A stretch of 64,000 bases of DNA from Comamonas terrigena NBRC 13299 (GTDB taxonomy: Bacteria; Pseudomonadota; Gammaproteobacteria; Burkholderiales; Burkholderiaceae_C): assembly GCF_006740045.1 (NCBI RefSeq), contig NZ_AP019749.1, positions 1 to 64,000 of the forward strand, in the 5' to 3' direction. Position 1 is the stretch's first letter. Each line of letters starts with the position of its first letter. The position numbers and the translations under genes are program-made. Under the pieces are notes generated by a model. It was not told the DNA's origin. It was given only the letters and a program-made list of their open reading frames with translations, and ran no database searches. Below, piece by piece: positions 1 to 64,000 of this stretch.

Positions 1-1407
1 ATGACCGAGGAACCCACCAACGACGCTGGCCAGGGCCTGTGGCAGGCCTGCGTCGAGCAGCTCAGCCAAGACCTGCCGGAGCAGCAGTTCAACACCTGGA
101 TCAAGCCCCTGACCGCCTCGGTGGCGGAAGACTTCTCCAAGGTCACGGTCTACGTGGCCAACCGTTTCAAGCTCGACTGGATCCGTGCCCAGTACGCGGG
201 CCGCATTGCCGCGCTGCTGGAAGCCCTGTATGGCCAGGCGGTCACCCTGGAGTTGGCACTTGCTCACCGCGAGAGCGTGGTCCGGACCTATGTGCGCCCG
301 GTGCAGGCAACCAGCGCTGCCGCACCCGAAGCCGGCACCCCGGCCACCACCCTGTCGGCCAGCGAAGAGCCGACAGCCCCGGTGTTCCGCACCCGCCTGA
401 ACCCGGCCCTGACCTTTGACACCCTGGTCGAAGGTACGGCCAACCGCATGGCCCGCTCCGCCGCGATGCATGTGGCGGGCTCGCCCGGCCACCTGTACAA
501 CCCCTTGTTCATCTACGGCGGTGTCGGCCTGGGTAAGACCCACCTGGTGCATGCAGTGGGCAACCAGTTGCTCAAGGACAAGCCGGACGCCAAGGTGCTC
601 TACATCCACGCCGAACAGTTTGTGTCCGACGTGGTCAAGGCCTACCAGCGCCGCACCTTCGACGAATTCAAGGAACGCTACCACTCGCTTGATCTGCTGC
701 TGATCGACGATGTGCAGTTCTTCGCCAACAAGGACCGCACGCAGGAGGAGTTCTTCAACGCCTTCGAAGCGCTGCTGGCCAAGAAGAGCCACATCGTGAT
801 GACGTCGGACACCTACCCCAAGGGGCTGGCCAACATCCATGAACGTCTGGTCTCGCGCTTCGACTCCGGACTGACCGTGGCCATCGAGCCGCCCGAGCTG
901 GAAATGCGTGTCGCGATCCTGATCAACAAGGCCCGCGCCGAGAACGCCGAGATGCCCGAGGAAGTCGCCTTCTTTGTGGCCAAGAACGTGCGCTCCAACG
1001 TGCGTGAACTGGAAGGCGCGCTGCGCAAGATCCTGGCTTACTCGCGCTTCAACCAGAAGGAAGTGTCGATCCAGCTGGCGCGTGAGGCGCTGCGCGATCT
1101 GCTGTCGATCCAGAACCGCCAGATCTCGGTGGAAAACATCCAGAAGACGGTGGCCGACTACTACAAGATCAAGGTGGCGGACATGTACAGCAAGAAGCGC
1201 CCGGCCAGCATTGCGCGGCCGCGCCAGATTGCCATGTACCTGGCCAAGGAGCTGACGCAAAAGAGCCTGCCGGAAATCGGCGAGCTGTTTGGCGGCCGCG
1301 ACCACACCACCGTGTTGCACGCCGTCCGCAAGATTGCGGGTGAACGCCAGCAACTGACCGAACTGAACCAGCAGCTCCATGTGCTGGAACAGACACTCAA
1401 AGGCTAA
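1..1407 (+). CDS. dnaA: Chromosomal replication initiator protein DnaA
   Basis: DnaA (468 aa) is the AAA+ ATPase that binds DnaA boxes and melts the chromosome origin. The N-terminal DnaB-interaction domain covers about residues 10-85 and is followed by a Pro/Ala-rich linker (about 95-130). The ATPase domain shows Walker A GGVGLGKT at 173-180 and Walker B LLLIDD at 232-237. The C-terminal DNA-binding domain carries the signature helix around [15 protein letters not shown] near residue 435. The window starts on its ATG, so its promoter is not visible. dnaN follows on the same strand after about 140 bp. That gap contains no recognisable DnaA box, unlike the region at 21-25.5 kb. Confidence 0.99.
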
Positions 1408-1544
1408 TTTCCCGCCTGCGGGCCGGACTGCGGACCTGTGTCCGGGCCGGCAGGGGCACAATGGGGGTTTGGGCAGCAAGAGGGGGTACGCCACCATGTG
1501 CCGCTGGCCCAAACGCAGTCCCCGCATCACCATCAGAGGTTGAC

Positions 1545-2666
1545 ATGATCGTCCTGAAAGCCACACAAGACAAAGTTCTCGCGGTCCTGCAATCGGTGTC
1601 CGGCATTGTTGAACGCCGTCACACCCTGCCCATCCTGGCCAATGTGCTGATTCGCAAGACGGGCAACGCCTTGCAGCTGACCACCAGCGACCTGGAAATC
1701 CAGATCCGCACCACGGCCGAGCTCGGCGGTGACACCGGCGACTTCACCACCACGGTGGGCGCCCGCAAGCTGATCGACATTCTGAAGACCATGCCCGGCG
1801 ACCAGACCGTGAGCCTGGAGACGCAGCAGTCCAAGATGATCCTCAAGGGTGGCAAGAGCCGCTTCACGCTGCAGACCCTGCCGGCCGAGGACTTCCCGCT
1901 GGTGCAGGAAGCCGCAGCCTTCGGCCCGGCCTTCAGCGTGCCGCAGAAGGTGCTCAAGGAGCTGCTGGGTCAGGTCTCGTTCGCCATGGCCGTGCAGGAC
2001 ATCCGCTACTACCTCAACGGCATCCTGTTCGTGGCCGAAGGCAACACGCTGAGCCTGGTCGCCACCGACGGCCACCGCCTGGCTTTTGCCAGCGCCGAGC
2101 TGGATGTGGACGTGGGCATCAAGCAGGAAGTCATCCTGCCGCGCAAGACGGTGCTGGAACTGCAGCGCCTGCTGAGCGATGTGGGTGGCGAAAACCAGCC
2201 CCGCATCGAGATGCAGTTCGCCAACAACCAGGCCAAGTTCACCTTTGGCGGCATGGAGTTCGTCACCAAGCTTGTGGAAGGCAAGTTCCCCGACTACAAC
2301 CGCGTCATCCCGCGCAACCACAGCAACAGCATCACCCTGGGCCGCGCCCCGCTGCTGGCCTCGCTGCAGCGCACCGCCATCATGACCAGCGACAAGTTCA
2401 AGGGCGTGCGCCTGAACCTGGAGCCGGGCACGCTGCGCGTGGCCTCCACCAATGCCGAGCAGGAAGAGGCAGTGGACGAGCTGGACATCGACTACGGCGG
2501 CGACACCATCGAAATCGGTTTCAACGTGACCTATCTGATCGATGTACTGGCCAATATGGGCCAGGACATGGTGCAGGTCCAGCTGGCCGACGGCAACAGC
2601 TCCGCCCTGGTCACCATCCCCGAGAACGAGCGCTTCAAGTACGTGGTGATGCCCATGCGCATTTGA
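1545..2666 (+). CDS. dnaN: DNA polymerase III subunit beta (sliding clamp)
   Basis: This encodes the beta sliding clamp (373 aa), the ring that tethers DNA polymerase III to DNA. The start was set at the ATG giving MIVLKATQDKVL, which is preceded by the Shine-Dalgarno-like CAGAGGT. An upstream in-frame start at 1461 would add 28 residues (MGVWAARGG...) not found in clamps. The length and the C-terminal end VVMPMRI, the polymerase-binding edge of the third clamp domain, fit the family. It lies between dnaA and gyrB in the usual order and is followed by a strong hairpin terminator. Confidence 0.98.
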   Translation: MIVLKATQDKVLAVLQSVSGIVERRHTLPILANVLIRKTGNALQLTTSDLEIQIRTTAELGGDTGDFTTTVGARKLIDILKTMPGDQTVSLETQQSKMILKGGKSRFTLQTLPAEDFPLVQEAAAFGPAFSVPQKVLKELLGQVSFAMAVQDIRYYLNGILFVAEGNTLSLVATDGHRLAFASAELDVDVGIKQEVILPRKTVLELQRLLSDVGGENQPRIEMQFANNQAKFTFGGMEFVTKLVEGKFPDYNRVIPRNHSNSITLGRAPLLASLQRTAIMTSDKFKGVRLNLEPGTLRVASTNAEQEEAVDELDIDYGGDTIEIGFNVTYLIDVLANMGQDMVQVQLADGNSSALVTIPENERFKYVVMPMRI

Positions 2667-2703
2667 TGTCACCGGGTCGCCCGGCCCGGCTGGGCGCCCC
2701 CTC

Positions 2704-2740
2704 AAAAGAGCGGCCGATCCTGCGCGGATCGCGCTCTTTT
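2704..2740 (+). terminator. Rho-independent terminator after dnaN
   Basis: AAAAGAGCG at the left pairs with CGCTCTTTT at the right, and an inner CGATCC/GGATCG stem extends the hairpin. The T run on the plus strand fits termination of dnaN before gyrB. gyrB is therefore probably transcribed from its own promoter between here and 2817. Confidence 0.85.
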
Positions 2741-2750
2741 CCACCGTTAG

Positions 2751-5396
<2,646 letters not shown>

Positions 5397-5440
5397 GCGC
5401 CCTGGTGCACGGCAATCCGTGCCCCCGGATTGCACCCATG

Positions 5441-5468
5441 AAAAAGCCCGGCAGTGCCGGGCTTTTTT
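5441..5468. terminator. Bidirectional terminator between gyrB and the adhesin gene
   Basis: The hairpin AAAAAGCCCGGC / GCCGGGCTTTTTT is flanked by A and T runs. It can terminate gyrB on the plus strand and the convergent giant adhesin gene on the minus strand. About 160 bp without a gene separate it from the adhesin stop codon. Confidence 0.88.
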
Positions 5469-5629
5469 GATGGAAATGGATTGGTGGCCATGGAAGGCCT
5501 CCAGCTCCGGCAGGGCCCGCTGTGGCCAACGAATTGACCGCCAGCGGGACAGCGCCGCCGATGCCCCTGGCACCAGCAAGCGCCACCCCCTTGCCGCGTG
5601 CCCATGGCCGCGGCAAGGTTCTCCGTCGA

Positions 5630-8600
5630 TCAGGTCTGATCCACCTTCAGGCGGCCATCGCTGAGCATCTGCTTGACCAGCTCTTCGGACGAGCTGCCCT
5701 GCAGCAGGTCCACGCCTTGCAGCGTGATCTGCTGGTCCACCTTGGAGATCAGCGAACCGGCATCGTCGCTGAAGGCGCCGTTGCTGGAGATGCGCAACAC
5801 GGTGTCCTCGCCCTCCTTGCTGAAGCTCAGGTACTTGCCCAGGTTGTCGGCGTTCTCGTTCTGCAGCAGATCGGCCAGATCCAGTACATCGTGGCCGTTA
5901 CCGAAGTCGGCCACGACGTCCTTGGCCGCCAGTGCCAGGCCCTCGCCACCGGCGTCGCCCTGCTTCCAGACAAAGATGTCATCGCCGTCGCCGCCGATCA
6001 GGGTGTCGTTGCCGGCCCCGCCGATCAGCACGTCATTGCCGCTGCCGCCTTCCAGGTGGTCGTTGCCTGCACCGCCGTGGAGGCTGTCGTTGCCAGCCCC
6101 ACCGCGCAGCACATCGTCGCCCGCACCACCCAGCAGGGTGTCGCTGCCGGCCCCGCCGATCAGGTTGCCATGGCTGCTGCCCGAACCGTCCAGCACCACG
6201 CCCGAGCCGCTCTGGCTGCTCAGGGTCAGGTCAAAGCTGCCGGAGATGCTCGACGACACATCGCTGCCATCCACGGTATGGGCCGTGAAACCGATCTGCA
6301 GGCCGTTGGCCGATGCGTTCTGGTCCGTCAGCGCATCCTTGGCCTGGACAAAGCCCAGCTGGTCCATATCCGTCTGGGACAGACCGGTCAGCGTGTAGGT
6401 GTCCGTGGCCTGGTCGTAGCTGGCGGTGTGCAGGGTGCTGCCCACATAGAAGCTGGCGTGCTCACCCAGACCGGTCAGGGTCAGGGTCACCGTCTCGAGC
6501 GAGCTGTCGCCCGTGCCGGCGGACTGGCGGTCCTTCATGGCCAGGTTCAGGTTCAGCGCGATGATGTCGCCCTCGCGGCCGAAGGACTGTTCCACCACCG
6601 GCGTGTCGGTCTCAAAACCATCGGCCCGGGCAGCCACTTCCAGCTGGAAGGTCGCGGAGCTGACCTGTTGGTGCGCGGCATCACTGCCCTCACCGCTCAG
6701 CACACGCAGTGCCAGGTTTTCCACCGTGCCGCTCCAGTTCTGGGGCGCCTGGATGCTGATGACCGGCAGCTTGCCGCCATCGACCGGGATGCTCCAGCTG
6801 GAGCCGGTGTTGATGGCCTGCACCAGCGCACCGTTGGCGTCCGTGTAGTACACCAGGAAGCCATTGGGCAGGTTTTCCAGGATGGCGGTGTGGATCTGCT
6901 CGGAGCCGTCGGCGTCCAGCAGCTTGCCCGCGATATCCAGCGTGATGAGGCTGGTACCGGTCTGGTTTTCGCTGCCCTGGATGGTGCCGATGTCACCGTC
7001 CTTGTAGGGGGTGTTGGAGCCCACGTTGGTGAACTCGAAGCCGTTGTTGATCTGCTCCACCACCACGGTGCCACTGTCACCGTTGCTGTCGGCCCAGCCT
7101 TGCGAGCTGGTCCAGTCCGGCGCATTTTGCTCCTTGCTCTGGACGATCACTTCCACTTCCAGGCTGCCGTTGACGTATTTCTGCGCCGCATCGGGCTGGT
7201 AGTGCAGGCCCACGATGCTGGTGCTGCTGCCCGTCAGCAGCGCCTGCTGGGTCGCGGCATCCAGCGGCAGCTGGTAGCTGCCGTCCGCCTGCTGGACCAG
7301 CTCGGTCGTGCCGTAGAACAGCTTGCCGCCGCTGAAGCCATCGCCCTCGGTCAGCTTGATGGTCAGCGTGCCGTTCAGCAGCGACGGACCATCCACGCCG
7401 CGCGCGATGTCGATTTGGATCGCAATGTCGCTGCCTTCCTTCGGGCGGTCGCCGGTCGGGCTGCCATCGGCATCGGCTGCCGACAGCACCACGGCGGTGC
7501 TGACCCCATCGGTCTCGGGTGCCAGGGGCAGCGTGTCGTGGACCTTGACCACGGTCTGCTCGCCGGTGGAGACCACATGCCCGGCCATGGTGGCGTCGAT
7601 CTGCATGCCACCGAAGTGGTCGTTCAGATCGGCCGGCGGTGTGACCACCACCTCGCTCAGCAGGGCCTGCAGCTCTTCGGTGGTCTTGGCCGTTCCGGAG
7701 ATCAGCCACAGTTCCTCGGCGCCATCGCCGCCCACCTTGATGGCAGTCAGCGTGTGGCCGTCCTGGACGATGGTGGCGCCAGCCGGCAGCTTGAGGCTGA
7801 GCGTGAACGCCACATCCTGGCCGCTGGGGTTGTCGCTGATCGTCGCCTGGAACAGCTGGTCCAGGGTGAAGGCCGTGTCTTCCTGGCCGGTGAAATCCGG
7901 GTTGCGCGCAAAGTCCAGCTGCACGGCTTGGCCAGGCTGCCCGCCGCCGGTGAGGTCGGCCTGCAGCTCGTACTGCACGGAAGCGTTCGAGACGTTGCTG
8001 GCTCCTGCATCTTGGCTGAAGACTTCGATGCCGATCGTGGCATGGGCCTGGCCGGACAGTGCGGAGCCTGCCGTGAAGGACAGCTGCGCCTGGACGTCAC
8101 CGCCTTGGACGCTCGCCTGGAACTGGGCCAGCTGCGAAGGCGTCACCTCGATCACCCACTTGCCGCTGTCCAGCTGGTGGGCCACACCCACCTGCGTGCC
8201 ACCGATGCTCAGTCCATCGACCGTCAGGCCGTTGGGCACGCCGGTCACCAGCACCTGGATCAGGGATTCGCTGCCATCCTGGTCGGCCGAGCTCAGCACA
8301 ACGCCCACCTGGAAGTTGCCTGTGCTCTCCAAAGTCACCAGCGGCACGGTGCCGGAGGTGTCGGTGTTCAGGCTGGCGCCACCGCTGGTGATGCCATCGA
8401 GCTGCAGACCCACCTCGTCGGTGACCGGGGTCACGTGCAGGTGGTAGTCCTGGGGTTCACCCACGGTGGTGACCGGGGCCACGGAGCCGTCGCTGGAGGC
8501 ATCGGTCACCTCGTACTTGACGGTGAGCTTGAGATCCGGCGCATTGGCCTGGTTGTCGGCCTTGTTCTCGGTGATCGGCAAGGCCGTCACCTGACCGGCC

Positions 8601-11600
8601 TGGGTGGCATCCAGCACGTACCAGTCGTTGCCCTGGGCATCGGTGACGATCGCCACCGATGCGGAGTCGATGGGCTCGCCGTTCAGGAACAGCTGGAAGC
8701 CCTGGGATTCGAAGTCCTCGACCTTGATGTGCACATGGGTCAGGCTTTCGTTCTCGCCTTGCGGTGTCTGGATCGAGAAATCGAGCGCAGATTCACGGTC
8801 CTCGTACAAGGTGGCGTGCTGGTTGCCCACCGACTCGGGCGAAGGCGTGATGGTAGCCACCAGGGTTTCCGTGGCGTGGCTCTTCCAGTCGCCGTCGTTC
8901 TCGGTGGTGACCGGGGTCACCTGCACCGACACCGTGCCGCTGAAATTCTCAGGACCGGTGATGGTGATGGCCTTGAGGGCGGCTTCGGAATCCACGGCCC
9001 AGACGCGGTCCGCACCCGTGCCACCCAGATAGCGCGCGCCTTCCAGGGTGAAGCCTTCGGGCAGGCCGGTGATGCGGAAGCTCAGCTTTTCCGAACCATC
9101 GGTGTCCGCCTGCTGCACGCTCTGGATCAGATCGCCCAGCTGGATCTTGGCAGCGCCGCCGTCCAGGTCCGCTTCCGTGTAGGTGTGCGGCTTGGCCGCC
9201 ACGCTGGCTTCGTCGGCCACACCCACGACCTTGACCGGCAGGTTCTGCGTCTGGCTCCAGGCACCGGTGCTGGTGTCGAAGCCCTGCAGGGCGTCGACCG
9301 CCTGGGTCTTCACCTCCAGTGCAAAGTCGGCATTGCTGTTGACCGGGGGGGTCACGCTCAGGCCGGCGCTGGTCTGGTAGTCGGTGATCACCACCGACCA
9401 GGATCCACCCTGCGACGTGACGGTGATGCCCGGCACGCCCGTGGTGCTGCTGGTGATTTCCAGCCCGCCGTAGTGCAGGCTGGCGCCGGCAGGAATCTGG
9501 GCAATGCTGACGTTGAAGGTTTCCGAGCCGTCCGTGCTGGACGGACGGATCGTCAATGCAATCGCCGTGTCTTCCAGGCCTTGTGCCGGTTGCACCGACA
9601 GCGCGGCCAGGTCGGCATCCGGCGCGACGTGGATGGTCAGGCTGCCCGCATCGGAGATGGCGGTATCGGCCACACCGGTCTCGGTGTCGTCGTCGTAGTC
9701 ATAGGTCTTGGCCTGGAACTGGACCTGGAAGGTGCCCGCATCATTCAGCGGAGCCTGGAACGTGAGGCTGGACAAGGCCGACAGCGGCACCTCGATCGGG
9801 GTGCCCTGGTAGGTGGCGCTGCCTCCATTCCAGGTGAAGACGGTGCCGATGGCAGGGCTGCTGCCCAGACCGTCTTCCGACAGCTTCACCGGCGTCAGCA
9901 GCACGGTGGTGGTTTCGTCCTGGTCCTCGTTCTTCCAGCCGGCCTGGTTCAGCAGGTCCGTGGCTTCGATGTTCAGGTTGAACACCGTGTCTTCCTTGCC
10001 CAGGGCCGCATAGGTGTGGTCCGTGGTGGGCACGGTCAGGTCGGCCTGGCCGTTGTGGTCCGTATCGCCAGCGGCGGTGCTTTCGGCCACCGGGGTCACG
10101 GTGATCTGCACCGGCTTCTGCACCGTCACCTCATCGCTGGTGTCTGCACCACCCGTGACGTCGGCATTGCTGTCCACCGTGGTGATGGACAGCTGCACCG
10201 TGGCGTCCTTGCTGCTGTGTGCTGGCGGGGTGAGCGTGAACTGGCCCAGCGCCAACTCGCGGCTAGCTTCGGAACCTGCCGTGAACTCGATCACATAGGG
10301 GTCGGCAGTGGTGCCGGAGCCCGTGACCGTCCAGACCGCATCGCCGGCCGTGCCCGCAGCCGGCTGGCCGCTGAGCGTCCAGTCCTGCGGCAGCTCGAAC
10401 TGCACCTTGGTGATGACTTCGGTGCCACCGGCCGTGCCGCTGTCGGTCACCCGCACGCCGGCGAGGAACGCGACTTCGGTGTCTTCTGCAATCGCTTGCG
10501 GATGGGTCACGACCACATCCCCGGCGACCGGCTCGACGTGCAGATTCAGGGTGACGGAATCGCTCAGCACCACGCCATTTTCCTGCGCCCCATTCGGGTC
10601 CAGGTCCTGGGCCTTGAGCGTCACCGTGATGCCGGTGATGTCGCCGCTGAAGTCCTTGGGCGGTGTCACGATGATGTCCGGCAGGCTGCTGGCATCCTTG
10701 CTGGTGATCTCCACCTTCACCACCTGGGTGGTGCTGGTGATCAGCGTGCCGTTGACCGTGCTGCCCACGGGCAGGCCCGTGACTTCCAGCCAGCGGTGTT
10801 CGCTGCCATCCACATCGGCCTGGGTGTTGCCATCGGCGCCGGTATCCAGGCTGACCTTCAACAGCGGTGTCAGGTTGTAGCTGCTGTCTTCCTTGACTGT
10901 CAGGTCGTGACTGTCCTTGCCGTCGATCTTCAGCTCGATCGGGTCGGTCACCGCATGCACCTTCACATCCACCGTGGTGGAACCCGTCTTTCCGTCTACG
11001 CTGCTGAGCTTGTTGCCGCTTTCGTCCACCTCATAGCTGGTCACTTTGACCGTGACCTTGAAGTTGGCGGCATTTTCCGCCGGCGGCAGCACCTGCAGAG
11101 CCTCGAATTCGGCGGTGGTCATCTGCAAGACGCCACTGGCGCTGGCGGTGTGGTTGCCATCCGTGAGCACAATGCTGACCGCGTTGCCGCTGGTGAAGGT
11201 GTAGACCACGTTGCCATTGGCATCCAGCAACTGTGCGCCTGCCGGGAAGCCGCTGAGCGTGATGGGACCCAGGCGCTCGGGGTTGTCACCGGCGCCGGTC
11301 CCGTTCTGGTCGCTCGCATCGCTGGTCGTCGGGGCCTTCAGGCCCAGGTGCACAGCGGTGTCTTCATTGGTGGTCGCAGCGGCCAGTTTGTCCAGTACCG
11401 GCGCATCGGCCACGGCCTTGACCTGTACCGTCACCGTCCCAGGGACCGGCGAACCATCGTCCCTGACGATCGAGTACTTCAGTTCATCGGCGGCATACTG
11501 GCCGTTGCCTTGCAGCTGGTTGCTGTAGTTCGCGCTGGGCACATAGGTGATGCTGCCGTCCTTGTTGACGGTGACCGTGCCCTGCAGGCCATGGCCTGTG

Positions 11601-14600
11601 GCGTACACCGTGCTGCCATTGGCACCCGGTGTGCCCTGCAGCACCGTGACGCCATCGGCCGCCAGAATGCGGATTTCGCTGGCCGCCACGTCAGCCCCCA
11701 GGCTGAACTTGTTGTCTGCCGTACCGGCGCCGCTGTCTTCGGTCACGGTAATGGTCTGGGAGGCGCGCTCCACATCGTCCACCACGCTGACCTGGAAGTT
11801 GCCGCTGGCGGTGTCGCCATCGCTGTCACGGGCCTCGAAGCTGATGGGCAGATCCAGCACATTGACCTGCTGGCCGTTGCCATCCACATGGTCCAGCGCA
11901 CCCGTCAGGGTGAACTTGTAGCCGGCCTGGTTGGTGCCGGCGTTGGTGATTTCCAGGCGGAAGACCTCCGCGCCGCCCACACCGGCCGTGGCGATGATCT
12001 TGCCGTCCGCACCCAGGGTGATGACCAGGGCGGTGCCGTTGGAGCTCAGCCCCAGGGCCTGCAACTGGTCGGCCGTGGCCTGGGTGAAGTAGGCCTTGGC
12101 GCCGCTGGCGTTGTCGGCACCAAAATCCACCGCCAGGCTGCCCGTGAACACGGTCAGGGCGCTGTTGGCCTCAGTACCGGTGGCCAGGTTCTTTTCTGCC
12201 ACTTCGGCATTGGTCGGGCTGCCGATGGTGGGGCCGTCATCGGTGAAGACCAGGTTGGCCCCGATATTGACGGTGGTGGTGTGGCTGGCCTTGTCACCAT
12301 CCTTGTCGGTGATGGTGGCCGTGCCCGACAGCTTCACCAGGCCGTCCAGCAGGCTTTGCGTGTCGCTGCTGTAATCGCTGCTGTCCTTGCTGTCATGGTC
12401 GATGGCACCGGTCTGCACCAAGGTGACCTTGCCCGTGGCATCCACCGTCACACTGAACACCACCTTGCCGGTGGTTGCATTCCCGCCCGTGACGCCCACG
12501 ATCTCGCCATTGGCCTTTTGGTACAGCAGAATGCTCTGGCCGCCGCTCTTCAGGCCCGAGTCCGCGCCGTTGTCCACGGCGAGCTTGTAGCTCCAGGCCA
12601 CCGCACCCTTGGCGCCATCGGCGCCGTAGTCGGCGCTCTTGACCACAAAGACCGCTGCGAAATCCATGCTGGCCTTGTCCGGTGTTCCCGCTTGCAGATC
12701 GGCGTCATCGGTGGTCAGTGTGGGTTCGGCCGCGCCCACTTCCGTCACGATGGTCGGCACATCGTCAATCACCTGCACGCCCAGCGTGCCCGCGGTGGAC
12801 ACCGTGCCCGTGCCATCGGCGCCCTTGGCAATCACTTCGAGCGCAATGTTCTTGAGCGCATCGTTGGTGCCCTGGACTGATGCATGGGTCTGGGCCTGCG
12901 TCAGCGTGTAGGTGTACTGCACATCCCAGGCCACCTCCATGCCATCGGCCGTGGCCGTTGGCGTGAAGCCGGTGATCGTCAGCACGCCATGGCCGGCCAC
13001 CGTGATGGCAATGCCATCCGTGCCCAGGTCTTGCAGATCGGCCAGCGAAATGGTGGTGCCGTTGATCTTGATGCTGTCCAGTCCCGAGCCAGCCGTCACC
13101 TTGAGCGTGCCGTGCGCGCTTTCGCTGTCGTCGGTGGTGCTGGTCAGGCCCTTTTCATTGACCGTGACCTGGCCCTTGATGGCGGCACCGTTGCTATCCA
13201 CGACCGTGAGGGTGGGCTTGTCCACCACCGTGCTGCTGACGCTGGACTGGGTCGCGCTGATCTGCAGGTCTTCGAAGCCCTTGTTGCTGCCGCCATTGTC
13301 TTGCACGGCCGCGATGGTCGCAGTCAGCGGCTCGCGGTATTCCACCTGGGTGTCCACCAGCGTCGTCACCGTGAAAGACGGCGCTGCGGTTTGCCCGCCG
13401 GCAATGGTCACGGTGGGGGGCAGGTTGTTGACATCGGCGCCGTTGGCGGCCGCACCGCTCCAGTCCAGTGTCACGGTCACGTTCTTGCCTGCGGCCACGC
13501 TGACCGGATCGCCGTTGCCGTCGACCAGGCGCACGGTGTAGACCAGGGCGCCGCCCTCGAACACGGCCGATTGGTCCACGCTGATCTGCACATAGACAGG
13601 ATCGCTGTCGTCCAGGATAGTGGTCTTCACCGGGGTGTCGTCTGCCACCAGGTGCTCCAGCGCACCGGTGGTGCCTGCATTGGCTTCGCTGATGGATTCG
13701 ATGTGGTTGCTGATGCTGTCCGCTTCCAGGAACACATCATCGCGGTTCACCGCCACCGGGTCGGAGACGCCCGAGGCGCTGCCAGCGGCAATGGTGATCA
13801 CCTCGCCATTGGCCAGGGTCACGGTGATGGCGTTGTTCGTGGTCACCGGCTTGCCGGCGGCATCGACCAGGCTGGCCGTGTAGGTGATGGAGCCGCCGTC
13901 TTCGGTGGTCGACGTGGTGGCTGTCAGCTGCACGGTCACCGTGTCGGCATCGTCCTGCACCTGGGTCGAGGTGGTGCTGCTGGTGTCCAGCGCCTCGTAA
14001 TTGCCGCCTTCAGCCTGGGCAATTTCAAACTGCTGGCCTTGTGTGCCTTGCAGGTAGCCATCGTCAGGGCGGGAGTCGGTGAGCACCGAGCCTGTGAGCT
14101 CGCCCACCTTGATGGTGATGGTTTCGCCGGTCTTGAGCGTGATGACCAGATCCGAGCCCTGGGGCGCCTTGTCCACAGTGGCGGTGACCGTGATCTTGCC
14201 GCCTTCGGTCACCTGTGTATCGGCGCTGAGCACGATCTCGGTGGGGTCCTGGTCGTCCACCACATTGGTGCTGGTGGTGCTGGTGGTATCCAGACGGTCG
14301 TAGCCGCCGCCCGTGGTGGAACCGACTTCAAAGAGATGCTGGTCCGTACCCTGCACATAGGCATCATCCGTACGGGTGGGAATCTCCACCGAACCCGAGG
14401 TTTCGCCGACCCGGATGACGATGACCTCTCCGGTCCTGAGCGTGATGACCAGATCGCTCCCGCGGGGTGCACGGTCCACGGTGGCAGTCACGATGATCAT
14501 GCCGCCTTCCGTCACCTGCTGCTGTGCGCTCAGGGTCAGTGTGCCTTCGTACAGCGGCGGCAGCGTGGTGCCGGCCGCACCGCTCAGGCGGTCTTCCACC

Positions 14601-15043
14601 ACGTCGCTTGCGGGACGGGGGTAGGCCAGCGCCAGCGGTGTAGTGGCTTCCAGCACGCTGGCCAGACGCACAAAGGTGTGGTCACCACCACCACCACCGG
14701 CATTGGTTGCGGCAGTGGGATCCAGCTCGGCCAAGGGATCCTGGCCGTTGTTGATGGCGGCAATCAGGTTCTCCACTAGCGGATCGACCGCGGTGGGCAC
14801 GGCGGCCTCCGCGGCCGGAATGTCTTCGAACACATCCGGGCTCAAGGCCACATCCTGGTTCTCGCCCAGGACCAGCGGTGGCTGCCCGTCGGCCTGCAGC
14901 ACCACGGTGCTGCCCGAAGCGGTCACGACCTCCGCATCGGCGGGAATACGCATACCTTGGCGCAATGGCGTGAGATTGCCATCCGCATCACGAACCCAGG
15001 CCTGGCCTGTCAGCTGTGTCACCAGCACGGGAGTACTTGCCAT
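5630..15043 (-). CDS. Giant LapA-type RTX adhesin (type I secreted, retention module)
   Basis: This encodes a 3137-residue surface adhesin. Residues 1-75 resemble the LapA retention module (QLTGQAWVRDADGNLTPLRQG, then VVTASGSTVVLQADG). They are followed by a TAAT at 110-113 in front of a Gly run, where LapG-type proteases normally cut at a TAAG-like site. LapA-type Ig-like repeats (VTEGGxITVTATVDxAPxGSD) fill about residues 165-440. Long cadherin/VCBS and T1SS-143-like repeats follow. About six to seven RTX nonapeptides (GGAGNDxLxGG) lie at 5964-6160, ahead of a type I secretion C-terminal domain. The start has GAAAG six bases upstream. No lapBCE transporter and no lapD/lapG lie in the window. 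Three diguanylate cyclases lie within 15 kb. Function in biofilm attachment is inferred from the family. Confidence 0.93.
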   Translation of the reverse strand: MASTPVLVTQLTGQAWVRDADGNLTPLRQGMRIPADAEVVTASGSTVVLQADGQPPLVLGENQDVALSPDVFEDIPAAEAAVPTAVDPLVENLIAAINNGQDPLAELDPTAATNAGGGGGDHTFVRLASVLEATTPLALAYPRPASDVVEDRLSGAAGTTLPPLYEGTLTLSAQQQVTEGGMIIVTATVDRAPRGSDLVITLRTGEVIVIRVGETSGSVEIPTRTDDAYVQGTDQHLFEVGSTTGGGYDRLDTTSTTSTNVVDDQDPTEIVLSADTQVTEGGKITVTATVDKAPQGSDLVITLKTGETITIKVGELTGSVLTDSRPDDGYLQGTQGQQFEIAQAEGGNYEALDTSSTTSTQVQDDADTVTVQLTATTSTTEDGGSITYTASLVDAAGKPVTTNNAITVTLANGEVITIAAGSASGVSDPVAVNRDDVFLEADSISNHIESISEANAGTTGALEHLVADDTPVKTTILDDSDPVYVQISVDQSAVFEGGALVYTVRLVDGNGDPVSVAAGKNVTVTLDWSGAAANGADVNNLPPTVTIAGGQTAAPSFTVTTLVDTQVEYREPLTATIAAVQDNGGSNKGFEDLQISATQSSVSSTVVDKPTLTVVDSNGAAIKGQVTVNEKGLTSTTDDSESAHGTLKVTAGSGLDSIKINGTTISLADLQDLGTDGIAITVAGHGVLTITGFTPTATADGMEVAWDVQYTYTLTQAQTHASVQGTNDALKNIALEVIAKGADGTGTVSTAGTLGVQVIDDVPTIVTEVGAAEPTLTTDDADLQAGTPDKASMDFAAVFVVKSADYGADGAKGAVAWSYKLAVDNGADSGLKSGGQSILLYQKANGEIVGVTGGNATTGKVVFSVTVDATGKVTLVQTGAIDHDSKDSSDYSSDTQSLLDGLVKLSGTATITDKDGDKASHTTTVNIGANLVFTDDGPTIGSPTNAEVAEKNLATGTEANSALTVFTGSLAVDFGADNASGAKAYFTQATADQLQALGLSSNGTALVITLGADGKIIATAGVGGAEVFRLEITNAGTNQAGYKFTLTGALDHVDGNGQQVNVLDLPISFEARDSDGDTASGNFQVSVVDDVERASQTITVTEDSGAGTADNKFSLGADVAASEIRILAADGVTVLQGTPGANGSTVYATGHGLQGTVTVNKDGSITYVPSANYSNQLQGNGQYAADELKYSIVRDDGSPVPGTVTVQVKAVADAPVLDKLAAATTNEDTAVHLGLKAPTTSDASDQNGTGAGDNPERLGPITLSGFPAGAQLLDANGNVVYTFTSGNAVSIVLTDGNHTASASGVLQMTTAEFEALQVLPPAENAANFKVTVKVTSYEVDESGNKLSSVDGKTGSTTVDVKVHAVTDPIELKIDGKDSHDLTVKEDSSYNLTPLLKVSLDTGADGNTQADVDGSEHRWLEVTGLPVGSTVNGTLITSTTQVVKVEITSKDASSLPDIIVTPPKDFSGDITGITVTLKAQDLDPNGAQENGVVLSDSVTLNLHVEPVAGDVVVTHPQAIAEDTEVAFLAGVRVTDSGTAGGTEVITKVQFELPQDWTLSGQPAAGTAGDAVWTVTGSGTTADPYVIEFTAGSEASRELALGQFTLTPPAHSSKDATVQLSITTVDSNADVTGGADTSDEVTVQKPVQITVTPVAESTAAGDTDHNGQADLTVPTTDHTYAALGKEDTVFNLNIEATDLLNQAGWKNEDQDETTTVLLTPVKLSEDGLGSSPAIGTVFTWNGGSATYQGTPIEVPLSALSSLTFQAPLNDAGTFQVQFQAKTYDYDDDTETGVADTAISDAGSLTIHVAPDADLAALSVQPAQGLEDTAIALTIRPSSTDGSETFNVSIAQIPAGASLHYGGLEITSSTTGVPGITVTSQGGSWSVVITDYQTSAGLSVTPPVNSNADFALEVKTQAVDALQGFDTSTGAWSQTQNLPVKVVGVADEASVAAKPHTYTEADLDGGAAKIQLGDLIQSVQQADTDGSEKLSFRITGLPEGFTLEGARYLGGTGADRVWAVDSEAALKAITITGPENFSGTVSVQVTPVTTENDGDWKSHATETLVATITPSPESVGNQHATLYEDRESALDFSIQTPQGENESLTHVHIKVEDFESQGFQLFLNGEPIDSASVAIVTDAQGNDWYVLDATQAGQVTALPITENKADNQANAPDLKLTVKYEVTDASSDGSVAPVTTVGEPQDYHLHVTPVTDEVGLQLDGITSGGASLNTDTSGTVPLVTLESTGNFQVGVVLSSADQDGSESLIQVLVTGVPNGLTVDGLSIGGTQVGVAHQLDSGKWVIEVTPSQLAQFQASVQGGDVQAQLSFTAGSALSGQAHATIGIEVFSQDAGASNVSNASVQYELQADLTGGGQPGQAVQLDFARNPDFTGQEDTAFTLDQLFQATISDNPSGQDVAFTLSLKLPAGATIVQDGHTLTAIKVGGDGAEELWLISGTAKTTEELQALLSEVVVTPPADLNDHFGGMQIDATMAGHVVSTGEQTVVKVHDTLPLAPETDGVSTAVVLSAADADGSPTGDRPKEGSDIAIQIDIARGVDGPSLLNGTLTIKLTEGDGFSGGKLFYGTTELVQQADGSYQLPLDAATQQALLTGSSTSIVGLHYQPDAAQKYVNGSLEVEVIVQSKEQNAPDWTSSQGWADSNGDSGTVVVEQINNGFEFTNVGSNTPYKDGDIGTIQGSENQTGTSLITLDIAGKLLDADGSEQIHTAILENLPNGFLVYYTDANGALVQAINTGSSWSIPVDGGKLPVISIQAPQNWSGTVENLALRVLSGEGSDAAHQQVSSATFQLEVAARADGFETDTPVVEQSFGREGDIIALNLNLAMKDRQSAGTGDSSLETVTLTLTGLGEHASFYVGSTLHTASYDQATDTYTLTGLSQTDMDQLGFVQAKDALTDQNASANGLQIGFTAHTVDGSDVSSSISGSFDLTLSSQSGSGVVLDGSGSSHGNLIGGAGSDTLLGGAGDDVLRGGAGNDSLHGGAGNDHLEGGSGNDVLIGGAGNDTLIGGDGDDIFVWKQGDAGGEGLALAAKDVVADFGNGHDVLDLADLLQNENADNLGKYLSFSKEGEDTVLRISSNGAFSDDAGSLISKVDQQITLQGVDLLQGSSSEELVKQMLSDGRLKVDQT
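5964..6160 (-). repeat. RTX calcium-binding nonapeptide repeats in the adhesin gene
   Basis: Tandem copies of GGxGxDxLx are encoded here (for example GGAGNDSLHGGAGNDHLEGG). On the DNA they appear as repeated GCC-GTTGCC-GCC blocks. RTX repeats bind calcium outside the cell and help fold proteins exported by type I secretion. Edges are approximate. Confidence 0.85.
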
Positions 15044-15138
15044 CTATCACTTTCAATAAGCTCGAGGAACTGCCGCGAATACCTGGTCCGCTGGCGACTT
15101 AATATGCGCAATCCTAGGGAAATCCCCTTGCAGTCACT

Positions 15139-15156
15139 ATTGGCGCCGACGCCAAT
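15139..15156. promoter_or_regulatory. Inverted repeat upstream of the adhesin gene (candidate operator)
   Basis: ATTGGCG-CCGA-CGCCAAT is a perfect 7-bp inverted repeat with a 4-bp centre, about 95 bp upstream of the adhesin start codon. It could be an operator of the adhesin promoter or an RNA hairpin in its leader. No regulator was identified. Confidence 0.4.
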
Positions 15157-15335
15157 GCCGCACCTTTTATGCAGCAGCAAATGTCAATCATTGTGTGAAA
15201 TGCATGTAAAAGGCATAGCAGCAAAGATTCAGTGGGCGCATGAAAAAAGCCCATCGCATTCAAAAACGTCCAAACCCGCCCTGCGCCCTTGTAAGCAAGG
15301 GTTGCGCTCAAAGCCGTTGAAGTGGCCCGGCGCAC

Positions 15336-15349
15336 TTGACAAAGATCAA
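15336..15349. promoter_or_regulatory. FNR/Anr-type box
   Basis: TTGAC-AAAG-ATCAA differs by one base from the FNR/Anr consensus TTGAT-N4-ATCAA. It lies nearly midway between two divergent genes (about 290 bp from each start), so its target is unclear. Oxygen-responsive control is an inference from the motif alone. Confidence 0.45.
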
Positions 15350-15640
15350 CGGCAGTGCGGTCAACCAGCGCAGTGAACGCTTGCCAGCAGTCGCAAAGTA
15401 CGGTTCCGTGGTGGCACCAGCGCAGCGGTAACCCTGCGCCCGGCCCCTTCGGCCAATCCCGGTACCATGCCGCCTCCGGCATGCACGGCCCGGTGACGAC
15501 GGAAAACACCGTTCGTTCCCTGTGGGCTGCTTGCACCTGCCCCAGAAAAATATCCCCATCAATTGATACGGAGTTGCAAGCCATGCGCGCACCGCATGCT
15601 CACTTTTTTGTGAGCACCCGGACGCTGGCTGCCAAGCCCT

Positions 15641-16045
15641 ATGAAATCCTCCATCCGCATCGTGGACGTGGACCGTCTGGAAACCTGGAGCAAGTACAAG
15701 CCCGGCATGTGCGACACCTGCGCAGCCAACTGCTGCACCATGCCGCTGGAGGTGCGTCTGCCCGACCTGGTGCGCCTGGGCCTGGTGGACCCGTTCGAGG
15801 TCGAGCACATCGAACCCAAGCAGATCGCCAAGCGCCTGACCAAGATGCGACTGATCGACCACTTCAATCCCAAACACGAGATCTTCACCATGGCGCGGCG
15901 CGCCAGCGGAGACTGCAACTTTCTGGATGCCACCACACGCCGCTGCACGGTGTACGAGCAGCGCCCGGAGACCTGCCGCCTGCACCCCAAGAAAGGCCCC
16001 AAACCGGGTTTTTGCGCCTACGGCAACAAGAACGCCCGCCTCTGA
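15641..16045 (+). CDS. YkgJ family cysteine-cluster protein
   Basis: This is a small soluble protein (134 aa). It has two cysteine groups, CDTCAANCC near residue 24 and C...CTVYEQRPETCR near residues 90-110, the hallmark of the YkgJ/UPF0153 family thought to bind zinc or an iron-sulfur cluster. The molecular role is unknown. The ATG at 15641 has only a weak ribosome site (GCCAAGCCCT). Another frame through this interval (15355-16221) gives low-complexity protein and was rejected. The Nudix gene follows on the same strand after 57 bp. Confidence 0.88.
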   Translation: MKSSIRIVDVDRLETWSKYKPGMCDTCAANCCTMPLEVRLPDLVRLGLVDPFEVEHIEPKQIAKRLTKMRLIDHFNPKHEIFTMARRASGDCNFLDATTRRCTVYEQRPETCRLHPKKGPKPGFCAYGNKNARL

Positions 16046-16102
16046 GGCCTGTGGGACCTTTCCAGCCTTTCGTCCCGTTCCGCACCCACCAACCCGCCCC
16101 CC

Positions 16103-16516
16103 ATGCACCACCTGCACATCGCCGCCGCCTGTCTGTTCAACACCCAGGGCCACTTGCTGACCGTGCGCAAGCGCGGCACCCAGGCCTGGATGCTGCCCGG
16201 CGGCAAGCGCGATGGGGATGAAACGCCGCTGCGGGCCCTGGTGCGCGAGCTGCAGGAGGAGTTGCAGATCACCATGGCGGCCGCAGACTTTGCGCCCTTG
16301 GGCCAGTTCAGCGCCATTGCCGCCAATGAAGCGGCCACCCAGGTGCACGCCCATGTGCTGGTGGCGCACGCCCCCCTGCAGCAGACCGTGCAGGCCGCGG
16401 CCGAGATTGCGGGTGTGCAGTGGCTGGCACTGGACCAGCCGCTGCCGGACACCCTGGCGCCGCTGCTGCGCAGCCAGGTGATTCCGGCGCTGCGGGCGCG
16501 CAACGCGACAGCCTGA
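16103..16516 (+). CDS. Nudix hydrolase (MutT-like)
   Basis: This is a 137-residue Nudix protein that probably cleaves a nucleoside diphosphate linked to another moiety. The Nudix box is at about residues 33-56. It begins GGKRDGDE, continues with RELQEEL and matches GX5EX7REUXEEXGU, except that the late glycine is Gln (EELQI). The substrate cannot be read from sequence. The gene ends in front of a shared terminator and may be co-transcribed with the upstream YkgJ-type gene. Confidence 0.9.
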   Translation: MHHLHIAAACLFNTQGHLLTVRKRGTQAWMLPGGKRDGDETPLRALVRELQEELQITMAAADFAPLGQFSAIAANEAATQVHAHVLVAHAPLQQTVQAAAEIAGVQWLALDQPLPDTLAPLLRSQVIPALRARNATA

Positions 16517-16566
16517 ACACCGCCTGTGGCACCCTGCGCCAGCCTCCACCTGTGGCCCCCCCATGT

Positions 16567-16594
16567 AAAAAGGCTGCCCTGGGGCAGCCTTTTT
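16567..16594. terminator. Bidirectional terminator between the Nudix and CorC-family genes
   Basis: AAAAAGGCTGCCC / GGGCAGCCTTTTT forms a perfect hairpin with A and T runs on both sides. It lies between two convergent genes. Confidence 0.88.
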
Positions 16595-16612
16595 GCGGGG
16601 AATGCGGGACGC

Positions 16613-17929
16613 TTACTCGTCCTGCAAGGTCTCAATCACATTGTCCTGCAGCCGGGTGGCCAGGATCTTGTCAATGATCTTGCCGTCCATGTCGACCACT
16701 TCGAACTGCCAGGATTCCCAGACCACCTTGTCGGCCTCGGTGGGCAGCTTGCCGGTCAGCAGCATGACCATGCCGCTGAGCGTCTGGTAGCGGCCTTTTT
16801 CCTCTTCCGGCACGCTCTTCAGGTTCAGGCGGTCCTTGAGCTCCATGATGGGAATGTGGCCGTCCAGCAGCCAGCTGCCGTCATCGCGCTGCACCGCCCA
16901 GGCGTCGCTGGGGTCTTCGGTGACGAACTCGCCGGTGATGGCTTCCATCAAATCGTGCACAGTCACAATGCCCTGCACCACGCCGTACTCGTCGACCACA
17001 AAGGCCATGGGCGCGCCGGAATTCTTGAAGTTCTCCAGCAGTTCCATGCCGGTGATGGTTTCCGGAATGTAGAGCGGTTTTTCCAGGAAGACGCTGGTGG
17101 GCGTCAGTTCGCGGTCGCCCTTGAGCGCATGGGCCATCCACTGGCGGGCATTGAGCACGCCCAGCAGGTCTTCAAAGCTGCCGCTGGTGACGGGAAAGCG
17201 CGCGTGGTCGTGCTCTTCGATCAGTGCCAGGTTCTCTTCAAAGCTGGCAGAGATGTCCAGGCACACCACATCGGAGCGCGGCACCATCAGCGAGGAGATC
17301 TGGCGATCGTCCAGGCGGAACAGGTTGCGCACCATGGCGTGTTCGTTCTGTTCGATGGCACCCGACGAGGTGCCTTCGGCCAACATGGCATGGATTTCAT
17401 CCTCGGTCACCGAGGATTCATTGCTCTGGCGCACGCCCAGCAACTTGAGCAGACCCAGGGTGGAGCTGGTGAGCATCCACACGAAAGGCTTGGTCAGCTT
17501 GGCCAGCAGGTTGATGGGGCGGGCCACCAGACGGGCAATGGACTCGGGGTTGGTCTGGCCCAGGCGCTTGGGGACCAGTTCGCCCAGGACGATGGACACA
17601 TAGGTGATCAGGACCACCACCACGGCCGTGGAGACCGTGCCGGCGTACTTGACCGGCATGCCCCATTGCTCCAGCCACACGGACAGCGGCTGGGCCAGTG
17701 CGGCTTCACCGAAGATACCGTTGAGCACACCGATGGAGGTGATGCCGATCTGGATGGTGGAGAGGAAACGTGTGGGGTCTTCCCCCAGCTTGAGCGCAGC
17801 AGCCGCAGCGCTGTCGCCCTCATCAATCAGCTTTTGCAGTCTTGCCTTGCGTGCCGTGACCAGCGCGATCTCGGACATGGCAAATACGCCGTTGAGCAGG
17901 ATGAGGGCGATAAGTATCGGAATTTCCAT
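16613..17929 (-). CDS. CNNM/HlyC-CorC family membrane protein (DUF21 plus CBS pair)
   Basis: A 438-residue inner-membrane protein. An N-terminal DUF21/CNNM membrane domain (about residues 1-190, beginning MEIPILIALILLNGVFAMSE) is followed by a CBS-domain pair (about 205-335, with the core FVVDEYGVVQGIVTVHDLME). A C-terminal CorC_HlyC domain (about 350-430) completes it. Relatives are implicated in magnesium or cobalt transport and are often labelled hemolysins, but haemolytic activity is not implied. uppP lies 57 bp upstream on the same strand and may share a transcript. Confidence 0.92.
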   Translation of the reverse strand: MEIPILIALILLNGVFAMSEIALVTARKARLQKLIDEGDSAAAAALKLGEDPTRFLSTIQIGITSIGVLNGIFGEAALAQPLSVWLEQWGMPVKYAGTVSTAVVVVLITYVSIVLGELVPKRLGQTNPESIARLVARPINLLAKLTKPFVWMLTSSTLGLLKLLGVRQSNESSVTEDEIHAMLAEGTSSGAIEQNEHAMVRNLFRLDDRQISSLMVPRSDVVCLDISASFEENLALIEEHDHARFPVTSGSFEDLLGVLNARQWMAHALKGDRELTPTSVFLEKPLYIPETITGMELLENFKNSGAPMAFVVDEYGVVQGIVTVHDLMEAITGEFVTEDPSDAWAVQRDDGSWLLDGHIPIMELKDRLNLKSVPEEEKGRYQTLSGMVMLLTGKLPTEADKVVWESWQFEVVDMDGKIIDKILATRLQDNVIETLQDE

Positions 17930-17986
17930 GATGGTGGGTCGCTGCGGTGGCCTGCCGCAGCATTACAGCTTTCTTAGGGTGAAAGG

Positions 17987-18835
17987 TTATTGAATCAGGC
18001 CAAAGTACAGGCCCGCCAGAATCAGCAGGCCCAGCACAACACGGTACACAACGAAGAATGTAAAGCCCTTGTGTGAAATCAGGCGCATAAACCACACGAT
18101 CACCGCATAACCGACGACAAAAGCGACAAACGTGGCAGCCAGCGTCATGCCCCACTGGTCGGGTGACATGGGCTCGCGCTTGAACAGCAGCATGTAAAAG
18201 CCCGACAGCAGCACGGCCGGAATCGCCAGCAGGAAGGAAAAGCGGGCCGCCGCCTCACGCGTCATGCCCAGCAGCAGGGCCACGGTGATGGTGCCGCCCG
18301 AGCGCGACACGCCCGGAATCAGCGCCATGGCCTGGGCCAGGCCCAGCAACACACCATCCTTGGCACCCAGCTGCGCAATCGTGCGGGTCTGGCTACCCCG
18401 GCGCTCGGCCCAGCCCAGCAGCAGACCGAAGACAATCAGCATCACCGCAGTCAGCGCCAGCGTGCGGAAGGTGGTTTCAATGAAATCACGCAGCAGCAGG
18501 CCCAGCACACAGATGGGGATGGTGCCCAGAATCACCAGCCAGGCCAGCTTGGCGTCGGCGCTCAGCGGCTCGCCCGCACGGCGGCTGCCGATCACGGGCA
18601 GCGAAGCCAGCCAGGCCGTCAGCATGCGCCACACGTCCTTGCGGAAATAGATCAGCACCGCCAGCTCGGTTCCCAGCTGGGTGATGGCGGTGAAGGCAGC
18701 GCCTGGGTCGGCATGGCCGGGCAGCAAAGGGCCCAGGATGCGCAGGTGGGCGCTGGAGGAGATGGGGAGGAATTCGGTCAGGCCCTGGACCAGGCCCAGG
18801 ATCAGGGCATCCAGCCAGCCAAAGTTGGCGTGCAT
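17987..18835 (-). CDS. uppP: Undecaprenyl-diphosphatase (UppP/BacA)
   Basis: An integral membrane phosphatase (282 aa) that recycles undecaprenyl diphosphate for peptidoglycan and other envelope polymers. It is associated with bacitracin tolerance. The N-terminal catalytic region QGLTEFLPISSSAHL and the second motif PGVSRSGGTITVALLLG are both intact, and several hydrophobic helices follow. Length matches the family (about 270-285 aa). It is upstream of the CorC-family gene on the minus strand. Confidence 0.97.
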   Translation of the reverse strand: MHANFGWLDALILGLVQGLTEFLPISSSAHLRILGPLLPGHADPGAAFTAITQLGTELAVLIYFRKDVWRMLTAWLASLPVIGSRRAGEPLSADAKLAWLVILGTIPICVLGLLLRDFIETTFRTLALTAVMLIVFGLLLGWAERRGSQTRTIAQLGAKDGVLLGLAQAMALIPGVSRSGGTITVALLLGMTREAAARFSFLLAIPAVLLSGFYMLLFKREPMSPDQWGMTLAATFVAFVVGYAVIVWFMRLISHKGFTFFVVYRVVLGLLILAGLYFGLIQ

Positions 18836-18934
18836 AGCGAAAAAAGCAGTTCAGCGAAGTGGGATGGCCGGCGCTCGCACAAAGTTCCCAGAGCGAACAC
18901 GCAGCAAAAGTCACCCAGTGTAGCGCGCCGCTAT

Positions 18935-20203
18935 TTAACTGGCTGGCCCTACGGCCGCTGCCTGCTGTGCCCAGCTGGGACGGCGCGGGTTGATCACCGG
19001 CATGGCAATCGAGGCCACACCGCAGACCTGGTTGCGCCCCTGTTCCTTGGCCTGGAACAGCAGGCTGTCGGCCAGCTTGAACACCGTGTCCACCGTGTCC
19101 TCGTCGCGCACCTGGGCCAGGCCCACGCTCACGGTGACATAGGGCGCGGTGGGCGAGGCGTCGTGGGCCAGGTTCAGGCCATGCAGGTCGATCAGCAGCT
19201 TTTCCATGCGCTTGCGCAGCGACTGCACATCTTCGTCATAGGCCACCAGGGCAAATTCCTCCCCGCCCAGCCGCACGGCCAGATCCAGCGGGCGGCGTGC
19301 ATAGTCCGCCAGCAGATTGCCCACCAGCCGCAGCACCTCATCGCCGGCCTGGTGACCGTAGAGGTCGTTGTAGAGCTTGAAGTGGTCGATATCGATCACC
19401 GCCAGGAACAGGGATTCCTTCTCCCGCTTGGCGTGCAGCATGTTGCGCTGGAACTGCTCGCGAAAGATCCGGCGGTTGGCCAGCCCCGTCAACGGATCGT
19501 GGCAGGCCTCCCAGTCCAGCAGCTTGCGCAGCACGAACTGCTGGCGCAGTGCACGTTCGCGGAAATACGCCGTCACGCCGGACAGCACCAGCGTGACCCA
19601 CATCATGATCACCACCAGCCAGTGCTCCGCCAGTTGCTGGGGTTGCGGCAGCAGCCAAGGTCCTGCAAAGGTAGTGACCACACACACCGATACCGCGGCC
19701 AGCAGGGCCTGGCGCAGCCGGATGCCCAGCGGATAGAGCGCCACCACCACGGTCAGCAGCATGACGATGCTGGCCTCGGGCAGGCCCAGCGATTTGGCCG
19801 TGTAGGAAGAAATCACCACCCCGCAGCCACAGGCCACCACCGACACCACGATCCAGAACTCATGGGTGGCGGACCGGGTTCCGGGGTGCAGCAAGACATA
19901 CAGGGTGCACAGAAAGCAGGCCAGCACCACCCAGCGCTGCAGCATCACGCCCAGCACAAACTGCAGTTCCCGGCCGGTGCCCAGCACCGCCTGCATGCGC
20001 CACCAGTCAAAGGCCGCAAAGAAGATCCACACCAGGCCCAGAAAGCCCAGCGTGAACAGCGTGCTGCGGCGCTGCTGCACGCGCAGCTCCTGCGTGAATT
20101 CCTGTTCCAGCACCGGCGAGGCAAAACGCAGCATCTCCAGCGACTGCCCCATTTCCTGGCGCAGTGTCGCTGCTTCGTTTTCTGGGCTGACAGGGATGGC
20201 CAT
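18935..20203 (-). CDS. Membrane-bound diguanylate cyclase (GGDEF)
   Basis: A c-di-GMP synthase of about 422 aa. The N-terminal half has five to six hydrophobic segments. The C-terminal GGDEF domain carries an intact GGEEF and an inhibitory I-site RPLD five residues before it, so activity and product inhibition are expected. The start was placed at the ATG giving MAIPVSPENEAA. The open frame extends 47 residues further to 20344 with Pro/Arg-rich sequence atypical of the family, and no strong ribosome site decides the matter. It could control the adhesin gene, but no direct link is visible. Confidence 0.9.
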   Translation of the reverse strand: MAIPVSPENEAATLRQEMGQSLEMLRFASPVLEQEFTQELRVQQRRSTLFTLGFLGLVWIFFAAFDWWRMQAVLGTGRELQFVLGVMLQRWVVLACFLCTLYVLLHPGTRSATHEFWIVVSVVACGCGVVISSYTAKSLGLPEASIVMLLTVVVALYPLGIRLRQALLAAVSVCVVTTFAGPWLLPQPQQLAEHWLVVIMMWVTLVLSGVTAYFRERALRQQFVLRKLLDWEACHDPLTGLANRRIFREQFQRNMLHAKREKESLFLAVIDIDHFKLYNDLYGHQAGDEVLRLVGNLLADYARRPLDLAVRLGGEEFALVAYDEDVQSLRKRMEKLLIDLHGLNLAHDASPTAPYVTVSVGLAQVRDEDTVDTVFKLADSLLFQAKEQGRNQVCGVASIAMPVINPRRPSWAQQAAAVGPAS

Positions 20204-20541
20204 GGATGCAGGACTTTCGAAATGCCCCGGACTGCCCTGGCGTGCAACATGACGCCCAGGACGTGGGGGAGAGCTAGCGGTATTGTGGACAGGGGCTGTT
20301 ACACGCGGGCTCCGCCAATACATTTGGTAACTGTAGGACAACATCTATTTGTCGATCTTGCGGCCCCGGCAGCCGGGGCTGCCACATGCCGGACATTCCA
20401 GGTTGGCAGGCAAGGACCTGCCGGCGTCCGCTGGGTGACCGCAGTGCAAGGCCCCTGCTCCTATCGTTGGCTTTTTCCTGTCCGAGCAGATCCGCACCGC
20501 GGCCCCGCGGCAGTCCCGGGTCTGCGCGATCGAAAGCCGCC
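20204..20541. other. Intergenic region between divergent cyclase and CMD-like genes
   Basis: No gene is supported here apart from a possible N-terminal extension of the cyclase to 20344. The region contains a strong GC hairpin, CCCCGGC-A-GCCGGGG at 20364-20378, with no T run. Promoters of both divergent genes should lie here, but no clear -10/-35 boxes were seen. Confidence 0.5.
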
Positions 20542-21123
20542 ATGTCTACCCCCTCTGCCGACCGCCTGCCCCCGATTCCCGAAAGTGACTGGACGCCCGA
20601 ACAGCGGCGCCTGGCCCAACCCATCATCGATGGACCGCGCGGCGCACTGATTTCGCCCTTTGTGCCGCTGCTGCGCAGCCCGGAGCTGATGGACCATGCC
20701 CAGCGCATGGGCGAGTACTTGCGCTTTCGCAGCAGCATCGGTCTGCGGCTGTCGGAGCTGGCCATCTGCATCACGGCCCGCCACTGGTCGCAGCAGGTGG
20801 AGTGGGCCATTCACGCGCCCATTGCAGAACGTGAAGGGATTGCACCTGCGGCCCTGGCCGATATCGCCCTGGGCCGCACTCCCGGCGCCTTGCAGCCGGA
20901 TGAAGCCGTGCTCTACGCCTTCTGTACCGAGTTGCACCGCCACCAGGGCATCAGCGACGCCACCTGGGCCCAGGCCGTTGCCCTGTGGGGCGAGCAAGGG
21001 GTGGTCGACCTGATCGGCGTCAACGGCTACTACACCTTGCTGTCGATGGTGATGAACAGCGCCCGCACCACGGTGCCGGCCTCCAGCGCCAGCCCCTTGC
21101 CGCCCTTGGGAAAAGGCGGCTGA
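20542..21123 (+). CDS. Carboxymuconolactone decarboxylase-like (AhpD fold) protein
   Basis: A 193-residue protein of the carboxymuconolactone decarboxylase family. The core segment ITARHWSQQVEWAIHAP (about residues 75-95) matches the family's AR...EW..H signature. The CxxC pair of AhpD peroxidase partners is absent, so a decarboxylase-like or unknown role is more likely than disulfide reduction. The start was set at the ATG giving MSTPSADRLPPIPESDW. Upstream in-frame sequence from 20386 is low-complexity. The gene stands alone and is followed by the AT-rich DnaA-box region. Confidence 0.82.
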   Translation: MSTPSADRLPPIPESDWTPEQRRLAQPIIDGPRGALISPFVPLLRSPELMDHAQRMGEYLRFRSSIGLRLSELAICITARHWSQQVEWAIHAPIAEREGIAPAALADIALGRTPGALQPDEAVLYAFCTELHRHQGISDATWAQAVALWGEQGVVDLIGVNGYYTLLSMVMNSARTTVPASSASPLPPLGKGG

Positions 21124-22021
21124 CCCCTCCCTGGGTCACGGATCCTCCACGCGCGCAGACCGGCAGACCGCATGGCCGGTGCGACCGCAGGCCACTTCGC
21201 GCGGGCAGGACCGCGCTGGTCCAGCCATATCCCGCCACCAATGCAAACCGTTTTGTATGGTTTCATATGAAATCATACAAACTGAAAACTCTGGTCCCGC
21301 CGCAGCTGAAACATGTTTTTCAGCCACTTCCGCATCAAATCCTTATTGAATCTATCTCAGACGCTACCTTTTTTGATAAGAGCGCTGTTACATTCCCTCC
21401 CGACTGCCTTTTTGGCAGGCAAATTGCACGGTGGGCATGGCCTGCCGTTGCCGGAAACTGAAAACGCATTGAAAACCGCTTTTCAGCGCCCCGTCCCTGC
21501 GGATTTTCACCCCACTGGGCCGCACCAGCACGGCAGCTTTTCCACACAAGATGTGAACACCCGCTTTCACCATTTTGTGGATAATTTTTTGGCCTGAATG
21601 GGCTGGGCATACGCCCCGCATGTGGATAACCATGCTCCCCCGACCTGTGCACAACATCTGTTTGATATGAAAAGATATTTTCAACACCCTGCGAATGTTG
21701 TTCCCAGGTATCAAGCGGCTATTCACAAACTTGTCCCAAGCCGCTAGGCTCTGCAATACCCCTCCCCACAGGCTGGCAGGCAGCGGTGCGGCAGGGATTT
21801 AGAGAGTGCTTGTCCACATGTGCCGCGAGGCTGCGACAATCGGTGAACGCAGCCGGATACCGGCTGCGTTGTATGGCATGCGGGGCTCCCTTGCATACAG
21901 CCTGCAATACGAGATTTGTAGTGTTTATTCATAAGATTTCACATCTTATCCACTACATATCCATGTATTTATTCATATAAAACACCGGTTTTCCCCCGCA
22001 AGACCGCTCTCCACACCCTCC
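21124..22021. other. Left DnaA-box cluster of the candidate origin region
   Basis: A 0.9-kb stretch without a gene, visibly richer in A and T than its neighbours towards dinG. It contains two exact DnaA boxes, TGTGGATAA at 21576 and 21621. Boxes with one change lie at 21538 (TTTTCCACA), 21646, 21719, 21810, 21925, 21946 and 21969. It also holds a 30-bp palindrome (21252-21281) and three copies of TGAAA-N6-TTTCA at 21307, 21470 and 21668. The AT-rich end next to dinG could unwind easily. It is interpreted as one half of a split origin or a DnaA-binding regulatory locus. Confidence 0.7.
21252..21281. promoter_or_regulatory. 30-bp near-perfect palindrome
   Basis: Two 15-base arms, starting TTTGTATG and ending CATACAAA, meet at a central TTTCATATGAAA with a single mismatch between the arms. 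It looks like a strong dimer-binding operator. It lies between the CMD-like gene and the left DnaA-box cluster, with no adjacent regulator gene. Its centre resembles parS with CACGTG changed to CATATG, so ParB binding is not expected. Confidence 0.55.
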
Positions 22022-24187
22022 ATGAGCCAGGAAAAATGGGCCGCGCTGGCCCTTGAATCGTTCGATTCCGTTGTCGCATCCATCCCCGGGTTCCGCAGCC
22101 GTGACGGCCAACGGCGCATGGCCGATCAGGTGGCGCGCACGTTCGCCCAGACCCAGCTGGGCAAAATCGAGGAAGGCGCTCCTGAGCCGAAAAAATCGAT
22201 CGCCGTGGTCCAGGCCGGAACCGGGGTGGGCAAGTCGCTGGCGTATTCGGTGCCCGCCATCAGCACCGCCCTGGCACGTGGCACGCGGGTGCTGATTTCC
22301 ACCGCCACGGTGGCACTGCAGGAACAGCTGGTGAACAAGGATTTGCCGGCCCTGGCGCAGAAAATGCCGGTCCCTTTCAAATTTGCGCTGGCCAAGGGGC
22401 GTGGTCGTTTTGTCTGCAAACTCAAGCTCGAGCGGCTGTCCAGCACCGGTGAGCACAGCGAGGAGGCCGATGACCTCTTTGCCGAAGAAGAAGCTGCCCA
22501 GCGCAAGGCCCGGCCGCCGGCCGAAAAAGAGGCGCGCATGCAGTTCTATGCCAGCATGGCCGACGCCCTGGCCACCGGCGAATGGGATGGCGACCGCGAC
22601 AGCCTGAAAACCCCGCCCGAGCCCGAGGCCTGGAGCCCCGTGGCCGCCGAAGGCAGCAGTTGCACCGGCAAGCACTGCCCGGTATTCAGCAGCTGCACCT
22701 ACTACGAACGGCGCAAGGACATGGTGGCCGCCCAGGTCATCGTTGCCAACCACGATCTGCTGCTGTCCTCACTGGGCGCCCGCCTGCTGCCCGAGCTGGA
22801 TAACTGCCTGCTGGTGCTGGACGAGGCCCACCACCTGCCGCAGACCGCCCTCTCCCAGTTCGCCTGCGAGATGGATTTGAGCCGCCTGCAGTGGATCGAC
22901 AAGCTCACCAGCCGGGCCCTGCGCGTGGGCCAGCTGATGGAAGTGGAGGACATCGCCGAGCTGCCCGGCCACAGTGCCGGCCTGCGCCAGCACCTGACGG
23001 ATCTGGCCCGCCTGGTGATGGAGATCTACGGCGACGCACTGAAGGGCCAGAAAGACAGCTGGGGCCCGGCCCGTGTACGGGCTCCACGCGGCGTTTTGCC
23101 GGAACCCCTGATCAACCCCCTGGCACAGGTCATGCACCACGCCAGCGGCTTTCTGGACGCCTTGCGGGCCATTTCCAAGGCCTTGCGCGCCGAGATCAAG
23201 GACAAGCCCGAGGAAGCCCAGCGCCTGTCCGCCCTGTATGCCCAGGTGGGCACCCTGGCACCGCGCCTGGAATCGGTGCACGACACGGCCCAGCTGTTGA
23301 GCCAGCAACCCGAGATGCAGGCCGACGGCAGCGCCCAGGTGCCCAATGCCAAATGGTTCACGCTGGAGATCGATGGCGACTACATCGTCGTCAAGGCCCA
23401 TGCCAGCCCCATCCTGCCGGGAGCCACGCTGCGCCACCACCTGTGGAGCCAGGTGCGGGGCGCTGTGCTGACCTCGGCCACCCTGACCAGCTGCGGCGGC
23501 TTCGACTTCTTTCTGCGGGAAGCCGGCCTGCACGGCGACGCCAGCGTGCAGACGCTGGAGGTGGCCAGCCCTTTCGACTACGCCGCCCAGGGCACGCTGG
23601 TGGCCCACCAGACCCAGGCCGACCCGCGGGAGGCCCAGGCCTTCACCGCCGAGATGGTGGACGCCCTGCTGAACGACCTGGCGCTGGTGCAGGCCGGCGC
23701 CCTGGTGCTGTTCACTTCCCGCGAGCAGATGCGCCAGGCCGTGGACGCCCTGCCCTCCCACATGCGCAGCTACGTGCTGGTGCAGAACGCCATGCCACGC
23801 ACCATGCTGCTGGCCGACCACCGCAGCCGGGTGGAGTCGGGCCTGCCCTCCATCATCTTCGGCATGCAGTCGTTTGGCGAGGGACTGGATCTGCCCGGCG
23901 CACTGTGCGAGTCGCTGTTCATCACCAAGCTGCCGTTTGCCCCCCCCGATGACCCGGTGGGCGAATCCCGTGCCGAGTGGCTGCGTACCAGCGGCCGCAA
24001 CCCGTTCAACGAGCTGGTGGTGCCAGCCACCGCCATCCGCCTGGCGCAATGGGTGGGCCGTGCCATCCGCACCGAGGAAGACCAGGCCCATGTCTACTGC
24101 TACGACAAGCGCCTGGTTGCCACCAGCTATGGCGCCCAGCTGCTCAAGGGCCTGCCACCGTTCACTCTGGCCAAGCGCGCAGCCTAG
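22022..24187 (+). CDS. dinG: ATP-dependent DNA helicase DinG
   Basis: A 721-residue XPD-like 5'-3' DNA helicase that unwinds R-loops, D-loops and forked DNA. Walker A QAGTGVGKS is at residues 64-72 and the DEAH box is in LVLDEAHHLPQ. Four iron-sulfur ligands are seen at C132, C214, C219 and C225, with the x4 and x5 spacing of E. coli DinG. The C-terminal helicase motif GRAIRTEEDQ is intact, and length matches E. coli DinG (716 aa). It sits between two gene-free, DnaA-box-rich stretches, an unusual setting noted under findings. Confidence 0.96.
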   Translation: MSQEKWAALALESFDSVVASIPGFRSRDGQRRMADQVARTFAQTQLGKIEEGAPEPKKSIAVVQAGTGVGKSLAYSVPAISTALARGTRVLISTATVALQEQLVNKDLPALAQKMPVPFKFALAKGRGRFVCKLKLERLSSTGEHSEEADDLFAEEEAAQRKARPPAEKEARMQFYASMADALATGEWDGDRDSLKTPPEPEAWSPVAAEGSSCTGKHCPVFSSCTYYERRKDMVAAQVIVANHDLLLSSLGARLLPELDNCLLVLDEAHHLPQTALSQFACEMDLSRLQWIDKLTSRALRVGQLMEVEDIAELPGHSAGLRQHLTDLARLVMEIYGDALKGQKDSWGPARVRAPRGVLPEPLINPLAQVMHHASGFLDALRAISKALRAEIKDKPEEAQRLSALYAQVGTLAPRLESVHDTAQLLSQQPEMQADGSAQVPNAKWFTLEIDGDYIVVKAHASPILPGATLRHHLWSQVRGAVLTSATLTSCGGFDFFLREAGLHGDASVQTLEVASPFDYAAQGTLVAHQTQADPREAQAFTAEMVDALLNDLALVQAGALVLFTSREQMRQAVDALPSHMRSYVLVQNAMPRTMLLADHRSRVESGLPSIIFGMQSFGEGLDLPGALCESLFITKLPFAPPDDPVGESRAEWLRTSGRNPFNELVVPATAIRLAQWVGRAIRTEEDQAHVYCYDKRLVATSYGAQLLKGLPPFTLAKRAA

Positions 24188-24620
24188 CGCCGTCTGGCGG
24201 CCTTCTGCGCCCCTCGCAGAAGGGGGCAATCGCTGTGCGATACCGCATGCGTGGCATGGCCGCACCATGTGCAACCGTTCCAGCGCCTCGGAGAGCGGCT
24301 GTGCCCGGTGCGTGCGCCTGGATCAACCTCTGCCTGTTTTTTCAGCAGGAAAACGCACGCGCCTCCCGCCATCCTCACCATGCACATGCCCGCCATGGGC
24401 TGTGCACAACTGTTTTTTCAACGCGCCCTGCCTTCGCATCCCAGCCGTGTCCCTGCGGCCACGGATCGGCCGACAGTGCTGCGTCAGCGTCATTGAATTT
24501 TTTTGAACATTCCGGTTTTCAGAGGCAAGTTGTCCAGTTATCCCATGCCTTGCATAACTTTCTGTGGATAAAAACCGCTGAATGTCCAAAGAAACGGCGG
24601 CATGGTCACGCCGATCCGGC

Positions 24621-24636
24621 TGAAAAACGCTTTTCA
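24621..24636. repeat. TGAAA-N6-TTTCA palindrome (family of five)
   Basis: TGAAAAACGCTTTTCA is a 16-bp palindromic element. Further copies lie at 21307-21322 (TGAAACATGTTTTTCA), 21470-21485 (TGAAAACCGCTTTTCA) and 21668-21683 (TGAAAAGATATTTTCA). One copy at 25361-25376 has a mismatch (TGAAAAAAACTTTCCA). All are in gene-free DNA flanking dinG. This suggests a protein-binding site specific to the origin region; the binding protein is unknown. Confidence 0.6.
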
Positions 24637-24772
24637 AACCCAAGCAGTGCACGCGGCGAAGTATGCCGCTTTTCAGCGCACGGCCGTCTTCCGTTCCTCG
24701 AAAACCGGGGCTTTCCGTGCGGTCATGCCCTTTGTGGAGCCCCGATCTGGGAGTTCTCTCTATGACTTCTTC

Positions 24773-24830
24773 TTTATTTCAATGAAATAAATTAGTCGTA
24801 GTAGTAATGCACCGGTTTTTTTGTGGATAA
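24773..24830 (-). other. DnaA-trio unwinding module 1
   Basis: The AT-rich palindrome TTTATTTCAATGAAATAAA (24773-24791) overlaps AAATTAG. Five trinucleotides follow, TAG-TCG-TAG-TAG-TAA, at 24793-24807. A 14-nt spacer with GCACCGG leads to the exact DnaA box TGTGGATAA at 24822-24830. Read from the box strand the order is DnaA box, GC-containing spacer, trios, AT-rich DNA. This is the arrangement of the bacterial basal unwinding element described from Bacillus subtilis (3'-(G/A)A(T/A)-5' trios). Four of the five trios match that consensus. Confidence 0.72.
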
Positions 24831-25212
24831 CCCACTGAGTCCATGCTTTTTCAAGAGCTTGCATGGTGGAAAAACATGTGGGTCATGCACAAGTTCTGCT
24901 GTCCTCGCAACGGGGACAACTGCGCATATCCCTGGATTTTTGTGGAAAACCTATTTTTTCAAGGAAACTTGTCCACAGAAGGATCTTCCCTCTGATGTAA
25001 CGTAGTTTTAAGAGATTTTTATTGAAAACAAAAGGTATACAGCTATCAATTTTGATGTGAATAACTGAAAAGCCGAGGTTTACCAACAATCTGCCACCTC
25101 GGTGTTGGCAATCTGCTGGGCTCCAGAAACGACGGAAAAGTGGATTGAAAAAAACGCAACCGGAGTGGAAGGCATGAAAAACCGCGCAAACTTTGCGCGC
25201 AGATGTTGTTCC

Positions 25213-25269
25213 TATATTTAATTTTTTAAATTAGTAGTCATAGTAAGCACCGCCAGATTCTGTGGACAA
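25213..25269 (-). other. DnaA-trio unwinding module 2
   Basis: This is a second copy of the module, exactly 439 bp downstream of the first. AT-rich TATATTTAATTTTTTAAA leads into AAATTAG, then TAG-TAG-TCA-TAG-TAA at 25232-25246. A 14-nt spacer beginning GCACCG leads to the DnaA box TGTGGACAA (25261-25269, one change from consensus). Spacing of trios to box is identical to module 1, while the intervening sequence differs, which points to selection on the layout. Confidence 0.68.
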
Positions 25270-25507
25270 GTCTTCTTTTTCGTTGTATTTCAATGGTTTG
25301 GAGATTGTTCAAGCATGTGGTTGGTACCGGGCTGCTGCTGTCACCCGATTGGGTACAAGCTGAAAAAAACTTTCCAGACAGTGGATAAGTGCCGAGTTGC
25401 TCTTTTTTTCTGCCCATGCTTGTCCACAGGCCTGGAAAGCACTCGAACAGGCTCCAACCAGCCGGAACAGGCCTCCTGGTGTGGTGGAGGAGGGCTTCCT
25501 ACTGGAT

Positions 25508-25559
25508 GTAACTCGGTTACGAAAGTTTGAAATGTCGCCAAACTAGGTAACTGAGTTAC
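25508..25559. promoter_or_regulatory. Pair of GTAAC-N3-GTTAC palindromes
   Basis: GTAACTCGGTTAC (25508-25520) and GTAACTGAGTTAC (25547-25559) are two similar 13-bp palindromes 39 bp apart. Between them is another inverted repeat, AGTTTG-N9-CAAACT (25524-25544). A degenerate third copy, GTAACGTAGTTTT, lies near 24997. The arrangement suggests cooperative binding of a dimeric regulator at the right edge of the candidate origin. Confidence 0.5.
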
Positions 25560-25880
25560 TTTTTTTGTCTAAGTTGTTGTTTTATATAGAATCTCTGCCC
25601 CGGGCGGTTGCCGGACACGGAGCCTGCAGCTGCATGCGCCGTGGCAGAGCTGGCCCGAGCGTCCTGGTGGTGCATCGCTGCCACCAAGGGGGTGGACCCG
25701 TGGTGGCGGCAAGCGGGTCCGTAGAGGGTCCGTGCCAGGGGCTGGAAGGTGAAAAGAATTTTTCGCGCTGTGTGGGGGGGCTGCGCGGGAAAAAACCGGA
25801 ATGTGCTGCATGGGCGGCACATGCGGCCATGTGGCACATGTATGGCGGGCCTGCGGCTTCCGGGTCAAAACTGCAGGCAT

Positions 25881-25905
25881 AAAAAAAAGCAGGCACAAGG
25901 CCTGC
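25881..25905 (-). terminator. Terminator of the Spy-like gene
   Basis: On the minus strand GCAGG-CCTTGTG-CCTGC is followed by eight T residues. It lies about 55 bp beyond the stop codon of the minus-strand gene. Confidence 0.75.
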
Positions 25906-25960
25906 TGAAGAGGGTGGTGTCCCGGCTGGGCAACCGGGATGGCGCACGACCGAAACCGAT

Positions 25961-26536
25961 TCAGGCGCCGGGCGCCGCAGCGGGGGCTGCCTGACTAGGC
26001 TGACCCATGCCGGGGTGGCCTTCGTCACGGGGACCGCCGCGGTGCATGCCAGGACCTTTGCCATGGCCGTGGCCGTGCATGGGCATGGCCACATCGAATG
26101 CTTTTTGCTGCGCCGGATTCAGGCTGGCGTAGAAGGCCTTGGTGGCGTTTTCACGCTGCTCGATGGCGGCGTTGCGTTCCTTGCGCAGGCTCTGGGCCTG
26201 GTCAATGCGCTGGGGCGTGGTCAGCTTGTTGAAGGCCTCACGGTCCATGCGAGGCGCTTTGCGCTCTGCAGGGCGGGTGGCTTCCACGTACTTTTTCCAG
26301 GCACCTTCCTGGGCGGCGGTCAGCTGCAGCAAGGGCTTGACGCGTTCCATGTGCTGGGCATGCATGGCGGCAGGGTCCAGGGCAGGGCGGCCCGCCTGGT
26401 GGGGGTGGGCAGGGGCGGTCTGGGCCGTGGGGGCTGCCGGTGCGGCGGTGTTCTGTGCCCACACGGGCAGGGTGAAGGCGCCGGCCAGTGCAGCAGCGGT
26501 GGCGGTGGCGATCAGGGAGCGTTGCAAGAGGGCCAT
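25961..26536 (-). CDS. Periplasmic Spy/CpxP-like LTXXQ protein
   Basis: A 191-residue secreted protein with an N-terminal signal peptide (MALLQRSLIATATAAALAG, cleaved near VWAQ). It has two LTxxQ-like motifs, LTAAQ and LNPAQ, typical of the Spy/CpxP envelope-stress chaperone family. The C-terminus is rich in His, Gly and Pro (MHGHGHGKG), which could bind metal. A strong GGAAAGGA ribosome site precedes the chosen ATG. The open frame continues far upstream to 28078, but that part is a shadow of rdgC. Confidence 0.83.
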   Translation of the reverse strand: MALLQRSLIATATAAALAGAFTLPVWAQNTAAPAAPTAQTAPAHPHQAGRPALDPAAMHAQHMERVKPLLQLTAAQEGAWKKYVEATRPAERKAPRMDREAFNKLTTPQRIDQAQSLRKERNAAIEQRENATKAFYASLNPAQQKAFDVAMPMHGHGHGKGPGMHRGGPRDEGHPGMGQPSQAAPAAAPGA

Positions 26537-26824
26537 GGTGATGTCCTTTCCTTCAGGTTGAGGGGGACGCTGCAGCTTGGTTGCAGCGCTTGAATGCAAG
26601 TGTGGGGACTGTCTGTAAGCGTTCCATGTGGAAACCGTGATGCTGTGTAAAGTAATGCGAAGCCTGGAGACCCTCTGCACCCCGTAGCTGGCAGGGCAGG
26701 GTGGTCCACAATGGGCAAATGAGGGATTACCACGCCACCAGGTCGGCGTGGATAGCCATGGTTTGGATAAGGCGCAGCGCCGACGGAGGCGCTGCGCTGC
26801 ATGACACAGAAAAGAGGTTGCTGC

Positions 26825-27871
26825 GTGTTCAAGAACATGATCGTGTACCGCATTGCCGCGCAATGGCAGGGTGCACTGGAACAGATGGAAGAAGCGCTGC
26901 AAAAGACGCCTTTCACCCCCTGTGGAGCGACGCAGGAAAAGTCTTCCGGCTGGGTGCCACCGCGTGGCGAGGAGCATGGGCTGCTGGCCGAAAGCGTGGG
27001 TGGCCAATGGGTGATGCGCTATATGAGCGAGAGCAAGATGCTGCCCGCCAGCGTGCTCAACCGCAAGGTGGCGGAGAAGGCCGAAGCGATTGAAAAAGAG
27101 TTCGGCCGCAAACCGGGCAAAAAGGAAAAGCAGGAGCTCAAGGACGAAGCCAAGCTGGACCTGCTGCCCATGGCCTTCACCAAGCAGGGGGCCATGTGGG
27201 TCTGGCTGGATCCGCAGGCCAAGCTGCTGGTGCTGGACACCGGCGCCCAGGGCCGTGCCGACGAGGTGGTGACGCTGCTGGTTGAAAGCCTGCAGGGCTT
27301 TGGCGTGGCGCTGCTCGATACGCAGACCAGTCCCCAGGCAGCCATGGCGCACTGGCTGATCAGCCAGGAGCCGCCGGTGGGTTTTTCGGTGGACCGCGAA
27401 TGCGAGCTCAAGGCCGCGGACGAATCCAAGGCGGTGGTGCGCTACGCACGCCACCCGCTCGATATCGACGAGGTCAAGCAGCATGTGGAGCAGGGCAAGC
27501 TGCCGACCAAGCTGGCCATGACCTGGGACGACCGCGTGAGCTTTGTGCTGAGCGACACCCTGCAGGTCAAGAAGATTGCCTTCCTGGACAGCGTGCTGGA
27601 TGAGGCCGGCGATGAAGGCGGTTTTGACACCGATGTGGCGATTGCCACCGGTGAATTGAGCCGCCTGATTCCGGACCTGATCGACGCCCTGGGCGGTGAA
27701 GGCCGTACCGAGCTGGGCCAGGACCTGCCTGCAGCATTGCAGCCGTCGGGCTCGGGGACCGAAACCCTGGCGGTGCGCGTGGCCGGTGGCAGGCCGGCTG
27801 GGCAGGGCGGCAAGGTGACCGGGCCGGCCGAAGCCCCGGTGGACACCGATCCGCAGAGCATGCCGTTCTGA
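26825..27871 (+). CDS. rdgC: Recombination-associated protein RdgC
   Basis: A 348-residue protein that in E. coli forms a ring around DNA and restrains RecA. The family start MFKNMIVYRI is matched only if the GTG at 26825 is used. That GTG is preceded by AGAGG with 7-nt spacing, so it was preferred over the upstream ATG at 26801. The body (RYMSESKMLPASVLNRKVAEK, then SFVLSDTLQVKKI) is typical of RdgC. The C-terminal tail is longer and Gly/Pro-rich. It lies just beyond the candidate origin. Confidence 0.95.
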   Translation: MFKNMIVYRIAAQWQGALEQMEEALQKTPFTPCGATQEKSSGWVPPRGEEHGLLAESVGGQWVMRYMSESKMLPASVLNRKVAEKAEAIEKEFGRKPGKKEKQELKDEAKLDLLPMAFTKQGAMWVWLDPQAKLLVLDTGAQGRADEVVTLLVESLQGFGVALLDTQTSPQAAMAHWLISQEPPVGFSVDRECELKAADESKAVVRYARHPLDIDEVKQHVEQGKLPTKLAMTWDDRVSFVLSDTLQVKKIAFLDSVLDEAGDEGGFDTDVAIATGELSRLIPDLIDALGGEGRTELGQDLPAALQPSGSGTETLAVRVAGGRPAGQGGKVTGPAEAPVDTDPQSMPF

Positions 27872-27899
27872 AGGCGGTGGCGGGGCCGCAGCGGCGCCT

Positions 27900-29132
27900 T
27901 CAAAACGGCGCGTCGCGGTGGCTGCGCTCAAAGAAACGCAGCGACTCTGCCGTGGGCTGTGCCAGCACCACCCGGTTGCGGCCGTTGCGCTTGGCTTCGT
28001 ACATGGCGGCATCGGCGGCCGCCACCAGGGCCTCCCATGGGCTGGGCTGCTGGAGCTGGGCGGTGTAGACCCCCACACTGATGGTGAACTCCAGGCGGGG
28101 GCCGGTGCTCAGCTGCAACGGGCTCAGGCGCACGGCATCGCACAGGCGCTGGGCCAGGGGCAGGGCCTCGGCGGAATGGGTGTGGGGCAGCAGCAGCACG
28201 AACTCCTCCCCGCCATAGCGCGCCGCCAGATCGCCTTTGCGCAGCTGGCTCTGCAGCGTGTGGGCCACGCTCTGGATCACCCGGTCGCCCACCAGGTGGC
28301 CGTGGCTGTCGTTGATGCGCTTGAAGAAATCGATGTCCAGCACCACCACCGACAAGGGCATGCCGGTGTGCACGGCCTGGGCCATGGCGTCGAGCAGGCC
28401 TTGCACCAGGGCCGTGCGGTTGGGCAGCTGGGTCAGCGGATCGAGCCGGGCCTTGTCCTGGTCCAGCGCGGCCTGGCGGTCGTGCAGCATCAGCAGCAGA
28501 CCGATGCTGGAGAGCACCAGGTTCACGAACAGCGTCAGGCAGACGCTCCACAGCGCCAACTGCTCATACACCGACAGGCGCTGGCGCGAAAACGGCAGGG
28601 GAGAGGTTTCCTGCACGATCAGCGGCAGCAGGGCCAGACTCTGCGCCAGCACCGCCACCACCACCAGCACCCAGCCGCTGCCAGGCGTGCTGCGGCGCAT
28701 GCGTTGCAGCAGCCACAGCAGGTAGAGCAGCTGGCCCAGCAGCAGGGCGGCATGCAGGCGGTGAAACAGCCCCCAGTCCTGCGGCAGCAGCAGCGCTGCC
28801 AACGCCATGGTGATGGCCTGGGGCAGAAACAGGATCAGGCTGTCGCGCACCAGGCGGTCGCTCTGGCGAAAGCGCTGCAGCGCAATGGTGAAACAGGAGG
28901 TGGCCAGACAGACCAGCAGCAGGGAGGCCATCAGCAGCGCCAGGCTGGCGTTGCGGCTGACCAGGGCCAGCAGCAGATAGGCCATGCCGATCAGGGTGTT
29001 GCACCACAGCCCCTGGGACAGGCCCTGGTACCAGAACGGCCGCCCCAGCACCCAGATCACCCAGGCCAGCACCCAGGCAGCCAGGCCGATCATGCCCAGG
29101 GCTGTGAGGAAGTCTGGCGCTAACGAAGACAT
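27900..29132 (-). CDS. Membrane-bound diguanylate cyclase (GGDEF)
   Basis: A 410-residue c-di-GMP synthase. About seven hydrophobic segments (residues 8-215) form an unclassified membrane sensor. The GGDEF domain (about 235-400) has DIDFFKRINDSHGH, the I-site RKGD and an intact GGEEF. It converges on rdgC, with 28 bp between their stop codons, and lies downstream of another cyclase gene on the same strand. The signal it senses is not evident. Confidence 0.92.
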   Translation of the reverse strand: MSSLAPDFLTALGMIGLAAWVLAWVIWVLGRPFWYQGLSQGLWCNTLIGMAYLLLALVSRNASLALLMASLLLVCLATSCFTIALQRFRQSDRLVRDSLILFLPQAITMALAALLLPQDWGLFHRLHAALLLGQLLYLLWLLQRMRRSTPGSGWVLVVVAVLAQSLALLPLIVQETSPLPFSRQRLSVYEQLALWSVCLTLFVNLVLSSIGLLLMLHDRQAALDQDKARLDPLTQLPNRTALVQGLLDAMAQAVHTGMPLSVVVLDIDFFKRINDSHGHLVGDRVIQSVAHTLQSQLRKGDLAARYGGEEFVLLLPHTHSAEALPLAQRLCDAVRLSPLQLSTGPRLEFTISVGVYTAQLQQPSPWEALVAAADAAMYEAKRNGRNRVVLAQPTAESLRFFERSHRDAPF

Positions 29133-29256
29133 GGCTTGGCTAGGGATAGGCTATGAAGCCATCCTAGCCCAAGCTTTTGCCTGTGGTTCGCCATGCCCCG
29201 GTTTGGAGCAAAACGGCCCTGTAAGCCCTTTTAGAGGGTGGTGGTAGGGCAGGACC

Positions 29257-30285
29257 TCAGTGGATGCCGGAACGCGTGCGACGGCGCGTTTTGTTCTCGT
29301 ACATGGCGGCGTCGGCCAGGGCCAGGGCCTGCTCGGTGCTGGTCTGCGCCGGGTGCACGGCCACCACGCCGACGCTGGCGCCGGGGTAGTGCAGCAGATC
29401 CTCCGCCACGGCCACATCGCACTGGGTGGCCAGCGCCAGGCGCTCCTCCAGCTCGTACAGCACCTGGGTCGCCGATTGCGAAATCTCCGGGCCGGTGCCC
29501 ACCATGACGAACTCGTCGCCGCCGATGCGTGCGGCAAAGTCGCTGTCGCGCAGCGCATTCAGCAGCTGGCGCGCCACGGTCTGCAGCAGCTGGTCGCCCG
29601 CTTCGTGGCCGTGCTGGTCGTTGATCTGCTTGAAGCCGTCCAGGTCGATGAAGGCCAGCAGCACGCTGCGTCCGTCGCGCTCGGCCCGGGCCCACATGCG
29701 GGGCAGCTCCTCCATCAGGGCATGGCGGTTGGGCAGGCCGGTGAGGGCGTCGGTCAACGCATAGTTGGCCAGCTCCAGATTGCGTTGCTGCAGCTCTTGC
29801 AGCAGCAGCTCCCGCTCCACCTGCTGGCCGATCAGGCCGGCGAACAGCTCCAGCGTGGCCATGGCACCGTCGGGCATGGCCTGCTCGACGCCGCTGGCAG
29901 CGCACAGCGTGCCGTAGAGCTGGCCCTGGGGCAGGCGCACCGGGGCGCTGACATAGGTATGCAGGCCCAGGGCGCGGGCGGCCTCGGAATCGCCCCAGCT
30001 GGAGACCACATCCGCCGTATAGGGCTGGCGGTCCTCCAGCGCGCGGCGGCACAAGGTGTCCTGCCAGGGGACGACCAGGCCTTCGGGCATCTCCAGCCGA
30101 CCGCGGTTGCAGGTGTACAGCACATGCTGCTGGCTGTGGGGCAGGTCGATGCGGGTGAGGTAGGTGGAATCCAGTTTGGTCACCTGCTGCAGCATGTCCA
30201 GCAGGGGGCGGGTCAGCTCCTCCAGGGACTTGGCATGAACGAGGGTGTGGCTCAGACGGGGCAGCAGGGATTCCATGGGAGGCAC
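29257..30285 (-). CDS. GAF-GGDEF diguanylate cyclase
   Basis: A soluble cyclase of 342 aa. An N-terminal GAF-like sensor domain (about residues 20-160, with YVSAPVRLPQGQLYGTLCA) precedes a GGDEF domain (about 175-335). The latter has DLDGFKQINDQHGH, the I-site RDSD and an intact GGDEF. No membrane segments are seen. A second ATG three codons downstream (MESLLPRL) is an equally possible start. It is the first of two tandem minus-strand cyclases. Confidence 0.92.
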   Translation of the reverse strand: MPPMESLLPRLSHTLVHAKSLEELTRPLLDMLQQVTKLDSTYLTRIDLPHSQQHVLYTCNRGRLEMPEGLVVPWQDTLCRRALEDRQPYTADVVSSWGDSEAARALGLHTYVSAPVRLPQGQLYGTLCAASGVEQAMPDGAMATLELFAGLIGQQVERELLLQELQQRNLELANYALTDALTGLPNRHALMEELPRMWARAERDGRSVLLAFIDLDGFKQINDQHGHEAGDQLLQTVARQLLNALRDSDFAARIGGDEFVMVGTGPEISQSATQVLYELEERLALATQCDVAVAEDLLHYPGASVGVVAVHPAQTSTEQALALADAAMYENKTRRRTRSGIH

Positions 30286-30472
30286 GGGAGCAGGGTGGTC
30301 AAGGCTCGGATGATAGGGCGCGCGCAGCGCAACAGACGATGGCGCGGCTCGGGATGTGTGACAGAGCTTGTCTTAGCGCAGCGGTCGTTGCGGATGCCGG
30401 GTTTCAGTTGCTCGGAAGGAGGCTGGAACCCGGCATCAACACGGGAGGGCCAGCCCCCGCGCCGGGCGGGCG

Positions 30473-31663
30473 TCAGACGCGCTCGAAGATGGCGGCAATG
30501 CCCTGGCCGCCGCCGATGCACATGGTCACCAGCGCATAGCGGCCACCGGTGCGGTGCAGCTCGTAGACCGCCTTGGTGGTGATGATGGCGCCGGTGGCGC
30601 CCACGGGGTGGCCCAGCGAGATGCCCGAGCCATTGGGGTTGACCTTGGCGGGGTCCAGCCCCAGTTCCTGGATCACGGCGCAGGCCTGGGCGGCAAAGGC
30701 TTCGTTGGCCTCGATCACGTCCATGTCCTGGATCTTCAGGCCTGTGCGGGCCAGCACCTTCTGGGTGGCGGGGACCGGGCCGATGCCCATATAGGCCGGC
30801 TCCACACCGGCGTGGGCATAGCCCACCAGGCGGGCCAGCGGCTTGACGCCCAGGGCCTGCACGCGGTCGCCGGCCACCAGGGTGACGGCGGCAGCACCGT
30901 CGTTGATGCCCGAGGCATTGCCGGCCGTGACCGAGCCGCCTTCCTTCTTGAATGCGGGCTTCATGCCCGCCAGGGTCACCAGTGTGGTGGCCGCACGCAC
31001 ATGTTCGTCGGTGTCGAACAGCACCGTGCCCTTGCGGCTGGCGATTTCCACCGTAACGATCTGCTCCTTGAAACGGCCGGCCTCGATGGCGGCCGCGGCG
31101 CGCTGCTGGCTCAGCACGGCCAGTTCGTCCTGCATGCTGCGGGAGATCCGGTAGCGCTCGGCCACGTTCTCGGCCGTGATGCCCATGTGCATCTTCTGCC
31201 AGGGGTCGTGCAGGATGCCCAGCATGTAGTCGATGCTCTTGGCGTCGCCCATGCGCTGGCCCCAGCGGGAGGCCAGGTCGAAATAGGGGCCGCGGCTCAT
31301 GGATTCGGCGCCGCCGCCAATCGCCACATCGCAGTCGCCCAGGGAAATGGCCTGGGCGGCGGACACGATGGCCTGCAGGCCGGAGCCGCACAGGCGGTTC
31401 ACATTGAAGGCCGGGGTTTCGATGGGGCAGCCGGCATCGATGGCCGCCACGCGCGACAGGTAGGCATCCTTGGTGTCGGTGGGGATGACATTGCCCATGA
31501 CCACATGGCCCACGGCATCAGGGGCGATGCCGGCGCGCGTGATGGCCGCCTTCACGGCGGTGGTGGCCAGCTGGGTGTTGGGCACATCCTTGAGGCTGCC
31601 GCCGAAAGTGCCGATGGCGGTGCGGGCTGCGCTGACGAGGAAAACCTCGCGGGTCTGGCTCAT
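30473..31663 (-). CDS. Acetyl-CoA acetyltransferase / thiolase
   Basis: A 396-residue thiolase that condenses or cleaves acyl-CoA, most likely acetoacetyl-CoA formation. All catalytic groups are visible: the nucleophilic Cys in NRLCGSGLQA, the GHP histidine in LGHPVGATGA and the second Cys in MCIGGGQG. The start was set at the ATG giving MSQTREVFLVSAART, with CAGGAG upstream. The open frame extends 27 unrelated residues further. Substrate chain length and pathway (ketone bodies, polyhydroxybutyrate, degradation) cannot be told from the sequence. Confidence 0.94.
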   Translation of the reverse strand: MSQTREVFLVSAARTAIGTFGGSLKDVPNTQLATTAVKAAITRAGIAPDAVGHVVMGNVIPTDTKDAYLSRVAAIDAGCPIETPAFNVNRLCGSGLQAIVSAAQAISLGDCDVAIGGGAESMSRGPYFDLASRWGQRMGDAKSIDYMLGILHDPWQKMHMGITAENVAERYRISRSMQDELAVLSQQRAAAAIEAGRFKEQIVTVEIASRKGTVLFDTDEHVRAATTLVTLAGMKPAFKKEGGSVTAGNASGINDGAAAVTLVAGDRVQALGVKPLARLVGYAHAGVEPAYMGIGPVPATQKVLARTGLKIQDMDVIEANEAFAAQACAVIQELGLDPAKVNPNGSGISLGHPVGATGAIITTKAVYELHRTGGRYALVTMCIGGGQGIAAIFERV

Positions 31664-31818
31664 GCTTGTCTCCTGAGAAAGTGGTCGGGGTGCTGGCGCG
31701 GCCTCGCTGTGCCGGGTCCAGCCGCAAATTGTGCGTTTGCACATTGGAAATGCAAAGCCCCGCCGCCCGGGTCATCTGCGTGACCGGATGCGGCGGGGCC
31801 CTGGGTGTGGCGCTCGCT

Positions 31819-32247
31819 TCAGTGCGGGGGGGCGAGTTCCGGCGCGGCCAGATCGTCCAGGATGGGGCAGTCCGGGCGGTCATCGCCCCGGCAGCAGGAC
31901 ACCAGCGATTGCAGGCTGCGCTGCATGGCCTGCATGGCGGCAATGCGCTCGCCCAGTTCGGCAATGTGCTGCTGGGCAATCTGCTTGACCTGGGCGCTGC
32001 TGCGCGCCTGGTCGCGCCACAGGCCCAGCAGCAGGCTGATCTCTTCCATGGAAAAGCCCAGATCGCGGGAGCGGCGGATGAAGCGCAGCGTGTGCACGTC
32101 GGCCGGACCATACTGGCGGTAGCCGCTGTCGGTGCGGGCCACTTCAGGCAGCAGGCCCAGCGATTCGTAATGCCGCACCATGCGTGCCGACACGCCGGCC
32201 AGGCGTGCGGCGTCGCCAATGGGCACCGGCCAGTGGGCCGGTGCCAC
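31819..32247 (-). CDS. cueR: Copper-responsive MerR-family regulator (CueR)
   Basis: A MerR-family activator of about 142 aa. The winged helix-turn-helix (IGDAARLAGVSARMVRHYES) is followed by a dimer helix. The C-terminal metal loop C-RGDDRPD-C has the C-x7-C spacing and residues of the Cu(I) sensor CueR. The start is uncertain. A GTG at 32247 overlaps the end of copZ and was chosen, while a GTG at 32226 would give 135 aa; neither has an ideal ribosome site. It follows copZ closely, implying one operon controlled by its own product. Confidence 0.87.
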   Translation of the reverse strand: MAPAHWPVPIGDAARLAGVSARMVRHYESLGLLPEVARTDSGYRQYGPADVHTLRFIRRSRDLGFSMEEISLLLGLWRDQARSSAQVKQIAQQHIAELGERIAAMQAMQRSLQSLVSCCRGDDRPDCPILDDLAAPELAPPH

Positions 32248-32251
32248 CGCC

Positions 32252-32449
32252 TCAGGCGGCGACCTGGTAGCCTTCTTCGGCGATGGCATGGCGCAGGGCC
32301 TCGCGTTCGGCGGCGCTTTGCACCACCACTTTCTTCTGGGCCCGGTCGATCTGCACCTGGGCCGATGCATCGACTTCGTGCACCGCATTGGTGACGGCGC
32401 GCTCGCAATGGCCGCAGGTCATGCCTTCAACGTGAAATTCATGTTCCAT
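32252..32449 (-). CDS. copZ: Copper chaperone (heavy-metal-associated domain, CopZ-like)
   Basis: A 65-residue HMA-domain protein that binds Cu(I) through the MTCGHC motif (CGHC at residues 12-15). It probably carries copper in the cytoplasm to an exporter encoded elsewhere. The start MEHEFHVEGM has a strong AGGAG upstream. A longer frame to 32524 adds unrelated sequence. It is the first gene of the copZ-cueR pair. Confidence 0.92.
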   Translation of the reverse strand: MEHEFHVEGMTCGHCERAVTNAVHEVDASAQVQIDRAQKKVVVQSAAEREALRHAIAEEGYQVAA

Positions 32450-32509
32450 GGTGGTTCTCCTGAGAAAAAAGAGGCGGACCCGGATGGGTGTGCTGCCTGG
32501 GATGGGTCC

Positions 32510-32540
32510 ATGATGAACCTTCACATGATGGCAAAGTCAA
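32510..32540 (-). promoter_or_regulatory. Putative CueR-type promoter of copZ-cueR
   Basis: On the minus strand, TTGACT (-35, 32535-32540) and CATCAT (-10, 32510-32515) are separated by 19 bp, the overlong spacer typical of MerR-family promoters. An imperfect dyad ending TGAAGGT lies within the spacer. It is 60 bp upstream of the copZ ATG. Confidence 0.6.
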
Positions 32541-32573
32541 GCCGGTTTTGCAGTCCCCCGCCATGGCGCAGAT

Positions 32574-32589
32574 GGTTTCACGTGAAACC
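32574..32589. promoter_or_regulatory. parS site 1
   Basis: GGTTTCACGTGAAACC contains the perfect parS core GTTTCACGTGAAAC. It is the partner sequence of the ParB encoded at 40386-41309. Confidence 0.9.
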
Positions 32590-32835
32590 AAAAAGGCAGG
32601 CGATGGAGATGCTGCACTGCACAAAGAGCCGGAGGAAGTTGCCTGAGTGACTGAAACCCCGTATTCCCGGGGAATTCCCGTCAGTTTCCCCAGGCCACGA
32701 AGGGGCGATGTCTGGCAAACTTTGACACTTCTATCCAGAATTTGCATTTATTTGCAATATGACGCCGACGGACGTGGAAATCCTGTGTGTTCAGCTGGAT
32801 CTGTCTGTTGCTCAGTGCTTTGGAGGTTTGCGGTC

Positions 32836-34542
32836 ATGAATGTGTTTGCACTCATGCGGGGTTTCACGATCAGGTTGCGCATGTTGGGCGCCATCGCGGT
32901 GGTATTGGTGCTGCTGGGCCTGCTGGGAGGGGCCGGGATGTGGGGCATGTTCCGCATCCAGGACATGAGCCAGGATTTCCGTCAAACCTCGTACACCAAG
33001 GCCCAGCACCTGTCCCAGCTGCGCGCCAGCCTGGGCCTGGTGCGCCAGCACGAGAAGGACATGATCATCCAGTACGAAAACCCGGAGCGCGTGACCAAGG
33101 CCAAGGAGTCGTGGCTCAAGGGGCTGGAGCAGGTCAAGGCCGTGTCCCAGAAGTTCGTGGGGGAGGTCAGCGATGCCGACGATGCGCTCGTGCAGGAGCT
33201 GATGCAGCGCATGGACAACTACCAGAAGCAGTTCGAGCCGGTGGTGCGCCAGCTGGAAGCCAATGGCTATGACACCGCCACCATCGCCTACCGCATGGGC
33301 AACAAGGCCATGGCCGAGCTGGTGGAAGTGGACACCCTGGTGCAGAAGCTGGCCCAGGTGCTGCAGGACGAGGCGGATGCCGCCCAGCGCAACGAAAGCG
33401 AAGCCGCCACGCAGACCCAGTGGCTGTTCCTGCTGTCCGTGGTGATCACGGTGCTGGTGGTGGCTCCGCTGACGCTGCTGAACATGGTGTCCATCTGTCG
33501 CCCGCTGGAAATTGCCCGCCGCATGGCGCTGGCCATTTCCAAGGGCGATCTGTCCCAGCAAATGCAGGTGGAAGGCAAGGATGAAGTGGCCGACCTGCAA
33601 ACCGCGCTGCAGGAAATGCGCCGCAGTCTGAACCTGATGGTGGGCCAGGTGCATGACGCCAGCGGCAACATTGCCACGGCCAGCCAGGAGATCGCCATGG
33701 GCAACACCGATCTGTCCAGCCGCACCGAGCAGACTGCCAGCAACCTGCAGCAGACCGTGGCGTCGCTGATGCAGCTGACCTCCACCGTGCAGCAGACCGC
33801 GAGTTCGGCCCAGCTGGCCAACCAGCTGGCAAGCTCGGCCAGCGACACCGCACTGCGCGGCGGCGCCATCGTCCAGCAGGCGGTGCAGAGCATGCAGGAC
33901 ATCTCCACCTCCAGCCGCAAGATCAGCGACATCATCGGCCTGATCGACTCGATTGCCTTCCAGACCAACATCCTGGCGCTGAATGCGGCCGTGGAAGCGG
34001 CCCGTGCCGGTGAGCAGGGCCGTGGCTTTGCCGTGGTGGCCGGGGAAGTGCGCCTGCTGGCAGGCCGCAGTGCCGAAGCCGCCAACGAGATCAAGCGCCT
34101 GATCCAGACCAGCGTCAGCGCCGTGGATGGCGGTGTACGCCATGTGGAAGAAGCGGGCCTGAACATGCAGGAAATCGTCGACAGCGTCCGCCGGGTGGGC
34201 GACATCATTGGCGAGATCACTGCGGCCTCGAACGAGCAGTCGTCGGGCATTGGCCAGGTGAACCAGGCCGTGGGCGATATCGACCGCATGACGCAGCAGA
34301 ACGTCGCGCTGGTGGAAGAGGCCTCGGCCGCCGCCGATTCGCTGCGCGACCAGGCGGGTCGCCTGGCCCAGGTGGTCAACCAGTTCCACCTGGACCAGAG
34401 CCTGCAGGTGCAGCATGGCAGCCGTGCTCCGGCCGCTGCGGTCGGCAGTCTGCCGGGCGCCGGCCGGCCAGTGGCGGCGCCGCGCGCTCAGCCCAAGGTG
34501 GCGGCAGCCCCGCGCAAGGAAGAGCGTGCGCTGCTGAGCTGA
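32836..34542 (+). CDS. Methyl-accepting chemotaxis protein
   Basis: A 568-residue transmembrane chemoreceptor. TM1 is at about residues 12-36. A four-helix periplasmic sensor domain follows, then TM2 at about 194-216, HAMP, and a long signalling coiled coil with the conserved tip [20 protein letters not shown] near residue 375. It lacks a C-terminal CheR-tethering pentapeptide (ends EERALLS). The start was set at the ATG giving [10 protein letters not shown], with GGAGG nine bases upstream. The ligand is unknown. No che or flagellar genes are adjacent. Confidence 0.94.
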
Positions 34543-34568
34543 TCCGCTCCAGATCTGCTCCAGATATG

Positions 34569-34595
34569 AAAAGGCCTCCAGTTGGAGGCCTTTTT
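34569..34595. terminator. Bidirectional terminator between chemoreceptor and GST genes
   Basis: AAAAGGCCTCC-AGTT-GGAGGCCTTTTT is a perfect hairpin between convergent genes. Confidence 0.88.
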
Positions 34596-34644
34596 CGTTG
34601 GTGGCAGCGTTGCACGGTCTGTGCATCGGCCCTTCAGCGGCGGC

Positions 34645-35253
34645 TTATTTGGCCAGGCCTTCGGCGCGCAGGGCGGCCTGCACGGCCGGGCGGCTGCCCA
34701 CACGCTGGCGGTAGGCCTGCAGCTGCGGCAGGTCGCCCAGTTCCAGGCCCACATGCTGGGCCCAGTTGGAGACGGTGAACAGGTAGGCGTCGGCCACACA
34801 GAACTGGGCGCCGGTCAGGTAGTCCTTGCCGGTCAGCTCCTTTTCCACCCACGCGAAGCGCTTGCGCAACTGGGCCAGGATGGTGGGCTTGTAATCGGCG
34901 GGGGTGCTGGGGTTGAACAGCGGGCCAAAGCCCTTGTGCAGTTCGGTGCCGATGAAATTCAGCCATTCCTGCACGCGGTAGCGCTCCAGGGTGCCGCTGG
35001 CCGGAATCAGCTGCTTGGCTGGCACCTGGTCGGCGATGTACTGCACGATCACCGGGCCTTCGCGCAGGGTCTGTCCGTTGTCCAGCACCAGGAAGGGCAC
35101 ATAGCCCAGCGGGTTGATGGTGTAGAAGTCCGTGCCGTCCTGCAGCGTGTGGGTCTTGGTGCTGGCCAGAATGGCTTCGTAGGGCAGGCCGGCTTCTTCC
35201 AGCACGATATGGGGGGACAGGGAGCAGGCGCCGGGGCTGTAGTAAAGCTTCAT
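34645..35253 (-). CDS. Glutathione S-transferase (beta-class-like)
   Basis: A 202-residue GST. The thioredoxin-fold N-terminal domain starts MKLYYSPGACSLSPHI, with a Cys at residue 10 as in bacterial beta-class GSTs, and has the cis-Pro region YVPFLVLDNGQTL. The helical C-terminal domain includes FCVADAYLFTVSNW. It conjugates or exchanges glutathione; the physiological substrate is unknown. A longer frame to 35484 was rejected because GST families begin at this Met. Confidence 0.93.
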   Translation of the reverse strand: MKLYYSPGACSLSPHIVLEEAGLPYEAILASTKTHTLQDGTDFYTINPLGYVPFLVLDNGQTLREGPVIVQYIADQVPAKQLIPASGTLERYRVQEWLNFIGTELHKGFGPLFNPSTPADYKPTILAQLRKRFAWVEKELTGKDYLTGAQFCVADAYLFTVSNWAQHVGLELGDLPQLQAYRQRVGSRPAVQAALRAEGLAK

Positions 35254-35640
35254 GGTGTGTGGCATGCCCGCGCAGGGCAGGGGGTTGAACACAGTTGCAC
35301 ATGCTAAATCGCCGCACGCCCGGCTGCCAAATCCCTGCTGGACACAAGGCTGGACGGGCTGCAGTCCTGCGTGTTTCACGTGGAACACACCGGGAGGCGG
35401 CAGGGCCTGCGGTATCCAGGCATGGAGAAAACCGCGGTTCCAGCCTGGGCGAAAGACAAGGTGGGCAAAGGGTGGGAAAATCAAGGGTTTGCACGCGCCT
35501 GCACATTTGCATGCAGCGCGGAATGCCGGGGTGACAGCGCGTTAGGCCTGCACAGACGCCGGCGGCAGTGGCAGCCTGTTGCCTGCACTGCCAAGACCTC
35601 GGGTGGCATGGCGATGCCGCCCGCGACGGAGTTGAAGAAC
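35254..35640. other. Intergenic region upstream of mnmG with parS site
   Basis: No gene is supported. The open frame of mnmG extends through it to 35371 but gives sequence unlike MnmG. It contains parS site 2 and presumably the mnmG operon promoter, which was not identified. Confidence 0.55.
35372..35387. promoter_or_regulatory. parS site 2
   Basis: TGTTTCACGTGGAACA differs by one base from the ideal parS palindrome. It lies in the mnmG upstream region. Confidence 0.88.
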
Positions 35641-37614
35641 ATGCTGTACCCCCAAGAATTTGATGTGATCGTCGTCGGCGGCGGTCACGCCGGCACCGAG
35701 GCCGCACTGGCTGCCGCCCGCATGGGCTGCAAGACGCTGCTGCTGTCCCACAATATCGAGACCCTCGGCCAGATGAGCTGCAATCCGTCCATCGGCGGCA
35801 TCGGCAAGGGCCACCTGGTCAAGGAAGTGGACGCCATGGGCGGTGCCATGGCGCTGGCCACCGACCAGGGCGGCATCCAGTTCCGCATCCTGAACAGTTC
35901 CAAGGGCCCGGCCGTGCGCGCCACGCGGGCCCAGGCGGACCGCATCCTGTACAAGGCGGCGATCCGGGAGATGCTGGAGAACCAGCCCAATCTGTGGCTG
36001 TTCCAGCAGGCGGTGGACGACCTGATGGTGGAGGGCGACCGCGTGGTGGGTGCGGTCACCCAGGTGGGCATCCAGTTCAAGTCCAAGACCGTGGTGCTGA
36101 CGGCCGGCACCTTCCTGGACGGCAAGATCCACGTGGGCCTGGACAACTATGCAGCCGGCCGCGCCGGCGATCCGCCCGCGGTCACGCTGTCGGCGCGCCT
36201 GAAGGAGCTGAAGCTGCCCCAGGGCCGCCTGAAGACCGGCACGCCGCCGCGCATCGATGGCCGCAGCATCGACTTCAGCCAGTGCACCGAGCAGCCCGGC
36301 GACGGCATGCCCGGCGGCATGAACGAAGGCCATGTGCCGGTGTTCAGCTTCCGCGGCAATGCCGCCATGCACCCGCAGCAGATGCCGTGCTGGATCACGC
36401 ACACCAACGAACGCACGCACGAAATCATCCGCAGCGGGTTTGACCGCAGCCCGATGTTCACCGGCAAGATCGAAGGGGTGGGCCCGCGTTACTGCCCCAG
36501 CGTGGAAGACAAGATCAACCGCTTTGCGGACAAGGACAGCCACCAGATCTTTCTGGAGCCGGAAGGCCTGACCACGCACGAGTACTACCCCAACGGCATC
36601 TCCACCTCGCTGCCTTTCGACATCCAGTACGCGCTGGTGCGCAGCATGAAGGGGCTGGAGAACGCGCACATCCTGCGCCCCGGCTATGCCATCGAATACG
36701 ACTACTTCGACCCCCGTGGCCTGAAGAGCAGTTTCGAGACCCGCCAGATCCAGGGCCTGTTCTTTGCGGGCCAGATCAACGGCACCACGGGCTACGAGGA
36801 AGCCGCGGCCCAGGGCCTGTTCGCCGGCATCAACGCCGGTCTGCAGGCGCGCGGCCAAGGTCCGTGGATGCCGCGCCGTGACGAAGCCTATCTGGGGGTG
36901 CTGGTTGACGACCTGATCACCAAGGGTGTGACCGAGCCCTACCGCATGTTCACCAGCCGCGCCGAGTTCCGTCTGCAGCTGCGTGAAGACAATGCCGATA
37001 TGCGCCTGACCGAAATCGGTCGCCAGCTCGGTGTGGTGGGCGATGCGCAGTGGGAGCTCTTCAACCGCAAGCGCGATGCTGTTTCACGTGAAACAGAACG
37101 CCTGAAGGCCACCTGGGTAAATCCGCGCAATCTGCCTGCAGCCGAATCCGAACGCGTGCTGGGCAAGAGCATCGAGCACGAATACAACCTGTTCGACCTG
37201 CTGCGCCGCCCGGGGGTGGGCTATGCCGCCCTGGTGGGCATGGACGGCGGCAAGTATGAAGCGGCCGAGGTGTCGCGCGAAGCGCTGGGCGACCTGCACG
37301 ACGATGTGCTGGAGCAGGTGGAGATTGCCGCCAAGTATTCCGGCTACATCGACCGTCAGAAGGAAGAGGTGCAGCGCGCTGCCCACTACGAATCGCTGAA
37401 GCTGCCGGCCGAGCTGGACTACATGCAGGTGGCGGCCTTGTCGATCGAGGTGCGCCAGAAGCTGCAAAAGCACCGGCCCGAGACATTGGGCCAGGCCTCG
37501 CGCATTTCCGGCGTCACGCCGGCGGCGATCTCGTTGCTGATGATTCACCTGAAGAAGGGCGGCTTCAAGGGCTTTGCGCCTGCAGCCGCCACCGGCACGG
37601 AGCAACAGGCATGA
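35641..37614 (+). CDS. mnmG: tRNA uridine-5-carboxymethylaminomethyl modification enzyme MnmG (GidA)
   Basis: A 657-residue FAD enzyme that, with MnmE, installs the cmnm5 group on wobble uridine 34 of certain tRNAs. The FAD motif [12 protein letters not shown] is at about residues 10-21. The signature [20 protein letters not shown] follows, and [18 protein letters not shown] is present further on. The start [14 protein letters not shown] has GGAG nine bases upstream. It overlaps rsmG by four bases (ATGA). parS site 3 lies inside it and encodes VSRET. MnmE is not in the window. Confidence 0.97.
37080..37095. promoter_or_regulatory. parS site 3 (inside mnmG)
   Basis: TGTTTCACGTGAAACA is a perfect parS palindrome embedded in the mnmG coding sequence. 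Confidence 0.92.
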
Positions 37615-38273
37615 GCGCGGCACTGCGGTCCCAGCTGGAGCAGGGTGCCCAGCAACTGAACCTGGGCCTGGGGGTGGCGCAGATCGACACCCTGATGGCC
37701 TTCCTCGACCTGCTGCAGAAGTGGAACAAGGTCTACAACCTGACGGCCGTGCGCGACCCGCAGGAGATGATGACCCACCACCTGCTGGACAGTCTGGCCG
37801 CCGTGCCTGCGCTGCGCCGCCATGTGGCCAGCCTGGGGCGCCAGCCCGGCGAGCGGGTGGCGCAGCTGGATGTGGGCTCGGGCGGTGGTTTGCCGGGCGT
37901 GGTGTTTGCCGTGTGCTGCCCGGAGGTGGATGTGCACTGCGTGGACACCGTGGCCAAGAAGGCGGCTTTCCTGCAGCAGGCGGCGGTATCGCTGAAGCTG
38001 CCCAACCTCAAGGGCATCCACGCCCGGGTGGAAAGCCTGAAGGGACCGTACGACATCGTCAGCTGCCGGGCCTTCGCCTCGCTGATCGACTTCACCACCT
38101 GGTCGCGTGGCGCCATCGCGCCGCAAGGCATCTGGTTCGCCATGAAGGGCAAGAAGCCCGACGACGAGATGGCCGCGCTGGGCGCCGATGTGCAAGTGTT
38201 TCACGTGGAACACTTGCAGGTTCCCGGCCTGGATGCGGAGCGCTGCATCGTCTGGTTGCGCCCCATTGGCTGA
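37611..38273 (+). CDS. rsmG: 16S rRNA m7G527 methyltransferase RsmG (GidB)
   Basis: A 220-residue SAM-dependent methyltransferase that modifies G527 of 16S rRNA; loss gives low-level streptomycin resistance in other bacteria. The SAM motif [15 protein letters not shown] is near residue 85. The N-terminal family segment [26 protein letters not shown] is conserved. It is translationally coupled to mnmG by ATGA overlap. parS site 4 lies near its 3' end. Confidence 0.96.
38197..38212. promoter_or_regulatory. parS site 4 (inside rsmG)
   Basis: TGTTTCACGTGGAACA, one base from ideal, is embedded in rsmG and encodes VFHVE. It is about 0.8 kb upstream of parA. Confidence 0.88.
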
Positions 38274-38360
38274 GCGCGCTGGTTCAGTGGTTGCAGTTGG
38301 AAGCTGCACTGCAAGCTGCGGTCGCATAAACTCGGCGCTTTGATAGAGCAGGGTACATGC

Positions 38361-38975
38361 ATGCTGGGCGTGGCTGATTACGGCGCTTTCGTTGTCGCCA
38401 TTCTTCTTTTTCTCCTCATTCCTGGGCCAGGCAATCTGGCCTTGATCACCTCCACCGGCCAGGGCGGCATGCGCGCCGGCATGGTCACCGGGTTGGGCGT
38501 GATCGCCGCAGACCAGGTGCTGATGTGGCTGGCGGTGGCCGGCGTGTCGGCCTTGCTGGCTGCGCACCCGGCGCTGTTCCATGCGGTGCAGTACCTGGGG
38601 GTGGCCTATCTGGGCTGGCTGGGCTGGCGCATGCTGCGGGCCCAGCCCGGCGATGCGCCGGTGCTGAAGATGGCACCACGCCAGTACTTCCGCCAGGGTG
38701 CCCTGATCACCTTGCTCAACCCCAAGGCCATCGTGTTCTACATGGCGTTCTTCCCGCTGTTTGTCGATCCTGCCCAGCACCGGGGCGTGCTGACCTTTGC
38801 GGTCATGGCCGCCACGGCGGCGCTGCTGACGGCGCTGTACAGCGTGGTGGTGGTGCTGCTGACGGCCCGCATGGCCCAGCGCCTGCGGGCCAATCCCGTG
38901 GTGGTGCGTGTGCTGAATAAGACAGCAGGTGTGTTTCTGATCGGTTTTGGCCTCAAGTTGGCCATCTCCAAGTAA
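38361..38975 (+). CDS. LysE/RhtB family exporter
   Basis: A 204-residue membrane protein with about six hydrophobic segments and the family hallmark LIPGPGNLALITSTGQGGMRAG near the N-terminus. The family exports amino acids or related metabolites; the substrate here is unknown. The start is the ATG at 38361, preceded by an AGGG-type ribosome site. A TTG at 38340 would add seven residues. It lies between rsmG and parA on the same strand, and parA begins 11 bp after its stop, so the genes are likely co-transcribed. Confidence 0.92.
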   Translation: MLGVADYGAFVVAILLFLLIPGPGNLALITSTGQGGMRAGMVTGLGVIAADQVLMWLAVAGVSALLAAHPALFHAVQYLGVAYLGWLGWRMLRAQPGDAPVLKMAPRQYFRQGALITLLNPKAIVFYMAFFPLFVDPAQHRGVLTFAVMAATAALLTALYSVVVVLLTARMAQRLRANPVVVRVLNKTAGVFLIGFGLKLAISK

Positions 38976-38986
38976 GCTAAAAAACT

Positions 38987-39763
38987 ATGGCCAAAATCTT
39001 CTGTGTCGCCAACCAAAAAGGTGGCGTCGGCAAAACCACTTCGGCAGTGAACCTGGCAGCCGGTCTGGCCAGCATCGGCCAGCGCGTGCTGCTGGTCGAT
39101 CTGGATCCCCAGGGCAATGCCACCATGGGCTCGGGCGTGGACAAGCGCGCGCTGGAGCTGACGGTGTATGACGTGCTGCTGGAAAACGCCTCCGTCAAGG
39201 AAGCCGCCGTGCATTCCGAGCAGGTGGGCTACCACGTGCTGGGTGCCAACCGTGAGCTGTCGGGCGCAGAGATCGAGCTGGTGTCGCTGGAACGCCGCAA
39301 CGAACGCCTCAAGGGCGCGCTGAGCACCGTCGATGGCGACTACGACTTCGTGCTGATCGACTGCCCGCCTTCGCTGTCCATGCTGACGCTGAACGGCCTG
39401 TGCTCGGCCCACGGCGTGATCGTGCCCATGCAGTGCGAGTACTTCGCGCTGGAAGGCCTGACCGATCTGGTGAACACCATCAAGCAGGTGCACGCCAACA
39501 TGAACCCGGACCTGCAGATCATCGGCCTGCTGCGCGTGATGTTCGACCCCCGCACCACCCTGCAGCAGCAGGTCAGCGACCAGCTCAAGGACCACTTTGG
39601 CGACAAGGTGTTCGACACCGTCATCCCCCGCAATGTGCGTCTGGCCGAAGCCCCCAGCTACGGCCTGCCGGGCGTGGTGTTCGACCCGTCCGCCAAGGGC
39701 AGCAAGGCCTTCATCACCTTTGCCAAAGAGATGGTGGGCCGCATCAAGAAGATGCGCGTCTGA
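38987..39763 (+). CDS. parA: Chromosome partitioning ATPase ParA (Soj)
   Basis: A 258-residue ParA/Soj ATPase that drives origin segregation with ParB. The deviant Walker A KGGVGKTTSAVNLA is at residues 11-24. DLDPQGNAT and the DYDFVLIDCPPSL Walker B follow. The DNA-binding and switch regions look complete. It follows the LysE-type gene and precedes a small hydrolase gene, then parB. Confidence 0.97.
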   Translation: MAKIFCVANQKGGVGKTTSAVNLAAGLASIGQRVLLVDLDPQGNATMGSGVDKRALELTVYDVLLENASVKEAAVHSEQVGYHVLGANRELSGAEIELVSLERRNERLKGALSTVDGDYDFVLIDCPPSLSMLTLNGLCSAHGVIVPMQCEYFALEGLTDLVNTIKQVHANMNPDLQIIGLLRVMFDPRTTLQQQVSDQLKDHFGDKVFDTVIPRNVRLAEAPSYGLPGVVFDPSAKGSKAFITFAKEMVGRIKKMRV

Positions 39764-39812
39764 GCATGAAGACAACCAGCTGCCGCGGCCCTTACCGGGC
39801 GCACTGGCAGCT

Positions 39813-40382
39813 ATGAAAAGCAAAGCAATGGCCTGTTTTACCCCTTCGGATGTGCTGCTGCTGCCCGGCTGGCAGAACTCCGACGCCGACCACTGGCAAA
39901 GCCGCTGGGAGCAGCGCTACGGTTACCAGCGCCTGGAGCAGCACGACTGGCAGCGCCCGCTGCGCGGGGACTGGTCGGCGCGGCTGCAGGAGCATCTGGT
40001 CGATGCCCCGGCGCCGGTGGTGCTGGTGGCACACAGCCTGGGCTGCATTCTGGCGGCCTGGTGGGCGGCCCATTCGCCGCTGGCGCGCACCCAGGTGCGG
40101 GCGGCCCTGCTGGTGGCTCCGGGCGACGTGGAACAGCCGGACCTGCGCGCGCTGCTGCCGGGCTGGTCGCCGGTGGTCCTGCAGGCCCTGCCTTTCCCCT
40201 CGGTGCTGGTGAGCGGCAGCAACGACCCGTATTGCGCCCAGGCGCGTGCGCGGCAGTTCGCCCAGGCCTGGGGTAGCCAGTGGGTGGATGCAGGCCCTGC
40301 GGGCCATATCAACACGGCCAGCGGGCTGGGCGACTGGGATGCCGGCCACGCGCTGCTGGAACAACTGATGAAAGACAACTGA
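39813..40382 (+). CDS. RBBP9/YdeN family alpha/beta hydrolase
   Basis: A small serine hydrolase of about 189 aa. It has LLLPGWQNSDADHWQ at the N-terminus, the nucleophile elbow AHSLGC, the aspartate region SGSNDPYC and the catalytic His in GHINTASGLGDW. The family has esterase-like activity of unknown substrate. It sits between parA and parB, with only 3 bp to the parB start, so it belongs to the par operon. The first ATG (39813) and a second at 39828 are both possible starts. Confidence 0.88.
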   Translation: MKSKAMACFTPSDVLLLPGWQNSDADHWQSRWEQRYGYQRLEQHDWQRPLRGDWSARLQEHLVDAPAPVVLVAHSLGCILAAWWAAHSPLARTQVRAALLVAPGDVEQPDLRALLPGWSPVVLQALPFPSVLVSGSNDPYCAQARARQFAQAWGSQWVDAGPAGHINTASGLGDWDAGHALLEQLMKDN

Positions 40383-40385
40383 ACC

Positions 40386-41309
40386 ATGGCAACCAAGAAA
40401 CCCAAGGGCCTGGGACGTGGCCTGGAAGCACTGCTCGGCCCCAAGGTGGATGACAAGGCGGCCCAGGCCGAAGCCGTGCAGACCGGCCAGCCCAGCACGC
40501 TGAACCTCGACCAGATGGTGGCCGGCCAGTACCAGCCGCGCACGCGCATGGACGAAGGCGCTCTGTACGAGCTGGCAGAAAGCATCAAGGCCCAGGGCAT
40601 CATGCAGCCCATCCTGGTGCGCCTGCTGGGCCAGGGTGCGAACGCCGGCAAGTACGAAATCATCGCGGGCGAACGCCGTTTCCGCGCCTCCCGGCTGGCA
40701 GGCCTGGACAGCGTGCCGGTGCTGGTGCGGGATGTGCCGGACGAAGCCGCCGCCGCGATGGCGCTGATCGAGAACATCCAGCGCGAAGACCTGAACCCGC
40801 TGGAAGAAGCCCAGGGCCTGGCGCGCCTGGTGCAGGAGTTCGGCCTGACGCACGAACAGGCCGCCCAGGCCGTGGGCCGCAGCCGCTCGGCCGCCTCCAA
40901 TCTGCTGCGGCTGCTGAACCTGGCAGATCCGGTGCAGACCATGCTGATGGCCGGCGATATCGACATGGGCCATGCCCGTGCACTGCTGGCGCTGGACAAG
41001 GCCGGCCAGATCACGGCCGGCAACCAGATTGCGGCACGCAAGCTGTCGGTGCGCGAGGCCGAAGGCCTGGTCAAGAAAATCACCGAAGAGAACGACGGTA
41101 CGGCCGCAGCCAAGGCCAGGAAAGTGTCCAAATCGCGCGATGTGCAGCGCGTGGAAGAAGAACTTTCCGACCTGCTGATGGCCCAGGTGGAAGTGCGCGT
41201 CAAAAAGCGCGTGAAGCGCCACGGCAAGGTGCAGGACATGGGCGAGGTGGCCATCCAGTTCGGATCGCTGGACGAGCTCAACGGGCTGATCGAACGCCTG
41301 CGCGGCTGA
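40386..41309 (+). CDS. parB: Chromosome partitioning protein ParB
   Basis: A 307-residue parS-binding CTPase clamp. The N-terminal basic segment KKPKGLGRGLEALLG is the usual ParA-contacting region. The nucleotide-binding motif GERRFRAS and the central helix-turn-helix THEQAAQAVGRSRSAASNLLR are present. A C-terminal dimer domain follows. Four parS sites lie within 8 kb upstream, and spreading from them would cover the cluster. Confidence 0.97.
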   Translation: MATKKPKGLGRGLEALLGPKVDDKAAQAEAVQTGQPSTLNLDQMVAGQYQPRTRMDEGALYELAESIKAQGIMQPILVRLLGQGANAGKYEIIAGERRFRASRLAGLDSVPVLVRDVPDEAAAAMALIENIQREDLNPLEEAQGLARLVQEFGLTHEQAAQAVGRSRSAASNLLRLLNLADPVQTMLMAGDIDMGHARALLALDKAGQITAGNQIAARKLSVREAEGLVKKITEENDGTAAAKARKVSKSRDVQRVEEELSDLLMAQVEVRVKKRVKRHGKVQDMGEVAIQFGSLDELNGLIERLRG

Positions 41310-41344
41310 GCCCGGTCCCGCCGGATACGGGGCAGCCGCCCATG

Positions 41345-41373
41345 AAAAAAGCCTCCATACGGAGGCTTTTTTT
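41345..41373. terminator. Bidirectional terminator after parB
   Basis: AAAAAAGCCTCC-ATAC-GGAGGCTTTTTTT lies between the convergent parB and CsgG-like genes. Confidence 0.9.
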
Positions 41374-41390
41374 CGTGCAGCGCCGGGCGC

Positions 41391-42221
41391 TTACTTGCCG
41401 ACCTTCAGCTGGCCGCCGCGGCCCAGGCCGCCCTTGACTTCCTGCGCCTTGTAGTTGCGCAGCGAGACCACCATGTTGTTGTAGGCATCCATGAAGGCGG
41501 CCACGGTGGCCTTGCCTTCCGGCGAGCGCGAGAAGCCGCCCAGACCGGCCGCAGCGCCGCCACCCAGGCCGCCCAGCGCGGCACCGAAATTGGTGGCGGT
41601 GGCATTGCCTTCGGAAATGGAGATCTGCACGCCCGAACGGATGTCGAACATGCTCAGCGTGACCACGGAAGCCTTGCTCTGCATGGCGCCACCCACCAGG
41701 GCGCCCACGCTGCCGAACAGGCCACCCACGCCCGCGGCGAGTTGACCGGTGGCGTCGTTGTCAATGATGATCGACGGCTCCATGTAGTAGTCGGCCGCTA
41801 CGCGCTGGCCCTTTTGCTGCTTGGAGCCGGCGCGGAATTCACCGGAATTGCGTTGCTTGTCGGTGATGGACGAGATCTTGCTTTCGGTGCGGTTGTTGCC
41901 CACCGAGGTGATCACGAAGCAGTTGGACTGCTGCACGGCCAGGCGGATCAGCGGCTCGATGGTGGTGATCTTGGTGGCGGCGCCAAAGCTGGCATACCAC
42001 TCCTTGTTGCGGCCATCATCCACGGCCAGGGTGCCCAGAGGGGCATCGCAACGCTCCAGCGTCGGGTTGGCGTTCACGCTGCTGGCGCCACCTGCCGCAC
42101 CCGTGGCGGCCGTGGGGGCCGTGCCCGTGGAGATGGTGCCGCCGCCAGGGGTGACGCAACCTGCAAGGGTCAGCGATGTGGCGATGGCAACCCAGCGGAG
42201 GGCGGAAGTGGTCTTGGACAT
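41391..42221 (-). CDS. CsgG/HfaB family outer-membrane lipoprotein
   Basis: A 276-residue lipoprotein with signal peptide and lipobox LAGC (Cys22). The body resembles CsgG/HfaB proteins, which form oligomeric outer-membrane export channels for curli or holdfast anchors. It has a Gly-rich segment near residues 160-180 and 215-235. No curli subunit, csgE or csgF is nearby. It lies 63 bp downstream of a Sel1-type lipoprotein on the same strand and may be co-expressed with it. The cargo, if any, is unknown. Confidence 0.83.
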   Translation of the reverse strand: MSKTTSALRWVAIATSLTLAGCVTPGGGTISTGTAPTAATGAAGGASSVNANPTLERCDAPLGTLAVDDGRNKEWYASFGAATKITTIEPLIRLAVQQSNCFVITSVGNNRTESKISSITDKQRNSGEFRAGSKQQKGQRVAADYYMEPSIIIDNDATGQLAAGVGGLFGSVGALVGGAMQSKASVVTLSMFDIRSGVQISISEGNATATNFGAALGGLGGGAAAGLGGFSRSPEGKATVAAFMDAYNNMVVSLRNYKAQEVKGGLGRGGQLKVGK

Positions 42222-42284
42222 AAAGAGAAGGCTCGCTAAGAAAAAGAGTGGATGAAAAACGGAGGTCCGGCAGGCCGCTGCGCG

Positions 42285-42884
42285 TCAGCGCAGATTCCAG
42301 CCGGAAGAGCTCCAGACCCAGTAATACGGCGCGCTGTAGTACCAGCTGCCCCAGGATTTGCGGTAGGCGTCACGGATCTGGTAGAGGCGCTGCTCGTCCT
42401 GCTTGGCCGCCTGGGCTTCCTTGAGCAGCTTCTGGGATTCCCGGTCGCCTCGGGCGGCGGCGCGGCTGAGCCAGGATTCGGCTTCCGCCGGATCTGCGCC
42501 CATCTCTTCCACACCGGTCAGGTACATGCGCCCCAGTGCCACCTGGGCCGGCAGGTGGCCGCCATCGCCGGCCTTGCGCAGCCATTCGATGGCCTGGTAG
42601 CTGTTGCGCTCCACACCATCTCCGCGCAGCAGGCGCATGCCCAGGTCGTAGGCAGCCCGGGGGTCGCGCTCGGCCAGCTGGGTCAGGGCCTGCATGCGGC
42701 GTTCCGCTTCGGCATCCACCGGGGTGCCCTGGAAGGTGGTGGTGCTGCGGTGCTGGTCCGCGCAGACATTGCCCTGGCAGATGCGCACGGTTTCCGGCCG
42801 CGCCGTCTGCTCCGCAGGAGATTGTGCGGCGCAGCCCACCAGTGAAAGCGCTAGCAACGAGCCGGTCCACAACATTGGGTGCAT
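42285..42884 (-). CDS. Sel1-repeat lipoprotein
   Basis: A 199-residue lipoprotein (signal peptide, lipobox LVGC, Cys18). Sel1/TPR-like repeats occupy about residues 60-150 (RDPRAAYDLGMRLLRGDGV and a second copy ending GDRESQKLLKEAQ). A Trp/Tyr-rich C-terminus (SWYYSAPYYWVWSSSGW) follows, which is unusual. The start was set at the ATG with an AGGAGACACC ribosome site; the frame extends 23 residues upstream without support. It is a likely partner or operon member of the CsgG-like gene. Confidence 0.82.
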   Translation of the reverse strand: MHPMLWTGSLLALSLVGCAAQSPAEQTARPETVRICQGNVCADQHRSTTTFQGTPVDAEAERRMQALTQLAERDPRAAYDLGMRLLRGDGVERNSYQAIEWLRKAGDGGHLPAQVALGRMYLTGVEEMGADPAEAESWLSRAAARGDRESQKLLKEAQAAKQDEQRLYQIRDAYRKSWGSWYYSAPYYWVWSSSGWNLR

Positions 42885-43170
42885 GGTGTCTCCTGAAGGA
42901 AAAATCTGTCGGGTGGAAAGATCGAAACCGCTGATAGTAACAAACGCAATCAATTGCTATTCACGTTGTAAAACGTGAATATGCCGGAGAACGCCGCCGC
43001 TTGCCAAGGCTCCGCAAGGGGCGGTGCGGCAGCCGGAGCGGAGAGAATGCAACGGTCGCCGCGCCCGGAGGGCGCTGGAGCGCCTTGCACGGGAGGCGGC
43101 AGCCGATGCAAGGCGGCTGTCTGTTGCTATCCTGTGCTGTTACCAATTTCTACCTTTTGCTGTTGCATCC

Positions 43171-44070
43171 ATGCCTGCTTTTCTTCCATTTCTCGCGCGG
43201 AGCTGGCCCTTGCCGGCCCTGCTGGCCTGGGCCGCAAGCTGGGCGGCCTTTGTGGCACTGGGGCGGGTGCTGCCGGTCTGGCTGGCGCTGTGCATGGGCT
43301 GTGCAGTGGGCACGGCGGCCAGCCTGTGGGGTCACAGCTGGTGGCGCCGCTGCATGATTGCGCTGGGCTTTCCGCTGTCGCTGGCGGTGGTCGGCGTGGT
43401 GGGCCTGCCCGCCTGGGCCTGGCTGGTGCCGCTGGTGTTGCTGCTGCTGGTCTATCCGCTCAATGCCTGGCGGGATGCGCCGGTGTTCCCCACGCCGGCG
43501 GGCGCGCTCGATGCCTTGCCGCAGCATGTGCCGCTGCCCGATGGCGCCCTGGTGCTGGACGCTGGCTGCGGCATGGGCGACGGCCTGCAGGCACTGCGTG
43601 CCGCCTATCCCCGGGCGCAGCTGGAGGGGCTGGAGTGGAGCTGGCCGCTGCGCTGCGTGAGCGCGCTGCGCTGCCCCTGGGCCAAGGTGCGCCGTGGCGA
43701 CATCTGGGCCGAGGACTGGGGCGCCTACGACATGGTCTACCTGTTTCAGCGGCCCGAAAGCATGTCCCGCGCCGCGCTCAAGGCCGAGGGCGAGATGTAC
43801 TCGGGCAGCTGGCTGGTGAGCCTGGATTTCGCCGTGCCGGATGTGGAGGCGCGTGCCTCGCTGCCCGCCGCAGGCCATACGCTGCACATCTACCAGCTGC
43901 CGCTGTGGCCGGATGCGGCAGAGACCGTGCAGCAGGCGCTGGATGCACACCCGCCCTCACCGGAGGAGCAGGCCTGGAGCGCCATCTACCCGCACCGCCA
44001 GCCCCCGCGTATCAAGCACCGTCCGCCCCCACCACCCCCGCAGCGCAACCGCTGGGGCCTGCGCAAATAA
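43171..44070 (+). CDS. Membrane-anchored SAM-dependent methyltransferase-like protein
   Basis: A 299-residue protein of unusual layout. About four hydrophobic segments fill residues 1-105. A class I methyltransferase-like domain follows, with SAM motif I VLDAGCGMGDG near residue 132 and a following acidic segment. The C-terminal end is Pro/Arg-rich (HRPPPPPPQRN). No function is assigned; a modifier of an envelope component is one possibility. A longer frame from 43024 adds basic sequence without support and was rejected. Confidence 0.75.
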   Translation: MPAFLPFLARSWPLPALLAWAASWAAFVALGRVLPVWLALCMGCAVGTAASLWGHSWWRRCMIALGFPLSLAVVGVVGLPAWAWLVPLVLLLLVYPLNAWRDAPVFPTPAGALDALPQHVPLPDGALVLDAGCGMGDGLQALRAAYPRAQLEGLEWSWPLRCVSALRCPWAKVRRGDIWAEDWGAYDMVYLFQRPESMSRAALKAEGEMYSGSWLVSLDFAVPDVEARASLPAAGHTLHIYQLPLWPDAAETVQQALDAHPPSPEEQAWSAIYPHRQPPRIKHRPPPPPPQRNRWGLRK

Positions 44071-44109
44071 GCGGGCTGGCCGGCCTCTGGCCGCCCGGTG
44101 GCCCCAGGG

Positions 44110-45003
44110 TCAAAGTCCGCCGTCTTCCTGGCCGCTGTGCAGGCCGAAAAAGCGTGCCGGGGCCATGCCCATGGTGCGCTTGACCATGGCGCTGAAGGCA
44201 CTGGGGCCATAGCCCAGCGAGGTGGCAATGTGCTGGATGGAATGCTGGCGTGCCGCCATGGCCACGGCCTTGGTCAGCACCACCTGCTGGCGCCACTGGG
44301 TGAAGGTGCATTCCAGTTCCTGCCGGAACAGCCGCGCCACGGTGCGCGGGCTGGCGCCGGTGTCGCGCGCCCAGTCTTCCAGCGTGGCGTAGCGCGTGGG
44401 GTCGGCCAGCACGGCCTCGCACAGACCGCGCAGGCGCTTGTCCTGCGGCAGGTTCACCCCCAGCTGCACGGCGCTGGCGCGGCGCAGCTCGTCCAGCAGC
44501 AGGGCGCTCAGATGGTGCTCGCGCGCACGGTCCTGCGGGCTGAGCTGCAGGCGGTCGTCGGGCAGGGTGGGCAGCTCGCGCACCACGGCGCGCAGCAGGT
44601 CCGAGGCATTGAGCACGCGGCACTGGCGCCAGGTGGCTTCCTCCTGGCGGCTGACGCCGGGGCCGCAGCGGCCGTCGGGCTGGTAGAAGTACAGCGTGCG
44701 CAGATCTGCATCACCCACCATGGTGACGGCATGCTCCATATCGGGCGGCACCCACAGCGCGCGGGAGGGCGGCACGATGTACGTGCCTTGCGCCACCGTC
44801 AGGCGGATGGTGCCGGTGGTGGAGATGGCCAGCTGCGCCCAGGGGTGGCGGTGGGGCTTGACCTGGGTGTCCCCCGCCAGCCAGCGGCACTTGGCGCGCA
44901 CCGGCCGCTGCACCGTGGGCACATAGAGATGGGGCGTGAGCGTTTCCACATAGGCGGACGCTTTGCCGGCGCGCAGCGGCGCCGTGGGGGCAATGCTTGG
45001 CAT
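44110..45003 (-). CDS. AraC family transcriptional regulator
   Basis: A 297-residue regulator. The N-terminal cupin-like sensor (PHRHPWAQLAISTTGTIRL and PPDMEHAV) is followed by a C-terminal AraC double helix-turn-helix (about residues 195-290, with HIATSLGYGPSAFSAMVKRTMGMAPARFF). It is divergent from an MFS transporter gene, with 65 bp between the starts. It therefore probably controls that transporter. The effector is unknown. Confidence 0.92.
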   Translation of the reverse strand: MPSIAPTAPLRAGKASAYVETLTPHLYVPTVQRPVRAKCRWLAGDTQVKPHRHPWAQLAISTTGTIRLTVAQGTYIVPPSRALWVPPDMEHAVTMVGDADLRTLYFYQPDGRCGPGVSRQEEATWRQCRVLNASDLLRAVVRELPTLPDDRLQLSPQDRAREHHLSALLLDELRRASAVQLGVNLPQDKRLRGLCEAVLADPTRYATLEDWARDTGASPRTVARLFRQELECTFTQWRQQVVLTKAVAMAARQHSIQHIATSLGYGPSAFSAMVKRTMGMAPARFFGLHSGQEDGGL

Positions 45004-45068
45004 GTTGGCGACAGAAGTTGGCTGGCTATCGTAATGCAGACGCAGCCCCTTTGCCTAAGATCACCCCC

Positions 45069-46358
45069 ATGACTGCCACTGCCACCTCTTCCGCCACGCC
45101 GCCGGCCGCCGACCTGCGCCAGGATGCCCGAACCATCGGCCTGATCGGCCTGGCCCATGGGTCCTCGCACTTTTTCCACCTGCTGCTGCCGCCGCTGTTC
45201 CCCTGGCTGATTGCCGACTTCGGCTACAGCTATTCGGAGCTGGGGGTGATGGTGTCGCTGTTCTTCATCGTCTCCGGCACCGGGCAGATGCTGTCCGGCT
45301 TCCTGGTGGACCGGGTGGGCGCACGCCCGGTGCTGTTTGCCGCGCTGGGCAGCTTTGTCGTCGCGGGGGTGGTCGCCAGCACGGCGCAGAACTACGCCAT
45401 GCTGCTGCTGGCCTCGCTGTTCGCGGGCCTGGGCAATGCGCCTTTCCACCCGGTGGACTTCACCATCCTGAACAAGCGGGTCTCGCCCCAGCGCATCGGC
45501 CACGCGTTCTCCATGCACGGCCTGTCGGGCAACATCGGCTGGGCCACCGCGCCGGTGTTCATGGCCGGCATCACCACCGCCACCGGATCGTGGCGTGTGG
45601 CCTGCCTGTGCGGCGCGGCGCTGGCGGCCGTGGTGCTGGCCATCATGCTGGTCAACCGCCGCTGGCTGGACGACCGCGATCCCGCGGCTATCGGCAACCA
45701 GGCCAAGCCCGCCGCCACCCAGGCCGCTGCGGCCGCCAAGCCGGAACACGCCATGGCCTTCCTGAAGCTGCCCTCGGTGTGGCTGTGCTTCTCGTTCTTC
45801 TTCTGGAGCACCTGCGCCATGAGCGCCATCCAGAACTTCGCCAGCCCCTCGCTGCGCGCCGTCTACGGCCTGCCGCTGAGCGTGACCGCATTGATTGTCA
45901 CCGGCTACATGCTGTGCGGCGCCCTGGGCATGCTGATTGGCGGTTTTCTGGTGGGCCGCGTGCAGCGCCTGGAGAAGGTGATTTCGATCTGCATGCTGGG
46001 CTCGGCCCTGCTGCTGGCGCTGGTGGGCACGGGCTGGCTGCCGGGCATGGGCGCGGTGGTGGTGGCCTCGATTGCCGGCCTGGGCACCGGGCTGGCAGGC
46101 CCCTCGCGCGACATGCTGATCAAGCGTGCCGCCCCCGAAGGCGCCACCGGCCGGGTCTACGGCACCGTGTATTCGGGCCTGGACCTGGGCTTTTGCGTGG
46201 CCGCACCGGTGTTTGGCTGGATGCTGGACCACCACATGTACCTGGGCATCTTCTTCGGATCGGCCACGGCCCTGGCGCTGAGCGTGGTCTCGGCCCTGGT
46301 GGTGGGCGATGGCGTGCACAAGCGCAAGCAGGGCGCGGTGGCCGCGCGCGCGGCCTGA
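45069..46358 (+). CDS. MFS transporter
   Basis: A 429-residue major facilitator with about twelve hydrophobic segments and a soluble central loop (about residues 200-225). The N-terminal HGSSHFFHLLLPPLFPWL and the DRVGARPVL loop after TM2 resemble the FSR/oxalate-type and related anion or drug transporters. The substrate is not clear. The start is the ATG giving MTATATSSAT; the frame extends 24 residues further into the AraC promoter region. It is likely regulated by the divergent AraC protein. Confidence 0.9.
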   Translation: MTATATSSATPPAADLRQDARTIGLIGLAHGSSHFFHLLLPPLFPWLIADFGYSYSELGVMVSLFFIVSGTGQMLSGFLVDRVGARPVLFAALGSFVVAGVVASTAQNYAMLLLASLFAGLGNAPFHPVDFTILNKRVSPQRIGHAFSMHGLSGNIGWATAPVFMAGITTATGSWRVACLCGAALAAVVLAIMLVNRRWLDDRDPAAIGNQAKPAATQAAAAAKPEHAMAFLKLPSVWLCFSFFFWSTCAMSAIQNFASPSLRAVYGLPLSVTALIVTGYMLCGALGMLIGGFLVGRVQRLEKVISICMLGSALLLALVGTGWLPGMGAVVVASIAGLGTGLAGPSRDMLIKRAAPEGATGRVYGTVYSGLDLGFCVAAPVFGWMLDHHMYLGIFFGSATALALSVVSALVVGDGVHKRKQGAVAARAA

Positions 46359-46384
46359 ATGCACGGGGAACGTCCGGCACCATG

Positions 46385-46417
46385 AAAAAGGGAGCGCTTG
46401 CAGCGCTCCCTTTTTTT
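46385..46417. terminator. Bidirectional terminator after the MFS gene
   Basis: AAAAAGGGAGCGCT / AGCGCTCCCTTTTTTT forms a perfect hairpin between convergent genes. Confidence 0.9.
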
Positions 46418-46453
46418 GTCGTAGGTGGCTGCCGAGGCAGCCTGTCCAGCGGC

Positions 46454-47470
46454 TTATTGCGCGCTGATGCCCTTGTCGTTGGCGATCTTGCTCCAACGCG
46501 CAAAGTCGTGGGCCAGGCGTGCCTTCATGGTGGCTCCGTCCTGGTAGCGGGCGATGGCGCCGGCGGCCTGCATCTTGTGCTGCAGCGCCGGGTCGGCGAG
46601 CACCACCTTCAGTTCCTTGTTCAGGCGGTCCACCACGGCCTGGGGCGTGCCCAGCGGGGCCACCAGGCCGCCCCAGGTGTCGGCGTCGAAGCCGGGGAAG
46701 CCTTGTTCGGCCACCGACTTCACGCCGGGCAGCAGCAGCTTGGCCTGGTTGGAGCTGACGGCGATCGCACGCAGCTTGCCGGCCTGGATATGGGGCAGGG
46801 CGGCGACCACGTCGGCAAACATCACCGGGATCTGGCCGCCGATCAGATCGGTCACCGCCGGGGCGCTGCCGCGGTAGGCCACGTGCTGCATGTCGAAGCC
46901 GCCCAGGTCCTTGAGCTGCTCCATCGACAGGTGGCCGAAGCTCCCGGTGCCCGAGCTGGTGTAGTTCAGCGAAGGCTGGGCCTTCTTGGCGTAGGCGATC
47001 AGGCTGGGCAGGTCCTTCACATCGGGCAGCACGCGCGGGTTGACGATGATGGCCATGGGCAGGTCGTACACCGTGGCCACGGGCAGGAAGTCCTTGCGCA
47101 CGTCGTACAGATTGTTCTTGAACAGCACCGGCGCCAGCAGCGCGGGCATGCCGAACATGGACAGGGTGTAGCCGTCTGCGGGTGACTTGATGAAGCTGGC
47201 CGTGCCGATGGAGCCCGAGGCGCCGGCGCGGTTTTCAATGATCACGTTCTGGCCCAGGCGTTCGGACAGGCTCTGGGCCACCAGGCGGGCGGCCGTGTCG
47301 GTAGGGCCGCCGGGCGGGAAGGCCACGACCAGCTTGATCAGCTTGTCAGGCCAGGCGCCAGCGGCCTGTGCCGGGACCATCAGGCCGCCGGCCAGGGCTG
47401 CGCCGCAGGCCAGCAGGGCACTGCGGCGGGTGAAGGTGGAAGCAGGGGTGCGCGAAGGATTGCGTTGCAT
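46454..47470 (-). CDS. Bug family (tripartite tricarboxylate transporter-type) substrate-binding protein
   Basis: A 338-residue periplasmic binding protein. The N-terminus has a twin-Arg-like signal (RR at residues 15-16), then WPDKLIKLVVAFPPGGPTDTAARL, the hallmark start of mature Bug proteins. Such proteins capture organic acids and are greatly expanded in Burkholderiales; many work without an adjacent TctAB permease, as here. It lies downstream of a CoA-transferase gene, which suggests that the captured acid is activated to a CoA ester. Confidence 0.93.
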   Translation of the reverse strand: MQRNPSRTPASTFTRRSALLACGAALAGGLMVPAQAAGAWPDKLIKLVVAFPPGGPTDTAARLVAQSLSERLGQNVIIENRAGASGSIGTASFIKSPADGYTLSMFGMPALLAPVLFKNNLYDVRKDFLPVATVYDLPMAIIVNPRVLPDVKDLPSLIAYAKKAQPSLNYTSSGTGSFGHLSMEQLKDLGGFDMQHVAYRGSAPAVTDLIGGQIPVMFADVVAALPHIQAGKLRAIAVSSNQAKLLLPGVKSVAEQGFPGFDADTWGGLVAPLGTPQAVVDRLNKELKVVLADPALQHKMQAAGAIARYQDGATMKARLAHDFARWSKIANDKGISAQ

Positions 47471-47536
47471 GGTTTGTCTCCAGAGGGCAAGCAGGGGGGA
47501 TGTTGGTCTTATAGGGAAAAGAAAGCGGAACCGGTG

Positions 47537-48745
47537 TCAGAGCACCTGCTGTGCGCGCAGTGCGGCCACGGCCTCCGGGGCCATGCCCAGCAGCTCGTGC
47601 AGCACCTCGTCGGTGTGCTGACCCAGGTGGGGCGGGGGACGGCGCACCGGCAGGCGCTGGCCGTCCATGGCATAGGGGGGCGCCAGCACGGCCTGGGGGC
47701 CGGCTTCGCTGTCGTCGAAATGGTGCAGCAAGCCGGCTTCCTGGGTGCGATCGGACTGCAGCGCGTCCAGCAGGCCGAACACTTCGCCGCAGGGGATCTG
47801 CGCGGCGCGCAGCCTGTCCAGCAGCTCGGCACGGCTGAAGCGCAGCAGCGCGGCTTCGATCAAGGGCATCAAGGTGGTGCGGTGGGCCGAGCGGGCCACA
47901 TTGGTGGCAAAGCGCTCGTCCGTGGCCCATTCGGGCTGGTTGACCACCTCGTGGCAGAAGCGCACGAACTGGCCGTTGTTGCCCACGGTGATGACCAGCG
48001 GGCCGTCGGCCGCCTCGAACACGCCATAGGGCACGATGGAGGGGTGGGCATTGCCGAACTTGGGGGGATCGCCGGCCTTGAGCAGCGCTTCCATGCCGTA
48101 GTAGCTGGTGATCATCAGCCCGCAGTCGTACAGTGCCATCTGCACATGGCGGCCGGTGCCGGTGCGTTCGCGCTCCAGCAGTGCGGCCAGAATGGCCTGG
48201 GCCGAGTACATGCCGGTGAACATGTCCACAGCGGCCACGCCAAATTTCAGCGGGCCCTGGCCGGCCTCGCCGTTCATGGCCATGATGCCGCTCTCGCCCT
48301 GCACCACCAGGTCATAGCCGGGGCGCTGGGCCTCGCCGCCGCTGCGGCTGTAGCCGGAAATCGAGCAGTACACCAGGCGCGGGTTCAGGGCCGACAGCTG
48401 TTCGTAGCCCAGGCCCAGTTTCTCGGCGCCACCGACCTTGAAGTTCTGCACCACCACGTCGCACTGCGCGGCCAGCTCGCGGGCCACCTGCAGGCCGGCT
48501 TCGGACTGCAGGTCCAGCGTGATGGAGCGCTTGTTGCGGTTGGCGCTGTTGAAGTACGAGGTGTTGCGCGTGCCCACGCGCACGCCCCAGTCGCGGGTGT
48601 CGTCGCCGCGGGCCGGGTGTTCGACCTTGATCACGTCGGCGCCGAAGTCGGCCAGGGCCATGGCGCACATCGGGCCGGCCAGCACGCGCGACAGGTCCAG
48701 CACGCGGATGCCGGCCAGCGGTTGGAGGGGGGAGGAGTTGTTCAT
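47537..48745 (-). CDS. CaiB/BaiF family CoA-transferase
   Basis: A 402-residue class III CoA-transferase that moves CoA between organic acids. The N-terminal LAGIRVLDLSRVLAGP, VIKVEHPARGDDTR and the catalytic Asp in QRPGYDLVVQGESG are all present. The start is the ATG giving MNNSSPLQPLAG, with an AAGCAGG ribosome site. It forms an operon with the Bug protein gene 66 bp downstream and is divergent from a LysR gene that probably controls it. The substrate is unknown. Confidence 0.93.
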   Translation of the reverse strand: MNNSSPLQPLAGIRVLDLSRVLAGPMCAMALADFGADVIKVEHPARGDDTRDWGVRVGTRNTSYFNSANRNKRSITLDLQSEAGLQVARELAAQCDVVVQNFKVGGAEKLGLGYEQLSALNPRLVYCSISGYSRSGGEAQRPGYDLVVQGESGIMAMNGEAGQGPLKFGVAAVDMFTGMYSAQAILAALLERERTGTGRHVQMALYDCGLMITSYYGMEALLKAGDPPKFGNAHPSIVPYGVFEAADGPLVITVGNNGQFVRFCHEVVNQPEWATDERFATNVARSAHRTTLMPLIEAALLRFSRAELLDRLRAAQIPCGEVFGLLDALQSDRTQEAGLLHHFDDSEAGPQAVLAPPYAMDGQRLPVRRPPPHLGQHTDEVLHELLGMAPEAVAALRAQQVL

Positions 48746-48823
48746 GCCTGCTTGTCTCATCGCCCGGGGTGCGGGCGGCAGATGGTTCAAGCCGCTGATT
48801 TTCGATATGTTTAATTATTTTGA

Positions 48824-48841
48824 CAATTGTGCTGATAATTG
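48824..48841. promoter_or_regulatory. Inverted repeat in the CoA-transferase/LysR divergent promoter
   Basis: CAATT-N8-AATTG lies in the AT-rich gap between the divergent genes, 27 bp upstream of the LysR start. It is a candidate binding site for the LysR-type regulator. Confidence 0.45.
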
Positions 48842-48867
48842 AAATGTATGTTGATTGAAAGTTGACA

Positions 48868-49767
48868 ATGGACGTGAACGCCCTGGGCCTGCTGGTGGAA
48901 ATCATCGATGCCGGCAACCTGAGCCGCGCAGCCGCCCGCCTGGGCATGAGCCGTGCCAATGTGAGCCACCGGCTGAGCCAGTTCGAACGCGATCTGGGGC
49001 AGCAGCTGCTGCGCCGCACCACCCGCCAGATCGAGCCCACGGAGCTGGGCCGGCGCCTGTACGAACACGGCCGCAGCATCCGCCATGAGCTGCTGTCGGC
49101 CGATGAATCGGTGGCCGCGCTGGGCCAGGCGCTGCAGGGCCGGGTGCGGCTGAGCGTGCCCAGCGGCTATGGCCAGCTGACCATGGCCGGCTGGCTGACC
49201 GACTTCATGCGCAGCTACCCCGGCATTGCGCTGGAGGTGATCTTCGACAACGCCATCGAGGACCTGATGGACGGCCGCGTGGACTGCGCCGTGCGGGTGA
49301 TGAACGACCCGCCCGAGCACCTGGTGGCACGCCATCTGGGGCCGGTGCAGTACGTGGCCTGTGCCACGCCGGCCTGCATGGCGCAGTGGGGGCAGCCACA
49401 GACCTTGCAGGCGCTGCTGCGCCTGCCCCTGATCGCCTCGGGCCTGACGGAGCAGAAGCTGCGCATGGCCGGCCTGCAGACCCTGGGCCAGGGCGATGCC
49501 GCCCTGTCCATGCGCCTGGTTTCGCCCAACTTCTACTTTCTGCGCGAAGCCCTGCTGCAAGGCCTGGGCGTGGGCCTGGTGCCTGACTACATGGTGCGCG
49601 AATCCATTGCGCAGGGGGCGCTGCAGGCGCTGGCGCTGCCCGCCGGCAGCCTGGACTTCCTGGCCACGCACAAATACCTGCTGTACATGCCCACGCGCTT
49701 CCAGACCCGTGCCATCCAGACCTTGACCGAGTACCTGCACGAGCGCGCACTGGCCGAAGCGGGGTGA
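48868..49767 (+). CDS. LysR family transcriptional regulator
   Basis: A 299-residue LysR-type regulator. The N-terminal helix-turn-helix (NLSRAAARLGMSRANVSHRL, about residues 17-36) is followed by a substrate-binding domain from about residue 90. The start was set at the ATG giving MDVNALGLL; a TTG two codons upstream is possible. It is divergent from the CoA-transferase operon, its likely target, and is followed after about 120 bp by a class II aldolase-like gene. Confidence 0.92.
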   Translation: MDVNALGLLVEIIDAGNLSRAAARLGMSRANVSHRLSQFERDLGQQLLRRTTRQIEPTELGRRLYEHGRSIRHELLSADESVAALGQALQGRVRLSVPSGYGQLTMAGWLTDFMRSYPGIALEVIFDNAIEDLMDGRVDCAVRVMNDPPEHLVARHLGPVQYVACATPACMAQWGQPQTLQALLRLPLIASGLTEQKLRMAGLQTLGQGDAALSMRLVSPNFYFLREALLQGLGVGLVPDYMVRESIAQGALQALALPAGSLDFLATHKYLLYMPTRFQTRAIQTLTEYLHERALAEAG

Positions 49768-49890
49768 GCGGTGCAAGCGGCGTCGGCCGCGCCGGTGGAT
49801 TGGGACATGCCCGCATGTGTCCGCTGCGGCACAGACAGCGCCGGGCGCGCTGCCTAGAGTGGTGCGCACGATCACCAGGAGACACCCCCC

Positions 49891-50673
49891 ATGAGCCAAC
49901 CCCTCCCCGCAACCCCGGACATCCCCAGCGTGCAGCATCTGGTCAGCCCCGCAGAGTGGCAGCTGCGCGTCGATCTGGCCGCCTGCTACCGGCTGGTGGC
50001 GCTGTATGGCTGGAGCGATCTGGTCTTCACCCACATCAGCGCACGCCTGCCGGGGCCGGAGCACCACTTTCTGATCAACCCCTACGGGCTGATGTTCGAC
50101 GAGATCACCGCCTCCTCGCTGGTGAAGGTGGACATGCAGTGCAACAAGCTGATGGATTCACCCTACCCGGTGAACCCGGCCGGCTTTGTGATCCACAGCG
50201 CCGTGCATGCCGCGCGCGACGACGTGCAGTGCGTGCTGCACACCCACACGCGTGCCGGCGTGGCGGTGAGTGCGCAGAAGCACGGCGTGCTGCCCATCAG
50301 CCAGCAAAGCACGTTCGTGCTGGCTTCGCTGGCTTACCACGACTACGAAGGCGTGGCCTTCCGCGACGACGAGAAGCCGCGCCTGCAGGCCGACATGGGC
50401 CGCGCCAACTTTCTGATGCTGCGCAACCACGGGCTGCTGACCTGCGGGCGCAGCATTGCCGATGCCTTTCTGTCGATGTACACCTTTGAAGCGGCGTGCA
50501 AGATCCAGGTCGATGCACTGGCCGGCGGCACGGAGCTGACACAGGTGAACCCGGCCATCGTGCAGGGCGTGTCCCAAGCCTCCCGGGTGCAGACCGGGGG
50601 CATGGGCGGGGCGTTTGTCTGGCCGTCGCTGCTGCGCAAGCTGGACCGTGAATCGCCCGGCTACCGCAGCTGA
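49891..50673 (+). CDS. Class II aldolase/adducin family protein
   Basis: A 260-residue protein of the class II aldolase/adducin head family, zinc enzymes acting on sugar phosphates or hydroxy acids. Metal-binding histidines are visible in HTHTRAG (about residues 111-117) and in MLRNHGLLTCG near residue 180. The N-terminal LVALYGWSDLVFTHISARLPG is typical. The substrate is not known; its neighbours handle organic acids. Confidence 0.9.
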   Translation: MSQPLPATPDIPSVQHLVSPAEWQLRVDLAACYRLVALYGWSDLVFTHISARLPGPEHHFLINPYGLMFDEITASSLVKVDMQCNKLMDSPYPVNPAGFVIHSAVHAARDDVQCVLHTHTRAGVAVSAQKHGVLPISQQSTFVLASLAYHDYEGVAFRDDEKPRLQADMGRANFLMLRNHGLLTCGRSIADAFLSMYTFEAACKIQVDALAGGTELTQVNPAIVQGVSQASRVQTGGMGGAFVWPSLLRKLDRESPGYRS

Positions 50674-50719
50674 GGCCGGTGGCCGCACGGCCTTCCCCAG
50701 CAGGGTGAAGACCGGACGC

Positions 50720-50757
50720 AAAAAAGGCCTGCCATGCACGCCGGTGCAGGACAGGCC
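50720..50757 (-). terminator. Terminator between aldolase-like and FAD-oxidase genes
   Basis: On the minus strand GGCCTG...CAGGCC with an inner TGCA/TGCA pairing is followed by six T residues. It lies 36 bp beyond the oxidase stop codon. An A run but no strong T run is present for the plus strand. Confidence 0.65.
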
Positions 50758-50792
50758 CTGGTGGCCCTTATGGAGCGGGCGCAGCGCCGGGC

Positions 50793-52205
50793 TTACAGCG
50801 TGAAGATCTTGCCCGGGTTCAGGATGTTCTTGGGGTCCAGCGCCTGCTTGATGGCCGCCATCATGGCGATGGCGCCGTCGCCGCATTCCTCGCGCAGAAA
50901 GTCCTGCTTGTGGATGCCGATGCCGTGCTCGCCGGTGCAGGTGCCTTCCATGGCAATGGCACGGCGCACCAGGGCATGGTTCAGCGCTTCGGCACGGTGG
51001 CGCTCGTCGGCGTTGTCGGGGTCAATCAGATAGCCGAAGTGGAAGTTGCCGTCACCCACGTGGCCCACCAGGAAGTAGGGGATGCCGCTGGCGTTGACTT
51101 CGTCGATGGACTCCAGCAGGCAGTCGGCCAGGCGGCTGATGGGCACACAGGTGTCGGTGGTGATGGAGCGGCAGCCCGGACGGCTCTGGATGCCGGCAAA
51201 GTAGGCGTTGTGGCGGGCGGTGAACAGGCGCGTGCGCTCCTCGGGCGTGTCGGCCCATTCAAAGCCCTTGGCGTCGAATTCGGCCGCAATGTCCTGCACC
51301 ATCTCGGCCTGCTCCTTCACGCCGTTGGGGGAGCCGTGGAACTCCATCAGCAGCATCGGTTCCTCGCGCAGCGTGAGGTTGCTGTGCTTGTTGACCATGG
51401 CCACGGTGGCGGCGTCCACCAGCTCCACGCGGGCAATCGGCACGCCCATCTGGATGGTCTGGATCACGGTGTGCACGGCGTCGGCAATCGTGGGGAAGGA
51501 ACACACGGCGGCGCTCACCGCTTCCGGCAGCGGGAACAGGCGCAGCGTGATCTCGGTGAAGATGCCCAGCGTGCCTTCGCTGCCTACCATCAGACGGGTC
51601 AGGTCGTAGCCGGCGGCGCTTTTCTTGGCGCGGTTGCCGGTGCGGATGATCCGTCCCTGCGCGGTGACCACTTCCAGGGCCAGCACGTTTTCGCGCATGG
51701 TGCCGTAGCGCACGGCATTGGTGCCGCTGGCGCGTGTCGACGTCATGCCGCCAATGGAGGCATCGGCACCGGGGTCGATGGGGAAGAACAGGCCCTGGTC
51801 CTTGATGGCGTCGTTCAGCTGCTTGCGCAGGATGCCGGGCTGCACCGTGACGGTCATGTCTTCGGCATTGACGCGCAGTACCTGGTTCATGCGGCTCACG
51901 TCGATGCTGATGCCGCCCTGCACCGCCAGCAGATGGCCTTCCAGTGAGGAACCGGCGCCATAGGCGATCACCGGCACCTCGTACTGGTCGGCCAGCTGCA
52001 CGGCATCGGCCACGTCCTGGGTGCTCTCGGCATAGACCACGGCGGCGGGGGGCGGCGCCTGGATGGAGCCCTCATCACGGCCATGCTGTTCGCGCACCGC
52101 CTGGGCGGTGGAGCAGCGGCTGCCGAAACGTGCGGCCAGTGCATCCAGAAAGGCTTGCGGGATGGCACGGGGTTGCAGGTGGAGGGCGGCAGTGGGGGCG
52201 TTCAT
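50793..52205 (-). CDS. FAD-linked oxidase (D-lactate/glycolate dehydrogenase type)
   Basis: A 470-residue flavoprotein oxidising a 2-hydroxy acid. The FAD-binding domain (about residues 50-225) has VIAYGAGSSLEGHLL and IDPGADASIGGMTSTRASGT. The C-terminal FAD-oxidase domain has GHVGDGNFHFGYLIDP and TGEHGIGIHKQ. The closest families by eye are D-lactate dehydrogenase (cytochrome-type) and GlcD. The start is the ATG giving MNAPTAALHLQP, with GGAG upstream. The exact substrate cannot be told. Confidence 0.92.
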   Translation of the reverse strand: MNAPTAALHLQPRAIPQAFLDALAARFGSRCSTAQAVREQHGRDEGSIQAPPPAAVVYAESTQDVADAVQLADQYEVPVIAYGAGSSLEGHLLAVQGGISIDVSRMNQVLRVNAEDMTVTVQPGILRKQLNDAIKDQGLFFPIDPGADASIGGMTSTRASGTNAVRYGTMRENVLALEVVTAQGRIIRTGNRAKKSAAGYDLTRLMVGSEGTLGIFTEITLRLFPLPEAVSAAVCSFPTIADAVHTVIQTIQMGVPIARVELVDAATVAMVNKHSNLTLREEPMLLMEFHGSPNGVKEQAEMVQDIAAEFDAKGFEWADTPEERTRLFTARHNAYFAGIQSRPGCRSITTDTCVPISRLADCLLESIDEVNASGIPYFLVGHVGDGNFHFGYLIDPDNADERHRAEALNHALVRRAIAMEGTCTGEHGIGIHKQDFLREECGDGAIAMMAAIKQALDPKNILNPGKIFTL

Positions 52206-52365
52206 AAGGGACTCCAAGAGGGGCCAAAAGAATACCACCCGGGTGCAGCCCTGTCTGCCACTGCGGCATCGCCAGACCGCGTGTTGGACGGGGGCTGCCA
52301 TGCCCGCTTGCGGAAGGCCGGAGCACCCGCGACAGGGCGCTGGCGTGGGCTGCGCGCACCGGCGC

Positions 52366-52737
52366 TCAGTGCTGCTTCAGGCCGTTGGAGAATTCTTCGC
52401 GGGACAGTGAGCCGTTGTGGTCCACATCGAACTGCTGAAAGCGTTCGGCCACGGCGGGAAAGCGCTCGGCTTCGCGCAGGGTGAGCTTGCCGTCGCCATT
52501 GGCATCGGCGCGGTCGAAAGCCTGGTCGGCGGTGGGTGCGGCACGCGGTGTTGCCGGCGCGGCCTGGGCCTGTTGCACCGCTTGGGACGGGGCCGCCTGC
52601 TGCGCGGGCGGAGAGGTGACGCTTTGCGCCATGATGGCCTGGGTGCCGCCCATGGTCAGACCGGCAAACAGCACCAGGCTGCGGGCATCGAAACCGTGCA
52701 GCACACGGATACGGGACAGGGAACGGGTGGGTTGCAT
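52366..52737 (-). CDS. Secreted EF-hand protein
   Basis: A 123-residue protein with an N-terminal hydrophobic export segment (about residues 20-38), an Ala/Gln/Pro-rich linker and two EF-hand calcium loops at the C-terminus (DANGDGKLTLRE and DVDHNGSLSREE). It probably binds calcium in the envelope. The ATG at 52737 has AGGAG nine bases upstream. The frame could begin three codons earlier at a TTG. It has no clear functional partner. Confidence 0.8.
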   Translation of the reverse strand: MQPTRSLSRIRVLHGFDARSLVLFAGLTMGGTQAIMAQSVTSPPAQQAAPSQAVQQAQAAPATPRAAPTADQAFDRADANGDGKLTLREAERFPAVAERFQQFDVDHNGSLSREEFSNGLKQH

Positions 52738-52902
52738 GCGTGCCAACTCCTGTTATCAAAACAAGGAGCACATTGCACAGCACTGGCAGGCCGGAAGCCA
52801 GTTTTTTTTCCCCTTGTTTCCCGCGTACACATGGGGGTGCAAATGTGTAACGCACAATGCGTGCTGACTTTGTTTTTCCCGCCATTCACCAAGGAGCAGG
52901 CC

Positions 52903-53472
52903 ATGGGCAACCGTTTGACACAGATCGCCACCCGGACCGGGGACGACGGCAGCACCGGCCTGGGCGACAACACCCGCGTGTCCAAGAACAGCCTGCGTCC
53001 GCACGCCATGGGCGATGTGGACGAGCTCAATTCCCACATCGGTCTGCTGCTGTGCGAGCCGCTGCCGCAGGACGTGCGCGAACTGCTGGGCGATGTGCAG
53101 CACCAGCTGTTCAACCTGGGCGGCGAGCTGTCCATGCCCGGCTACGAGCTGCTCAAGGACGACGGGCTGCTGCAGCTGGACAATGCGCTGGCGCAGTACA
53201 ACGCCCAGCTGCCGCGCCTGGTGGAGTTCATCCTGCCTGCCGGCACGCGCGCCGCCGCCCAGGCCCATGTGTGCCGCACCGTGGCGCGCCGCGCCGAGCG
53301 CCAGGTGGTGGCGCTGCAGGAAGTGGAGACCATGCGCCCCGCCCCGCGCCAGTATCTCAACCGGCTGTCGGACCTGCTGTTCGTGTTGGCGCGTGTGCTC
53401 AACCGGATGGATGGCGGTGACGATGTGTACTGGAAGAGCGAACGCCTGGCGCGTCTGGCCGCCGGCGAATGA
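52903..53472 (+). CDS. Cob(I)yrinic acid a,c-diamide adenosyltransferase (PduO-type)
   Basis: A 189-residue ATP:cob(I)alamin adenosyltransferase making adenosylcobalamin. The N-terminal ATP site TRTGDDGSTGLGD and the C-terminal YLNRLSDLLFVLARVLNR motif are intact. The start ATG is preceded by AAGGAG. It is divergent from the EF-hand gene. No B12-dependent enzyme or cobalamin riboswitch was seen nearby. Confidence 0.95.
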   Translation: MGNRLTQIATRTGDDGSTGLGDNTRVSKNSLRPHAMGDVDELNSHIGLLLCEPLPQDVRELLGDVQHQLFNLGGELSMPGYELLKDDGLLQLDNALAQYNAQLPRLVEFILPAGTRAAAQAHVCRTVARRAERQVVALQEVETMRPAPRQYLNRLSDLLFVLARVLNRMDGGDDVYWKSERLARLAAGE

Positions 53473-53609
53473 AGGTCTGCGGAGCGCTGCTGGCCCCTAT
53501 CGGCACGCTCCCCAGCAACGACGGCCTTGCTGCGGGATGCCGGAGCCTCCGCAGCCAGGCCACCATGGCTTTTGACCGGTGACAAGGCCGACCCAGGAGA
53601 TCCAGCAGC

Positions 53610-54515
53610 ATGCGTTTGCGGCATATCGAGGTATTCAACGCGGTCATGCAGACCGGCAGCGTCAGCGCCGCAGCGCGGCTGATCAATGTGACGCAGCCGG
53701 CCGTCAGCCGCACGCTGCAGCATGCCGAGCTGCAGCTGGGCTTTGCACTGTTCCAGCGGGCACGGGGTCGGCTCACGCCGACGAACGAGGCCCTGGCGCT
53801 GTTCCCGCACATCGAGAAACTGTTTGAGCAACTGGACGAGGTGCAGCGCCTGGCGGCCAATCTGCGCCACGGCCAGGCGGCCGACCGGCTGCAGGTGCTG
53901 ACGGTGTTTGCACTCAGCCGCGAAGTGCTGCCGCGTGCCGTGGCCGGCTTCCGCCAGAAGTACCCGCAGGTGCAGGTGAATGTGCAGGCCTTGCACACGC
54001 CCCAGGTGGTGTCGGCCCTGCTGCTGCAGGAGGCCGACGTGGGCTTTGTCATCAGTTCGGTGGGCCAGCCGGCGCTGGAGCACGAGACCCTGGCCGAGGT
54101 GGACATGCACTGCATCCTGCCCAAAGGCCTGCTGCCCCCGCGCAAGGTGCGCGCCGAAGGCATGGAGCTGGCCGACCTGGCGGATCTGCCGGTGGTGGCG
54201 CTGGATGGCAAGGACCCGCTGGGCATGCGCATCAACCAGGCCTGCCGCGAACATGGCGTGGGCCTGTCCCCGGTGGTGACGGTGCAGACCTACCTTGCGG
54301 CCCTGTCCATGGCCGAATACGGCCTGGGCGCCGCGATTGTGGATGGCTGTACCGCCTCGGCCGCCGACCGCCACAAGGTGCATGTGGTGCCGCTGCTGCC
54401 GCGCATCACCGTGGGCATCAACGCGCTGCATCTGGCGCAGCGCCCGGGCTCGGTGCTGGCGCGCGCCATGACCCAGGAAATGCGCAAGGCGCTGCGCGAG
54501 CTGCTGGGCGACTAG
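53610..54515 (+). CDS. LysR family transcriptional regulator
   Basis: A 301-residue LysR-type regulator with an N-terminal helix-turn-helix (SVSAAARLINVTQPAVSRTL, about residues 17-36) and a typical effector domain (VLTVFALSREVLPRAVAGF onward). It converges on a D-amino-acid dehydrogenase gene, so it may control the D-amino-acid module at 54.5-57.7 kb. That link is inferred from proximity only. Confidence 0.92.
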   Translation: MRLRHIEVFNAVMQTGSVSAAARLINVTQPAVSRTLQHAELQLGFALFQRARGRLTPTNEALALFPHIEKLFEQLDEVQRLAANLRHGQAADRLQVLTVFALSREVLPRAVAGFRQKYPQVQVNVQALHTPQVVSALLLQEADVGFVISSVGQPALEHETLAEVDMHCILPKGLLPPRKVRAEGMELADLADLPVVALDGKDPLGMRINQACREHGVGLSPVVTVQTYLAALSMAEYGLGAAIVDGCTASAADRHKVHVVPLLPRITVGINALHLAQRPGSVLARAMTQEMRKALRELLGD

Positions 54516-54553
54516 GCGCCGGGCGACGCCGCGAAAGCGGCGCAGCCAGGGCC

Positions 54554-55774
54554 TCAGGCCCTGGCCAGCTGCTGCACCAGGCGCTGGGCCGAGCCAAAGG
54601 CCAGCGTCAGCCCCAGCGCGCCATGGCCGGTCTGCAGCCACAGATTGGCCGGGCCGCCTCGGGCACGGCCGGTGACCGGCAGGCCCATGGGGGTGGCCGG
54701 GCGCATGCCGGTCCAGGGCTGCACATCGCCGGTCTGCGCCAGCTGCGGAAATACCTCGCGGGTGGACTGCTGCAGGCTGGCAATCTTGCCGGCATCCAGC
54801 GTGGTGTCGTGGCCCACGATCTCCACCATGCCTGCCACGCGCACGCGATCGCCAATGCGGGCGAACACCACCTTGCGCGTGGTGTCGGTCACGCTGACCG
54901 TGGGACCGGTGTGCGGTGCCGCCGCGGCGTCGATGGTGATGCTGTACCCCTTGAGCGGGTACACCGGAACGTGCACGCCCAGCTGGCGTGCCTGCACGGC
55001 ACTTTCCCAGCCGCTGGCCAGCACAAACTGGTCGGCCGTGATGCGGCCGTTCGACGTGTCCAGTGCGGTGATGCGGCCGCCCTGCACCGCATGGCGGTGG
55101 ACCTGGGTGCCGAAATGCAGGTCCGCGCCGCGCTGTGCCAGCAAGTGGGCCAGCTGTTCGCAGAGCTTGCGGCAGTCGGCCGCGCTTTCGCTGGGGGTGT
55201 AGATGGCGCCGGCCATGCGCGGGGCATAGCTGGCCAGCGCAGGTTCCAGGCGCGCCACTTCGGCAGCATCCACCACCTGCTGCAGCGGGCCCGCCAGCGT
55301 GGCCTGCAGGGCCACCTGCTGCGCCGCGCCGTCCAGCGCCTGCTGCGTGGGGTAGAGCACCAGCTTGCCCGGTTGGTGGTGGTCGCAGTCCAGGGCCTCG
55401 CGCGCCAGCATGGCTTCGAAGGCCAGGCGGCTTTCGGCGGCCAAGGTCAGCAGGGACCGGGTGCTGTCGGCCGAGGTCCGGGCGTTGCAGGCACCCAGGA
55501 ACTGCAGGCCCCAGGACCACTGCCGGGGGTCGGCCTGCAGGCGGAATTTGAGCGGAGAGTCTGGCTCCAGCAGTAGCTTGGGCAGCTGTCTCCAGATGCC
55601 GGGATCGGCCAGCGGCTGCACATAGGCATAGCTCAGCTGTGCGCCATTGCCGCCGCTGGCCCCCATGGCCGGGCGCTCTGCGCGATCGACCACGGTGACA
55701 CGGTGCCCTGCCTGTTGCAGGGCATAGGCTGTTGCGAGACCGACGACGCCGGCACCGATGACACACACATGCAT
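54554..55774 (-). CDS. dadA: D-amino-acid dehydrogenase (DadA family)
   Basis: A 406-residue FAD enzyme that oxidatively deaminates D-amino acids at the membrane. The dinucleotide motif VIGAGVVGLATAYAL is at the N-terminus, and VPVYPLKGYSITI, WTGMRPATPMGLP and LWLQTGHGALG match DadA. The start was set at ATG 55774 because GGAGAAG lies nine bases upstream; ATG 55789 (adding MEKPQ) has no ribosome site. It is divergent from a binding-protein/racemase pair, suggesting a joint role in D-amino-acid use. Confidence 0.9.
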   Translation of the reverse strand: MHVCVIGAGVVGLATAYALQQAGHRVTVVDRAERPAMGASGGNGAQLSYAYVQPLADPGIWRQLPKLLLEPDSPLKFRLQADPRQWSWGLQFLGACNARTSADSTRSLLTLAAESRLAFEAMLAREALDCDHHQPGKLVLYPTQQALDGAAQQVALQATLAGPLQQVVDAAEVARLEPALASYAPRMAGAIYTPSESAADCRKLCEQLAHLLAQRGADLHFGTQVHRHAVQGGRITALDTSNGRITADQFVLASGWESAVQARQLGVHVPVYPLKGYSITIDAAAAPHTGPTVSVTDTTRKVVFARIGDRVRVAGMVEIVGHDTTLDAGKIASLQQSTREVFPQLAQTGDVQPWTGMRPATPMGLPVTGRARGGPANLWLQTGHGALGLTLAFGSAQRLVQQLARA

Positions 55775-56062
55775 TTGGGGCTTCTCCATGGTGGGGAGAA
55801 CTGTAGGTCTGCCGGGGGTCTGCGTCGCATGGCGTTTTGCACACAGGGTATGCCCTAGTGTTATGGAATTTGGCGCTTTCAAGGCCCCGTGCTGCGCCAA
55901 AAAAGTGCTTCGTGCACACACTCGATGCATGGCTGCACGGTCTTGGTGAAAACCCTTTGATCCCATAAACAAAAGGCATGGATGGGCGTGCAATTGGCAT
56001 CCCTCAAACGGCAGGACAGTTCCTACACTGGCCTGCACATTTGCAGCCAACGAGGGAATCAC

Positions 56063-56944
56063 ATGCAATTTCGTACCACTTTGCTTTGCGCCGCTCTGGG
56101 TCTGGCCAGCCTCGCAACCGCCCACGCCGACACCCTGTCCAAGGCCAAGGAAAACGGTCAGATCACGCTGGCCTACCGCGAGTCTTCGGTGCCCTTCAGC
56201 TACCTCAATGGCGGCAAGCCCGTGGGCATCACGGTGGACATCTCCAACGCGATTGCCGACGCCGTGAAGAAGGCCGTGGGCAAGCCCGACCTGAAGGTGA
56301 ACTGGCAGGCCGTGACCTCGCAGAACCGCATTCCCCTGCTGATGAACGGCACGATCGATGTGGAATGCGGCTCGACCACCAACAACACCACGCGCGGCAA
56401 GGACGTGGACTTCGCCATCAACCACTTCTACACCGGCACGCGTCTGGTGGTGAAGAAGGATTCCGGCATCAAGAACTATGCGGACCTGAAGGGCAAGACC
56501 GTGGCCATCACCTCGGGTACGACCAATCTGCAGGTGGTGCGCAAGGCCAATGCCGAGAACAACTGGGGTGCCAACATCGTGATGCCCAAGGACCACGCCG
56601 ACGCCTTCCTGCTGGTGGAAAGCGGCCGCGCTGCCGCGTTCGCCATGGACGACATCCTGCTGTACGGCCTGATCGCCAACGCCAAGAACGCCAAGGACTT
56701 TGAAGTGGTGGGCGATTCGCTGCAGGTCGAGCCCTATGCCTGCATGGTGCGCAAGGACGACCCTGCCTTCAAGAAGCTGGTCGATGGCGTGATCGGCGGC
56801 ATGATGAAGTCCGGCGAGTTCACCAAGCTGTATGACAAGTGGTTCCTGCAGCCCATTCCACCCACCAGCACGGCCCTGGGTCTGGCCATGGGTGACGCGC
56901 TGAAGAAGAACCTGGTCGAACAGAGCGACAAGCCCGCATTCTGA
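56063..56944 (+). CDS. Periplasmic amino-acid-binding protein (glutamate/aspartate type)
   Basis: A 293-residue ABC-type solute-binding protein. The signal peptide MQFRTTLLCAALGLASLATAHA is cleaved before DTLSK. The body (GQITLAYRESSVPFSYLNGG, DVECGSTTNNTTRG, AFAMDDILLYGLI) resembles GltI-type glutamate/aspartate receptors. GAGGGA precedes the ATG. No permease or ATPase gene is adjacent. It is followed after 2 bp by a racemase gene, implying coupled uptake and racemisation of acidic amino acids. Confidence 0.92.
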   Translation: MQFRTTLLCAALGLASLATAHADTLSKAKENGQITLAYRESSVPFSYLNGGKPVGITVDISNAIADAVKKAVGKPDLKVNWQAVTSQNRIPLLMNGTIDVECGSTTNNTTRGKDVDFAINHFYTGTRLVVKKDSGIKNYADLKGKTVAITSGTTNLQVVRKANAENNWGANIVMPKDHADAFLLVESGRAAAFAMDDILLYGLIANAKNAKDFEVVGDSLQVEPYACMVRKDDPAFKKLVDGVIGGMMKSGEFTKLYDKWFLQPIPPTSTALGLAMGDALKKNLVEQSDKPAF

Positions 56945-56946
56945 CC

Positions 56947-57702
56947 ATGGTGCCCGGTGTGATGGCTCCGCCGCGTGCGGTGGGTATTCTGGGCGGCATG
57001 GGGCCAGCCGCCGGGGCCGATTTTGTGCGCCTGTTCGTGCAGGCGTGCACGGCCTATCTGCAGGACCATGGCCAGCCAGTGCGTGACCAGGCATTTCCCG
57101 AGCACTGGCTGGTGCAGATGCCGATTCCGGACCGCACCCAGGCCCTGAGCGGCACGCCGCCGGGCCCGCAGGACCCGGCGCCCCACATGCTGCAAGGCAT
57201 AGGGCGACTGGCCGCCCTGGGCGTGCGCAGCGTGGCCGTGGCCTGCAATACGGCCCATGTCTGGCACAGCCAGTTGCAGGGGCTGTTTCCGCAACTGGCC
57301 ATCCTGCACATTGCACAGGAAACCGCGGCCCATCTGCAGCGCCAGGGGGCGACCCGGGCCGTAGTACTGGCCACGGCGGGCACCTACCGCACGGGCCTGT
57401 ATGACGAGGCCTTGCGGTCCTGTGGCATCGAGCCGCTGGTGCCGGATGCCGCAGGCATCGAGCAGCTCATGCAAGGCATCTACGATGGGGTGAAACAGGG
57501 CGATCTGGCGCTGGCCGCACAGCGCTTCGGCCACGTGCTGGAAGGCATGCGCCGGCAGCATGGCGATGTGCCGGTGATCATGGGCTGCACGGAGATTCCG
57601 CTGGCCCTGCCGCAGGCCCCCGAAGCCCAGGGCGCCAGCCTGGTCGATCCCGCGTGGATCCTGGCCCAGGCACTGGCACGACAGGCCTACGAGGCTGCCT
57701 GA
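56947..57702 (+). CDS. Aspartate/glutamate racemase family protein
   Basis: A 251-residue cofactor-independent racemase. Two catalytic cysteines are visible, in VACNTAHVW (about residue 98) and MGCTEIPLAL (about residue 217). The N-terminal AVGILGGMGPAAGADF is typical of aspartate racemases. The gene is coupled to the binding-protein gene and divergent from dadA, so the set may interconvert and oxidise acidic D-amino acids. The first ATG is used; a later start nearer VGILGG is possible. Confidence 0.92.
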   Translation: MVPGVMAPPRAVGILGGMGPAAGADFVRLFVQACTAYLQDHGQPVRDQAFPEHWLVQMPIPDRTQALSGTPPGPQDPAPHMLQGIGRLAALGVRSVAVACNTAHVWHSQLQGLFPQLAILHIAQETAAHLQRQGATRAVVLATAGTYRTGLYDEALRSCGIEPLVPDAAGIEQLMQGIYDGVKQGDLALAAQRFGHVLEGMRRQHGDVPVIMGCTEIPLALPQAPEAQGASLVDPAWILAQALARQAYEAA

Positions 57703-57730
57703 AAAACAGGCAGCAGCGCTGGAAAAACCG

Positions 57731-57761
57731 AAAAAAAGGCTCCGCACGCGGAGCCTTTTTT
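57731..57761. terminator. Bidirectional terminator between racemase and thioesterase genes
   Basis: AAAAAAAGGCTCCGC-AC-GCGGAGCCTTTTTT is a perfect hairpin between convergent genes. Confidence 0.9.
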
Positions 57762-57782
57762 GTTGGGTGTCGACGGGCCGAC

Positions 57783-58208
57783 TCAGTCCCGCGGCGGCAG
57801 GATGGCCATGGTGATGCGCGACACGCAGGTCAGCTCGCCGGCCTCGTTGACCATATCGATCTGCCAGACCTGGGTGGTGCGGCCGATGTGCACCGGCCTG
57901 GCCGTACCCGTGACCCAGCCGCTGGTGGCCGGGCGCAGGTGGTTGGCGTTGATGTCCAGCCCCACGGCCATATGGCCTTCCGGGCAGGCGTTGAAGGCCC
58001 CGACCGAGCCCAGGGTTTCGGCCAGCACCACGCTGACCCCGCCGTGCAGCAGGCCGAAGGGCTGCTTGGTGCGCGCATCCACGGGCACCCGGCCCACCAG
58101 GTAGTCGTCGCCTTTTTCGGTGATTTCGATGCCCAGATGGCCCACCGCACAACCGGCGTTGCGGGCGTTCATCTCTTCCAGGCTGGCTTGCTTCTTCCAG
58201 ATCGCCAT
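57783..58208 (-). CDS. Hotdog-fold acyl-CoA thioesterase (PaaI/YdiI type)
   Basis: A 141-residue hotdog-fold thioesterase. The active-site segment QPFGLLHGGVSVVLAETLGS matches the YdiI/MenI and PaaI group, which hydrolyse aromatic or DHNA-type CoA esters. The start MAIWKKQASLEEMN is characteristic. An upstream extension to 58283 is not supported. The substrate is unknown, and the gene is separated by about 100 bp from the two-component genes. Confidence 0.9.
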   Translation of the reverse strand: MAIWKKQASLEEMNARNAGCAVGHLGIEITEKGDDYLVGRVPVDARTKQPFGLLHGGVSVVLAETLGSVGAFNACPEGHMAVGLDINANHLRPATSGWVTGTARPVHIGRTTQVWQIDMVNEAGELTCVSRITMAILPPRD

Positions 58209-58305
58209 GGTGTGCTGTCTCCTTGTAGCTAGACCGGCATCATGCCGTGGCGCGGCGGGGCGGCGCTGCCTACTCCGCGACAAGGCGGCCTTGCCGCGCA
58301 GGGCC

Positions 58306-59685
58306 TCATGCCGCTGGCGCGGCCGGCAGCGTCAGGCGCACCTCAAAGCCCGGGTGGAGGTTGGCAAAGCTCAGCTGCCCGTCGTGCAGGGCCACGATGG
58401 CCTGCACGCTGGACAGGCCCAGGCCATGGCCGGGCTGGCGTTCGTGGGCGCGGAAGAATCGCTGGGTCAGCTGGTGCAGCCGCTCCGGCGGGACGCCCGG
58501 GCCATTGTCTTGGATGCGCAGTTCCACCATGGCGTCGTGCTGCTGTGCGGTGATGGTGATCTGGCCGCCGGGCTGCTGGCAGGCGTATTTCAGCGCGTTT
58601 TCCACCAGATTGGCCAAGGCGCTGGCCAGCAGATCGCCATCGCCCAGTGCCCGGGGCTGGTCCTGCAGTTCAACTGTCATGGTGCATTGCGCATCCTCGG
58701 CCACGGGGGCGTACAGATCGTCCACTTCGGCCAGCAGCGTGTACAGATCCACGGCGGTGAATTCCTGGCGGCGCATGCCGGATTCCAGCTCGGCAATCTG
58801 CAGCAGTTTCTCGAACACCGTGCCCAGGTCCTGCAGCTCCTGCTCGACGCGTTCGAGCTGGCGCCGCTGTTCCGGGCCGTCCAGGTAGCGGGCGCTGCGC
58901 AGCTGCAGCAGCACCCGGGTCAGCGGCGTGCGCAGATTGTGGGCGATGGTGTTGGAGACATGGCGCACGCCATCCATCAGCTGCTCGACCTGGTCCAGCA
59001 TCCGGTTGATGTCGTGTGCCAGGCGCGTGAATTCATCGTCCCGCTCGGACAGGGGAATGCGGGCCCCCAGCTCGCCATTGGCCACCTGCTGCAGGGTGCG
59101 CCGTATGCTGGTGGCGCGCGCATCCACCAGGCGCCGGAAGCCCACGCTGCCGGACAGGGCCAGGATCACCACGATCACCACCGCAGACAGGCTGGCGCGC
59201 ATGAAACGCTGTTCGATATCGCGCAGCGCTTCCATGTCGGAACCCACGACCAGCATGTTGCCGCTGGGCAGCAGCGCCACGGCCACGCGTCCGGTGATGG
59301 TGCGGCCGTGGCGCTGCAGCCGCAGCTCGCGCAGGCCTGCCGTCGTCAGGCTGCGCTCGGGCTGGATGCTGGCATTGCCCAGCAGCACGGCGCCGTGGGC
59401 ATCGGTCAGGATCACGATCTCGGTCTGGCTGTCGACCCCGTCGTTGAGCAGGTTGCGGATCTCCAGCTCCAGCGAGGCCTCGCCGTAGTGGCGGGACAAG
59501 GTTTCCAGGCGCTTGAGATCCTGCTTGGCCTGCTGGTCCATGCGGTTGCTGAGCACCCCCACCATCTGCACGTAGAAGATGGCCAGCACGACCACCATGG
59601 TCAGCAGCAGCAGACCGCCGTAGTACAGCGCCAGGCGAAAGGCGATGGAGCTCCACGGGCGGCCGATGGAAGACGGCGCGGTCAT
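58306..59685 (-). CDS. Sensor histidine kinase
   Basis: A 459-residue membrane kinase. TM1 is at about residues 17-40, followed by a periplasmic sensor, then TM2 at about 163-185 and HAMP. The H-box IAHNLRTPL has the phospho-accepting His249. The catalytic domain has NLVENALKYA and DNGPGVPPE with GHGLGLS. The gene overlaps the response-regulator gene by ATGA. Next to a metal-efflux operon, it probably senses metal ions like CzcS/CusS, but the ligand is inferred. Confidence 0.93.
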   Translation of the reverse strand: MTAPSSIGRPWSSIAFRLALYYGGLLLLTMVVVLAIFYVQMVGVLSNRMDQQAKQDLKRLETLSRHYGEASLELEIRNLLNDGVDSQTEIVILTDAHGAVLLGNASIQPERSLTTAGLRELRLQRHGRTITGRVAVALLPSGNMLVVGSDMEALRDIEQRFMRASLSAVVIVVILALSGSVGFRRLVDARATSIRRTLQQVANGELGARIPLSERDDEFTRLAHDINRMLDQVEQLMDGVRHVSNTIAHNLRTPLTRVLLQLRSARYLDGPEQRRQLERVEQELQDLGTVFEKLLQIAELESGMRRQEFTAVDLYTLLAEVDDLYAPVAEDAQCTMTVELQDQPRALGDGDLLASALANLVENALKYACQQPGGQITITAQQHDAMVELRIQDNGPGVPPERLHQLTQRFFRAHERQPGHGLGLSSVQAIVALHDGQLSFANLHPGFEVRLTLPAAPAA

Positions 59686-60374
59686 GCGGTGGGTGCGGTG
59701 GTGGACAGGCAGTAGCCGACGCCGCGCACGGTGTGGATCAGAGGCGGGTTGAAGCCCTTGTCCACCTTGTTGCGCAGGCGGCTGATGTGCACGTCGATCA
59801 CATTGGTCTGCGGGTCGAAGCGGTAGTCCCACACCGACTCCAGCAGCATGGTGCGGGTGACGGTCTGGTCCACATGGCGGGCCAGAAAGGCCAGCAGCCG
59901 GAATTCCCGGGGCTGCAGCTGCAAGGTGGTGCCGCCGCGTTCGGCATAGCGGCTGAGCAGATTGAGCCGCAGGTCTGCCACTTCCAGCATGGGGATGGGG
60001 GCTGGCGTGTGCACGCGGCGCAGCAGGGCTTCCAGGCGGGCGTGCAGTTCGGAAAAGGCAAAGGGTTTGGTCAGATAGTCGTCACAGCCGGCCTTGAGGC
60101 AGCGCACGCGTTCGTCCGTGGTGGACAGGGCGCTGAGCACCAGCACCGGCGTGGTGTTGCCCATGCCGCGCAGCGCCTGCAGGATTTTCAGGCCGTCGAA
60201 ACCGTCGGGCAGCATGCGGTCCAGCACGATGGCCTCCCAGTGGCCGGTGACCGCCTGGGTCAGCCCTTCCATGCCATCGTGGCACACACACACCTCGGCC
60301 TGCAGCTCGCGCATGCCTTCGGCCAGAAAGCGGGCGTTCTGGGTGTCATCTTCGATGATCAGGAAACGGGGCAT
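59682..60374 (-). CDS. OmpR/PhoB family response regulator (likely metal-responsive)
   Basis: A 230-residue response regulator with a receiver domain (acidic pocket ED at 8-9, phospho-Asp52 in VLDRMLPDG, conserved Lys in DDYLTKPF). The C-terminal winged helix (RTMLLESVWDYRFDPQTNVIDVHISRLRNKVD) is of the OmpR/PhoB type. It is translationally coupled to the kinase gene and lies downstream of the czcC-like gene on the same strand. It probably controls the efflux genes. Confidence 0.94.
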   Translation of the reverse strand: MPRFLIIEDDTQNARFLAEGMRELQAEVCVCHDGMEGLTQAVTGHWEAIVLDRMLPDGFDGLKILQALRGMGNTTPVLVLSALSTTDERVRCLKAGCDDYLTKPFAFSELHARLEALLRRVHTPAPIPMLEVADLRLNLLSRYAERGGTTLQLQPREFRLLAFLARHVDQTVTRTMLLESVWDYRFDPQTNVIDVHISRLRNKVDKGFNPPLIHTVRGVGYCLSTTAPTA

Positions 60375-60407
60375 GGCAGTGGTGAAGTCGGCAGACCGCC
60401 TACTATA

Positions 60408-60430
60408 GACAGGGGTGGTTCACCCCTGTC
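60408..60430. promoter_or_regulatory. Perfect inverted repeat upstream of the response regulator gene
   Basis: GACAGGGGTG-GTT-CACCCCTGTC has two 10-bp arms with a 3-bp centre and no T run. On the minus strand it lies just upstream of TATAGT, a possible -10 for the regulator gene. This suggests an operator for autoregulation rather than a terminator. Confidence 0.5.
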
Positions 60431-60460
60431 CATAGGGGCATGTTGGCGCCGGTGGCCGTT

Positions 60461-61771
60461 TCACTGCGGCGGCAGGGGCTGGCGGCCTTGGGCCGTCTGC
60501 AGTTCCCACTCGGCCTGCCAGACGCGCAGCGTCAGATCCAGGTACTGCTGCTGGTGCTCCGCCACCGATTCCATGGCGTCCAGCCATTCCAGGATGCTGC
60601 TTTGCCCCAGGCGGTAGGCATCCAGGGCCATGCGCCGCAGCGGGTCCAGCTGGGTCAGGCCGCGGCTCTCAAACGATTGCAGCGTCTTGCGCAGCAGGTT
60701 GCGTTGCGCCAGGGCCTGTTGCAGACGCTGTCGCGCCAGTTGCTGTGCGGACTGCTCTTCCAGCATGGCCTGTTCGTACTCCAGCCGGGCACGGTCCACC
60801 GCACCCTGCTTGCGATCGAACAGCGGCAGCTCCATCGAGATGCCGACCTGGTTGTAGCTGCTGCCGTCGGGGCGGTTGCGCACCCGCGCCACGCCGATGC
60901 TGGGCGTGGGCAGGGCTTCGCGGGCCTGTTGGCTGATCAGCTGTTCGGCCTGCAGCACCTTGGCATGGACCGCCTGCAGCTGGGGAAGCTGGGGCGCAGC
61001 CTGTTCCCACAGGCGGTCGAACGACGCATCGGCCGCAGCCGGGACCGGCTTGGCCGGCAGCAGGCTGCCGATGGCGCGGGGTTGCCAATGGGGCTGAACC
61101 AGCAGTTCCGCCAGGGCCGCCTGGGCGGCCTGTGTCTCGGCCTGTTGCTGTTCCAGCTGCGCCTCGAGCTGGGCGCGCTGCAGTTCGACGCGGGCACCGT
61201 CGTACTTGCTGCGGGCCCCCAGTTCCACCTGGCCCTGGACCACCTTGACCGCCTGGTTCAGGTGTTCCATGGCCTGTTGCTTGGCGCTCAGCTTTTCCTG
61301 GGCTACCAGCAGCTCCGCAAAGCGCTGGGCTGCCTGGTTGAGGATGTCCTGCGCTTCGACGGAGCGCTCGGCCTGGGCCGTGGCTGCGGCCAGTTTGGCG
61401 GCCTCGGTGCGCATGGACACCTGGCCGAAGACCGGCACCGGCTGCTCGATGCCCCATTCCTTTTCATCGGGCTTGCGGGCGTAGTGGATGCTGGGGTTGG
61501 CCCAGGTCCCGGCGATGCGTACATCGGCACGGTCCATGCCCTGGCGCAGCGGCATGGCGCGCAGCACCGGATGGCGGCTGCGCACCAGGGACAGGAACTC
61601 CACCAGACCCAGGGACTGGGGCAGCGGGTCGGCAGAGGCGGTGGTGGCGTTTGTGGGCTCTCCCGCAGCGCGGGAGGCCGTGCCGGGCACCGTTTCTGCG
61701 GCCAGGCAGGCACCTGCTGCCACCAGGGCAGCGGCCACGGCAATGGTTTTAATGGTCTTCATCCAACTCAT
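60461..61771 (-). CDS. TolC-family outer-membrane efflux protein (CzcC-like)
   Basis: A 436-residue outer-membrane channel subunit of a metal RND pump. The signal peptide (about residues 1-25, with AAGAC possibly serving as a lipobox) is followed by two long helical repeats (LAAATAQAERSVEAQDI, later LEYEQAMLEEQSAQQLARQ). The segment GTWANPSIHY and the C-terminal LGQSSILEWLDAMES fit CzcC-type proteins. It overlaps the end of the czcA-like gene, so the two are co-translated. ATG 61762 is an alternative start. Confidence 0.9.
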   Translation of the reverse strand: MSWMKTIKTIAVAAALVAAGACLAAETVPGTASRAAGEPTNATTASADPLPQSLGLVEFLSLVRSRHPVLRAMPLRQGMDRADVRIAGTWANPSIHYARKPDEKEWGIEQPVPVFGQVSMRTEAAKLAAATAQAERSVEAQDILNQAAQRFAELLVAQEKLSAKQQAMEHLNQAVKVVQGQVELGARSKYDGARVELQRAQLEAQLEQQQAETQAAQAALAELLVQPHWQPRAIGSLLPAKPVPAAADASFDRLWEQAAPQLPQLQAVHAKVLQAEQLISQQAREALPTPSIGVARVRNRPDGSSYNQVGISMELPLFDRKQGAVDRARLEYEQAMLEEQSAQQLARQRLQQALAQRNLLRKTLQSFESRGLTQLDPLRRMALDAYRLGQSSILEWLDAMESVAEHQQQYLDLTLRVWQAEWELQTAQGRQPLPPQ

Positions 61772-64000
61772 CCGGTTTCTTCAGGGTCTTGGGGCCCAGC
61801 CATACGTACAGCACGGGCAGCAGCACCAGTGCAACCATCGGCAGCACCAACATGCCGCCCACGATCACCGAGGCAAAGGGGCGCTGGGTTTCGCTGCCCA
61901 CGCCGGTGGACAAGGCCATGGGCAACAGGCCCAGCAAGGCCAGCATGGCGACCAGCAGCACCGAGCGCAGGCGCTCGACTGTGCCTTCCACGACCGCTTC
62001 CAGCAGCGGCGTGCCCTGGCGGCGCAGCGACTCCACCGAGGAAATCACCAGCAGACCCGCCAGCGCGACCTGGCCCAGCAGGGCGATGAAGCCGATGGCC
62101 GCGCTGATGGACAGCTCGATGCCGGTGAAGTGCAGTGCGGCAATGCCGCCCACCATGGTGAAGGGGGTGCACAGCAGGATCACAAAGGAGCTGCGAGCCT
62201 GTCCCAGCGCGCCGAACAGCAGGGCGAACACGATCAGCAGCGACAGCGGCACCACCACCTGCAGGCGCTTGGCAGCACGCTGCTGGTTCTCCCACTCGCC
62301 GCCCCAGACGGCCTGGTAGCCATCGGGCACCTGCACCTTGTCCTTGAAGGTGGCCAGCGTTTCCTTGACGACCGAGCCGATGTCGCGGCCTTCGACGTTG
62401 AACTTCAGCGCCATGTAGCGCAGGTTGTTCTCGCGGAAGATGGAGGCATTGCCGATCTTCACCGACACCGTGCCCACGGCATGCAGCGGCACGGAGCCTC
62501 CGGAGGCCGTGGGGATGGCGATGTCGCGGATGCTGGACTCATCCATGCGGTTCGCATAGGGCAGGCGCACGCGCACCGGGATGCCGCGTTCGCCTTCCCA
62601 CAGCGTGGTGGCAATGTCGCCGGCCAGGGCCAGCTCCAGCGTCTTCTGCGCGGTGTCCATGGGGATGCCCTGGCGTGCCAGGGCTTCGCGGTTGAACTCC
62701 ACGTGCAGCTGCGGTGCGGGGGCATCGCGGTACAGGTCCAGGTCGACCACGCCCTCGATGTGGCGCACCTCTTCCATGGTCTTTTGCAGGATGGCGCGCA
62801 GCTGCGGAATCTCGGGACCGAAGACCTTCAGCACGACCTGTCCGCGGGCGCCGGAGGTGGATTCCTCCACGCTGTCACGGATGGGCTGCGAGAAGTTGAA
62901 TGCCACCCCGGGAATGGTGCCCAGCTGCGCGCGCATTTCCTCGATCAGTGCAGACTTGTCCAGCCCGGCACGCCATTCCTTCAGCGGCTTGAGGCGGACC
63001 AGCACCTTGGCCATGTTCAGGGTCTCGTTGTCGGTGCCCGACTCCGGACGGCCCTGTTCCGTGCTGACCGAAATCACCTCGGGGAACTGGCGGATGATCT
63101 GGCGCACATCGGCCAGCACTTCCTGGCCTTTTTCCAGCGAGATGGAGGCGGGCATCTGCACCAGTACATAGGCATCGCCTTCGTCCAGGGCAGGCAGGAA
63201 TTCGGTGCCCAGCTTGGTGGCGGACAGACCTGCAATCGCCAGGATGGCCAGGGCCACTGCCGCCACCGTGGTGCGGCGGCGTGGGTTGTGCAGCGTCGCG
63301 GCAATCCAGCGGTGGAAGCCATGGTCCATGCGCTCGAACACCGCCGGCTCGGGCGCCATCACATGCTTGGGCTTGAGGAACAGCGCGCACAGGGCGGGCA
63401 CCAGTCCCATGGCGAACAGCAGGGCGCCCAGCAGCGCGAAGCTGTAGGTCATGGCCAGCGGACGGAAGATGCGGCCTTCGATGCTTTCCAGCGAGAACAC
63501 CGGGATCAGCGCGGCAATCACGATGGCCATGGCAAACAGCGTGGGCTTGGCCACGGCGATGGCGGAGTCGATGATGATGGCGCGCATCTCGCGCTGGGTG
63601 GTGGGCTTGCGCAGGCGGGCGTTGCGGATGATGTTCTCCGCCAGCACCACGGCACCGTCCACCATGATGCCGAAGTCGATGGCGCCCATGGAGATCAGGT
63701 TGGCCGGCATGCCCAGCCAGTGCAGGCCGATGAAGGCCACCAGCAGCGACAGCGGAATCACGGCCGCCACGATCAGCGAGCCGCGGATGCTGCGCAGCAC
63801 CAGCCACAGGATGGCGATGATCAGGCAGGCGCCGAACAGCAGGTTGTGCTGCACCGTGGCCAGGGTGTGGCCCACGAGGTCGGAGCGGTCGTAGGTGACC
63901 TCCATGTGCATGCCTTCGGGCAGCAGGCCACCATTGAGCTGCTCCACCTTTTCATGGATGCCTTCCAGCACCACCGAGGGGTTTTCGCCGCGCTTGAGCA
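61749..64000 (-). CDS. Heavy-metal RND efflux transporter (CzcA/CusA family), partial
   Basis: The last 750 or so residues of an inner-membrane proton-driven metal exporter; the N-terminal part lies beyond the window. The segment GAIDFGIMVDGAVVLAENII is the HME-RND family marker in a transmembrane helix. GTEFLPALDEGDAYV, LPYANRMDESSIRDI and a second transmembrane block ending at LYVWLGPKTL follow. Metal specificity (Co/Zn/Cd or Cu/Ag) is not certain. The frame is open to the last base, so this is truncation by the window, not a pseudogene. Confidence 0.93.
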   Translation of the reverse strand, partial: LKRGENPSVVLEGIHEKVEQLNGGLLPEGMHMEVTYDRSDLVGHTLATVQHNLLFGACLIIAILWLVLRSIRGSLIVAAVIPLSLLVAFIGLHWLGMPANLISMGAIDFGIMVDGAVVLAENIIRNARLRKPTTQREMRAIIIDSAIAVAKPTLFAMAIVIAALIPVFSLESIEGRIFRPLAMTYSFALLGALLFAMGLVPALCALFLKPKHVMAPEPAVFERMDHGFHRWIAATLHNPRRRTTVAAVALAILAIAGLSATKLGTEFLPALDEGDAYVLVQMPASISLEKGQEVLADVRQIIRQFPEVISVSTEQGRPESGTDNETLNMAKVLVRLKPLKEWRAGLDKSALIEEMRAQLGTIPGVAFNFSQPIRDSVEESTSGARGQVVLKVFGPEIPQLRAILQKTMEEVRHIEGVVDLDLYRDAPAPQLHVEFNREALARQGIPMDTAQKTLELALAGDIATTLWEGERGIPVRVRLPYANRMDESSIRDIAIPTASGGSVPLHAVGTVSVKIGNASIFRENNLRYMALKFNVEGRDIGSVVKETLATFKDKVQVPDGYQAVWGGEWENQQRAAKRLQVVVPLSLLIVFALLFGALGQARSSFVILLCTPFTMVGGIAALHFTGIELSISAAIGFIALLGQVALAGLLVISSVESLRRQGTPLLEAVVEGTVERLRSVLLVAMLALLGLLPMALSTGVGSETQRPFASVIVGGMLVLPMVALVLLPVLYVWLGPKTLKKPDELDEDH

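Follow-up and report, generated by a model that had tools for sequence, protein, structure and literature searches.

A probable oriC with two tandem origin units in Comamonas terrigena and its relatives

The chromosomal region between dinG and rdgC of Comamonas terrigena NBRC 13299 is, with high confidence, the replication origin oriC, and it comprises two origin units. The window analysed consists of bases 1-64,000 of the 4,673,011-base single-contig chromosome; the contig starts at dnaA, which is followed by dnaN and gyrB. The location, duplication, anatomy, spacing, conservation and old divergence of the two units are documented by sequence comparison. We propose, with moderate confidence, a twin-unit oriC in which unit 1 would be the main site and unit 2 a second, opening-competent one; the division of labour between the units is what we infer.

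Location of the origin

Over the surrounding 124 kb, the cumulative GC skew is lowest at 24,780, a position within the AT-rich element of unit 1 and not elsewhere, in keeping with the preliminary description of this DNA. The 20-kb samples taken along the chromosome have a positive GC skew in 10 of 10 cases from 64 kb to 2.22 Mb and a negative one in nine of ten from 2.44 Mb to the end, the exception being +0.011. The 1.8-kb intergenic region contains eight DnaA boxes with at most one mismatch. When the 50-bp stretches of the 124 kb are ranked by stability, the AT-rich elements of both units are in the lowest four (the stretch at 24,758, for unit 1, is third); the least stable one lies elsewhere, at 21,931 upstream of dinG. 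The preliminary description had placed the duplex-opening part of the chromosome origin here, present twice, and the skew minimum, the boxes, the AT instability and the conserved spacing all point to the same reading.

The scans found no third module in the genome. Scanning of both strands for the trio-spacer-box arrangement gave exactly two matches in the 124 kb around the site, corresponding to both modules, and none in 17 other 20-kb stretches. The pattern TAG-N6-TAR-TAR-N14-TGTKGATAA, searched with at most one mismatch over the whole 4.67-Mb genome, matched twice on the forward strand and never on the reverse strand, hitting only these modules, and a reversed-pattern control over the same 4.67 Mb had no match. 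A sequence model of the unit, built from 50 units including both of the C. terrigena window, yielded two matches in the genome at E <= 0.01, with scores of 96.2 and 92.9 bits for units 1 and 2; the E. coli core scores 18.7 bits.

A different reading is that the true origin lies at dnaA, where four DnaA boxes with at most one mismatch, two of them perfect, are found within 800 bp upstream of the gene, and that the twin-unit region is a reservoir for DnaA. This reading is very improbable, and we rejected it because dnaA has neither the skew minimum, which is 24.8 kb away, nor a unit-model match; no trio module was found there either. Moreover, the units are intact in relatives although their distance from dnaA varies: 12 twin-unit genus genomes were searched for dnaA, and in the 11 that gave a reading (all but G030) it lies between 17.8 and 82 kb. 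The separation from dnaA of about 23 kb in C. terrigena, to which the preliminary description had called attention as unusual, stands as a distance; it is less unusual than supposed, since it is general in the genus and an oriC away from dnaA is also known from E. coli (PMC13220808). Between gyrB and the origin, a gene for a LapA-type RTX adhesin of 3137 aa (window 5630-15043, minus strand; PF20579, PF00353) contributes 9.4 kb to the dnaA-oriC distance in this window.

The immediate neighbourhood contains several other elements. Judged by the dinG protein, the nearest named relatives are an Acidovorax-labelled metagenome-assembled genome (93%) and Comamonas kerstersii, C. aquatica and C. avium (85-86%). 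A second cluster of DnaA boxes occupies the AT-rich DNA upstream of dinG (window 21538-21954), with five boxes of at most one mismatch, two of them perfect; neither a trio module nor a unit-model match was found in this cluster. Where the fetched flanks of a dinG locus contain a trio module, the 1.5 kb upstream of dinG usually have two to six boxes; there is one in L077, L080 and L081 and none in L056 and L084. On the other side, an rdgC-like protein was recognised by eye in translations near the origin units of G313 and G194 too. Two mutually similar palindromes, GTAACTCGGTTAC and GTAACTGAGTTAC, lie right of unit 2 at window 25508-25560 and are perhaps a regulator site; little of them is retained in aligned relatives. 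The Rfam search of the window gave no match at the gathering score; a sub-threshold match to the SorX small RNA family (25881-25946, minus strand; 23.7 bits against a cut-off of 46.6) in the intergenic region is possibly a chance hit or a terminator. Farther right, 7-13 kb from the origin, sites at 32574, 35372, 37080 and 38197 resemble, with 0-2 mismatches, what we take to be the parS consensus.

Anatomy of the two units

The coordinates of the elements are compiled in Table 1, where they are named after the elements of E. coli oriC that we take to be DUE, R1, IHF site, R5M, R2 and R4. Plus numbers are offsets from the R1-like box, and the IHF-like sites were scored against WATCAANNNNTTR, presumably the IHF consensus.

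Table 1. Features of the C. terrigena oriC region, with positions in the window
Feature	Position	Strand	Remarks
dnaA	1..1407	+	TIGR00362, 562.8 bits, cut-off 343.9; about 23 kb from origin
dinG helicase gene, left neighbour of origin	22022..24187	+	NF008729, 797.8 bits, cut-off 598
Extra perfect DnaA box left of unit 1	24563..24571	-	Partly conserved
Unit 1 AT-rich element, DUE candidate (TTCTTT...AAAT)	24770..24792	+	Read from sequence
Unit 1 DnaA-trios TAG-TCG-TAG-TAG-TAA	24793..24807	+	4/5 fit N-A-N
Unit 1 spacer, 14 nt	24808..24821	+	Read from sequence
Unit 1 R1-like DnaA box, TGTGGATAA as read	24822..24830	-	Perfect TTATCCACA on - strand
Unit 1 IHF-like site TTTCAAGAGCTTG, +27	24849..24861	+	1 mismatch to WATCAANNNNTTR
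Unit 1 R5M-like weak box, +55	24877..24885	-	2 mismatches; TG core conserved
Unit 1 same-orientation DnaA box, +119	24941..24949	-	1 mismatch
Unit 1 inverted DnaA box, +147	24969..24977	+	1 mismatch
DnaA box between units	25056..25064	-	1 mismatch; partly conserved
Unit 2 AT-rich element, DUE candidate	25209..25231	+	AT-richest 35-bp stretch of 124 kb (25213, 86% AT)
Unit 2 DnaA-trios TAG-TAG-TCA-TAG-TAA	25232..25246	+	4/5 fit N-A-N
Unit 2 spacer, 14 nt	25247..25260	+	Read from sequence
Unit 2 R1-like DnaA box, TGTGGACAA as read	25261..25269	-	TTGTCCACA; 1 mismatch to E. coli consensus
Unit 2 IHF-like site TTTCAATGGTTTG, +27	25288..25300	+	1 mismatch
Unit 2 TGTGG at R5M-like position, +55	25316..25324	-	3 mismatches to box; read from sequence and alignments
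Unit 2 same-orientation DnaA box, +119	25380..25388	-	1 mismatch
Unit 2 inverted DnaA box, +159	25420..25428	+	1 mismatch
rdgC, right-hand neighbour of origin	26801..27871	+	PF04381, 362.4 bits

Both modules of the preliminary description, each with an AT-rich block, five trinucleotides, a 14-nt spacer and a DnaA box in the same orientation, were found where it had placed them. The five trinucleotides are present in each module as it claimed, but one in each, TCG in unit 1 and TCA in unit 2, violates the N-A-N rule. GCACCG does occur in both spacers; its register differs between them, however, and it is not conserved in aligned relatives, nor is the palindrome that had been seen in the AT-rich blocks. 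The R1-like boxes of the two units are 439 bp apart and identically oriented, and no open reading frame of at least 80 codons was found between the units (24,831-25,208). Adjoining the spacer, unit 1 has three consecutive N-A-N trios, TAG-TAG-TAA. In unit 2, which was examined for the same run of three, two N-A-N trios are followed by TCA and then by two more; because TCA breaks the rule, only two consecutive rule-abiding trios stand beside the spacer. Altogether, unit 2 is the weaker one in C. terrigena, with one mismatch in the R1 box, the TCA trio and one mismatch in the +119 box. The 60-bp stretches at 21925, 48798 and 25006 are AT-richer than the AT-rich element of unit 2. The two units are only 52% identical in C. 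terrigena.

The arrangement of trios and box recalls the BUS of B. subtilis and its relatives, which consists of DnaA box, spacer and DnaA-trios and has a spacer limit of 16 nt (PMC8287927). With a spacing of 14 nt, the DnaA boxes of both units lie within this limit of the trios, and the modules also share with the BUS the TAG/TAA trios beside an AT-rich stretch and the same relative orientation. They differ from it in that the module is present twice and that each copy has one N-A-N-breaking trio. The published BUS program keeps one candidate in >99% of genomes, so that a second one would as a rule go unreported (PMC8287927).

To describe conservation, 35 distinct unit pairs from genus genomes and named dinG loci were aligned, including L084 and L088, whose assemblies are of unchecked genus. 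The pair scan demanded a 14-nt spacer and same-strand pairs, so it is silent on orientation. Loci without a 14-nt-spacer pair were excluded (L077, L079, L081, L085, L093, L141, L146, L185, L186, L189 and L227); among them, L227 is without an origin, and the second units of L141/L189 (one genome) and L146 were found by other scans. The C. denitrificans-like loci have spacers of 9-14 nt. In the 35 pairs, conservation extends beyond the R1-like box in a matching pattern for both copies. The same-orientation box at +119 is present in 32 of the 35 first units and in as many (32/35) second units, and the inverted box is found at +147 in 32/35 first units and at +159 in 32/35 second units. Among the first units, 20 of 35 have an IHF-like site at +27 and 14 have none (at most one mismatch, +26 or +27); among the second units, 33 of 35 have one at +27. 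A site with at most one mismatch anywhere in 51 positions would arise by chance with a probability of 0.013 per unit. IHF-alpha is encoded in the C. terrigena genome (122.9 bits against the family cut-off of 120.25). At +55 the TG core is conserved in the alignment, with two mismatches in unit 1 and three in unit 2, whose box was absent from the scan allowing two mismatches. The TTCYTW-like start of the unit 1 AT-rich element also appears in relatives, and the second units of many relatives have five N-A-N trios, for example TAG-TAG-TAA-TAG-TAA. Conservation of the trios, spacing and boxes in relatives, a check named in the preliminary description, turned out in its favour.

Judging from these sequences, the duplication goes beyond the unwinding module alone and takes in a larger origin unit, similar to E. 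coli oriC. The preliminary description was right that an unwinding module is duplicated, and both copies are conserved; it had taken too narrow a view of what the duplication includes. Measured in the same way, E. coli K-12 oriC has an IHF site at +27 (two mismatches to the 13-mer), a box at +55 (R5M, two mismatches) and inverted boxes at +106 (R2) and +180 (R4). The units here share with it the IHF-like site at +27, possibly the weak box at +55, and an inverted box towards the far end. Compared to E. coli oriC, however, there are two units, a trio run takes the place of the 13-mers, and where E. coli has its two inverted boxes at +106 and +180, these units have a same-orientation box at +119 and an inverted one at +147 or +159. 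The Comamonas unit may work like E. coli oriC, whereas its layout is different.

Conservation and divergence in the genus and beyond

The genus set comprised 46 genomes that were at least 90% complete. A pattern scan found two matches 417-439 bp apart on one strand in 27 of them, one match in ten and none in nine, and a reversed-pattern control matched in one of the 46. Looser scans and the unit model revealed the second unit in all ten single-match genomes, and two full-length matches in G026, one of the nine that the pattern had missed. Two full units, about 366-439 bp apart, are present in 38/46 genomes. Another six (G006, G013, G017, G019, G031 and G067), which constitute a sub-clade, have a full first unit and a second one that matches only from about the R1 box on, such that its boxes are kept and its AT-rich element and trios are lost; the remaining two (G007 and G068) have a single unit match. 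Since six of 46 genomes are without the second AT-rich element and trios and two of 46 have one unit, two opening modules are not indispensable. Of this sub-clade, G013, G017 and G031 were searched for dnaA; the gene lies about 177-270 kb from the unit, and its open frame of 571-573 aa has its homology split in two pieces.

The first and second units fall into two classes, with an identity of 0.57 within and 0.49 between classes. Of the 70 units, 68 have a nearest neighbour of their own class, and 2/70 are misplaced in the best tree split (support 0.78); by these measures the division into classes appears to predate the genus. That the double unit stems from recent duplication or faulty assembly has a practically negligible probability; nothing was found in favour of this reading, and it was rejected on the grounds that the C. 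terrigena units are only about half identical and that both classes are common to the genus in separate assemblies.

Beyond the genus, the unit model matched 245 of 250 family genomes, representing 114 of 115 genera, with one to three matches per matching genome; some of these 250 genomes had supplied units to the model. Counted by hand, 83/250 have at least two matches (nine of these three) and 162/250 have one. Adjacency of pairs was read from the best 150 places listed, in which the second match may be partial. Same-strand pairs seen range from 267 bp (G170) to 11-13 kb (G088, G194, G267), and pairs seen in opposite orientation are 0.3 to 46 kb apart (G110, G205, G206, G278, G305). Three unit matches were also observed in L217 (G170) and in L214 and L279 (G078). 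In five genomes with kilobase-separated pairs, the same-orientation box is at +119 or +120 in 10/10 units and the inverted box at +159 or +160 in 9/10. The IHF-like site at +27 is found in 4/10 units of those pairs and in 8/22 over 11 other-genus family genomes. At the level of the order, 125 of 250 genomes were matched. Nine genomes of a second family (f8) were searched, and seven of them contain two or three matches that fall within about 1.5 kb: three in G346 and G504, two in G043, G435, G460 and G483, and, in G525, three in tandem within about 1 kb (at 274,949, 275,399 and 275,759). The dinG loci labelled Acidovorax and similar mostly are without a trio module in the fetched flanks, which suggests that their origin lies elsewhere in the genome.

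Roles of the units and comparison with known origins

The GC skew across the 35 pairs is -0.083 left of unit 1 (positive in 0/35), +0.024 between the units (22/35) and +0.104 right of unit 2 (34/35), a skew over 430 bp being a weak witness. Twelve pair loci from other genera were compared by where the cumulative skew of the fetched stretch is lowest: this point is no more than 1 kb from unit 1 in seven (G077, G078, G131, G170, G251, G300, G313), nearer unit 2 in three (G231, G234, G262) and at neither in two (G043, G144). In seven genomes with units 3-11 kb apart, the skew at four-fold sites was split by gene direction; G206, with opposite orientation and 46 kb between the units, has no flank contrast and was left out of this count, and C. 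terrigena has no genes between its units to compare. Corrected for gene direction, the skew between the units resembles that of the right-hand side in G194 and G313, and for the most part in G078. In G088 the plus genes are right-like and the minus genes halfway, and in G262 the plus genes are nearer the left and the minus genes right-like. G131 and G290 are weak cases, in which the flanks are alike for plus genes and the few minus genes exceed the right-hand value. Variable columns between the units gave a noisy skew (-0.07 in one bin within unit 2), and the six genomes with a decayed second unit have no consistent skew (mid-region values -0.150 to +0.116). An equal firing of both units, read from the inter-unit skew (that of the 35 pairs; flat in G078 and G262), was dropped, as the gene-direction comparison puts much of this skew down to gene orientation. 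On the moderate evidence of the skew in the 35 pairs, the 12 loci and the gene-direction comparison, unit 1 is the likelier main strand switch, and a main start at unit 1 is compatible with use of unit 2 too.

In the proposed twin-unit oriC, each unit would bind DnaA at its R1-like box and at the weaker boxes that follow, and an IHF-induced bend at +27 would turn the DnaA assembly towards the AT-rich element. Spanning the 14-nt spacer, DnaA would engage the trios on one strand; melting of the AT-rich element and loading of the replicative helicase would follow. Unit 1 would be the main starting point, and unit 2 an opening-competent reserve or co-initiating site that adds DnaA-binding capacity. 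Binding, bending, melting and helicase loading at the units are postulated by analogy with E. coli and B. subtilis; E. coli origin opening involves an IHF-bent DnaA complex (PMC13220808). By this analogy each unit carries the sequence elements that opening by DnaA requires; both can probably be opened, and both may fire. Several observations weigh against this full explanation, namely the weaker unit 2 of C. terrigena, the genus genomes with a decayed second unit (six of 46) or one unit (two of 46), the IHF-like site missing from 14/35 first units and found in only 8/22 units of other genera, a skew minimum that is not uniformly at unit 1, with mixed or weak corrected skew in G088, G262, G131 and G290, and the position of the least stable 50-bp stretch at 21,931.

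An alternative is a single working origin, in which only unit 1 would be opened and unit 2 would be an accessory array that binds DnaA for titration, for ATP hydrolysis or as an enhancer, like datA or B. subtilis oriC1, with its AT-rich element and trios a historical leftover or in slow decay. The six genus genomes that keep the second box array without AT-rich element and trios conform to this reading, as do the far-apart units, where the skew switch is oftener at unit 1 (seven of the 12 loci; G194, G313 and mostly G078), and the weaker box and trios of the C. terrigena unit 2. However, unit 2 still has its trios, 14-nt spacer and AT-rich element in 38 of 46 genomes despite identities of 57% within and 49% between classes, and the C. 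terrigena unit 2 holds the AT-richest 35-bp stretch of the 124 kb. A pure binding array needs neither AT-rich element nor trios, and their retention speaks against it; we regard the single working origin as rather unlikely, if a serious contender.

The two units might also form one joint orisome. Each would load one helicase of the pair, and the two forks of bidirectional replication would start about 430 bp apart. The spacings in the 35 pairs are 392, 417, 419, 424, 426, 428-430, 435 and 437-439 bp, and this narrow range, with 428 or 429 bp in 19/35 pairs though the sequence between the units diverges, would suit such a machine. Its rigid version, with the distance set by helical phasing, was discarded, since no clear phase was seen by eye and the spacing varies widely outside the genus. 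Against a joint machine in general, the distance between same-strand units in other genera runs from 267 bp to 13 kb, some pairs are in opposite orientation, and 162/250 family genomes have a single match; in addition, units of the same orientation would not by symmetry yield opposite helicases. This arrangement is quite improbable, and the twin-unit oriC with a main unit 1 remains our preferred reading.

Compared to known systems, the twin units have a particular combination of features. In bipartite origins such as those of B. subtilis and H. pylori, one of two subregions has the DUE and a gene, usually dnaA, lies between them (PMC4285127 and PMC13220808). The Comamonas region similarly has two DnaA-box clusters in one origin region, but, unlike in the bipartite origins as described there, both units carry an AT-rich element and trios, and no gene is evident between them. 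Double origins have been proposed for A. fermentans, R. pickettii, Dehalobacter and Ochrobactrum, none of them then known to be in use, and P. aeruginosa has two autonomously replicating elements on one chromosome (PMC4403523). Each of those double origins is an isolated case, recognised from box clusters and the genes nearby; in A. fermentans two dnaA-flanked bipartite origins are close together, and in the others the two are 150-882 kb apart (PMC4403523). They share with Comamonas the two origin candidates per chromosome, whereas the Comamonas units are in tandem, have the same internal layout, are conserved in most of the genus and recur in the family. For chromosome 1 of Burkholderia cenocepacia, the exact origin is described as uncertain because its features are dispersed (PMC4948915), and the arrangement of dual helicase loading is described as not understood (PMC10721633). 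A search of titles and abstract openings, with most subscription papers outside its scope, returned no published twin-unit origin in the Comamonas group.

The unit model provides a sharp origin finder for the family, with 245/250 genomes matched and 162 of them once, some of these genomes having supplied units. Together with the genus pairs about 430 bp apart, relatives whose second unit is missing, decayed, kilobases away or inverted form a ready series on what an origin needs, in which once-per-cycle initiation with two openable sites and the loading of two helicases could be tested. The twin arrangement, kept in most of the genus, offers a natural test of whether a bacterial chromosome works with two origins. 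We tentatively consider it possible, though on balance we lean against it, that the chromosome of Comamonas and many relatives naturally operates with two oriC units (three in some genomes) that can be opened independently and of which either may start replication; if this is true, the rule of one origin per bacterial chromosome would fail for a large bacterial group.
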